A program made the position numbers and the translations under genes. Under the pieces are notes generated by a model. The model was given only the letters and a program-made list of their open reading frames with translations. It did not search any database and was not told the origin of the DNA. This document shows positions 1 through 32,575 of a stretch of DNA of 32,575 bases, in pieces. The stretch comes from a virus. Every line of letters starts with the position of its first letter. Position 1 is the stretch's first letter. The DNA is taken from IMG/VR virus record IMGVR_UViG_3300047300_000351, positions 1-32,575 of that record. One strand, given 5' to 3'.

Positions 1-699
1 ATTTACTTGTTGGTCAAGTTTCGCGGCCTTTAATCGGTCTTGGGCGAACTTTAATTCCTTTGATGCCAAATCGGTTTCACTTTTTCGTACTTGGTCAAGG
101 GCTTTTCTCCTATCTCCCAATGCCGCGTTTGAATCCGATAACAATTCACGGGCTTGTGCTAATTGTTTGTTTTGGTTGGCACGAAGTTCCGCCAATGCAA
201 TTTCTTGATCCTCTAATTGATCATTCAAATCGGCAAGTTTTCGACCTTCTTCCGCAGCACCACCAAACAAATTGGATACCATCTCCAATGCCGAACCTAA
301 CCCATCAACCAACACAACGGCCAATGATGATACAGTTTCAACCAATGGTTTTACCAACGCCGAGAATGCACCCGTAACACGAGCAACGGCATCCATACCA
401 TCTTCGGTCTTTGACAAAGATTCTTTGAGTGCAATAAATACCCCAACCAATCCCGCGATGACCGCACCAATTGGGTTGGCTACCAATGCCAACATAGAAC
501 GACCCAATCCCATCAATGCGGATGCGGAGTTCCCGACTACCCCAGGCAATTCACCAAATTTTTCCCCAACATCCTTGACCTTATTTCCAAGACCGCTAAA
601 CGCTTGGGATGCTTTGTTGGTAAAACGGGTAAATGCGTTTTCCGCTTGTTTGACACCCGATGTATCAACCTTTACTTCGTATTCTATTTCTTCCGCCAT
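1..699 (-). CDS. Tail tape measure protein, N-terminal part (first allele, cut by window start)
   Basis: This is the first 233 codons of the tape measure gene. It starts at the ATG at 699 and runs off the window at base 1. It aligns codon for codon with the start of the complete tape measure gene at 29729-31573, with mostly silent differences and a few amino-acid changes near the N terminus (for example FSGLGN here, FSGLGT there; a Val/Ile change in GVFVALKES). Visible are an N-terminal amphipathic segment, a hydrophobic stretch typical of tape measure proteins (LVANPIGAVIAGLVGVF region) and the start of the long charged coiled coil. The window appears to overlap its own start, so this is probably an allele of the same gene and not a second tape measure gene. 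Confidence 0.85.
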   Translation of the reverse strand, partial: MAEEIEYEVKVDTSGVKQAENAFTRFTNKASQAFSGLGNKVKDVGEKFGELPGVVGNSASALMGLGRSMLALVANPIGAVIAGLVGVFIALKESLSKTEDGMDAVARVTGAFSALVKPLVETVSSLAVVLVDGLGSALEMVSNLFGGAAEEGRKLADLNDQLEDQEIALAELRANQNKQLAQARELLSDSNAALGDRRKALDQVRKSETDLASKELKFAQDRLKAAKLDQQVN

Positions 700-839
700 G
701 ATTTGATTGTTCTTTTAATGTGTTTGGTGGTTTGTTTCCAAGTTTGCTTGTATTGGTTTTTACCCTTGGCAATCTCCACGACTTCGGATACCCCGTGCCA
801 TTCATTTGATTGTGCCAATTTGATAATAAGTGATATCAT
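684..839 (-). CDS. Small basic protein between tail gene and tape measure (first allele, 51 aa)
   Basis: I do not recognise this gene. Its ATG at 839 overlaps the TGA of the upstream 884-residue tail gene in an ATGA junction, and its 3' end overlaps the start of the tape measure gene. The product begins MISLIIKLAQSNEW and is rich in Lys and Gln, with a KQTWKQTTKHIKRTIKSW stretch. The second allele at 31546-31713 keeps the frame, with mostly silent changes plus Glu/Asp and His/Tyr substitutions. That supports real translation. The alleles end differently: this one stops after 51 residues, the other after 55, inside the overlap with the tape measure gene. Its position next to the tape measure suggests a tail-assembly role, which is inference only. 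Confidence 0.6.
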   Translation of the reverse strand: MISLIIKLAQSNEWHGVSEVVEIAKGKNQYKQTWKQTTKHIKRTIKSWRKK

Positions 840-3490
840 TTTTTAAGTACTAAAAAGTTACAATTGTCAAAATATATTGTGTGGCTTCCACCCGTCTTTG
901 GTTTCCATGCCAATGTCACTTCATCCGTGGGTGCCAAATCCAAAATGCAACTGAAATACTCGATGTCATAATCCGCCGAAGTCCCCGCCATGGCCGTTGT
1001 AGGAATCCCATTCAACAAAATTGCCATTTGTGTATGCTTATTCCCCGATTGTTCCATTTCCACAGTCGCACAAAACTTGTATTGACCACCATCGGTGCAT
1101 ACATATTTGGATGGTGTCAATGTAGCGGTGATATTGTCAACATACCCAATTGATTCTTGTGCCTCCATTGGTATTGTTGCCCATGTAGTTGAATCGGTTG
1201 TTGATGGCGCACTCAATGTACTGCGGTACATGGTGATTTGGTTAAACTGAACAATGGATTGCAAGTTGTTAACCTGCTGAACCAAACTGAACACATTGTT
1301 TTGATTGTAGTCAATATCTTGGTTGGTATCCAAATAATCTTGACCATTGAACTTGTACGAATTCATGATGCCTTTTGCCACCGAATAATCCTTCAAATAG
1401 GTTTGTCCAAATGGTGTTTCCACTGGGTTTGTAAAATCGGGCTTTTGCCCCGTAGTCGTGAAACTCAATATCTCAACATTCGGATAAGTTACCAATTCAA
1501 GGTTGGCAATCTCGGTCAACATATCGTATTTGATAGATTGCACTTTGTAGTAATTGGATGAAATGGCGATGGTGTCGTTCAAATTCAAATTCAACCATTC
1601 TCCTACGGGTAAAACCGCCGTCATTTTAACCACCCGCGATTGTGTTGAATACATACGGGACAAATACTCATTCCAGTACATCACATACATCGAATTTGTC
1701 GGGGCATCCCCCCGCAATGACAATTCCAATCCAAACGCCGTTGAATAACTCGCCGATAATGTAGGGTAGTCGGAATAAGGTGTCATCAATGGCAACACAT
1801 ATTGATTCACATTGTTAAAATAGTACGGATCGGAAATTGATTGTTTGCCTCCGTAGTAAAACAAGGTATAATCTTGTTGCACGGCTTTGGCATCGCTATC
1901 CATAAACACGGGGATATTCAATTCCGTTTTGCGTACAATTTGACCATTGTTGTTCACCTCATTCATCGCCTGAGGGGCAATTACATGGAATGTACTTTCC
2001 ACGCTGAATTCATCCGTTGGGTAATCAATAACGGGGGCAAATTTAACCGAGCCAAATTCCCGTTGATTGATTTGCTTGTAGTAAGCATTTGCCAAGCACG
2101 ATGATTCTTGATGTGTAAAACTCACAACCCGTGGGATAGGAATTTTGTCGTGTTGGATATCCTTTGTATCGATAAATGGTGACCAATTCTTGGTTGTTCC
2201 CAGTGCCAACCAATCGGATAAATTGTGAATTTCAATTTCATTTGGGCCAACGGGTAACAATATGCAATTAAACGCTTGTAAAACGCCGTTTACAAAGTCC
2301 TTGATGGGTTTTTGTGGCATCGCATCCACCATTGATACTAAATTCCCGTTGATGCCTTGTGGGGCTTTGCTACAATCGAATGTCAATGTACTTGCGGGGC
2401 TGATATTGGAAAAAGTGCTATACCCGATTGTTACTTGGTCACCAGTATGCAAAGTAAGGTTGGCCGAAAAATAGGTTGTTCCAACTGTGTTCGTAGTTTG
2501 AACAAAAGTTCGCATCACCCGACCATTCACCATAAACACAAAACTTATCGATGTATTGAGTACCGAAATGAACGATACATTCACACCAATACGCATTGTG
2601 TAAGTTCCCGCACGATTGGCCGTGTAAATTCCCGTCGCTGCGTTGTAATTACCTGATGGGTTTGTTCCAATAATGGGATAAATGATTTTAGTGTATGTAA
2701 GCGTTCCCGTTGTTTTGGTCACATAGGTGTAAGGCGTTGCCGTTGCATCAAATGTTCCTGGCAATACATATTCGGGGTCATACAAAGGCCCCGCCGTCTG
2801 CATGGGTAGAATATACAAATCATCCATTTCGGGCCTTGTAAGGAATGAACCCGATAATGTGTAATTGATGCTTTCAAAAACTGTGGTCAACATTGCCCGT
2901 AATCTTATGGCGGGGCGTAGGTCATCGACTTCCACACCACGGGGATCACGGATGTTGCCATTGACACCACTCATCGTTGAATATCTCCAACCTTGGTTGT
3001 AATCTGCAATCGGCCATAAAATATCACCGCTCAACAATGCCCCATCCCATGATGAAAGTATGTTGGTGTAATTTGCCGTGTGGTCATACGCACTCCAATC
3101 CACTTCGTTCATTAAGGTTTCACCCCACGCATCCATCAATTTTTTGGTTTGCCCGTAAAAAATGATGTTATACAATTGTGGCAACCCATCTTTGAACTTG
3201 CATCCTATCAATTCCACACGACCTTCAAACACGGGCAATCCGTGGATGTAAATGGTGGCGTTTTTCCCGTTGTTTGGATTCCATCCAACAATCACCATGT
3301 TTTCATCAAACCAGTTGGCGAATATCTCGTTGTTGGTGTCGGATGCAGGAATTTGGAAATCCTTGGTGTAATCAGTCCAAATGGTGGAAAGGTTCATCAA
3401 GTCCTTCAATTGCCGTGTGAGTTCAACGCTTTCATCGTTAAACAAATCCACGGGAGTGCCGTCAATAGTTAGTGAAAATCTAATTGCCAT
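836..3490 (-). CDS. Large tail protein, probable baseplate or tail tip component (884 aa)
   Basis: The protein begins MAIRFSLTIDGTPVDLF. It has an N-terminal region resembling tail-tip or Tal-like proteins of Bacteroidota siphophages, a Thr/Ser/Tyr-rich beta-structured middle (about residues 240-380), and a C-terminal domain ending FDNCNFLVLKK that looks like a C1q/TNF-like or carbohydrate-binding jelly-roll (ALLNGIPTTAMAGTSADYD). It lies directly after the 373-residue tail protein (TAATG junction at 3490) and just before the small gene and tape measure, so a role at the tail tip is likely. The C-terminal jelly-roll could contact the host surface. The C-terminal 288 codons are present again as a variant allele at 31710-32575. 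The exact family is not certain. Confidence 0.65.
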   Translation of the reverse strand: MAIRFSLTIDGTPVDLFNDESVELTRQLKDLMNLSTIWTDYTKDFQIPASDTNNEIFANWFDENMVIVGWNPNNGKNATIYIHGLPVFEGRVELIGCKFKDGLPQLYNIIFYGQTKKLMDAWGETLMNEVDWSAYDHTANYTNILSSWDGALLSGDILWPIADYNQGWRYSTMSGVNGNIRDPRGVEVDDLRPAIRLRAMLTTVFESINYTLSGSFLTRPEMDDLYILPMQTAGPLYDPEYVLPGTFDATATPYTYVTKTTGTLTYTKIIYPIIGTNPSGNYNAATGIYTANRAGTYTMRIGVNVSFISVLNTSISFVFMVNGRVMRTFVQTTNTVGTTYFSANLTLHTGDQVTIGYSTFSNISPASTLTFDCSKAPQGINGNLVSMVDAMPQKPIKDFVNGVLQAFNCILLPVGPNEIEIHNLSDWLALGTTKNWSPFIDTKDIQHDKIPIPRVVSFTHQESSCLANAYYKQINQREFGSVKFAPVIDYPTDEFSVESTFHVIAPQAMNEVNNNGQIVRKTELNIPVFMDSDAKAVQQDYTLFYYGGKQSISDPYYFNNVNQYVLPLMTPYSDYPTLSASYSTAFGLELSLRGDAPTNSMYVMYWNEYLSRMYSTQSRVVKMTAVLPVGEWLNLNLNDTIAISSNYYKVQSIKYDMLTEIANLELVTYPNVEILSFTTTGQKPDFTNPVETPFGQTYLKDYSVAKGIMNSYKFNGQDYLDTNQDIDYNQNNVFSLVQQVNNLQSIVQFNQITMYRSTLSAPSTTDSTTWATIPMEAQESIGYVDNITATLTPSKYVCTDGGQYKFCATVEMEQSGNKHTQMAILLNGIPTTAMAGTSADYDIEYFSCILDLAPTDEVTLAWKPKTGGSHTIYFDNCNFLVLKK

Positions 3491-4611
3491 TATCTCACTA
3501 TTTTATTGATTTTTGGTTGGCTATACTCCAATTGTATGGTGTACAAAATCAACTTTTCATTCACACGGGTTTTGTACTCAAATGCAGAATCGGCGATACG
3601 AGCGGATAATACCTCCGTGCCATCCAATACCAATATGTTAGTGCTATAAAACATTTGTTCCACTATGTCTACATCGTTTTGGCTTATCCAATCCGTGTTC
3701 ACTGTCATCGTTTCGGTGCTATTTACCAAATAACTTGTGCCGATGGGTACTCCGTATGTCCACGCCTGGGCCATATCCGTTTGTTTGAATATCGGTTGTT
3801 CGTACTTTTCTTTAGTAACATTGAAATTCTTGCGGAATACGCCGTTAAACAAGAACGAATCATACACCCCATATTTGTTGAGGAACAACACATCTTGTTG
3901 TCCGTACTTATTCTCACATGCAAAATTCACGGGGATAACAATGTCATCGCCAGTTTTTACAAATGTGATGTTGGCATTTGTCCCCCATACGCCCCCCGCA
4001 GTCATGAGTTGTTTGATTTCAATTCCTTGGATGACCTTTGAACTATCCCCACCTACCGCGTTTGGTGTTACTGTGGCACTACCACAAGTGATTGATGTGA
4101 TTACCGATGCATCATACCACAAATATGCCGATGGTGTGGCCGTGGTGATGTTTACTTGGGTTTTGTCCGTGAACACATATTGCGTTGGATAGCCGACATT
4201 GAAACCTTGTGCGGTGTATGTGTAACCCGCAGTTGCCAAAATCACATTGGATGTAACATAACTCGTGTAAGTCCATGTGGTACCAACCAAGTATGCCCCA
4301 CGAACTTTGACGGCAACACGCTTTGCCCCATTACCGATATTTGGTTGGTAGGTTGGATTGTCCAAAAAATCCCGTGTTACTTCTTGTTGTACCAATTTGT
4401 GAATGTCAATCCATCCACGCCCCGAACCATATTGATCGGGCTTCCTTTGAATTGTCCAATTGGGTGAACCTGGCAATGTCGTTGTGCCACTCCACACATA
4501 CACTTGGCATTCGTAGTAAAACTCCGTAGATGTGTACAACGCATCATAAAATTGGTACATGATTGGGGAATTACACCCCACTATTGCTTGTGGTTGTTCG
4601 TTGAATGTCAT
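3490..4611 (-). CDS. Tail protein, possible distal tail component (373 aa)
   Basis: This is a beta-rich protein without membrane segments, beginning MTFNEQPQAIVGCNSPIMY and ending YSQPKINKIVR. A tandem pattern of short Thr/Gly/Tyr-rich strands and a late segment (about residues 255-330: FLNKYGVYDSFLFNGVFRK, then WISQNDVDIVEQMFYSTNI) resembles the distal-tail/baseplate proteins found before large tail-tip proteins in Bacteroidota siphophages. It is coupled to both neighbours: ATGA with the HK97-gp10-like gene upstream and TAATG with the 884-residue tail gene downstream. A structural tail role is well supported by context, but the specific identity is inference. Confidence 0.55.
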   Translation of the reverse strand: MTFNEQPQAIVGCNSPIMYQFYDALYTSTEFYYECQVYVWSGTTTLPGSPNWTIQRKPDQYGSGRGWIDIHKLVQQEVTRDFLDNPTYQPNIGNGAKRVAVKVRGAYLVGTTWTYTSYVTSNVILATAGYTYTAQGFNVGYPTQYVFTDKTQVNITTATPSAYLWYDASVITSITCGSATVTPNAVGGDSSKVIQGIEIKQLMTAGGVWGTNANITFVKTGDDIVIPVNFACENKYGQQDVLFLNKYGVYDSFLFNGVFRKNFNVTKEKYEQPIFKQTDMAQAWTYGVPIGTSYLVNSTETMTVNTDWISQNDVDIVEQMFYSTNILVLDGTEVLSARIADSAFEYKTRVNEKLILYTIQLEYSQPKINKIVR

Positions 4612-5156
4612 CGCTTGAATCTCGCTTTTATGTCTTGGGCCATCGCCTTGGTTAATGCTTTATTGAATGATGGCAAAATCTCTTGTCTTGCCATGGTTAC
4701 AAATGGGAATGGTTCAATACCGAAATGTTTGATTTTGCGGTTCATCGCAAATCGCATCCCTTCTTCCGTTGCCTTTGATTTGAAACGCCCCGTGGACAAA
4801 TCACGCGGTTGAATGCGTTTTATCTTCACCCAACTTTTCATGGCATTCAACGGGATGCCTTTGCCTGGCTTTCTTCCATTTTGCACCCAATCGGCGGTCT
4901 TGTTCATGGTGATTCCCATGTCCAACCCATTCGGTGCGGATTGGATAGAATTTACCAATTGACCACTTGCCACATAGTTACCACGAAATGTCTTTTTTTG
5001 TACGGAAACGGGTGTCCAACCCTCACCAACCTTTTTCCACTTGGCACGGATGGAAGTTCTTGGGCGTTTTACTTCCAATAAGGTACGACACGCAATCGCC
5101 CATTTTTGGGAATACTCCGCAACAACTTGTTCGCTATTTTTATACGCAATCGCCAT
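4608..5156 (-). CDS. HK97 gp10-like tail/neck protein (182 aa)
   Basis: This small basic protein begins MAIAYKNSEQVVAEYSQ. It has the arrangement typical of HK97-gp10-like tail completion or virion morphogenesis proteins: an N-terminal helix, a central ASGQLVNSIQ segment, a WVQNGRKPGKGIP turn, and a C-terminal helix after FVTMARQEILPSF. Such proteins sit at the head-tail junction or help cap the tail tube. It overlaps the upstream 163-residue gene by 17 bp and the downstream tail gene by 4 bp (ATGA), so it belongs to one translationally coupled tail operon. The family call rests on motif pattern and position. Confidence 0.6.
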   Translation of the reverse strand: MAIAYKNSEQVVAEYSQKWAIACRTLLEVKRPRTSIRAKWKKVGEGWTPVSVQKKTFRGNYVASGQLVNSIQSAPNGLDMGITMNKTADWVQNGRKPGKGIPLNAMKSWVKIKRIQPRDLSTGRFKSKATEEGMRFAMNRKIKHFGIEPFPFVTMARQEILPSFNKALTKAMAQDIKARFKR

Positions 5157-5631
5157 CGGTAACCCAAGGGTTAATCAATTCAATTCCAACTGTGATTTGG
5201 TATCCCGCCAAAACCGAATCCAATGTTTCAATGAAAGGTTGGAATACAATGGGGCGGATGTATTGGATTTGGTTGTAGTATGTTTGTTCTGTACGCCACA
5301 AACCTTTTGAGAATCTCACATACAAATCTTGGAGGATGTTGCCATAGTTTTGATTCTCGGTGTATCCGTATTTAGTATACTCGGTGATTAAATTTTCCTG
5401 CTCGTTCTCCGTTTTCAAGAAGTTCACGCGGTCGGCCACCATGACATTCATTTGGATGGTTGCTACTTGGTCGGTCAACGATACGGATTGGATAGAACAA
5501 TGCATCAATGGGAATGCCAAAAACGCTTTGAAATCAAATTCGGTCAATGTGCCGTGAGAATAGTTCCACCCCTCCAATTCGGCAATGTCCTTCATCACCT
5601 CAAATGCCGTTCCTACATGATTATTGTTCAT
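5140..5631 (-). CDS. Probable tail terminator or head-tail joining protein (163 aa)
   Basis: A soluble alpha/beta protein, MNNNHVGTAFEVMKDIAEL to WVTDGDCV. The N-terminal helix, the sheet around SVSLTDQVATIQMNVMVADRVNF and the late beta region (LAGYQITVGIELINPW) resemble small tail-completion proteins found next to HK97-gp10-like genes in Bacteroidota phages. It overlaps the upstream 247-residue gene by 11 bp and the gp10-like gene downstream by 17 bp. The role is inferred from size, fold pattern and neighbours; no catalytic motif is visible. Confidence 0.45.
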   Translation of the reverse strand: MNNNHVGTAFEVMKDIAELEGWNYSHGTLTEFDFKAFLAFPLMHCSIQSVSLTDQVATIQMNVMVADRVNFLKTENEQENLITEYTKYGYTENQNYGNILQDLYVRFSKGLWRTEQTYYNQIQYIRPIVFQPFIETLDSVLAGYQITVGIELINPWVTDGDCV

Positions 5632-6364
5632 CGTTGTTTAATTGCTTTTTGTTCCATTTTCGCAATGTCGCTTTCGTAAGCGATCCACATACAAGCGGAG
5701 TGAATGGGTTTTGTATATACGACTTCAAGGTTAAGGAAATTTCTGTTAGCAAGTCGATAGACCATTCCAAACCATCCCCATTTTTCGGTAAGTCGAATTT
5801 CATCGACACTTCCTTCTTCTTCACCGCTTCCAAATACTTCTGGGTAGAATTCAACAAGTCGATTCCTAAACTCCAAAAAAAAAGCAACGCACCAAATGCC
5901 GTTGATGCATCCATATTCTTGAATTCCTCGGTTAACTCCGCATTGTACGGGGCGATTTCGTATCTTCCGTTCTGCCCTTCCTTGATGATGGGGCGGTATA
6001 ACACACTCAATACCTTCCATACATCGTTGGGGGTTTTTTGGTAGGTTTCAATATCAATGAATTCCCCCGTTGATAGTTCATCCATGTTTGGGATGAAGCC
6101 ATATTTTACCCCGTTCAATTTGAACCGCAATGTGAACACGGGTTTGGATTCCAACATCCTGGAAATCTTCACAACACAATCTTTGAGAATGTCAAACGGG
6201 ATGGCCTTAACCTCGGACATTGTTAATTCACAAAAGATGGCAACCGCCTCCAATTGGCGTTGAACTTCATCCATTTCGGGTTTGAGTTCGTTATACGCCA
6301 ACATTTGATGCAATTTTACATCGCGTAACTCGGTAGGTACTATGATGGTTTTTGATTCAATCAT
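5621..6364 (-). CDS. Phage protein of unknown function at the head of the tail operon (247 aa)
   Basis: This mostly helical protein begins MIESKTIIVPTELRDVKLHQML and has the look of a phage tail assembly chaperone or tail-associated protein. It has an N-terminal domain with TYQKTPNDVWKVLSVLYRPI, a segment YEIAPYNAELTEEFKNMDAST and a hydrophobic FGALLFFWSLGIDLL segment. The hydrophobic segment is encoded by a run of nine T on the coding strand (near 5877-5885). It is the first gene after the DnaA-like gene and starts the chain of overlapping tail genes. I do not recognise the family with confidence. A different frame is open across part of the gene, but it ends at nearly the same place and offers no longer fusion product. 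Confidence 0.6.
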   Translation of the reverse strand: MIESKTIIVPTELRDVKLHQMLAYNELKPEMDEVQRQLEAVAIFCELTMSEVKAIPFDILKDCVVKISRMLESKPVFTLRFKLNGVKYGFIPNMDELSTGEFIDIETYQKTPNDVWKVLSVLYRPIIKEGQNGRYEIAPYNAELTEEFKNMDASTAFGALLFFWSLGIDLLNSTQKYLEAVKKKEVSMKFDLPKNGDGLEWSIDLLTEISLTLKSYIQNPFTPLVCGSLTKATLRKWNKKQLNNDEQ

Positions 6365-6395
6365 ATACCTATAAAACGCCGAAAATGGCGATTGT

Positions 6396-6839
6396 TTATT
6401 GGAATCTTTCGTGCAACATGGTTTGTACCCGTGTGAAATACCTTTGCATTTCTTTGTCGGTTACCAAAATATCCGAAAACTCCCGAACCGATGAAATGAT
6501 TGTGGAATGGTCTTGGTGGTTTATACTGGCAATCGATTGGAAGGTCATGCCCAAACGCTTACGGCAAATGTGGTGAAACATATGACGGGCATACATTGGC
6601 CTCCGCTTTCTTGACTTGGTGATTATCTCATCGGGTGTCATGTCCATCACCTCGCATATTGCCCGTAAAACTTCGCCCCATTCGGTGGGATTTTCGTTGA
6701 TGTCGGTTTTGGGTTTGACAATTTCTTGTTTGAGCATCCGCACTTCTTTGTCGTGCATGATTTTATTCTCCACGATTTGCAATCTCAATCGCTTGATTTC
6801 TTGTTTAAGGTTGTGAATCTCTTGGTATATACTTGTCAT
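6396..6839 (-). CDS. Stand-alone DnaA domain IV-like DNA-binding protein with N-terminal coiled coil (147 aa)
   Basis: Residues 4-40 form a charged heptad-rich helix (IYQEIHNLKQEIKRLRLQI). Residues about 53-145 match the pattern of DnaA domain IV, the part that binds DnaA boxes: ITKSRKRRPMYARHMFHHIC, then the short signature HQDHST (108-113), equivalent to the GGRDHST loop of DnaA, then a C-terminal helix ending RVQTMLHERF. There is no AAA+ ATPase domain. It may read DnaA boxes on phage or host DNA, or act as a competitor or regulator of host DnaA. It lies between the terminase block and the tail operon, far from the replication genes at 15-17 kb, which is unusual. The DnaA-like signature is clear; the role is inference. 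Confidence 0.8.
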   Translation of the reverse strand: MTSIYQEIHNLKQEIKRLRLQIVENKIMHDKEVRMLKQEIVKPKTDINENPTEWGEVLRAICEVMDMTPDEIITKSRKRRPMYARHMFHHICRKRLGMTFQSIASINHQDHSTIISSVREFSDILVTDKEMQRYFTRVQTMLHERFQ

Positions 6840-6852
6840 TTATTAACCGTTA

Positions 6853-7020
6853 TTATTCTGGTAATTTATCCCAATCTCCTATTGCTAAACACCAAGTCAA
6901 ATATCCAACACTTTCCATCCAAGTTTCTCGTGTATCAGTAAACAACCATGCCCAAGTCCCTAAAAACATAGGAAGTGGACATAATGGTAATCCAACTATA
7001 ATTCTTAATATCCTTTTCAT
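6853..7020 (-). CDS. Small hydrophobic protein, probable membrane protein (55 aa)
   Basis: The ATG at 7020 overlaps the TGA of the upstream 81-residue gene (ATGA). It is preceded by a strong Shine-Dalgarno (GGAGGT at 7026-7031 on the coding strand, 5 bases before the ATG) that is itself the coding sequence for the C terminus of the upstream protein. The product begins MKRILRIIVGLPLCPLPMF and ends AIGDWDKLPE, with a hydrophobic N-terminal segment (about residues 5-27) and several Trp. I do not recognise it. Confidence 0.6.
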   Translation of the reverse strand: MKRILRIIVGLPLCPLPMFLGTWAWLFTDTRETWMESVGYLTWCLAIGDWDKLPE

Positions 7021-7262
7021 TTGTTACCTCCGAATGTTTCGTTGTAAAATTCCTCTTTTGTTAAAAGTATTGTATTATTATTCAATGCATCAATTTCATG
7101 TTTGTGCAACCATAATTCAAAATTTAACACTTCCTTTTTATGCATTTCTTTGGCTTTGTTCCAATCTGCAAGAGTTAAATCCCTTTTTAATTCAATCTCT
7201 TGTAACCAATCAACTGATGATTGATTAGGGATATGATTACAAGGTTGTTTGTTGTTTTCCAT
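7017..7262 (-). CDS. Small YYNETFGG-family protein (81 aa)
   Basis: The protein begins MENNKQ and ends FYNETFGGNK. It shares three blocks with three small proteins at 13.8-14.6 kb: the NNKQ...SVDWL start, a central KAKEMHKKE block and the C-terminal (Y/F)YNETFGG. Similar small proteins are common in Bacteroidota phages; their function is not known to me. It is the first gene after a clear Bacteroidota-type promoter at 7282-7312. Its last codons (Gly Gly Asn Lys stop) double as the Shine-Dalgarno and spacer of the next gene, and its TGA overlaps the next ATG. Confidence 0.75.
   Translation of the reverse strand: MENNKQPCNHIPNQSSVDWLQEIELKRDLTLADWNKAKEMHKKEVLNFELWLHKHEIDALNNNTILLTKEEFYNETFGGNK
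7026..7031 (-). promoter_or_regulatory. Shine-Dalgarno GGAGGT inside the upstream coding sequence
   Basis: GGAGGT followed by AACAA and ATG (start 7020). It lies within the GGNK codons of the 81-residue gene and decides the start of the 55-residue gene. Confidence 0.8.
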
Positions 7263-7281
7263 AATTTGTTATTTGTCCCTA

Positions 7282-7312
7282 CAAATATAACAATCCACAC
7301 GAAACAAACAAA
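7282..7312 (-). promoter_or_regulatory. Bacteroidota-type promoter upstream of the small gene and tail block
   Basis: On the minus strand, TTTG (7312-7309), a 19-bp spacer and TATATTTG (7289-7282) match the primary Bacteroidota consensus TTTG / TAnnTTTG at about -33/-7. The expected start of transcription is near 7276, 14 or so bases before the ATG at 7262. It lies in the intergenic space after the large terminase and would drive the 81-residue gene, DnaA-like gene and tail operon. Confidence 0.75.
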
Positions 7313-7318
7313 ATAATT

Positions 7319-8476
7319 TCAACGAATATCGTAATTCCCATAATTCCCACGAATTCCCAACGACATCATTTCGTGGTATCTCCATGAATCTATGGCGTGA
7401 TCGATTCCAATCGGGGTGTTTGTGGTTCTTCCCTGGGAATCACTATCCCAACAATAGTTGCGGAGTTCTTTGATTAGGTTTGTAGATGTAGATGTCACCA
7501 AGTACGATTGGCTTTGCATGATTTGGATTCCGTAATTGATGGAATCTTTGCCCTTGGTTACACCCTTAATTCTTATTCCATACCTGCGTATTTCATCAAT
7601 GGATTTTGGTTCGGCACTATCGGCATAGATAGGAACATAATTTGGTAGGGCTTTGGCAATATCACTATTAAGCATTCCCGTGCGATATGCCACCTCATCA
7701 ACGATGCGTTGACCATTGTACTCATATACGGCAACAATGGCCGTAGGGTCGTTTGTATAACCGAAATCCACGCCACAACCAACTAACCTTGCATCATCGG
7801 GAATCTTATCGATGGTTTGCCAATTAGAAAAGATAACACCTTGAAGGTTTCCAATCTCACCAAGGCCGTAAACTCGCCACCAGTTTGCCCAATAGTTGGA
7901 TGTTTCCGCCCTATCTCGTGCCTTTTCAATTTCCGCCACGATTGATTTGTCCAACGCTTCATTGTCTTTGTAGGTTAGGACAATCATTTGCGCATCGGGG
8001 TCGTTCACCAATTCGCTATCCACCCAAAATTCGGCAACGGGGTTGTAATCCAAATAGATGAATTTTCGTGTACGGATTGACAATTGGTAGTATGATTCCC
8101 AATCGATGTTGTTGCACTCATTTACGAATAGCACATCACGCCTCGCACCCCTCAACTTTTGCGGTTGGTCGGCCGAAAAGAACTCAATGTATGCTTCATT
8201 GCTGAATGTGTAGGTCCATGAAGATTTGTTCCATTTCAAGGGATCAAACATCCCAACCATTTCCATGATTTTGAGAAAATCACGGATTGCACCCCTTCGC
8301 AAATGCGGGATGGTTTCCGATACAATGGATATTTCTACCTTGGGGTTTTTGACCGCGTAATCAATGAGCATTGGAATAATTGAGAATGTTTTGGAACTGG
8401 ATGTCCCGCCCCTAACTATTCGTATGCGTTTACGCAGTTTTGCTATCTTGACTTGTGCCGTTGTTTTCTGCAACAT
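7319..8476 (-). CDS. terL: Terminase large subunit (385 aa)
   Basis: This is the ATP-driven DNA packaging motor and headful or end-cutting nuclease. Walker A is RGGTSSSKT (residues 22-30). A Walker-B-like strand is VLFVNE (115-120) with catalytic Glu120; Asn replaces the usual Asp before it. The coupling region is YLDYNPVAEFW (about 141-151). The RNase-H-like nuclease half starts at GCGVDFGYTNDPTA (Asp237), with further acid at YADSAEPKS (Asp286). The length is slightly shorter than many large terminases but both domains are present. Its ATG at 8476 lies 47 bp inside the small subunit gene. A promoter follows its stop codon. Confidence 0.93.
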   Translation of the reverse strand: MLQKTTAQVKIAKLRKRIRIVRGGTSSSKTFSIIPMLIDYAVKNPKVEISIVSETIPHLRRGAIRDFLKIMEMVGMFDPLKWNKSSWTYTFSNEAYIEFFSADQPQKLRGARRDVLFVNECNNIDWESYYQLSIRTRKFIYLDYNPVAEFWVDSELVNDPDAQMIVLTYKDNEALDKSIVAEIEKARDRAETSNYWANWWRVYGLGEIGNLQGVIFSNWQTIDKIPDDARLVGCGVDFGYTNDPTAIVAVYEYNGQRIVDEVAYRTGMLNSDIAKALPNYVPIYADSAEPKSIDEIRRYGIRIKGVTKGKDSINYGIQIMQSQSYLVTSTSTNLIKELRNYCWDSDSQGRTTNTPIGIDHAIDSWRYHEMMSLGIRGNYGNYDIR

Positions 8477-8816
8477 CTATATCAATACCATTGAAGATTG
8501 GTTTTTCTTTTTCCTCCAATACATTGTGGCTCATTGACAATTTGCGTAGTTCTTCTTCGCTACTTATCAATTTCATCAATGCCAGTTGTAATGTTGGTTG
8601 TTCACTCATATACCATTTGGAACGCATAGATACTTTGATGTTGGTTTTCACCGTGAGCAACGCCTCTTTTATTGCGTTGGATTCGTGGAGTTTATGGGCG
8701 TAAAATGTGCTTTTGTCACATGGTAAGTACGCCACTACATCCTCAATGAAAAACAACTTGTATTTCTCTATGGCTTCCAGTGATAGCCGTTCTAATTCGC
8801 TTGTTTTATATGCCAT
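8430..8816 (-). CDS. terS: Terminase small subunit (128 aa)
   Basis: A helical DNA-recognition protein placed directly before the large subunit. It has an N-terminal helix-turn-helix region (YKLFFIEDVVAYLPCDKSTFY), a central helical oligomerisation region and a charged tail (MSHNVLEEKEKPIF). This is the common form of small terminase in Bacteroidota phages. The start at 8816 overlaps the stop of the upstream DUF551-like gene by one base (TAATG). Confidence 0.75.
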   Translation of the reverse strand: MAYKTSELERLSLEAIEKYKLFFIEDVVAYLPCDKSTFYAHKLHESNAIKEALLTVKTNIKVSMRSKWYMSEQPTLQLALMKLISSEEELRKLSMSHNVLEEKEKPIFNGIDIDVAENNGTSQDSKTA

Positions 8817-8998
8817 TATTCATCGGGGGTTATTGGTATAGGCATCCAATAAATCACATCCAATCTTTGGTTGGTGTGATAACAATGCCATTGTTCATCG
8901 TAATAAACTGCAATAAAAGGGAATCCCCGCGTGGTGTAAACCAATACGGGGACTTCTTCTTGTGGTAATGTTCGTTCAATTTTCCTCCACGCTTTCAT
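8816..8998 (-). CDS. DUF551-like small protein (60 aa)
   Basis: The sequence MKAWRKIERTLPQEEVPVLV, later YWMPIPITP, matches the DUF551 pattern: W near the N terminus, P...PVLV strand, and a terminal W-M-P-x-P motif. DUF551 proteins are small and common in phages; their function is unknown. The ORF overlaps the upstream 98-residue gene by 23 bp and joins the small terminase by TAATG. Confidence 0.7.
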   Translation of the reverse strand: MKAWRKIERTLPQEEVPVLVYTTRGFPFIAVYYDEQWHCYHTNQRLDVIYWMPIPITPDE

Positions 8999-9272
8999 GT
9001 TCTAATGCTTCTTTGTAAGTGTCGTAAAATGTTTCTTCTCCGTTGTAAAAATTTGTAACCAGGTAATCAACTTGATGTCCCATGCAAGAGCAAATTGAGA
9101 TACCATTTTCAAGGGCAATGTAAACATAACCCGAATTTGGGTTGAATCCGATGCCCATGATTTCTTCATTAGGGCATTCGTTTGCGTACGCTTGAAAAAT
9201 CTTACCCAATCCTTTGGCTTCGCAATGGGCGATCGAGTTGTTTAGTCCAGTGATTTCGATTGTGTTTGTCAT
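8976..9272 (-). CDS. Hypothetical protein (98 aa)
   Basis: Unrecognised soluble protein beginning MTNTIEITGLNNSIAHCEAK. It has two possible beta strands (GYVYIALENGISICSCMG) and an acidic C terminus (ALEHESVEEN). The start overlaps the stop of the upstream 63-residue gene in an ATGA junction, and its end overlaps the DUF551-like gene. Coupling to both neighbours supports translation. Confidence 0.6.
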   Translation of the reverse strand: MTNTIEITGLNNSIAHCEAKGLGKIFQAYANECPNEEIMGIGFNPNSGYVYIALENGISICSCMGHQVDYLVTNFYNGEETFYDTYKEALEHESVEEN

Positions 9273-9460
9273 ATTTGTTCCAATTTGGTTGTTTCAACTT
9301 GTAATTTAGTAACGCACTTCTTGTCATTCATGTAGTGGCAGATAACTTCCGATGTCGTTTCGTTCAATTCTTGTAAAAAAACGCCAACGCATTCAATGTT
9401 TCCAATTGAATCTAATGTCCATTTAACCATTTGTCCGATTTCCATGAAGCGAAGATACAT
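9269..9460 (-). CDS. Hypothetical small protein (63 aa)
   Basis: Unrecognised. The sequence begins MYLRFMEIGQMVKWTLD and is probably one small beta domain. The ATG at 9460 has an A-rich leader (AAAAATAAAATG), the usual Bacteroidota style. An in-frame ATG at 9445 (MEIGQMVKW) is an alternative start. It is the first gene after a short AT-rich gap following the TET-like gene. Confidence 0.5.
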   Translation of the reverse strand: MYLRFMEIGQMVKWTLDSIGNIECVGVFLQELNETTSEVICHYMNDKKCVTKLQVETTKLEQI

Positions 9461-9492
9461 TTTATTTTTGAAATACCAAATAAAAATATAAT

Positions 9493-10305
9493 TTATTTTA
9501 GCCCGACAAACGCTTTCAGTGGGTAAAACACCAAACTATTGCGGTAACCGCCTTCATGGGTGGGGATAATTGGCGTTACGCCGTGGACATTTTTCCACGC
9601 TGGGTAAACCAACATTGAATTGTCTGCGCTATCCATGACTGCCCCGTAATCGGGTACATACAAATTACCACCTTTGGAGTTCAAACGCTTTGTAATAATA
9701 ACATTCACCGCACCAACGATGTTTCCCGTATCACGATGAAAAGGTGCAGATATGTTGTAGTTAGAAATTGATGAGGTGAAAAGATTGGCGAACTTCCATT
9801 TGTCTGGCACATCTTCAAATAATTTCTTTTGGCGTTCATATTGCTCTGGTAATATATCGTGCATAATTGATTCACTTTCTTTTGCCAACATCAACATTGC
9901 TTTGATAAAAGTTTGGGCCGACTTAACCTGATGAACTGATGAAATGGTTGGGTAATTTCTGCGAACAATTGGTTTGGGAGGTATTGATCCTAATATAACC
10001 GACATTTGTGAAACTTCATTGCCTTTTTTGTCAGCATATTTGGCTTTTATATCTTCTCTGGCACTTTGTTGGCTGATTGCTGATGATCTATTTAATAATG
10101 ATTTAGGAACATTTTTACTCTGGAATTCCATATTGGCAAGGTTAGCCAATTTGGTTGCTCTTTCTGGCATGGACTTAATGTAAAATCCGATGGCCTCACC
10201 ATTCTCATAGAAAATGCAATCTTCGGTGATGTTTGGGGCTAAATATGGGCAATCTTGCCCAATCTTGGCTTCATGGGGTTGTAATACAAGGTCTACGCGT
10301 TTCAT
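9493..10305 (-). CDS. TET/JBP-like 2-oxoglutarate and Fe(II)-dependent dioxygenase (270 aa)
   Basis: Residues about 165-265 carry the double-stranded beta-helix signature of the TET/JBP family. The metal ligands are His190 and Asp192 in APFHRDTGN and His241 in NVHGVTP; the 2-oxoglutarate-binding Arg is Arg255 in GGYRNSLVF. In this family the enzyme oxidises the methyl group of a pyrimidine in DNA (5-methylcytosine in TET, thymine in JBP). The N-terminal 160 residues are mostly helical and less conserved. It is coupled by ATGA to the upstream glycosyltransferase, and with the ParB-like gene forms a probable DNA hypermodification unit. No cytosine-C5 methyltransferase is visible in the window, so the substrate (host-type 5mC or thymine) is open. 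All catalytic residues are present. Confidence 0.85.
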   Translation of the reverse strand: MKRVDLVLQPHEAKIGQDCPYLAPNITEDCIFYENGEAIGFYIKSMPERATKLANLANMEFQSKNVPKSLLNRSSAISQQSAREDIKAKYADKKGNEVSQMSVILGSIPPKPIVRRNYPTISSVHQVKSAQTFIKAMLMLAKESESIMHDILPEQYERQKKLFEDVPDKWKFANLFTSSISNYNISAPFHRDTGNIVGAVNVIITKRLNSKGGNLYVPDYGAVMDSADNSMLVYPAWKNVHGVTPIIPTHEGGYRNSLVFYPLKAFVGLK

Positions 10306-11018
10306 ATTGGTTTGCTTTGGTATTTTTTGTGTGTGAATTTGGGTTCATATTTCCATGGTTTGTCGGGTTTGCTAACTACATCAATGGTAGGATCATATGT
10401 CTTGAAGATTTGTATTTCGCGTTTAGCCATTTCGCTTCGGTCAAACATTTGCAATCCGCCATTGCCACCACCAACGGGGGCGCATTTAATTTGGTGTTTG
10501 CTACAATACAATGTCTTTTCTCCGTTCAAAATGATTTGCATGAATTGAAAAAAATCTTCAAAGGTGCTTACATCAACACTTGGCCTATATTTTTCGGTCT
10601 TAATAAAATATGCCGTTTGTATTCTTTTGTTTTCCCTTGTAAACATTTTTGGTGTTTTGGCATAAAACTCAAAGTTATATGGGAAACTAATTGCCGAAAC
10701 TTGTGGTATAGACATGGCTTTTGCTATTTTGTCTAAATCCTTTTCAACTTCGCCAACACCATATACATCGTCATCAATCTTAAAAATCACATCATACCCA
10801 TTTTGTTTAGCGTAATTCTTACACGACATTAACGCCCCACCTAAACCAATGTTGTTTTTATCATGTTGTACTACATTTGGATATTTGCTATACGATTGAT
10901 AATCTTGTGGTTCTACGAAAATACGATAATCCATTTGAAGCCGTTGCATAAACGGCAGTGTATATTTCGGTATGTTACCTGGCCTTCCTTTGGATGGTAT
11001 GCAAACCAAACACCTCAT
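10302..11018 (-). CDS. GT-A type glycosyltransferase, TET-associated type (238 aa)
   Basis: The protein starts with MRCLVCIPSKGRPGN, a nucleotide-sugar-binding entrance typical of small phage GT-A enzymes. It continues with YRIFVEPQDY, the NIGLGGALMSCKNYA helix and a metal-binding acidic motif FKIDDDV (Asp82-84, the DxD position). A late GGNGG loop follows. This arrangement is that of glycosyltransferases found next to TET/JBP genes in phages, which attach sugar to the oxidised base. Start and stop both form ATGA junctions (with the ParB-like and TET-like genes). It is predicted to be cytosolic. The sugar donor cannot be read from sequence. Confidence 0.82.
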   Translation of the reverse strand: MRCLVCIPSKGRPGNIPKYTLPFMQRLQMDYRIFVEPQDYQSYSKYPNVVQHDKNNIGLGGALMSCKNYAKQNGYDVIFKIDDDVYGVGEVEKDLDKIAKAMSIPQVSAISFPYNFEFYAKTPKMFTRENKRIQTAYFIKTEKYRPSVDVSTFEDFFQFMQIILNGEKTLYCSKHQIKCAPVGGGNGGLQMFDRSEMAKREIQIFKTYDPTIDVVSKPDKPWKYEPKFTHKKYQSKPI

Positions 11019-11590
11019 AACTTATCTTTTTCTTCTTTTAGGTATTGCATGATCATGTAACCAACATATGCACCGCGTTCACGCCAAAATTTGACCAATT
11101 CGTATGCTTCGTCGTAATGGTCGGGTTCAAATTCAATTTGGATGGCCTTCTTTACGCCGTCGGCCATCTCCGAAAGTTCATCGGACAAATCTTCTTCATC
11201 TAAAAGTGAGTAGTCAACCTCTACGGGTTGTTGCCAAACATCCAATCCCCATTCGGTCAGTTTGTCGGCTTCCCATTCGTTAGCCAATACATCCCAATCC
11301 CATTCTCCGAACCCAACATTGTCCTTAATGATGAACTCGCGTTGTTGTTCTTCGGTCAAATCCGAGGCCTTGATGATGGGAACTTCTTTCAATCCGACTT
11401 CTTGTACGGCACGTAAACGCATATTCCCTCCAAGTACAACCATTTCATCATTGACCACTATCGGGCGTAGGTTCAACATTTGTGGGAAATCCTTAATGGA
11501 TTGCACCAATTTACGGAATTTTTCGTCTTTGATAACCCTGGGGTTGTTTTCGTTTGCGAAAATGTCTTTGGTTTTAACGATTTGTATCAT
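11015..11590 (-). CDS. ParB/sulfiredoxin-like domain protein (191 aa)
   Basis: The N-terminal domain has the ParB-like nucleotide-binding pattern: IFANENNPRVI, RPIVVND, then GGNMRLRA (residues 54-61). The next part (QREFIIKDNVGFGEWDW, residues about 85-105) is the linker that in many phage proteins leads into a DNA methyltransferase domain. Here the methyltransferase is absent and the protein ends with a separate short helical domain (AIQIEFEPDHYDEAYELV). ParB-like proteins often accompany phage DNA modification genes. Start and stop are both ATGA junctions, with HNH upstream and the glycosyltransferase downstream. A role in choosing or preparing modification sites is inference. Confidence 0.8.
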   Translation of the reverse strand: MIQIVKTKDIFANENNPRVIKDEKFRKLVQSIKDFPQMLNLRPIVVNDEMVVLGGNMRLRAVQEVGLKEVPIIKASDLTEEQQREFIIKDNVGFGEWDWDVLANEWEADKLTEWGLDVWQQPVEVDYSLLDEEDLSDELSEMADGVKKAIQIEFEPDHYDEAYELVKFWRERGAYVGYMIMQYLKEEKDKL

Positions 11591-11838
11591 TTGTTCATTT
11601 TTATTTGGTGGGTGATGATTAAAAAATCCTTGTGTTGTTTCTTATCGCCGTAAAATTCATGACAAGGTCTGCACAATGCCATGATGTTTTCGATGTTATC
11701 TCGGTATTTTGATCCCCCCATTCCACGGGCTTGGATGTGGTGCAAGTCCTGGGCAATTTTTCCGCATACTTCACAAAAAATCGCATCCGTTTCATCATAC
11801 CCAAAATACTTGAAATATGTTTTTATGTAAGGTTTCAT
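11587..11838 (-). CDS. HNH endonuclease (83 aa)
   Basis: A compact HNH nuclease: zinc-binding CEVCG (Cys22, Cys25), the catalytic region DLHHIQARGMGG (His33, His34), DNIENIMALCRPCH (Asn48, Cys56, Cys59, His60). I choose the ATG at 11838 over the TTG at 11844, because GAGG lies eight bases upstream of the ATG. Free HNH proteins of this size assist packaging in many phages, often together with the large terminase, or act as nicking enzymes. It overlaps the HTH gene by 44 bp and ends in ATGA with the ParB-like gene. Confidence 0.85.
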   Translation of the reverse strand: MKPYIKTYFKYFGYDETDAIFCEVCGKIAQDLHHIQARGMGGSKYRDNIENIMALCRPCHEFYGDKKQHKDFLIITHQIKMNK

Positions 11839-11983
11839 TTTCAATTCCTCGCTTGTACAAACGAAATGCCACCGATTCGGATACTCCCATTCTCTCCCCT
11901 ATGCTTCGGAAAGTATAATGGTAGTCATCGCGTAATACCATTACGGCGTATTGCTTTGCAGTTGTTTTATTGCGGTTAACCAT
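11795..11983 (-). CDS. Small helix-turn-helix protein (62 aa)
   Basis: A single helix-turn-helix is visible: FRSIGERMGVSESVAFRLYKR (residues about 25-45), where the second helix would read DNA. It is preceded by a basic start MVNRNKTTAKQY. It resembles short sigma-region-4-like or resolvase-like HTH proteins in phages. It probably regulates transcription, but the target is unknown. Its 3' end lies inside the HNH gene and its start overlaps the 67-residue gene. Confidence 0.65.
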   Translation of the reverse strand: MVNRNKTTAKQYAVMVLRDDYHYTFRSIGERMGVSESVAFRLYKRGIENETLHKNIFQVFWV

Positions 11984-12144
11984 GGTTGAAATAGGTTTCT
12001 ATTTTGGTATTTGTCTTTGCATCGGTCACACATATAAATCAAGTTGGATTCTATTTGTGGGCCGTGTGGGTTGATTTTTTCTTGTGTTGAAACTCTCCGT
12101 GCATCGCACACCTCACATTCATTCTTGCACTTGATAAGTTTCAT
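11941..12144 (-). CDS. Small Cys-rich protein, probable zinc-binding (67 aa)
   Basis: Four cysteines in two pairs, CKNECEVC and YMCDRC, suggest a zinc ribbon-like fold. The sequence begins MKLIKCKNECEVCDARRVST. Such small zinc proteins occur beside HNH and GLGD-type genes in Bacteroidota phages. It overlaps both the upstream 135-residue gene (26 bp) and the HTH gene (43 bp). Function unknown. Confidence 0.6.
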   Translation of the reverse strand: MKLIKCKNECEVCDARRVSTQEKINPHGPQIESNLIYMCDRCKDKYQNRNLFQPWLTAIKQLQSNTP

Positions 12145-12526
12145 AAACGCTTGTTAACTCGTTAATCATGGTTTGCCATGCTTTGGGATTGCAGGTACAT
12201 GGCTTGTATATCCGCTTTGCCTGGAATATCCGTGTCCATATTTTGGCAATCTCGTTGGCCTCAATCGGTGATAATGTCGTGGCGTTTGTTTCCCGAAACT
12301 TTGTCCACCAATTGTATTCATCCTCCGTCATGCACAATGGTTGGCGGTTTGGGAATAACTTGTTGAGTTTATGCTTACGGGCATCGCATCCGCAATCTTC
12401 TCCCGCGATAAACTTGGTTAATAGTTCAATCCCCGTTGCCTTCGTTATCTTCTCCACTACATCCCCCAAACCGATGTTCGGTCGTGCTTCGGTAAATTGT
12501 TTCCGTGTGTCTTTTTTCTTCTGCAT
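12119..12526 (-). CDS. GLGD...EKITKATGI-type phage protein (135 aa)
   Basis: The motif GLGDVVEKITKATGI (residues about 19-33) followed by FIAGEDCGCDARKHKLN is a recurrent signature in Bacteroidota phages. The C terminus has YKPCTCNPKAWQTMINEL. Function is unknown; the paired Cys clusters suggest metal binding. Its first 100 bp overlap the end of the sigma-like gene in another frame. Both products have family-like sequence in or next to the overlap, so both appear real. Confidence 0.75.
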   Translation of the reverse strand: MQKKKDTRKQFTEARPNIGLGDVVEKITKATGIELLTKFIAGEDCGCDARKHKLNKLFPNRQPLCMTEDEYNWWTKFRETNATTLSPIEANEIAKIWTRIFQAKRIYKPCTCNPKAWQTMINELTSVYETYQVQE

Positions 12527-13085
12527 AAATTTGATATTTGATTTGTGTCCTTTGTTTGATGTGTTGTTTTGCGTTTTTGATGGAGTTAAAAACCGAGTGT
12601 GTTGGAATCCCCGTGCGTTTTTCTATGTCCCGCATGGAATGTCCATACACAAAATGGAGTTCCAATAACATTTGGTCGTAGTCACGGAGTTCATCGATTG
12701 CCTTTTTTACCTCACCCATCAAATCCAAATGTGCCATTTCAGCCATTTCTGGGCTTTCTACGGGGACAAATTCATCTTGGTGGGGTATTGCCCTACCTTC
12801 CGCCCGTTTGATGTCCATAAACGCATTGTGCAACATTTTGAATAAATAGATGGTGTTGATTTGTCCGTGGTAATTTGTCAACCTTTCAAAATTTCCTTCC
12901 TCCAATTGGATTTCCGCTAACTTCAAATACATTGATTGTACCATGTCCATGGCTTGATCTTCGGTCGCACCAAGGTAAAATGCAATTTTCATCCATTCGT
13001 TGTGCCTTTTTGCTATCCCTTCAAGTGTTACCAATGTACCTTTCGATTTGCAATTTGAAATCGTCAAACGAATATACCAATACAT
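12426..13085 (-). CDS. Sigma-70-like factor (about 200-219 aa, start uncertain)
   Basis: The region GIAKRHNEWMKIAFYLGATEDQAMDMVQSMYLKLAE fits sigma region 2, and DQMLLELHFVYGHSMRDIEKRTGIPTHSVFNSIKNAKQHIK fits region 4 with its helix-turn-helix. It is probably a phage-encoded RNA polymerase specificity factor for late genes. The longest start (ATG 13085) would place 65 bp inside the VRR-NUC gene; the first recognisable residues begin about 20 codons later, so a TTG at 13034 is a possible start. The C-terminal part overlaps the GLGD-type gene by 101 bp. Promoters it would use cannot be defined from this window. Confidence 0.7.
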   Translation of the reverse strand: MYWYIRLTISNCKSKGTLVTLEGIAKRHNEWMKIAFYLGATEDQAMDMVQSMYLKLAEIQLEEGNFERLTNYHGQINTIYLFKMLHNAFMDIKRAEGRAIPHQDEFVPVESPEMAEMAHLDLMGEVKKAIDELRDYDQMLLELHFVYGHSMRDIEKRTGIPTHSVFNSIKNAKQHIKQRTQIKYQIYAEEKRHTETIYRSTTEHRFGGCSGEDNEGNGD

Positions 13086-13374
13086 ATTGATAATTCATAT
13101 CCGTGACTAATTTTTCCCACTCGATTTGTGCTTTTGATTGGCGGTTGGGTTTGACTTTAAGTTCAATGAACAAGGCGTGGTGGTCTTTTGTGGGTACAAA
13201 TAATACCAAGTCCGCCACTCCTGGCAATACTCCTTCGGCTTTTAACCTTTGAGCCGTTCGCAAATCTCGTGAACCTCCATTTGGTACATGGATTAAATGG
13301 TTAGCGTATTGGCGGTATGCCATGCGAAACCACTTCACACAGTTAATTTGTAAACGGCTTTCAAGGTGTTTCAT
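13021..13374 (-). CDS. VRR-NUC domain nuclease (117 aa)
   Basis: This stand-alone VRR-NUC fold belongs to the PD-(D/E)XK superfamily. Catalytic motifs: PGVADL (Asp55), ELK (Glu71, Lys73) and a Gln in SKAQIEW (Gln83). The N-terminal basic part HVPNGGSRDLRTAQRLKAEG is typical of the phage family. These proteins are small Holliday-junction or structure-specific nucleases in phages. It joins the upstream 62-residue gene by ATGA. The 3' end overlaps the start of the sigma-like gene. Confidence 0.88.
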   Translation of the reverse strand: MKHLESRLQINCVKWFRMAYRQYANHLIHVPNGGSRDLRTAQRLKAEGVLPGVADLVLFVPTKDHHALFIELKVKPNRQSKAQIEWEKLVTDMNYQYVLVYSFDDFKLQIERYIGNT

Positions 13375-13559
13375 TCTCCGTCTAAATACAAGTTTTTGGC
13401 TTTGGTGAATCCCGCGTTGTACGCCATTTGTTGGTCAATCTTTTCCTTGAAGAAAAAGTGTTCTTTGGTTTCGGGTGGTGGCACCGCTTCGGGGTGGTGT
13501 TGTTCCAACCATTCGATGAATTGTTCCATTGCTGATTTCATGGTGTCGTATTTATTCAT
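13371..13559 (-). CDS. Small helical protein (62 aa)
   Basis: Unrecognised; it begins MNKYDTMKSAMEQFIEWLEQ and ends KAKNLYLDGE. The layout (short helix with FIEWL, proline linker, second helix with KAK) faintly resembles the YYNETFGG-type proteins nearby but lacks their C-terminal motif. The leader is A-rich (ACAAAAAATG). Stop and start are in ATGA junctions with its neighbours. Confidence 0.6.
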   Translation of the reverse strand: MNKYDTMKSAMEQFIEWLEQHHPEAVPPPETKEHFFFKEKIDQQMAYNAGFTKAKNLYLDGE

Positions 13560-13840
13560 TTTTTGTATTTGTTATTGAAGTAATCATCAAAATCCGCCCA
13601 TGCTCTCATGTCGTTTCCTCCCCTGGCTTTCATGTTTTCCATGGCATCATCCCAAGTTTTTGCGTGTTCCTCGCGGTATAGTTCAAACGCATGGTCAATC
13701 ATTGCCTTTGGAAGTGTGGTTTGGAGTATCTTATCTTCTCCGTATTCGTATGTTCCTTTCACAACTTGTTCCAATAGGAATTCAATGGAGTTGAATTGCT
13801 TGGTTGGTTTACCGTGTGGGTTGATGTAATCTGCTATCAT
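13556..13840 (-). CDS. Hypothetical protein (94 aa)
   Basis: Unrecognised; it begins MIADYINPHGKPTKQFNSIE and has a charged middle and an aromatic acidic end (DFDDYFNNKYKK). The ATG overlaps the TGA of the upstream YYNETF-type gene (ATGA), but no strong Shine-Dalgarno is present because that upstream copy ends TFNQ and lacks the GGAGGT codons. Confidence 0.6.
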   Translation of the reverse strand: MIADYINPHGKPTKQFNSIEFLLEQVVKGTYEYGEDKILQTTLPKAMIDHAFELYREEHAKTWDDAMENMKARGGNDMRAWADFDDYFNNKYKK

Positions 13841-14091
13841 TGGTTAAATGTTTCGTTGTAATACTTATCGGGCTTCAACCCATTGGATACATCGATTCCA
13901 TAAGCCGAACCATAAACATATGATTTACAAATCTCCTCCTTGTGCATTGCTTTGGCTTGTTCTAAATCAACAGATAAATTGTCTATCATTAATTCTCTTG
14001 CCATTGTTTGTGGCTCTGATTGAATTATTGAAACTCTTCTTTGAATTTCCGCAATCAACCACTCCACGCTACTTTGTTTATTGTTTCTCAT
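13837..14091 (-). CDS. Small YYNETF-family protein, divergent C terminus (84 aa)
   Basis: I start it at the ATG at 14091, which has GGAGGT five bases upstream; an in-frame ATG at 14184 lies deep inside the preceding gene. The sequence MRNNKQSSVEWL, central LEQAKAMHKEE, and C-terminal KYYNETFNQ mark it as a member of the paralogous family here. The end TFNQ replaces the TFGGNK of its paralogues. Function unknown. Confidence 0.75.
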   Translation of the reverse strand: MRNNKQSSVEWLIAEIQRRVSIIQSEPQTMARELMIDNLSVDLEQAKAMHKEEICKSYVYGSAYGIDVSNGLKPDKYYNETFNQ

Positions 14092-14341
14092 TGTTACCTC
14101 CAAATGTTTCGTTGTAGTATTGTTCGGCAAGGTTAGGAATTCCAATATAATTACAGTCGTTTTGTGCAAGTAAATCATTTCCAAAATCTACCATCTCTTC
14201 CTTGTGAATTGCTTTGGCTTGTTCTAAAAGGATTTCATGTTTTGGTTTTACCTTATCTCCGTATGTTGTTTGATTAACAATTATGATTCGGTGTTCAATC
14301 AATTTGTCAAGAAACCATTGAACGCTATTTTGTTTGCTCAT
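14078..14341 (-). CDS. Small YYNETFGG-family protein (87 aa)
   Basis: MSKQNSVQWFLDKL start, LLEQAKAIHKEE middle, and QYYNETFGGNNEKQ end. It reads through the next gene's Shine-Dalgarno and start, so it overlaps the next gene by 14 bp. Its own start at 14341 follows a strong GGAGGT and overlaps the upstream TGA. Function unknown; similar small proteins are widespread in Bacteroidota phages. Confidence 0.78.
   Translation of the reverse strand: MSKQNSVQWFLDKLIEHRIIIVNQTTYGDKVKPKHEILLEQAKAIHKEEMVDFGNDLLAQNDCNYIGIPNLAEQYYNETFGGNNEKQ
14096..14101 (-). promoter_or_regulatory. Shine-Dalgarno GGAGGT for the 84-residue gene
   Basis: GGAGGT, AACA, ATG (start 14091), located in the coding sequence of the preceding gene (Gly Gly of TFGGNN). 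Confidence 0.8.
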
Positions 14342-14604
14342 TTGTTACCTCCAAATGTTTCGTTGTAGTATTTATGCGCTTTATCAATCGCAGTAAAAAC
14401 ACCATCTTCAATGGGTAAATTTGCCGTAATGGCCAAGATAATTTGTTTCTTCTCATTCTCAAGCATGGATTCAGCGTTCTTAATGGCTCTTTTATAGGCA
14501 TAAACCCAACTTTCTGATTCTCCATCGTCAATAACTCTTTTCAATTCTTTTTTGAGCCATTCTAAATGCTCGTTTAGTGCGGTTGTTTGTTTATTATTCT
14601 TCAT
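14338..14604 (-). CDS. Small YYNETFGG-family protein (88 aa)
   Basis: It begins MKNNKQTTALNEHLEWLKKEL and ends HKYYNETFGGNK. The central block (SMLENEKKQII) is more diverged than in its paralogues. The start at 14604 follows GGAGGT (14610-14615), and the last codons carry the Shine-Dalgarno for the next gene with an ATGA junction. Confidence 0.75.
   Translation of the reverse strand: MKNNKQTTALNEHLEWLKKELKRVIDDGESESWVYAYKRAIKNAESMLENEKKQIILAITANLPIEDGVFTAIDKAHKYYNETFGGNK
14347..14352 (-). promoter_or_regulatory. Shine-Dalgarno GGAGGT for the 87-residue gene
   Basis: GGAGGT, AACAA, ATG (start 14341), inside the GGNK codons of the preceding gene. Confidence 0.8.
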
Positions 14605-14607
14605 TTG

Positions 14608-14745
14608 TTACCTCCGAATCATTAAATAAAAATTAATTAATGTTTGTATCCAAAAACAAACCCAAAACGCCTGCCACGAGCCATCTAATTTGCCTTTCGC
14701 GTACCAATACTTTCTATCTTGCTCAATGTTTCTTTCGTTACTCAT
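14608..14745 (-). CDS. Small Trp-rich protein, possible membrane segment (45 aa)
   Basis: This short ORF starts with ATG at 14745 after a full Shine-Dalgarno, AAGGAGGT. It ends with codons Arg Arg stop (CGG AGG TAA), which are again the Shine-Dalgarno of the next gene. The product is MSNERNIEQDRKYWYAKGKL followed by a hydrophobic half (FWVCFWIQTLINFYLMI). Strong start signals at both ends support translation. Function unknown. Confidence 0.65.
   Translation of the reverse strand: MSNERNIEQDRKYWYAKGKLDGSWQAFWVCFWIQTLINFYLMIRR
14610..14615 (-). promoter_or_regulatory. Shine-Dalgarno GGAGGT for the 88-residue gene
   Basis: GGAGGT, AACAA, ATG (start 14604). Here the sequence is read by the upstream gene as CGG AGG TAA, so it includes that gene's stop codon. 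Confidence 0.8.
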
Positions 14746-14959
14746 TGTTACCTCCTTGTATTTTATCACGCATCCATTTTGCTCCTTTTAAAAATCCCCA
14801 ATCAAACTCATCAATTTCTCCATTTATCTGGCTTATAACTCCGTCTATTTCTTCATCACTTGGTAGTTCGATGGGGGTTAGTTTGTCAAAATCATCGTCA
14901 TCAAAAATGATTTGTTCCTTTAATAATCTTTTAATTTCTTCTTCAGTGTATAGTTTCAT
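14738..14959 (-). CDS. Small acidic protein (73 aa)
   Basis: Unrecognised. It begins MKLYTEEEIKRLLKEQI and is strongly acidic in the middle (FDDDDFDKLTPIELPSDEE). It ends KIQGGNNE, where the Gly Gly Asn Asn codons hold the Shine-Dalgarno for the 45-residue gene. The ATG at 14959 overlaps the stop of the upstream gene. Confidence 0.7.
   Translation of the reverse strand: MKLYTEEEIKRLLKEQIIFDDDDFDKLTPIELPSDEEIDGVISQINGEIDEFDWGFLKGAKWMRDKIQGGNNE
14750..14757 (-). promoter_or_regulatory. Shine-Dalgarno AAGGAGGT for the 45-residue gene
   Basis: Full-length AAGGAGGT, AACA, ATG (start 14745), inside the Gln Gly Gly Asn codons of the acidic 73-residue gene. Confidence 0.82.
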
Positions 14960-15255
14960 GACTTGTATCCTAATTCCTTTTTGACTTTATCTTGTTTGGC
15001 TTGGCGTTCAACATACTTCTTGCCACGCAATGATGGGTTTTTTTCTTGTACCTTACGGCGTAACCTTGTAATGGTTTCGCTTGATGAGAACATACCTTTC
15101 GCCATCATTTGGAAGAATTTATCCGCCGATAGTTGTGGGTAATTGAGTTTGTCGGTTTCCAATTTCCAAATCCATGCAACCAACATTTCATCGGAATCAC
15201 GCAAATCGGTGTATTGGGTTAACAACCCTTCAACCAGTTCTTTATTGATTTTCAT
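14956..15255 (-). CDS. Replication-module protein of unknown function (99 aa)
   Basis: Helical, with the pattern LLTQYTDLRDSDEMLVAWIW near the N terminus and a basic C-terminal half (ITRLRRKVQEKNPSLRGKKY). This is a recurrent protein of Bacteroidota phages, found close to replication genes. No catalytic motif is visible; a DNA-binding or adaptor role is possible. It overlaps the upstream 231-residue gene by 14 bp. Confidence 0.7.
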   Translation of the reverse strand: MKINKELVEGLLTQYTDLRDSDEMLVAWIWKLETDKLNYPQLSADKFFQMMAKGMFSSSETITRLRRKVQEKNPSLRGKKYVERQAKQDKVKKELGYKS

Positions 15256-15937
15256 TTGTCTTTGATTTTAATATTAATGCCATTTTTGTTGCCTTGTCCA
15301 AAGTTTCGGTCGCCGTTGGTGATACCATTAATTGATCAACAATCGTTTTGACCTGGCGGTGTTTGTTTTCGTTTTCAATGCCACGCTTGATGTGGGCGTT
15401 TTTGCGGTGTTCGTAATCGCACAACCATTGGTACATTTCTTCGTATCCTATCAAATCCGATTCGTACATATTGTGTTTGGTCACAAAGTCGTATCCGATT
15501 TTGAGTAAGGTGAGATTCAACCGCGATTCGGGGTTTTTATTCCAATACGCTTCGATGAAGTCATTTTTTAGATGCTTCAATGTGGTGATGCCTTGTTGGT
15601 ACAATTCCTCTTCGGTGTAAACTACCTCTGCCACGGGCTTTTCAAATGGGTTATATCGTGGAACTTTTACATCCTTGATAAACCGATTGATTATGTTGGT
15701 CAAAAATATGGCGTTGATTTTTTTGACGCGGTGAATGTCCGTCATCGTTCCAATCAAATACGCATCAAATGCCTTCTCAAAAAGCATCCAATGGTATCGG
15801 GAATATGTTTGTTTGAGCAACGCCACAATTTCCTTCATGGCTTCGTTTGGTTCAATGTCACCAACTCGAACCAATTTGTCGATGGCGGTGGCAATTTCAA
15901 TGTCCGTAAGGTCGTAAACCCATTGTTTCTTTGTCAT
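15242..15937 (-). CDS. Probable replication-associated protein (231 aa)
   Basis: Largely helical; it begins MTKKQWVYDLTDIEIATAID. A central RYHWMLFEKAFDAYLIGTM segment and a later LGYEEMYQWLCDYEHRK-like segment suggest a DNA-binding or helicase-loader-like protein. I do not recognise the family. It follows the lambda-O-like initiator by 12 bp, so a role as partner (the position of a helicase loader in lambda-type modules) is a reasonable inference, although no Walker motif is visible. Confidence 0.6.
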   Translation of the reverse strand: MTKKQWVYDLTDIEIATAIDKLVRVGDIEPNEAMKEIVALLKQTYSRYHWMLFEKAFDAYLIGTMTDIHRVKKINAIFLTNIINRFIKDVKVPRYNPFEKPVAEVVYTEEELYQQGITTLKHLKNDFIEAYWNKNPESRLNLTLLKIGYDFVTKHNMYESDLIGYEEMYQWLCDYEHRKNAHIKRGIENENKHRQVKTIVDQLMVSPTATETLDKATKMALILKSKTNENQ

Positions 15938-15949
15938 GGTGTAAATATA

Positions 15950-16666
15950 TTATCTAAATTGATCTAACCAACTCCCTTTGTTTTCCACAGTTTGTGGATT
16001 AATTGGGTCTAAATACCTTTCCTTGCTCAAATATGTCGCAAGGTGCGGGATGAAACGCGTTTCGGTTTTTTCCCGCCGCACGAATTCGACGAACCGCGGG
16101 AGATGTTCTTTGACGATGTTTTGAGTATTAACGGGTAATCGTTTATACCTTTCCTTTGCTAACTTCTTATTTTCATGTCTTGGATACAACTTCCATAATT
16201 CTTCAAAATCGGAATCACACATATATTTATTTGTATCTTTATTTATTTGTAAGTTATTACTTTGTTCAGTTATTACTTTATTAATACCCCCATTTTCGGA
16301 CACACCGAAATTCGGTAAGTCCGAGGACTGGATTTCCGAAACTTCGGATTGTACGGGTTCTTCAACCACCAAATGATTCCATCCACGAACCAGGTTTGTG
16401 TTGGTGTCGATTACTCGCATGGAAATGATATAGCCTTTATCGACCAATCCACTCCATGCCGTGTTAAAACGACCACGACCGATGTTCATGTCTTGCCATA
16501 TCAATGTTTTGTACACCACCCAATCTTCGGGCAATGATAACAAGTGAACCAAAATACTCTTTTCTTCGCAACTCAATATCTTGCTTTGCAAAATTTCATT
16601 ACTCACGGGAGTGAATCTGCTTTTTCCCGTTTTCTTACTTCTAATTATTTGACCAGTGTTTTCCAT
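15950..16666 (-). CDS. Replication initiator, lambda-O-like winged-helix protein (238 aa)
   Basis: The N-terminal winged helix-turn-helix (residues about 15-95; FTPVSNEILQSKILSCEEKS, then RFNTAWSGLVDKGYI) is followed by a low-complexity linker (about 103-150), then a C-terminal region (FEELWKLYPRHENKKLAKERY, then RFIPHLATYLSKERYLD). This is the layout of phage replication initiators that bind iterons within their own gene and recruit a host helicase. The linker DNA holds four 16-bp iterons and an AT-rich stretch. A hairpin plus U-run sits immediately upstream of the ATG at 16666. Confidence 0.75.
   Translation of the reverse strand: MENTGQIIRSKKTGKSRFTPVSNEILQSKILSCEEKSILVHLLSLPEDWVVYKTLIWQDMNIGRGRFNTAWSGLVDKGYIISMRVIDTNTNLVRGWNHLVVEEPVQSEVSEIQSSDLPNFGVSENGGINKVITEQSNNLQINKDTNKYMCDSDFEELWKLYPRHENKKLAKERYKRLPVNTQNIVKEHLPRFVEFVRREKTETRFIPHLATYLSKERYLDPINPQTVENKGSWLDQFR
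16219..16286. other. AT-rich segment with direct repeats, candidate DNA-unwinding element
   Basis: This stretch is very AT-rich compared with flanking coding DNA. It contains two pairs of direct repeats, each at 16-bp spacing: ATTTATTTGTA at 16225 and 16241, and AGTTATTACTTT at 16252 and 16268. It lies next to the iteron array on the 3' side with respect to the initiator gene, as in lambda ori. Confidence 0.55.
16295..16358. repeat. Four tandem 16-bp iterons in the initiator gene, candidate origin of replication
   Basis: Consensus TTCGG-N5-CCGAA-N, which is itself a dyad. Units start at 16295 (TTCGGACACACCGAAA), 16311 (TTCGGTAAGTCCGAGG), 16327 (degenerate, ends CCGAA at 16336-16340) and 16343 (TTCGG half only). 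The 16-bp period is not a multiple of 3, and the encoded peptide shows no repeat, so the pattern acts on DNA. Confidence 0.6.
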
Positions 16667-16718
16667 AAAAAAACCCTATCAAAATAGTGCAGTTGCGGTG
16701 CGACTATCTCAATAGGGT
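16667..16718 (-). terminator. Hairpin with U-run abutting the initiator ATG (terminator or attenuator)
   Basis: On the minus strand the outer stem ACCCTAT/ATAGGGT (16712-16718 with 16673-16679), an inner stem ATAGT/ACTAT and a short GCA/TGC stem form one long hairpin. It is followed directly by seven T and then the ATG of the initiator at 16666. The shape is that of an intrinsic terminator placed in the leader of the replication gene. The 87 bp between it and the next upstream gene hold no clear -33/-7 promoter. Confidence 0.6.
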
Positions 16719-16805
16719 AAATATCTTTGTAACATTGGGAATCCGCAACAATCCCGTTAACACAACGAATATACAAATAATAACTATATTTGCAAAGTCC
16801 TTTTG

Positions 16806-17006
16806 TTATTTGTCATACCGATTGGATTGTGGGGCTTCATCGCCCCCTTCTCTTTTTAGTTGGTATAACCCAATCATCACGATAAAAAGAAACGACAACC
16901 CTAATCCTCCCGCAATGATTTGTGCCGTCATTGGATAATGTACAATACACCAACCATATGATAGTCCCGAAACTATCGTTCCGAATACAATTAGGAAATT
17001 TCTCAT
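16806..17006 (-). CDS. Small membrane protein with two predicted membrane segments (66 aa)
   Basis: Two hydrophobic stretches (LIVFGTIVSGLSYGWCIV and IIAGGLGLSFLFIVMIGLY) with a short loop and a charged C-terminal tail (KREGGDEAPQSNRYDK). The ATG overlaps the upstream stop (ATGA). Function unknown; it lies between the SSB pair and the replication gene, away from the lysis genes. Confidence 0.65.
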   Translation of the reverse strand: MRNFLIVFGTIVSGLSYGWCIVHYPMTAQIIAGGLGLSFLFIVMIGLYQLKREGGDEAPQSNRYDK

Positions 17007-17404
17007 GCCTTTTTGATTAAGATTGAATCCTCATTGGTTAGGTATTGGGCTGGTTCGTATACTTCCCCCGTTTGCTCGTTTAAGAACAAACCTTTGTCCA
17101 TGTTCTTGTAGGCCGTTTGGTGGAGTTTTTCGCGTTCTTTTAGTGCGTTGCGTAGTTCCATAACCTGTGGAATGTGATCGTACGAATAACGACCGCCACC
17201 CGCCTTTCGGGTAATCTCATAACCGCAATACACTTGCCCATTCCATTTGGATGCTTCCGTCAATGCCAATGGCTTGATTTGTTCTTGGAAGTTCTTGATG
17301 GTATCAGCAAGTTCCTTTAACTCAATGTGGAATTGTAGGGGACAATAATTACCGCCACCAACTTCCAACATTGTATCGCTCAATGTTTCAATCATGTGTT
17401 TCAT
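17003..17404 (-). CDS. Conserved-looking phage protein of unknown function (133 aa)
   Basis: It begins MKHMIETLSDTMLEVGGGNY and carries helical segments with LALTEASKWNGQVYCGYEI and a C-terminal NEQTGEVYEPAQYL. No catalytic motif is recognised. It joins the SSB gene by TAATG and precedes the small membrane protein, so the three are probably translated together. A DNA-metabolism accessory role is inferred from position only. Confidence 0.65.
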   Translation of the reverse strand: MKHMIETLSDTMLEVGGGNYCPLQFHIELKELADTIKNFQEQIKPLALTEASKWNGQVYCGYEITRKAGGGRYSYDHIPQVMELRNALKEREKLHQTAYKNMDKGLFLNEQTGEVYEPAQYLTNEDSILIKKA

Positions 17405-17868
17405 TAGAATGGCAAATCATCCCCCTTCGATGTTGGTTTGAATTGACTCAAAGTGTCTTGCCCGTTGATTACATAGTTTTCAAAGATTTGGGCATATGCC
17501 AATATCTCTTGCAACTTGATATCACCATTGATTGCCAAGTCCCCCGCAACTTTTAACACGCTCATACGGGTGATGCGTTTGTCCGTTTCGGGGTCTTTTG
17601 CCTTTGCTTGAAATCCACCGCCTGGGGCTTGTTGTGGTTGTGCGGGACTAATCTTGTAGAAGATTCGGTCATTCCATTTGCGTTCGGTCAACACATAATC
17701 CGTTTCAACACCAACCTTGAATTTTTGTTGGTCTTGAGATTTGGATGCGTACTCACCCGAATCGCCATTGGCGAATGATACTTCAAATTTGTACAATGTG
17801 CCATGTTGGCCATTGAATGTTCCGTTGGCGGTTACATTGGTTACCGCACTTCTTTTTGTTTGTTCCAT
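17404..17868 (-). CDS. Single-stranded DNA-binding protein, SSB-like (154 aa)
   Basis: N-terminal OB-fold-like strands (YKFEVSFANGDSGEYASKS, then VETDYVLTERKWNDRIFYKI), then a Gln/Pro/Gly linker (PQQAPGGGFQAK), a second alpha-helical part, and the acidic C-terminal tip DDLPF. The tip matches the SSB tail that recruits replication and repair partners. A phage SSB protects replication intermediates. The tail is the strongest evidence; the OB-fold itself is diverged. The start lies 28 bp inside the upstream HTH-like gene. Confidence 0.75.
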   Translation of the reverse strand: MEQTKRSAVTNVTANGTFNGQHGTLYKFEVSFANGDSGEYASKSQDQQKFKVGVETDYVLTERKWNDRIFYKISPAQPQQAPGGGFQAKAKDPETDKRITRMSVLKVAGDLAINGDIKLQEILAYAQIFENYVINGQDTLSQFKPTSKGDDLPF

Positions 17869-18053
17869 GATATTTGATTTTTTAATTGGTAGTTTAATTT
17901 TTGCAGAATCTCGAATTGCTTTTCCATGCTCAACCCGTTACGCTTGAACTGGAATTTCCAGGTGGTAACTGTGTAATAGTTGGTTTGCAATAACTCTGCC
18001 AATTCTTTGTTTGGTTTGCTAAATACTTCGTTCAATGCTTCGTATGTGGTCAT
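17841..18053 (-). CDS. Small HTH-like DNA-binding protein (70 aa)
   Basis: MTTYEALNEVFSKPNKELAE followed by LLQTNYYTVTTWKFQFKRNG fits a helix-turn-helix, with the WKFQFKR helix basic enough to contact DNA. The remainder is a long basic helix (KQFEILQKLNYQL). Such short proteins are frequent in Bacteroidota phages beside SSB genes. It overlaps the SSB start by 28 bp. Probable regulator; target unknown. Confidence 0.65.
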   Translation of the reverse strand: MTTYEALNEVFSKPNKELAELLQTNYYTVTTWKFQFKRNGLSMEKQFEILQKLNYQLKNQISWNKQKEVR

Positions 18054-18057
18054 AAAA

Positions 18058-18303
18058 TTAAAATGGTGTCGTTTGTCGCATTCCCATCGATTGACCGATA
18101 TTGTACAACCATGTCATGTTTTCCATTTCCATCGTTACATATCCACTATATGGAGTTGTTTCGGTTAGGGCTTCATTGGCTTGGATGTACTTGCGTTCAA
18201 TGATGTTTACTTTTGTTTTGAAGATTTCATTGGTTTGTACCAACTCAACGAATTGATCCATCTCCGTACCAAAGATGAAATGCATTGTGAATGTGAATTT
18301 CAT
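18058..18303 (-). CDS. Hypothetical protein (81 aa)
   Basis: Unrecognised soluble protein beginning MKFTFTMHFIFGTEMDQFVE, with MENMTWLYNIGQSMGM near the C terminus. It joins the upstream membrane protein gene by ATGA. No motif gives a function. Confidence 0.6.
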   Translation of the reverse strand: MKFTFTMHFIFGTEMDQFVELVQTNEIFKTKVNIIERKYIQANEALTETTPYSGYVTMEMENMTWLYNIGQSMGMRQTTPF

Positions 18304-18509
18304 TTGTCGGCCCTCCCTTTGTACATACGGCGGTGATACAACATTTGTGTGAACTCATCGAATTCTGGGATGTACTCATCCTTTTCGATTTGGTAGGGCT
18401 TGGCTTCTTCGATGTTCTCGAAACGCTTTGAATTTTGCTTGATGCAATGCCACGCATACATCACCGCAATGGTGATAGGGGCTACAATGATTAAGTAAAT
18501 TAAATCCAT
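18300..18509 (-). CDS. Small membrane protein (69 aa)
   Basis: A single N-terminal hydrophobic segment (MDLIYLIIVAPITIAVMYAW) is followed by a charged cytosolic domain with EEAKPYQIEKDEYIPEFDEF. It is the first gene after a hairpin and a -7-like element at 18553-18578. Function unknown; a membrane-attached early protein is possible. Confidence 0.6.
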   Translation of the reverse strand: MDLIYLIIVAPITIAVMYAWHCIKQNSKRFENIEEAKPYQIEKDEYIPEFDEFTQMLYHRRMYKGRADK

Positions 18510-18552
18510 GTTATTTGTCTTATGCGAATATACTATTTGTGATTTGTAATTC

Positions 18553-18578
18553 CAAATGTAGGGGGCAATTAAGCCCCC
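18553..18578 (-). promoter_or_regulatory. Hairpin over a stop codon followed by a -7-like element
   Basis: On the minus strand GGGGGC-TTAATT-GCCCCC (18578-18561) forms a perfect 6-bp stem with the TAA stop of the 93-residue gene in or next to the loop. It is not followed by a U-run. Directly after it lies TACATTTG (18560-18553), which matches TAnnTTTG. No TTTG is found at the -33 position, so the promoter is weak evidence. Confidence 0.4.
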
Positions 18579-18850
18579 AGAATGTTAACCGAACTTGTGA
18601 TGGCGATTGCATTACCGAAGGTGTAGCGATGGTGAGTTTTTGTACCAGTCTTGTAAAAAGCCATTTTGAACTCATAAAAACTATTGATGCCATCGGGCTT
18701 TTGGTAATGCTTTAATGTGGTGAGTACGAACATATTGTCCAATACCTCACATACAACCGCTTCGCTGATTGAACCTTCTAAATCCGAGTAATAAGTTACA
18801 ATGTCACCAACCTTGATGTTGTTAAATTTTTGTTTGTTTATCATTTCCAT
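18569..18850 (-). CDS. Hypothetical protein (93 aa)
   Basis: A single compact beta domain is suggested: IKVGDIVTYYSDLEGSISEA, then VLDNMFVLTTLKHY and NSFYEFKMAFY. It begins MEMINKQKF; the second ATG (18844) is an alternative start. It stands alone between the lysis-module terminator and the hairpin at 18561-18578, so it may be a separate early unit. Function unknown. Confidence 0.6.
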   Translation of the reverse strand: MEMINKQKFNNIKVGDIVTYYSDLEGSISEAVVCEVLDNMFVLTTLKHYQKPDGINSFYEFKMAFYKTGTKTHHRYTFGNAIAITSSVNILGA

Positions 18851-18905
18851 GATTCAAAATACGGGGTTATTATTTGAAATTCCAAATTCCAAATAAAAAA
18901 AGATT

Positions 18906-18932
18906 AAAAAAAAGTGAGCCGTAACCCACTTT
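18906..18932 (-). terminator. Intrinsic terminator after the endolysin gene
   Basis: On the minus strand AAAGTGGG-TTACGG-CTCACTTT, an 8-bp stem with one G-T pair, runs into eight T. It lies 15 bases after the endolysin stop and closes the head-to-lysis operon. Confidence 0.85.
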
Positions 18933-18946
18933 CTTTGTGAATGACC

Positions 18947-19582
18947 TTATTCTTTTGTGAGTGACTTCAACATCTCAATTAATCGGGGGCATGGATACAC
19001 ATCGGCCTTGTCGGGGCGAACCGAATTGTGGGTGTAAACACCAGGTTCATTCTTCAATGCCCGTTTGGTTACATCCCAAATATCCTCGTTGTACTCCAAC
19101 GGGATGCCGTATTTAGTTGACCACAACACCAATAAATCTTTGATGGATGCAATTTGCTCATCGGTGTATTTGTGCCACAACTTGAATCCTTTGAATGGTT
19201 TTGCCAACTCGGTTACTTCCTCGGCTTTGATTTCACCACCCACATAATTGTAATACTTCGTGCCTTTTTTGGTGATTGGCCCCCAGTTGCAAACCTCAAT
19301 ACCAATAGATGTTCTATCCAATGGCAAGTAAGGACACCCGTGGTTCATAAAATGCTTTGTGCCTAATCCCAAATGGTATGCCCAATACTCGCTTCCAAAT
19401 CCTTGTACGATTGTTCCATCGGTGGAGATGGCAACGCAGGTTGCAACCTTGTTGCCTACCTTTTCCCAATATGCGAAGGTTTGATCACCGCTTCCATTTC
19501 CCGCCGTGTGATGCAAATACACCTGGGTTTTCTTAACCGCCTCGCGGTTGTATGCTCGGAATGGTACTTGTTTAATTTTCAT
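18947..19582 (-). CDS. N-acetylmuramoyl-L-alanine amidase endolysin (211 aa)
   Basis: An Amidase_2/PGRP fold that cuts the amide bond between MurNAc and the stem peptide. Zinc ligands are His25 in VYLHHTAG, His185 in YTHNSVRP and Cys198 in DVYPCP. Glu96 is in GIEVCNWG. His70 is in WAYHLGLG. I use the ATG at 19582 (MKIKQVPFRAY), which lies 11 bp inside the 71-residue gene; an ATG at 19606 would add eight residues. No signal peptide is seen, so export depends on the holin-like gene just upstream. It is the last gene before a terminator. Confidence 0.9.
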   Translation of the reverse strand: MKIKQVPFRAYNREAVKKTQVYLHHTAGNGSGDQTFAYWEKVGNKVATCVAISTDGTIVQGFGSEYWAYHLGLGTKHFMNHGCPYLPLDRTSIGIEVCNWGPITKKGTKYYNYVGGEIKAEEVTELAKPFKGFKLWHKYTDEQIASIKDLLVLWSTKYGIPLEYNEDIWDVTKRALKNEPGVYTHNSVRPDKADVYPCPRLIEMLKSLTKE

Positions 19583-19787
19583 CGTTTTGATTTTTACTTG
19601 CCCCAAAATAGAATGATACTACCATTGTAACGATGGATGTAACCCCACCCGCAATGGTGAAATAAATGTCCTTTTGATCGCTCGGGAAATCCCAAAAAAT
19701 AATGCTGAACAAAATAGCATAACTCAATGCCAATATCAATATGGCAATAATGCCCGTTGTGTTGGTCTTAAACTTATCGAAATTCAT
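19572..19787 (-). CDS. Holin-like small membrane protein (71 aa)
   Basis: Two hydrophobic segments (IIAILILALSYAILFSIIFW and IYFTIAGGVTSIVTMVVSFYF) are joined by a short polar loop (DFPSDQKD). The C terminus is short and charged (GASKNQNDEN). This is the layout of a class II-type holin, and it lies immediately before the endolysin with an 11-bp overlap. The ATG at 19787 overlaps the stop of the 41-residue gene (ATGA). Confidence 0.65.
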   Translation of the reverse strand: MNFDKFKTNTTGIIAILILALSYAILFSIIFWDFPSDQKDIYFTIAGGVTSIVTMVVSFYFGASKNQNDEN

Positions 19788-19909
19788 TTGCCTTGCCCCC
19801 TATATGGTTTGGAACTATTGTGTTTGTTCATTGACTTGGTATGCCTTCCCAATTTACGCTTGGGCTTCACCTTGAAGGTGCTTGTATTGGATTTTACTTT
19901 TGTTGCCAT
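19784..19909 (-). CDS. Small basic protein ending YRGQGK (41 aa)
   Basis: MATKVKSNTSTFKVKPKRKL then GRHTKSMNKHNSSKPYRGQGK. It is very rich in Lys, Arg, Ser and Thr. Small basic proteins of this pattern recur in Bacteroidota phages near the lysis genes; the function is not known to me. The ORF overlaps its upstream neighbour by 16 bp and the holin-like gene by ATGA. Confidence 0.65.
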   Translation of the reverse strand: MATKVKSNTSTFKVKPKRKLGRHTKSMNKHNSSKPYRGQGK

Positions 19910-20319
19910 ATGTATAAACGAAACCAGTTGAAATCTTCTTTGCCACCCTCCTCAACATAGTTTAACCATGCATCGTAAATTTGGCCTTTGAATTGTACTT
20001 CTTCCACCGATGTATCAATCCCACTTCCAATCATCTTAACGGCATATACTTCAATCTTCTCCTCCATCTTTTCTACCTTGGCTTCCGCCATCTTAACTTC
20101 CATTTTCAATTCCTCTTTTTCTTTGGCCTTTGCCTCAACCATCTTCGCATTCATCGTTTGAGCCATTTTGGTGACTTCTCCCGCACTTTGAATGTTTTTT
20201 GATACCTTGTTAAGCAACGCGTCTATTTCATCGATTGTAGGGCTTTGTTTTGCATTTACGCTTGTAAACATATAACCCGTTACAAATGCGGCGGTGAATA
20301 TGATTAAAAGGTTTTTCAT
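19894..20319 (-). CDS. Secreted or periplasmic coiled-coil protein (141 aa)
   Basis: I start at the ATG at 20319, because it forms ATGA with the upstream gene and gives a good signal peptide (MKNLLIIFTAAFVTGYMFTS, then VNAK as a likely cleavage zone). The mature part has a long charged coiled coil (about residues 45-95) rich in Glu, Lys and Met, then a C-terminal domain with VEEGGKEDFNWFRLYIWQQK. In the lysis region this may be an outer-membrane-disrupting or spanin-type partner, but the evidence is context only. Confidence 0.6.
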   Translation of the reverse strand: MKNLLIIFTAAFVTGYMFTSVNAKQSPTIDEIDALLNKVSKNIQSAGEVTKMAQTMNAKMVEAKAKEKEELKMEVKMAEAKVEKMEEKIEVYAVKMIGSGIDTSVEEVQFKGQIYDAWLNYVEEGGKEDFNWFRLYIWQQK

Positions 20320-20591
20320 AGTTTTTTCATGGTTTGCATGATACGAATTTCCGTCATGGCACTTGCCAAACATGAATCCGACTTTTTGAGTGCGTAAGTG
20401 AGTTTGTCAATCTTGATATCCAATGCCTCTATTTTGGCATTCGCCTTTTCAATTTGTTCTTTATACCCCGAACGCAAGTCAATATAAAGATACCCAACGG
20501 CCAACAACATACAAAAAGCAACACCAGCAACTGGATTTTTGCGGAATTGATCAAAGCCAATGGGGAGAGCGGAAACATTTTTGGTAGCCAT
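20316..20591 (-). CDS. Membrane-anchored coiled-coil protein (91 aa)
   Basis: After a short polar start, a single membrane segment (NPVAGVAFCMLLAVGYLYIDL) is followed by a charged helix (KANAKIEALDIKIDKLTYAL). This is the plan of an inner-membrane spanin (Rz-like) or holin accessory protein. Start and stop are in TAATG and ATGA junctions with the genes around it. Confidence 0.55.
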   Translation of the reverse strand: MATKNVSALPIGFDQFRKNPVAGVAFCMLLAVGYLYIDLRSGYKEQIEKANAKIEALDIKIDKLTYALKKSDSCLASAMTEIRIMQTMKKL

Positions 20592-20842
20592 TAGAATGGT
20601 GATGGGCTTGGTTTAGGTTCGTACGGGATGAGTTCAAGTTCTTTTACCCACAATGTATCGGGGTTTATTGTGTTTACCATTTCCTCGGTGCTTATTACCC
20701 AATTATCGTTGATGTCTTGAATTGGGTTATAGATGCTATCGGGTGCATAATAAACGCCAATGAGTTGGTCTTTTTGCTCTATGGTAAGCAATCCCACAAG
20801 CGTGGTGATATCTTCGGTTGTTATGGTTGATAGGGTTAGCAT
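20591..20842 (-). CDS. Hypothetical protein following the receptor-binding gene (83 aa)
   Basis: Unrecognised; it begins MLTLSTITTEDITTLVGLLT and ends in a Pro-rich tail (YEPKPSPSPF). The first half is helical and the second is rich in Trp, Asp and Asn. As the first gene after the fibre-like gene it may be a tail-fibre assembly or capping protein, but nothing in the sequence proves this. Confidence 0.55.
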   Translation of the reverse strand: MLTLSTITTEDITTLVGLLTIEQKDQLIGVYYAPDSIYNPIQDINDNWVISTEEMVNTINPDTLWVKELELIPYEPKPSPSPF

Positions 20843-22116
20843 TATACTTGGCGAGAAAGTGAAGTGTTGAAAGTTTGAACCGCATTATATAGGGCGGTTG
20901 CTTCGGTGTCGGTGAGGAATAACGAACCAAATGCAAATCTTAATTGCTTGTTATCATAATTAGTCAACGCAGGTCTTTGTCCTCCAAAAAATAAATTAGC
21001 TGCATCTATTGTTTGGTTAACAGTTGTTGTTCCTTTTTTTGTGCCATTAAAAAAGGCATTTCCATTTGTGCCATCCGAGTATTCATGAAACATGCCAAGG
21101 GCAGTACCATTATTTGCACTTGTCCCACCACTTGCATTCATTGGACGATAATATGTGTTATTATCGGTGTATCTTGGATAAATATGGAAATTAGGTCCAA
21201 AGCCAAAACCACCCGTAGAAGTTATATTGCTACCCGAATAAATACCGATACCACTATTGTTTGTTAGCAAATCAGTACCTCCGAGCAACTTCGTATCCAT
21301 ATACCCATTCGTTCCATTCGGTGTAGCCCCTTGATTACTAAATGTCCACCCTCCGTTAAACACACCCCTAAACGCTGCGTCACTATCTACGGGGTTAACA
21401 AGGTTGTATTTGAATTGGTTGGAGATATAGGATTGTTGGGTGGTTGCAATGGGTTGGTAGGTGGTTGCGGTTGAGCCGAGTTCGAGTTGTGCGCCCCAAA
21501 TATAGCAACTATTGTTTCCTATTTGTATTGCTAAACCTGTCTGCCCCGTTTGGCTTGCGAATGTCTTTGTGATAGAAATCCTATTCCAAGTGTTCGGAGT
21601 CAATGTATAACTTTGCCCAAATTCTGCACCGCCCCAAGCAAATAAAAACAACTGCATTGTAATAGCCGATGTGGCGTAAATGTAAACACTACCCGTTATT
21701 GTATTACTTCCCGCAACAACTGTGTTAATCGTGGTAGGATTATAATATCTTTTTGAACCATCACTCACGCTTGGCGATGAAGGGTTTGTTGTTCCCGTTA
21801 ATGTGGTTGCGGTCAATGTTCCATTGGGGGCAGTAAATGTACGAGGAGTAACTGTTGCGCCTGCATTTGACTGCCAAACTGCATTATCAAACGCCTCCGT
21901 ATAACTCAACAAATTCCTATTATCCGTAACAAACGGATAAACCGCCTTCATCTTTGACCATAGACCCGCAGATTTTAACGAGGTTACAAGCGTGTTGACG
22001 GCTTGTTGTTCGGTTGTTCCCGTGATGCCCGTTGCGGCAAAAAATGCGGATGCGGATGGATCGAATCCACCACCAAAATAATGGCCAACGCCAACACCTA
22101 CACTTGGCCCAATCAT
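20842..22116 (-). CDS. Receptor-binding or fibre-like protein (424 aa)
   Basis: Low-complexity Gly/Ser/Asn/Thr-rich protein. Residues about 65-225 resemble the carbohydrate-binding module often found in phage fibres: NLLSYTEAFDNAVWQSN, a beta-rich body, and the end signature IWGAQLELGSTATTYQPI. The C-terminal half (residues about 230-420) has a concanavalin/LamG-like look (GTNGYMDTKLLGGTDLLTNN, then NAFFNGTKKGTTTVNQTID). It is probably a surface protein that recognises host glycans. The start forms TAATG with the upstream 90-residue gene. Confidence 0.6.
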   Translation of the reverse strand: MIGPSVGVGVGHYFGGGFDPSASAFFAATGITGTTEQQAVNTLVTSLKSAGLWSKMKAVYPFVTDNRNLLSYTEAFDNAVWQSNAGATVTPRTFTAPNGTLTATTLTGTTNPSSPSVSDGSKRYYNPTTINTVVAGSNTITGSVYIYATSAITMQLFLFAWGGAEFGQSYTLTPNTWNRISITKTFASQTGQTGLAIQIGNNSCYIWGAQLELGSTATTYQPIATTQQSYISNQFKYNLVNPVDSDAAFRGVFNGGWTFSNQGATPNGTNGYMDTKLLGGTDLLTNNSGIGIYSGSNITSTGGFGFGPNFHIYPRYTDNNTYYRPMNASGGTSANNGTALGMFHEYSDGTNGNAFFNGTKKGTTTVNQTIDAANLFFGGQRPALTNYDNKQLRFAFGSLFLTDTEATALYNAVQTFNTSLSRQV

Positions 22117-22388
22117 TAGTAATTGTAAATTACAATCGAACCACTTGTTAAAGTGATGGAGGAAATATAACTACCATCGGGAACGGATATGTAAATACCT
22201 TGGTTGATACTTACGCCCGTTAATCCTAACGATGTCATCAAACTTGCCCCGCTTTGATCCAAACAAGCCGATACAACGGCGGTTGAATTGACTACAAATC
22301 CACGGAATCTTCCCGTTTTGGCAGTTGTATTGGCTACGATTGTACACCCAGTGTAGCCCGCTGAAAATGCTGATGCTGAAATACTCAT
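22116..22388 (-). CDS. Small structural-like protein before the fibre gene (90 aa)
   Basis: A Ser/Thr/Gly-rich beta-type protein beginning MSISASAFSAGYTGCTIVAN. It resembles small virion-surface or head-fibre proteins that precede fibre genes in Bacteroidota phages. No membrane segment or catalytic motif is visible. It follows a 21-bp AT-rich gap and is coupled to the fibre gene. Confidence 0.55.
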   Translation of the reverse strand: MSISASAFSAGYTGCTIVANTTAKTGRFRGFVVNSTAVVSACLDQSGASLMTSLGLTGVSINQGIYISVPDGSYISSITLTSGSIVIYNY

Positions 22389-22409
22389 ATCTATAAAACG
22401 ATTTTAATT

Positions 22410-22604
22410 TTAATTGTTAGGGGTTGCGTTGATTGGGCCAATTCCTTGCGCCCACAATGTACCATCGCAACATTTTTTTGAATATGTGTTTTTGTCTTTG
22501 CACAAACACGCCCGTGTTCCTCCACCTTGTGGGGAACTCCGTGATGGTGTTTTCCATCCGTTTTGTGTATTGTTTGGGTTGTTGGGATTGTTCCAATTGC
22601 TCAT
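22410..22604 (-). CDS. Small Cys-rich phage protein (64 aa)
   Basis: After an Asn/Pro-rich start, ACLCKDKNTYSKKCCDGTLW gives five cysteines in a compact domain, followed by AQGIGPI. This CLC...YS..CC...QGIG signature recurs in Bacteroidota phages in the structural region. Its function is unknown; disulfides or metal binding are possible. The ATG overlaps the stop of the upstream gene (ATGA). Confidence 0.7.
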   Translation of the reverse strand: MSNWNNPNNPNNTQNGWKTPSRSSPQGGGTRACLCKDKNTYSKKCCDGTLWAQGIGPINATPNN

Positions 22605-23110
22605 CGCTTTAATAGGGCTAATAAAAAGGTTAAAAGTAAAACCAAACCAATGCCCACTCCAACCATTTGCGGAACTTTTACCCGTTCTTGATATTGGATT
22701 TGTGGCACTCGGATGGTCTTTTGTATTCTAATCGTGTCGGGCTTGACAATCGTGCGTATTTTGATAATATCGTGGTCACGATAAACTATCGTTTTAACGC
22801 CTTCTTTTTCGATTGTGATGGTATCGGTCGTTTTTGTTACGAAAGTGTCGGAGAACTCAAAAGAATCACGAATAATGATGGTATCAATAGTGTGTATTGA
22901 TGGTTGAATCAACGATGGATTCTTTTTGATGGCTTTTTTCAAATGCCACTCCGCCGAACATCCCGTAAGCATCACCAAAATGATAATCAATTTCGCCTTG
23001 GTAAACAAATCACAATTCCCTGGCTTGACGATTTTCAATTCCGTGAAATACTTGGTCAATTTTTTGACCTTTTCTTCCTTGGGTTTATATGTCTTTTTTA
23101 CAAGTTCCAT
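22601..23110 (-). CDS. Candidate unimolecular spanin or lipoprotein with C-terminal membrane segment (169 aa)
   Basis: A hydrophobic stretch ending in a lipobox (IIILVMLTGC, Cys about 51) is followed by SAEWHLKKAIKKNPSL, a long beta/charged region rich in IRTIVKPDTIRIQ-type strands, and a C-terminal membrane segment (VGVGIGLVLLLTFLLALL). A lipid anchor at one end and a membrane segment at the other is the layout of unimolecular spanins. About 40 residues precede the hydrophobic segment from the ATG at 23110; a downstream TTG is a possible alternative start. It is some distance from the endolysin. Confidence 0.55.
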   Translation of the reverse strand: MELVKKTYKPKEEKVKKLTKYFTELKIVKPGNCDLFTKAKLIIILVMLTGCSAEWHLKKAIKKNPSLIQPSIHTIDTIIIRDSFEFSDTFVTKTTDTITIEKEGVKTIVYRDHDIIKIRTIVKPDTIRIQKTIRVPQIQYQERVKVPQMVGVGIGLVLLLTFLLALLKR

Positions 23111-23610
23111 GAAACATAGTTCGATGGGTTGGTATTGGGGTATTCCCCCGCTTCTTGGTTGGCGGTGTATTGTGAGAAATACTGTGGATAGTAACTCAAA
23201 TAATCAACCACCCTACGGCGATAAGTTTCCGCGATGTTTCTTTGGCGTTGTACCAATGCATCGATTTCGCTTTTATCGGGCAATGTGGTGTTTTCGGGGG
23301 AGTTACGCAAAATACCCGCGTTGGTTACCTCATATCCGTGGAATAATAACAAATCTGCCATGGCATAATGTATCAACATGGGTTGGATGTAATGTGATAC
23401 CAATGTTTCGTAATTCCCCGTCAATGTTCCCAATTCAACCTGCGTTAAAATGTAGCGATACAATTTCGTACCCAATAGTTCTTGCACCTGGATATCTTGG
23501 GCAATTTTGACAAAGGGATATATTTTGTCTACATCCACATTGCCACCCAATTGGGTGTACTTAAAAATCAACTCTTTGTCGACTAATAGAATATCATCGT
23601 TTGCGTACAT
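23098..23610 (-). CDS. Head-tail connector-like protein (170 aa)
   Basis: Helical protein (MYANDDILLVDKELIFKYTQ; IYPFVKIAQDIQVQELLGTKL; PMLIHYAMADLLLFHGYEV) with the plan of a gp6-like/DUF6712-type head completion protein. These sit under the portal as the first connector ring. It follows the portal gene directly (one base between the genes), which is the expected place. The family assignment is from pattern, not a search. Confidence 0.6.
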   Translation of the reverse strand: MYANDDILLVDKELIFKYTQLGGNVDVDKIYPFVKIAQDIQVQELLGTKLYRYILTQVELGTLTGNYETLVSHYIQPMLIHYAMADLLLFHGYEVTNAGILRNSPENTTLPDKSEIDALVQRQRNIAETYRRRVVDYLSYYPQYFSQYTANQEAGEYPNTNPSNYVSWNL

Positions 23611-23611
23611 C

Positions 23612-26116
23612 TTATTTGTTCTTTAATGATCCTTTGTTTGGCATATCAATTGGTCTTGTTTTGGCGGTTTCCCATCCGCTTGGTTTGAAAGGTACACCCG
23701 CCTCATCGGCACTTTTGTTGGATACCTCTTTGTAATTTTCAATGTTCCTATCCGTTCCGTTCTCATCGGGTTGTACGGGCAAGAATTTACCTTTTACTTG
23801 CTTACGCTTGAATGTCAATCGTTCCCATCGGTGATGGCAATTTACCCCACCTTTGTACTTCCAAATAGAATATGAACTTTGCCCACTCGGTGCGAATTGT
23901 CCGTTGACCCCCGCATCACCCATAGCGATAATATCCTCACGGCGATAAATTACTCCCCCTTTGGATTCTTGAACCATCGCAGTACAAAACTGCCTTGATT
24001 TGTCGGATACGAAATTAGGGCCGTACCGATAACGGATTTTGTACACCCCTTTATCGTCATTACTTTTTTTATTGGGGTTTTCATACGCCAAGTTAAATTT
24101 CATTTCTTCATCGGCATCCGTAACCTCGGTAACATCAACCAATTCCCATTCATCGGTGTTAATTGTTTCGCCTTTGCCTTTCAAATGTTCCAACCAATCG
24201 TTGGTTTGCTTATCGGTGATTTCAAATTGTACTCCGATGCCTCCCAATGCCTCGACAACATCCGAATTGTTGTCGTAGTGTTTACCCACGCCCAATTCTT
24301 TTACCTTGGCGATTTTGGCTTCGTTTGAACCCGTGGCAAAGACATGGCTATTTGGAATGCCTAAACGCGAAGCCACTTCCAACATCCCCTCTTTGGAATC
24401 ACGGGCGGATACGATGTAAACAACCGCACCACCTTGGATTTCTTTTTCTGCTAACTTCTTACCCCTTTCGGTTGACAAAGTATCGTCATAATCAAATGAC
24501 ACCTTTTTATCGGTTGCCAAATTGAGTTCTTTCAATTTGCTTTCTGCCCAACGGATACCCGCATCACCTCCCCAGGCATCCCACATCAATCCCCCACATC
24601 CTTCGGAATAGGGTACATCTTTGTTTTCTTGGTGTCTGCGAAACGCGGCCATCCTTGCAATGGTATCACGCGAAATGGGTTCACGATTTGCCAATTGGTT
24701 TGCACGGGTTTTGCCCACGGGTGTGCCACAATCTCCCCATCCGTTCTTCTCCGCCCATGCCAATGCTTTCTTTGCGTTGCTCACCGCCCCATCGGGATAG
24801 TCGGTGTATGATTCCAATTCGACTTTCCCTTCAAAATAGGAATAACAAATCGCCGTGGCTTGTTCCTCGGATTTCCCTTCACGAATTACCACGGGGATAC
24901 AACGCCCCAAAAAGTCATCTTCGGATTCACCCGCATTGGGCTTTACCAAATCAATCTTTTTTTTTTGACTGGCCAATGATACGCCAGTTTCTTCCTCACG
25001 GGTTTCATCATCAATGATGTTTCCACTCAAATCCGTGAACTCCAAAGGTTGTAAGGTCTTGAAATAAAGATTCAAATTGTACCCGTTGAAATTCAATACC
25101 TTGGTGACCGCATCGATAATCAATCGTTGGAATGGTCGAATAACCACATTGTCAAACAAGATGGCTGCGGTTTTCATTTCATCGGCATTGTTCCCAAATC
25201 CCGTTTGGTCTTTGATACCTAACAACATCGGAGAAACCACGCGATGTGCAACCATGATTTTTTGCATCGCCTCACCGCTCAAAAATTGGTATTGGTTGTG
25301 GGCATCGCTCAATTGTACGGGTGTAATGTCGGCACTTGTTTCCTTGCCATCATTCCATGAAATGATAAAACGACCTGCGTTGGAACTACCACCAAACTTT
25401 TGTTTGATTTGTGCTTCGATTGTGTCTTTTACCTCGGCGGGTGGTTGCCCATTGTTGAAGTTTATCAACATAGATGGTGCCAAACCATTCATGATATTGT
25501 TGATGTGGAAATTGGAAATCTCCGCCTCCAAGTTGGCATATTGCGTACCTCCTTGGTAGTCCACGGGTGCGAAGTAAAACGAACCCGTTGAATATGGTTT
25601 GATTGTCAATATACATTCATTCGCACTTTGATCATACCCAAAGGCACGAAACTCCTTGGGCTGATGGTTACGCTTCATGTTTGCCCAATCGGGGCAATAA
25701 TAGTATTTCTCGATTTCCCCTTTTTCGTTGCACTTGGCGGGGCGAAGGGTTTGTTGGGGGAAATGCTTGGCCATCACATACTTCTTGCGGTCTTTTGACT
25801 TCACAAGTTGGAATGATGCTTGACCCAACATCTTCAAATCCATTGCAACGGCACGAATATCATCGTTGGAAAACAACTTTTTGAATTCGATATACCCAGG
25901 CAAATCGCGTGATGCCTTTGTTACCTCCAATCCTTTTCCAAAGATTTGGTCAACAGTCCCTTTGATACAAGCGTTATTCGTGGGGCTTGAATGGTACAAA
26001 TCAATCAAGTATTGATAATAGTTGTTATCATCGCCATATTGCACCCAATCACGATTCTTTTGCTCGATAATCGATGGCGCGGTATATGATTGAAGTTGTA
26101 TAAAATCTAAATTCAT
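23612..26116 (-). CDS. Portal protein fused to HAD-like phosphatase and further C-terminal domains (834 aa)
   Basis: I start at the ATG at 26116, because it forms ATGA with the upstream gene; an ATG at 26218 would overlap that gene by 106 bp. Residues about 1-390 are a portal domain (NNACIKGTVDQIFGKGLEV, then VSPMLLGIKDQTGFGNNADE). Next come a GESEDDFLGRC...AICYS motif (396-425), a helical domain with LANREPISRDTIARMAAFRRH and WDAWGGDAGIRWA (446-532), then a HAD-type domain: FDYDDTLS (Asp542, Asp544), VSAR (Ser570), a Lys near 601-604 and HYDNNSD (Asp615, Asp619). The C terminus has FCTAMVQ and GGVNCHHRWER (CHH 760-762). All four HAD motifs are present. The portal would place the extra domains in the capsid or at the vertex; their roles are inference. 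Confidence 0.8.
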   Translation of the reverse strand: MNLDFIQLQSYTAPSIIEQKNRDWVQYGDDNNYYQYLIDLYHSSPTNNACIKGTVDQIFGKGLEVTKASRDLPGYIEFKKLFSNDDIRAVAMDLKMLGQASFQLVKSKDRKKYVMAKHFPQQTLRPAKCNEKGEIEKYYYCPDWANMKRNHQPKEFRAFGYDQSANECILTIKPYSTGSFYFAPVDYQGGTQYANLEAEISNFHINNIMNGLAPSMLINFNNGQPPAEVKDTIEAQIKQKFGGSSNAGRFIISWNDGKETSADITPVQLSDAHNQYQFLSGEAMQKIMVAHRVVSPMLLGIKDQTGFGNNADEMKTAAILFDNVVIRPFQRLIIDAVTKVLNFNGYNLNLYFKTLQPLEFTDLSGNIIDDETREEETGVSLASQKKKIDLVKPNAGESEDDFLGRCIPVVIREGKSEEQATAICYSYFEGKVELESYTDYPDGAVSNAKKALAWAEKNGWGDCGTPVGKTRANQLANREPISRDTIARMAAFRRHQENKDVPYSEGCGGLMWDAWGGDAGIRWAESKLKELNLATDKKVSFDYDDTLSTERGKKLAEKEIQGGAVVYIVSARDSKEGMLEVASRLGIPNSHVFATGSNEAKIAKVKELGVGKHYDNNSDVVEALGGIGVQFEITDKQTNDWLEHLKGKGETINTDEWELVDVTEVTDADEEMKFNLAYENPNKKSNDDKGVYKIRYRYGPNFVSDKSRQFCTAMVQESKGGVIYRREDIIAMGDAGVNGQFAPSGQSSYSIWKYKGGVNCHHRWERLTFKRKQVKGKFLPVQPDENGTDRNIENYKEVSNKSADEAGVPFKPSGWETAKTRPIDMPNKGSLKNK

Positions 26117-26460
26117 AAGGTTTTCCAATTCGGTGTTCCTGGGGCCGTCGTTGTAAACTGCTTCCAAGTATTGTAAATGTTTGCCGTTCCCGTAATCCAA
26201 TAGCCCAATGCTTCCCACATCAACACATTTCCGTTGTAAACACGAAACAACAATTCATCGGTATTCTTTGCCACCGCATCGATGTTGGTCAATGTGGGCA
26301 AATTCATGGTGATGAAGGAGTATGATTTGTTACAAGCGGTTGTGGTTGATACCATTGTTTTGGTTGGTTTGTGCCATACCTCAATGGTTGCGGTTGATAC
26401 GCCCTCAAAATCCACGAATGGTGTGAATGTGATTGTGGTGGATGTATCGTTAATGTGCAT
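26113..26460 (-). CDS. Hypothetical structural-region protein (115 aa)
   Basis: A beta-rich small protein beginning MHINDTSTTITFTPFVDFEG and ending APGTPNWKTL. The pattern (Thr/Trp/Tyr-rich strands, no membrane segment) suggests a virion or decoration protein. It follows the terminator of the tail-tube-like gene and is coupled by ATGA to the portal, so it may start the portal transcription unit. The leader contains no clear promoter. Confidence 0.55.
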   Translation of the reverse strand: MHINDTSTTITFTPFVDFEGVSTATIEVWHKPTKTMVSTTTACNKSYSFITMNLPTLTNIDAVAKNTDELLFRVYNGNVLMWEALGYWITGTANIYNTWKQFTTTAPGTPNWKTL

Positions 26461-26492
26461 ATCAATAAAACGTCAAATTGATTTTTTGTTGC

Positions 26493-26521
26493 AAAAAGAA
26501 AACCCCCACCAATGGTGAGGG
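26493..26521 (-). terminator. Intrinsic terminator after the tail-tube-like gene
   Basis: On the minus strand CCCTCACC-ATT-GGTGGGGG, an 8-bp stem with one T-G pair and a 3-base loop, followed by TTTTCTTTTT. It lies about 30 bases after the stop at 26551. Confidence 0.85.
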
Positions 26522-26550
26522 CTTCCGTCAATCTATGAACTAAACTAAAA

Positions 26551-27117
26551 TTAAGCCGCTAAAACTGGAGTGATTACGCTCGAAATCTCGGAGTAATTGT
26601 CGGCATCAACGGGTGCAGGTGGGTTGGGTTCGCTTGACATGAAAGTCAAAGTGTTCAAACGAGCATCGCCCATTTGTACGCCCCATGATGAAGTTCCACC
26701 ATTGGCATCACAACCAAGGGTTTCACCAATCAACCAAAATTGGTCGTTTCTATCCCACACGATGATTTGCCATCTACCTTGTGCCAATACTTTCAAAGTA
26801 TCCATGTCGGCATCGCCCGTTACGGGAGTTTTACCACTTGGCTTGAATGACAAAGTGAAGGTTGTTTCGTATGCGTTTGTTCCGTTGTCGCGTGATGCAA
26901 TCACGGCGGTTTCCATGGTTGACAAACCCTTCAACTCCCAAAAAGGTGCTGAAATTGGGGTGGTGTTTGTACCATTGTCAATCAAGGTTACCAAACCACT
27001 AACGCTTTTTGTTACGCGGTTAGCAAATTCAAATGGTACGAAGAACGCACCTTTCAAACCACCAACAAATTGTTTACATGGTTCGTATCTTCCTAATAAT
27101 GTTCCACAACTTGGCAT
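26551..27117 (-). CDS. Probable major tail tube protein (188 aa)
   Basis: MPSCGTLLGRYEPCKQFVGG starts a compact protein with NGTNAYETTFTLSFKPSGKT, QIIVWDRNDQFWLIGETLG and a late LNTLTFMSSEPNPPAP. The beta-sandwich pattern with a Pro-rich end is like tail tube proteins of Bacteroidota siphophages. It stands alone between two terminators and has an A-rich leader, which suits a highly expressed structural protein. A decoration or head protein is the main alternative, as it sits between capsid and portal genes. Confidence 0.5.
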   Translation of the reverse strand: MPSCGTLLGRYEPCKQFVGGLKGAFFVPFEFANRVTKSVSGLVTLIDNGTNTTPISAPFWELKGLSTMETAVIASRDNGTNAYETTFTLSFKPSGKTPVTGDADMDTLKVLAQGRWQIIVWDRNDQFWLIGETLGCDANGGTSSWGVQMGDARLNTLTFMSSEPNPPAPVDADNYSEISSVITPVLAA

Positions 27118-27138
27118 TTTCTTATATATTATATGGTT

Positions 27139-27169
27139 AAAAAAAAGGGGTGGGTGTTAGGCCCACCCC
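27139..27169 (-). terminator. Strong intrinsic terminator after the major capsid gene
   Basis: On the minus strand GGGGTGGG-CCTAACA-CCCACCCC, a perfect 8-bp GC-rich stem, followed by eight T. It lies 24 bases after the capsid stop. Confidence 0.9.
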
Positions 27170-27192
27170 ATAGTTTTATGTTTTACCTCAAA

Positions 27193-28113
27193 TTAGGTTA
27201 CATTAATTACAACTTGTTGAGTTGGGTTGGTTGCAATGATACCACCAGTGAAACGCATGATTACACGAACATTTTGTGAACCATCGATATCGCTCATGTC
27301 GATAACCTTCACTTCGTTGTAGTCGCTCAACAAACCAGTACCGAAGTGCAAATCACTCTTCATACCCAATACGCAGTCGTAGTCGTTAAGCCCAGGACAC
27401 ATGGTTACGGGGATACCTTGGAAGTTCATTGGCTTCTCACCAACATAGAATTGGAAGTTGTAGTTACCAGCAGACAATGCGGCTTGGTAGGCTTTCATTG
27501 TGCCTGGGCCAACATAGTATTGGTAACCTTCTTTTCCGTACAATGCGGCGGGTGAGTAATCCAAAGCCTCTTGCAAACGAGCAACAACATTTGAACCAGT
27601 TGTAGCACCAGAGAAAGGACGAGTGATTGCGCTATTGTCGATAAGGTATTGAACCATACCACCAGTGTACCAAAGGTTTGATTTCCAAATACCAATTTCG
27701 TTGGCTTGGGCAACCTCAGCAGCGGTTTGAGCAATTACGAACTCTTCAAAAGTTGGGGGCATTTTTTCAAATGCGCTGAATCCCGCTTGTGCAGATTCCC
27801 ATGTTGTACGCAATTGGTTTTTGCACAACTGCAAGTTCACTTGCTTCTCGGTGGTGGTCAACACATATTCGCCCAAAGTTACTGAACTTGAATCGGTGAA
27901 ATCACAAGTCGCAGCGGCGATGTCGATTGAGTTTTGATAGTTACGGATAACTTCTTTGTACGCTACATTGGGGTGCAATGTAATCAATTCTTTTGCCAAG
28001 GTTTCGCCAGACAAAAGGGCGGCCGCAATGTATTTGTTGCTAAATAAACCCGCGTAGGTATTTGGCGATACAGTTGGGCCACTCAAATGGGTTTTGATAA
28101 GATTATTTTTCAT
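27193..28113 (-). CDS. Major capsid protein, HK97-type (306 aa)
   Basis: It begins MKNNLIKTHLSGPTVSPNTY. An N-terminal arm is followed by a helix (LAKELITLHPNVAYKEVIRN), a strand-rich central part with FTDSSSVTLGEYVLTT, the long helical region ANEIGIWKSNLWYTGGMVQYL, and a late region YYVGPGTMKAYQAALSAGNY then IPVTMCPGLNDY. These are the pieces of an HK97-type capsid subunit. It directly follows a protease and a scaffold-like protein and is followed by a strong terminator. The exact family match would need a structure-based search. Confidence 0.75.
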   Translation of the reverse strand: MKNNLIKTHLSGPTVSPNTYAGLFSNKYIAAALLSGETLAKELITLHPNVAYKEVIRNYQNSIDIAAATCDFTDSSSVTLGEYVLTTTEKQVNLQLCKNQLRTTWESAQAGFSAFEKMPPTFEEFVIAQTAAEVAQANEIGIWKSNLWYTGGMVQYLIDNSAITRPFSGATTGSNVVARLQEALDYSPAALYGKEGYQYYVGPGTMKAYQAALSAGNYNFQFYVGEKPMNFQGIPVTMCPGLNDYDCVLGMKSDLHFGTGLLSDYNEVKVIDMSDIDGSQNVRVIMRFTGGIIATNPTQQVVINVT

Positions 28114-28124
28114 TTTTGTGGTTG

Positions 28125-28766
28125 TTAGAAAAGTTGGTTAAATACTCGGTCTTTGATAGTTTCTTCACGCTTGGCACCCAATTTGAAAAGCAACTTGCTT
28201 TCGGTGGCGTTTGCCTCGGGGTTGAATGCGGTGTGGGGGGCGGGTTCGTTGGACAATCTCTCCATCAATTCCTCATTTTGTGCTGACAATGCAACCTTTT
28301 CGGCTTCCAATGCGCTCAAACGGGCTTCAAACTTCGCTTCCAATTCTTTGATTTGTGCGGAGAAATATGATTCTTCCATCTCGGTTTTGGTTTTCACAGT
28401 TTTTTTGGGCTTGGCCATCTCCTCAACGATTTGGTCTTTCATTGGCATATCCTCGGCAACAACTTCTTCTTCAACGATTTCGGCTTCGGGTTTTTCTTCT
28501 TCCTTCTTGGCAATCTCAACGATTGTTCCGTTTTCGTCTACTTCGATTTTGTTACCATCTTCCAAAATGAATTCACCTTGTGGGGCGGGGATTTTACCAT
28601 CCTCGGTTACAATGAATACCGCTTGACCTACTTCAAAGGCATCGGCCTCAAAGATGGCTTGACCATCCTCGGTTTTAACTTGTGCCAATTCAACCGCAAC
28701 GGGTTCTTCGGCAATGCCGAGTTTCACCATGATGCGATCCAAAATTGTTTCTGCTTTCATACTCAT
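28125..28766 (-). CDS. Scaffold-like or capsid-assembly protein (213 aa)
   Basis: It begins MSMKAETILDRIMVKLGI, has two short beta repeats (FIVTEDGKIPAPQGEFIL; IEVDENGTIVEI), an acidic Glu-rich stretch (EEEKPEAEIVEEEVVAED), then a long coiled coil (EELMERL). Its place between protease and capsid is that of a scaffold that is removed after head assembly. The C-terminal KDRVFNQLF ends 11 bases before the capsid ATG. A second ATG (28760) is close to the first. Confidence 0.65.
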   Translation of the reverse strand: MSMKAETILDRIMVKLGIAEEPVAVELAQVKTEDGQAIFEADAFEVGQAVFIVTEDGKIPAPQGEFILEDGNKIEVDENGTIVEIAKKEEEKPEAEIVEEEVVAEDMPMKDQIVEEMAKPKKTVKTKTEMEESYFSAQIKELEAKFEARLSALEAEKVALSAQNEELMERLSNEPAPHTAFNPEANATESKLLFKLGAKREETIKDRVFNQLF

Positions 28767-28775
28767 AAAACTTTA

Positions 28776-29378
28776 TTATTTATTGTTGTTAGATTTTTGG
28801 TATTCTATAAGCATCTCCTTGATTTCATCAATTACGCTTGGAGTTTTGCTCATTTTCATTTTGTCGGCAAAATAACCCTCGATGGAGAACCCTTTGACTT
28901 TGCCCGTCTTAACATAGTTTTCCCAAACATCGTCATTGGTTACCTTCAAACAACCCATCCATGTGCCGATTGGGTCATTCATTCCATAGATGGCCGATTT
29001 GTCCTTTTCCATATCCTCTTTTAACCAGGTTTCCACAAGGCACAATCCGTTCAATTCAACTTCATGTTCCAATGTTGCGTTCCCTTGCTTTGAGTTCATC
29101 AAATACATTTGTGATGCCTTGGCAACAGTGTTCTTGGAAAAGTAAATGTAAAATTCATCCAATTCCCCATCCACCACTTGTTTGCGGTAAATGGGTTTGT
29201 CGGGAATCAAAATCGGCCCCATCAAAATTCGCTTTTCGTTATCGACTTTGGCGAACTTTACTTCATGGGATTTTAACGCAACAAAATTGGATTCAATGGC
29301 GGGGGCTTCAACGATGCTTATCGCATCAATGCCACTTGCCATTTGTTGTTCATCCAATATAAGTTCAACAATTCTCAT
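28776..29378 (-). CDS. Prohead protease, XkdF-like (200 aa)
   Basis: The pattern RILMGPILIPDKPIYR, then ATLEHEV (His105), LVETWLKE, GTWMGCLKV and VKGFSIEGYF (Ser165) fits XkdF/HK97-type prohead proteases, where the His and Ser form the catalytic pair. It would cut scaffold and capsid precursors. It joins the upstream 111-residue gene by TAATG and lies before the scaffold-like gene, the usual order. Confidence 0.85.
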   Translation of the reverse strand: MRIVELILDEQQMASGIDAISIVEAPAIESNFVALKSHEVKFAKVDNEKRILMGPILIPDKPIYRKQVVDGELDEFYIYFSKNTVAKASQMYLMNSKQGNATLEHEVELNGLCLVETWLKEDMEKDKSAIYGMNDPIGTWMGCLKVTNDDVWENYVKTGKVKGFSIEGYFADKMKMSKTPSVIDEIKEMLIEYQKSNNNK

Positions 29379-29713
29379 TATCCACCGATTAAGGCCGATT
29401 CAAATTTCGTGGCCATGGCACTATAATTTTTCAATTTATCACGAAGTGATTTGAAGGATGAAATGTCCACACCCAAATCTTTTGCGGCTTTAATACCCAT
29501 TTCAATCGTTTTGTCGGCTGTTTTTGCATCACGATTGATTTCGTTAAACAACATCGCCAAAGTACGGGCATTTTTCAAGGCCTTATCCAATTTTGCACTA
29601 ACGGCAACAACTTGTGCATTTGCATCATCAACCAATGCCAAATCTACTTTTACTTCGCCTAACTCAACTTTAACGGCATCGGAAGCCATGAATTTTTCAA
29701 ATGATGTTTTCAT
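29378..29713 (-). CDS. Hypothetical helical protein (111 aa)
   Basis: MKTSFEKFMASDAVKVELGE to KFESALIGG. A mostly helical, Lys/Ala-rich protein with a heptad pattern (residues about 35-90), without Cys or membrane segment. It follows the tape measure by 15 bp and is coupled to the protease. Its role is unknown; a small head or assembly protein is possible. Confidence 0.6.
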   Translation of the reverse strand: MKTSFEKFMASDAVKVELGEVKVDLALVDDANAQVVAVSAKLDKALKNARTLAMLFNEINRDAKTADKTIEMGIKAAKDLGVDISSFKSLRDKLKNYSAMATKFESALIGG

Positions 29714-29728
29714 ATTACATATAACGGA

Positions 29729-31573
29729 TTATCCAGGGAATGTTGCGTTTTGTTGAATACGGCGGTCAAGTGCTTGTTGTGTACTCATGTCGGTCGCCAC
29801 GGTGTATGCCTTAATTGGCTTTTGTTGTTGACTTGCTAAACTCCGTGCAAGTTGTGCCGATGGGTCGGCCGAACCACCAACGATGGAAACACTTGGCCCT
29901 GCGCTTGGCGTGGATGCCGTGTCGTTTGCCCCTGGCACTGGCGTTGCCGTCATTTTACGAACATTTGCCAACCCCGTGGCGATAATGGCCGCAGCGTTAA
30001 TATAACCAACGGGAGTTCCCGCCCCCGCCGCCAAGGCTTTGGTTGCACCCGCATAAGTATCAATGATTGCACCCGCAACCGCCAATGTTTTTGCCGTTGC
30101 CGTTTCTTCTCCGATGGCACTACCTATGGCCGTCAATGCGTTTGATGTTGCATCGTATAACGCCATTTTGGTGTCGAATTCTTTTTGTGCCAAATCTTTC
30201 TTTTTCGCTTCCTCATTTTTGGCAATGTCAATTCGCTTATTGGCCAATGTCAATTCCAAATCGGTTGTGGATTGCCCCGCATCCTTTCGGGCTTGGATTT
30301 GGTTTTGTAATCGATCAATCTCCAATTGTTGCAACGCATCTTGTAAATCCTTTTCATTTTGGATTGTTTGCGTGGCTTTGAGTTGTTCCAATGCGAATGC
30401 CTCATCAATGAACTTTTGTTCATCTTGTGCCGCTTTTTCTCTAAACGCTTTTAATTCTTCTTCGCGTTTCTTTTCGGCATCCAACGCAATTTTGGTTATG
30501 TCCAATTGGTATTTTTCTTCCGCCGCTTTCTTCAATCGTGCTTTTTCGGTTGCGGTATATTCCCCCGCTTTGATTTCACGGATGGTATTTTCTTTTTCCA
30601 ATCGTGCTTGTTCCTCCGCCCTCTTTTTATCATCTTGGATTCCTGCAAGGTAATTGGCTTGTTCCGCACTTCGTATGTCTTTGGCTGCATTTGCTCTTTG
30701 GTCGGAATACTCCTTGGCTTTTGCCGCCCGTTCCTTTGCCGCTTGTTCTGCCTCCGCATTTAATTTCTTTTCTTCTCGGTTAAACAATCTCCGTTTTGCC
30801 GCCAATTCGGTTTCGGCATTTGCCACGCCAATAGTCGCTTCGCTTATCCTCTTTTTGGATTCCTCGGTTGCCCCATTTACTTGTTGGTCAAGTTTCGCGG
30901 CCTTTAATCGGTCTTGGGCGAACTTTAATTCCTTTGATGCCAAATCGGTTTCACTTTTGCGTACTTGGTCAAGTGCCTTTTTTCTATCTCCCAACGCCGC
31001 GTTTGAATCCGATAACAATTCACGGGCTTGTGCCAATTGTTTATTTTGGTTGGCACGAAGTTCCGCCAATGCAATTTCTTGATCCTCCAATTGGTCATTC
31101 AAGTCGGCAAGTTTCCGACCTTCTTCCGCAGCACCACCAAACAAATTCGATACCATCTCCAATGCCGAACCTAACCCATCAACCAACACTACGGCCAATG
31201 AAGATACAGTTTCAACCAATGGTTTGACTAATGCCGAGAATGCCCCCGTAACACGGGCAACGGCATCCATCCCATCTTCGGTCTTTGACAAAGATTCTTT
31301 GAGTGCAACAAAAACACCTACTAATCCTGCGATGACCGCACCAATTGGGTTGGCTACCAATGCCAACATAGAACGCCCCAATCCCATCAATGCGGATGCG
31401 GAGTTACCAACCGACCCAGGCAACTCACTGAATTTCTCCCCTACATCCTTGACCTTGGTACCAAGTCCGCTAAACGCTTGGGATGCTTTGTTGGTAAAAC
31501 GGGTAAACGCGTTTTCCGCTTGTTTGACACCCGATGTATCAACTTTTACTTCGTATTCAATTTCTTCGGCCAT
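29729..31573 (-). CDS. Tail tape measure protein (614 aa)
   Basis: It sets tail length. The N-terminal 60 residues are amphipathic (MAEEIEYEVKVDTSGVKQAE), then a hydrophobic region (LVANPIGAVIAGLVGVFVAL; PLVETVSSLAVVLVDGLGSA), a very long charged coiled coil (about residues 155-460, Lys/Glu/Ala-rich) and a C-terminal hydrophobic segment (AGAIIDTYAGATKALAAGAG) with a Pro/Ser/Gly tail. The size is small for the family, which would mean a short tail. A variant allele of the first 233 codons is at 1-699. It lies after the tail-tip genes and before the head genes. Confidence 0.88.
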   Translation of the reverse strand: MAEEIEYEVKVDTSGVKQAENAFTRFTNKASQAFSGLGTKVKDVGEKFSELPGSVGNSASALMGLGRSMLALVANPIGAVIAGLVGVFVALKESLSKTEDGMDAVARVTGAFSALVKPLVETVSSLAVVLVDGLGSALEMVSNLFGGAAEEGRKLADLNDQLEDQEIALAELRANQNKQLAQARELLSDSNAALGDRKKALDQVRKSETDLASKELKFAQDRLKAAKLDQQVNGATEESKKRISEATIGVANAETELAAKRRLFNREEKKLNAEAEQAAKERAAKAKEYSDQRANAAKDIRSAEQANYLAGIQDDKKRAEEQARLEKENTIREIKAGEYTATEKARLKKAAEEKYQLDITKIALDAEKKREEELKAFREKAAQDEQKFIDEAFALEQLKATQTIQNEKDLQDALQQLEIDRLQNQIQARKDAGQSTTDLELTLANKRIDIAKNEEAKKKDLAQKEFDTKMALYDATSNALTAIGSAIGEETATAKTLAVAGAIIDTYAGATKALAAGAGTPVGYINAAAIIATGLANVRKMTATPVPGANDTASTPSAGPSVSIVGGSADPSAQLARSLASQQQKPIKAYTVATDMSTQQALDRRIQQNATFPG

Positions 31574-31713
31574 GATTTGATTGTTCTTTTAATGTGTTTT
31601 GTGGTTTGCTTCCAAGTTTGTTTGTATTGGTTCTTCCCTTTGGCGATTTCAACCACCTCGGAAACCCCATACCAATCGTTGGATTGTGCCAATTTGATTA
31701 TAAGTGATATCAT
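31546..31713 (-). CDS. Small basic protein between tail gene and tape measure (second allele, 55 aa)
   Basis: It begins MISLIIKLAQSNDWYGVSEV and ends IKSWPKKLNTK. The ATG overlaps the upstream stop (ATGA) and the 3' end runs 28 bp into the tape measure gene. The first allele at 684-839 stops four codons earlier because of a changed codon in the overlap. Frame conservation despite many silent changes supports translation. Function unknown. Confidence 0.6.
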   Translation of the reverse strand: MISLIIKLAQSNDWYGVSEVVEIAKGKNQYKQTWKQTTKHIKRTIKSWPKKLNTK

Positions 31714-32575
31714 TTTTTAAGTACTAAAAAGTTACAATTGTCGAAATATACTGTGTGCATCCCACCCGTCTTTGGCTTCCATGCCAAGGTCACTTCATCG
31801 GTCGGTGCTAAATCCAAAATGCAACTAAAATACTCGATGTCGTAATCCGCAGAAGTTCCCGCCATGGCCGTTGTTGGAATTCCATTCAACAAAATTGCTA
31901 TTTGTGTATGTTTGTTTCCCGATTGTTCCATTTCGACAGTTGCACAAAACTTGTATTGACCACCATCGGTACATACATATTTGGATGGGGATAGTGTCGA
32001 GGTGATATTGTCGACATAACCAATTGATTCTTGGGCTTCCATTGGTATGGTTGCCCATGTGGTGGAATCGGTTGTGGATGGCGCACTCAAAGTGTTTCGA
32101 TACATAGTGATTTGGTTAAACTGAACAATGGATTGCAATGTTTCAACCTGCTGAACCAAACTGAACACATTATTTTGATTGTAGTCAATGTCTTGGTTGG
32201 TATCCAAATAATCTTGGCCGTTGAACTTGTACGAGTTCATGATGCCTTTTGCCACCGAATAATCCTTCAAATAAGTTTGCCCAAATGGTGTTCCCACTGG
32301 GTTTGTAAAATCGGGTTTTTGCCCCGTAGTCGTGAAACTCAATATCTCAACATTCGGATAGGTAACTAATTCAAGGTTGGCAATCTCGGTCAACATATCG
32401 TATTTGATAGATTGCACTTTGTAGTAATTGGATGAAATGGCGATGGTATCGTTCAAATTCAAATTCAACCATTCTCCTACGGGTAAAACCGCCGTCATTT
32501 TAACCACCCGCGATTGTGTTGAATACATACGGGACAAATACTCATTCCAGTACATCACATACATCGAATTTGTCG
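31710..32575 (-). CDS. Large tail protein, C-terminal part (second allele, cut by window end)
   Basis: The last 288 codons of the tail gene that is complete at 836-3490; the reading frame runs in from the window edge. Amino-acid differences from the complete copy include NN/ET in QQV..LQS, Ser/Asn, Glu/Gly in PV(E/G)TPFGQ, Met/Ile in HTQ(M/I)AILL and Ser/Met in GG(S/M)HT. The jelly-roll end FDNCNFLVLKK is identical. Confidence 0.85.
   Translation of the reverse strand, partial: TNSMYVMYWNEYLSRMYSTQSRVVKMTAVLPVGEWLNLNLNDTIAISSNYYKVQSIKYDMLTEIANLELVTYPNVEILSFTTTGQKPDFTNPVGTPFGQTYLKDYSVAKGIMNSYKFNGQDYLDTNQDIDYNQNNVFSLVQQVETLQSIVQFNQITMYRNTLSAPSTTDSTTWATIPMEAQESIGYVDNITSTLSPSKYVCTDGGQYKFCATVEMEQSGNKHTQIAILLNGIPTTAMAGTSADYDIEYFSCILDLAPTDEVTLAWKPKTGGMHTVYFDNCNFLVLKK

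Follow-up and report, generated by a model that had tools for sequence, protein, structure and literature searches.

Which base does a phage oxidise when its genome joins a TET/JBP-family dioxygenase to a glycosyltransferase and carries no cytosine-C5 methyltransferase? The question is raised by an IMG/VR record of 32,575 bp, the whole of which was analysed and is referred to here as the window.

Organisation of the unit

Four minus-strand genes of the window follow one another in the order HNH endonuclease, ParB-like protein, glycosyltransferase and dioxygenase, each adjacent pair sharing a 4-nt ATGA overlap (three of three junctions). The HNH gene (11,587–11,844; Pfam HNH, 2.1e-6, above the curated cut-off) is followed by the gene for a 191-aa ParB-like protein (11,015–11,590; ParB_N, 1.1e-7, 32.2 bits against a cut-off of 26.3). 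The third gene encodes a 238-aa GT-A glycosyltransferase of the TAGT (TET-associated glycosyltransferase) family (10,302–11,018; PF20691, 7.8e-10, 39.5 bits against 27.5), and the fourth a 270-aa 2OG-Fe(II) dioxygenase (9,493–10,305; Tet_JBP, PF12851, 3.6e-10, 39.7 bits against 34.9). Three small genes separate the dioxygenase gene from the next conserved gene (8,430–8,816, minus strand), which is terminase-small-subunit-like, a role suggested by its place before the terminase large subunit gene (7,319–8,476, minus strand; Terminase_3, 1.3e-13, and Terminase_3C). In relatives, terminase-small-like genes lie directly 3′ of the TET gene, and terminase genes are neighbours throughout.

The gene identities and coordinates proposed for the unit in a sequence-only reading of this locus agree with the Pfam profiles, all above curated cut-offs, and the ATGA junctions described there were verified in the sequence. 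The same reading proposed hypermodification of a DNA base by a pathway that has no methyltransferase of its own, and this is well supported; the three-gene unit (ParB-like protein, glycosyltransferase and dioxygenase) probably oxidises a base in the phage’s own DNA and adds a sugar.

Genome completeness and the methyltransferase search

The two ends of the contig (1–1,701 and 30,875–32,575) overlap over 1,701 bp with 92.7% identity; 106 of the 124 mismatches fall inside two reading frames, 91 of them at third codon positions. The contig makes one full circuit of a ~30.9-kb genome and then repeats its start as a strain variant; the genome is essentially complete. A complete relative, G010 (31,904 bp, with an exact 127-bp terminal repeat), carries nearly the same genes, gene by gene.

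Profile searches gave no C5 methyltransferase (PF00145) in the window record, with controls detected, or in G010, and no N4/N6 methyltransferase (PF01555) in either genome. Thymidylate-synthase-type hydroxymethylases (PF00303) were found in none of 24 records that included the window and G010, again with controls detected. Because the contig closes on itself and G010 is complete, the lack of a methyltransferase belongs to the genome itself, and an incomplete window that hides such a gene is ruled out. The absence had previously been reported for ‘about 31 kb’; it holds, and the caveat of size can be removed, as the genome closes on itself.

Catalytic site and predicted fold of the dioxygenase

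The catalytic stretch of the dioxygenase (9,541–9,738, minus strand) contains H190 and D192 (9,730–9,738), N195, H241 (9,583–9,585) and R255 (9,541–9,543). Among the aligned relatives that cover these positions, H190 and D192 are conserved in 170 of 170 and H241 and R255 in 167 of 167 (three truncated sequences are gapped), and all five residues are identical in every covering phage TET, actinophage proteins included. The HxD...H...R set noted from the translation alone is thus present and the metal/2OG site intact. N195 lies three residues after the HxD aspartate, a position occupied by Asn in TET2 and Asp in NgTet1; Asn is compatible with either base here, and N195 is therefore uninformative on substrate.

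An AF2 model of the protein (mean pLDDT 76, pTM 0.78) matched CcTet best in Foldseek (3.3e-6), then CMD1, TET2 and NgTet1, with other 2OG enzymes appearing only at E > 0.09; the predicted double-stranded beta-helix fold is nearest to TET enzymes. No JBP catalytic domain was among the solved structures matched. The TET alignment found no relative when the PDB was searched by sequence. By Pfam, the 270-aa protein consists of the oxygenase domain only, with neither the J-binding domain of JBP1 nor the SNF2 domain of JBP2.

Phage TET/JBP proteins are widely labelled ‘queuine tRNA-ribosyltransferase’ (phrog_6059 and many GenBank entries). For the TET family studied here this label is contradicted by Pfam, catalytic residues and fold, and it looks like a propagated annotation error.

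ParB-like protein and HNH endonuclease

Two IMG/VR scans for relatives yielded 160 loci; 171 TET loci were compared, and 141 loci were scored for the slot between ParB and TET. A ParB-like gene is within reach in 147 of the 171 TET loci, and most of the remaining loci sit on contigs that stop short of that point. ParB identity tracks TET-core identity along the whole length of the protein (r 0.60–0.83), marking it as the constant partner of the TET core. The sequence-only reading held that the ParB-like protein stops at the point where a methyltransferase domain usually follows in related proteins. This was wrong: its conserved C-terminal stretch also closes the proteins of relatives, including that of the cultured phage P-HS2, the short form is normal in the family, and a truncated ParB-methyltransferase can be rejected. 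A general scan, not specific for ParA, gave no ParA-like match among the window ORFs scanned. The HNH gene had been described as linked to the unit by an ATGA junction; it does overlap the ParB start by ATGA, but it is no constant partner, being a neighbour in 37 of 171 loci.

Exchange of the finishing gene

The IDDD motif of the glycosyltransferase includes D83 and D84, both invariant in 21 diverse homologues, and a model of the protein (pLDDT 81, pTM 0.82) matches GT-A folds, in line with the TAGT profile and with the GT-A assignment made before from sequence motifs. This decoration gene is one of many found between ParB and TET. In the 141 scored loci (family numbers are cluster labels of this analysis), the slot holds an FkbM-type methyltransferase in 74, a glycosyltransferase of family 13 (GT13) in 25 and of family 22 (GT22) in 16, window included. 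Less common contents are GT13 with a sulfotransferase (5; Sulfotransfer_2, 2.2e-15), another GT-like protein (4), a protein like the amino-acid:DNA transferase ADDT with a P-loop kinase (4), GATase, GNAT, ADDT and kinase together (1), GT13 with a nucleotidyltransferase/HAD/kinase fusion (1) and one further type (1); in 10 loci the slot is empty. A profile search found no ADDT in the window.

Correlation with TET-core identity along the length of these proteins is weak for the glycosyltransferases (0.21–0.44 for GT13, 0.15–0.56 for GT22) and uneven for FkbM (0.22–0.86). TETs that are 93% identical are accompanied by an FkbM methyltransferase in one locus (L026) and by ADDT (9.5e-12) and a P-loop kinase in another (L030). 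In L061–L065 a P-loop kinase and an ADDT-like protein occupy the slot, the latter sharing PHROG 3271 with the L030 ADDT. As judged from these sequence comparisons, ParB and the TET core form a frame in which the finishing gene is swapped between phages.

Some finishing sets are elaborate. That of L030 (1,809–4,113) comprises four genes, encoding a class II glutamine amidotransferase, a GNAT acetyltransferase, ADDT and a P-loop kinase, and suggests an aminated and acetylated base. In L050, L051 and L053–L055 a glycosyltransferase and then a sulfotransferase lie between ParB and TET, making a sulfated sugar on DNA possible; we know of no described phage base with a sulfated sugar. L035 has a 598-aa fusion (4,127–5,923; nucleotidyltransferase, HAD and aminoglycoside-phosphotransferase-like) inserted after the glycosyltransferase gene, while L034, with an identical TET, has no such fusion.

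An exchangeable segment within the dioxygenase

Exchange also extends into the dioxygenase itself, at residues ~66–128 (9,922–10,110, minus strand). When identity in 24-residue windows was set against core identity for 58 non-redundant TETs (1,653 pairs), most windows correlated at 0.73–0.93, those starting at residues 61 to 109 at only 0.04–0.31, and a smaller dip (0.44) was seen at residues 205–228. Forcing the core tree on the segment (66 columns) cost 824 log-likelihood units; the cost was 153 when it was imposed on the N-terminal part (75 columns) and 32 when it was imposed on one half of the core (61 columns), values obtained with few AU replicates (a programme warning) and with an N-terminal control that is itself mildly incongruent.

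The window TET and that of its complete relative G010 (locus L011) are 97% identical before the segment, 31% within it and 95% after it. L011 and L048 are 72% identical in the segment and only 75% in the core, and a class marked by SEMKRSSGL is common to the freshwater TETs L072 and L080 and to P-HS2, with 86% identity in the segment and 52–54% in the core. By these comparisons the segment falls into discrete allele classes that jump between backgrounds, with a history independent of the rest of the TET. As classes stay nearly intact across cores 50–75% identical, selection plus exchange would be needed, not drift.

In this it resembles the exchangeable target-recognition segments of restriction-modification enzymes, and by analogy may have a similar function. 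An unconstrained diversifying linker with no role in target recognition would fit the low model confidence at residues 70–100 and the frequent length changes in the alignment; it is the less likely reading, as it does not account for discrete classes, such as SEMKRSSGL, nearly intact across such divergent cores. A tie between segment class and decoration gene was considered and rejected, as the larger classes are found with several cassettes. We know of no earlier hint of recombining target recognition within a TET/JBP enzyme, and a segment of this kind would offer tools for site-selective oxidation of T or 5mC. What seems new here is the extent of finishing-gene exchange round one TET lineage, the evidence for dispensability of the C5 methyltransferase and, above all, this segment.

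Relationship to known systems and likely host

The nearest cultured relatives are the Prochlorococcus phages P-HS2, MED4-184 and MED4-117 (near twins), with a TET 49.6% identical to that of the window. Their locus has the same ParB-X-TET order, but X is an FkbM-type methyltransferase in these phages and a glycosyltransferase in the window. More distant ParB-TET pairs occur in phages of Mycobacterium, Gordonia, Rhodococcus, Microbacterium and Arthrobacter, and ParB-TET-terminase units are already annotated in actinophages. This association, together with TET-linked glycosyltransferases, was reportedly predicted by Iyer and colleagues in 2009 and 2013. The modules of Mycobacterium phages Nigel and Prince, Gordonia phage LittleMunchkin and Rhodococcus phage Tonitrus resemble the window in the ParB-TET pair, the terminase-adjoining order and the catalytic set, and actinophage modules, like the window, have no C5 methyltransferase or thymidylate-synthase homologue (six genomes tested, Prince not among them). 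However, in these modules TET is followed by the finishing genes, which do not occupy the ParB-TET interval, and their TETs, unlike that of the window, have no long exchangeable segment.

The kinetoplastid base J pathway (JBP1/JBP2 and JGT) also combines a TET/JBP-family dioxygenase with a glycosyltransferase and would have the same workings if thymine is the substrate here, but the window differs in having no J-binding or SNF2 domain, in its ParB partner and in its phage setting. In phages SP10, phiW-14, M6 and ViI, 5hmU is produced as a nucleotide by an enzyme resembling thymidylate synthase, which has no PF00303 counterpart in the window; these phages are not known to use a TET. Kinase and ADDT families of these thymidine hypermodification phages are shared with some window relatives. 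The pathways of such phages were reportedly described by Lee et al. in 2018 and 2021. The 5mC pathway of other phages (C5 methyltransferase, TET and glycosyltransferases; Burke et al. 2021) likewise links a phage TET to glycosyltransferases, but its defining C5 methyltransferase is absent from the window.

A scan of bacterial genomes for hosts gave no more than three phage-like contigs, which belong to beta-proteobacterial and Flavobacteriaceae MAGs; outside those MAGs, not one of ~790 genomes sampled from the same two phyla contained Tet_JBP. The window portal protein is nearest to those of Nonlabens phages, and a DUF6712 match in the window, a family known from Bacteroidota phages, points the same way on host.

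Thymine or 5-methylcytosine as substrate

Whether the host supplies 5mC or the enzyme works directly on thymine had been left open by the sequence-only reading; the comparative evidence leans to thymine, short of proof. A C5 methyltransferase is encoded in eight of 100 phage records (6/51, 0/6 and 2/43), always outside the unit. Its presence at the same site differs between phages with almost the same dioxygenase: it is found in L039 and absent from L036 and L037 (TETs 100% identical), and L010 differs from L009 (100%) and L003/L004 from L005 (98.9%) in the same respect. As a point against thymine, L030, the only freshwater kinase/ADDT locus in which ADDT is matched at Pfam level, also carries a C5 methyltransferase gene, 2 kb beyond the downstream end of TET.

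The complete actinophages Tonitrus, LittleMunchkin and MO526 have the order ParB-TET-ADDT-Ploopntkinase3 and neither PF00145 nor PF00303; the kinase and ADDT are both present in L030 and in actinophages W03–W05. ADDT (PF18724) and the P-loop nucleotide kinase (PF18751) are families of 5hmdU-based thymidine hypermodification. A genome paper (PMC11955845) describes the Tonitrus gene set as possibly serving thymidine hypermodification, and Prince gp2, a TET homologue, is deposited as ‘thymidine hydroxylase’. Catalytic core motifs are common to the actinophage and window TETs, the cores of which are only ~27% identical. The rarity of the C5 methyltransferase and its variation among identical TETs, the thymidine-type finishing enzymes and the shared core motifs make thymine the likelier substrate, and on these sequence-based grounds a base-J-like route is favoured with moderate confidence.

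Alternatively, the TET could oxidise 5mC supplied by a methyltransferase of the host (or a C5 methyltransferase of the phage, where present), with the glycosyltransferase acting on the resulting 5hmC, which we regard as rather improbable. Known phage TETs reportedly oxidise 5mC (Burke et al. 2021, cited in PMC12730594), the eight records with a C5 methyltransferase would suit this route, and the closest folds to the TET model are 5mC enzymes, though no JBP catalytic domain was among the solved matches. In T6-like phages the presumed role of TAGT enzymes is to glucosylate modified cytosine, namely hydroxymethylcytosine (PMC13390438), and the TAGT assignment consequently does not identify the base. 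Against oxidation of 5mC, complete genomes lack the methyltransferase, as do phages whose TETs are identical to those of carriers, and the module recurs with thymidine-type finishing enzymes. It also recurs in phages of Mycobacterium, Gordonia, Rhodococcus, Microbacterium, Arthrobacter and Bacteroidota-like hosts, so that many unrelated host methylases would be needed.

Proposed pathway

Our preferred reading, which we consider reasonably probable, is that the ParB-TAGT-TET unit modifies the phage’s own DNA by thymine hydroxylation followed by sugar addition, giving a base-J-like mark against host nucleases. The unit, with its genes beside those of the terminase, would act after replication, around packaging. 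The ParB-like protein would help to bring the dioxygenase to phage DNA, where JBP-type chemistry on the thymine methyl group would yield 5-hydroxymethyluracil at sites chosen partly by the exchangeable segment. The glycosyltransferase would then place a sugar on the hydroxymethyl group, and the resulting base-J-like modification would protect the DNA from host nucleases. In other phages this oxidised base may be passed on to different finishing enzymes.

A broader scheme is put forward more tentatively, as possible but short of probable: a ParB-guided TET would hydroxylate thymine in DNA at segment-set sites, an interchangeable finishing enzyme would add a sugar, methyl, sugar-sulfate or amino acid group, and target and group would recombine independently.

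It is very unlikely that there is no pathway, with the dioxygenase erasing or changing host marks (5mC, 6mA) or oxidising RNA and the transferases acting elsewhere (glycans, proteins): structures of CcTet, the top Foldseek match, exist with 5mC DNA and with 6mA DNA, and ~7% of loci (10/141) have ParB and TET with no finishing gene between them, but the genes are coupled by ATGA overlaps, ~130 of 141 loci have a finishing gene in the same slot, drawn from several unrelated transferase families, and members of the ADDT and 5hmU-kinase families act on DNA bases.

Should thymine be the substrate, hydroxymethyluracil would be made on finished DNA instead of at the nucleotide level, and the unit would represent a bacterial-virus counterpart, and possible evolutionary source, of kinetoplastid base J.

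Other features of the phage genome

The portal protein (23,612–26,218, minus strand) is 868 aa long, compared with 626 aa in G010, and has extra domains, among them a stretch of ~98 aa, up to 56% identical to halovirus head/portal proteins, followed by an HAD-phosphatase-like stretch (KVSFDYDDTLS). The G010 portal has only short remnants of the extra stretch. Between the terminase and structural genes, a 147-aa protein (6,396–6,839, minus strand) has a DnaA C-terminal helix-turn-helix (Bac_DnaA_C, 3.9e-13) and is possibly a DnaA-box-binding phage regulator. A tail-region protein (836–3,490, minus strand) contains a C1q-like domain (1.7e-7) and is a possible receptor-binding tip.
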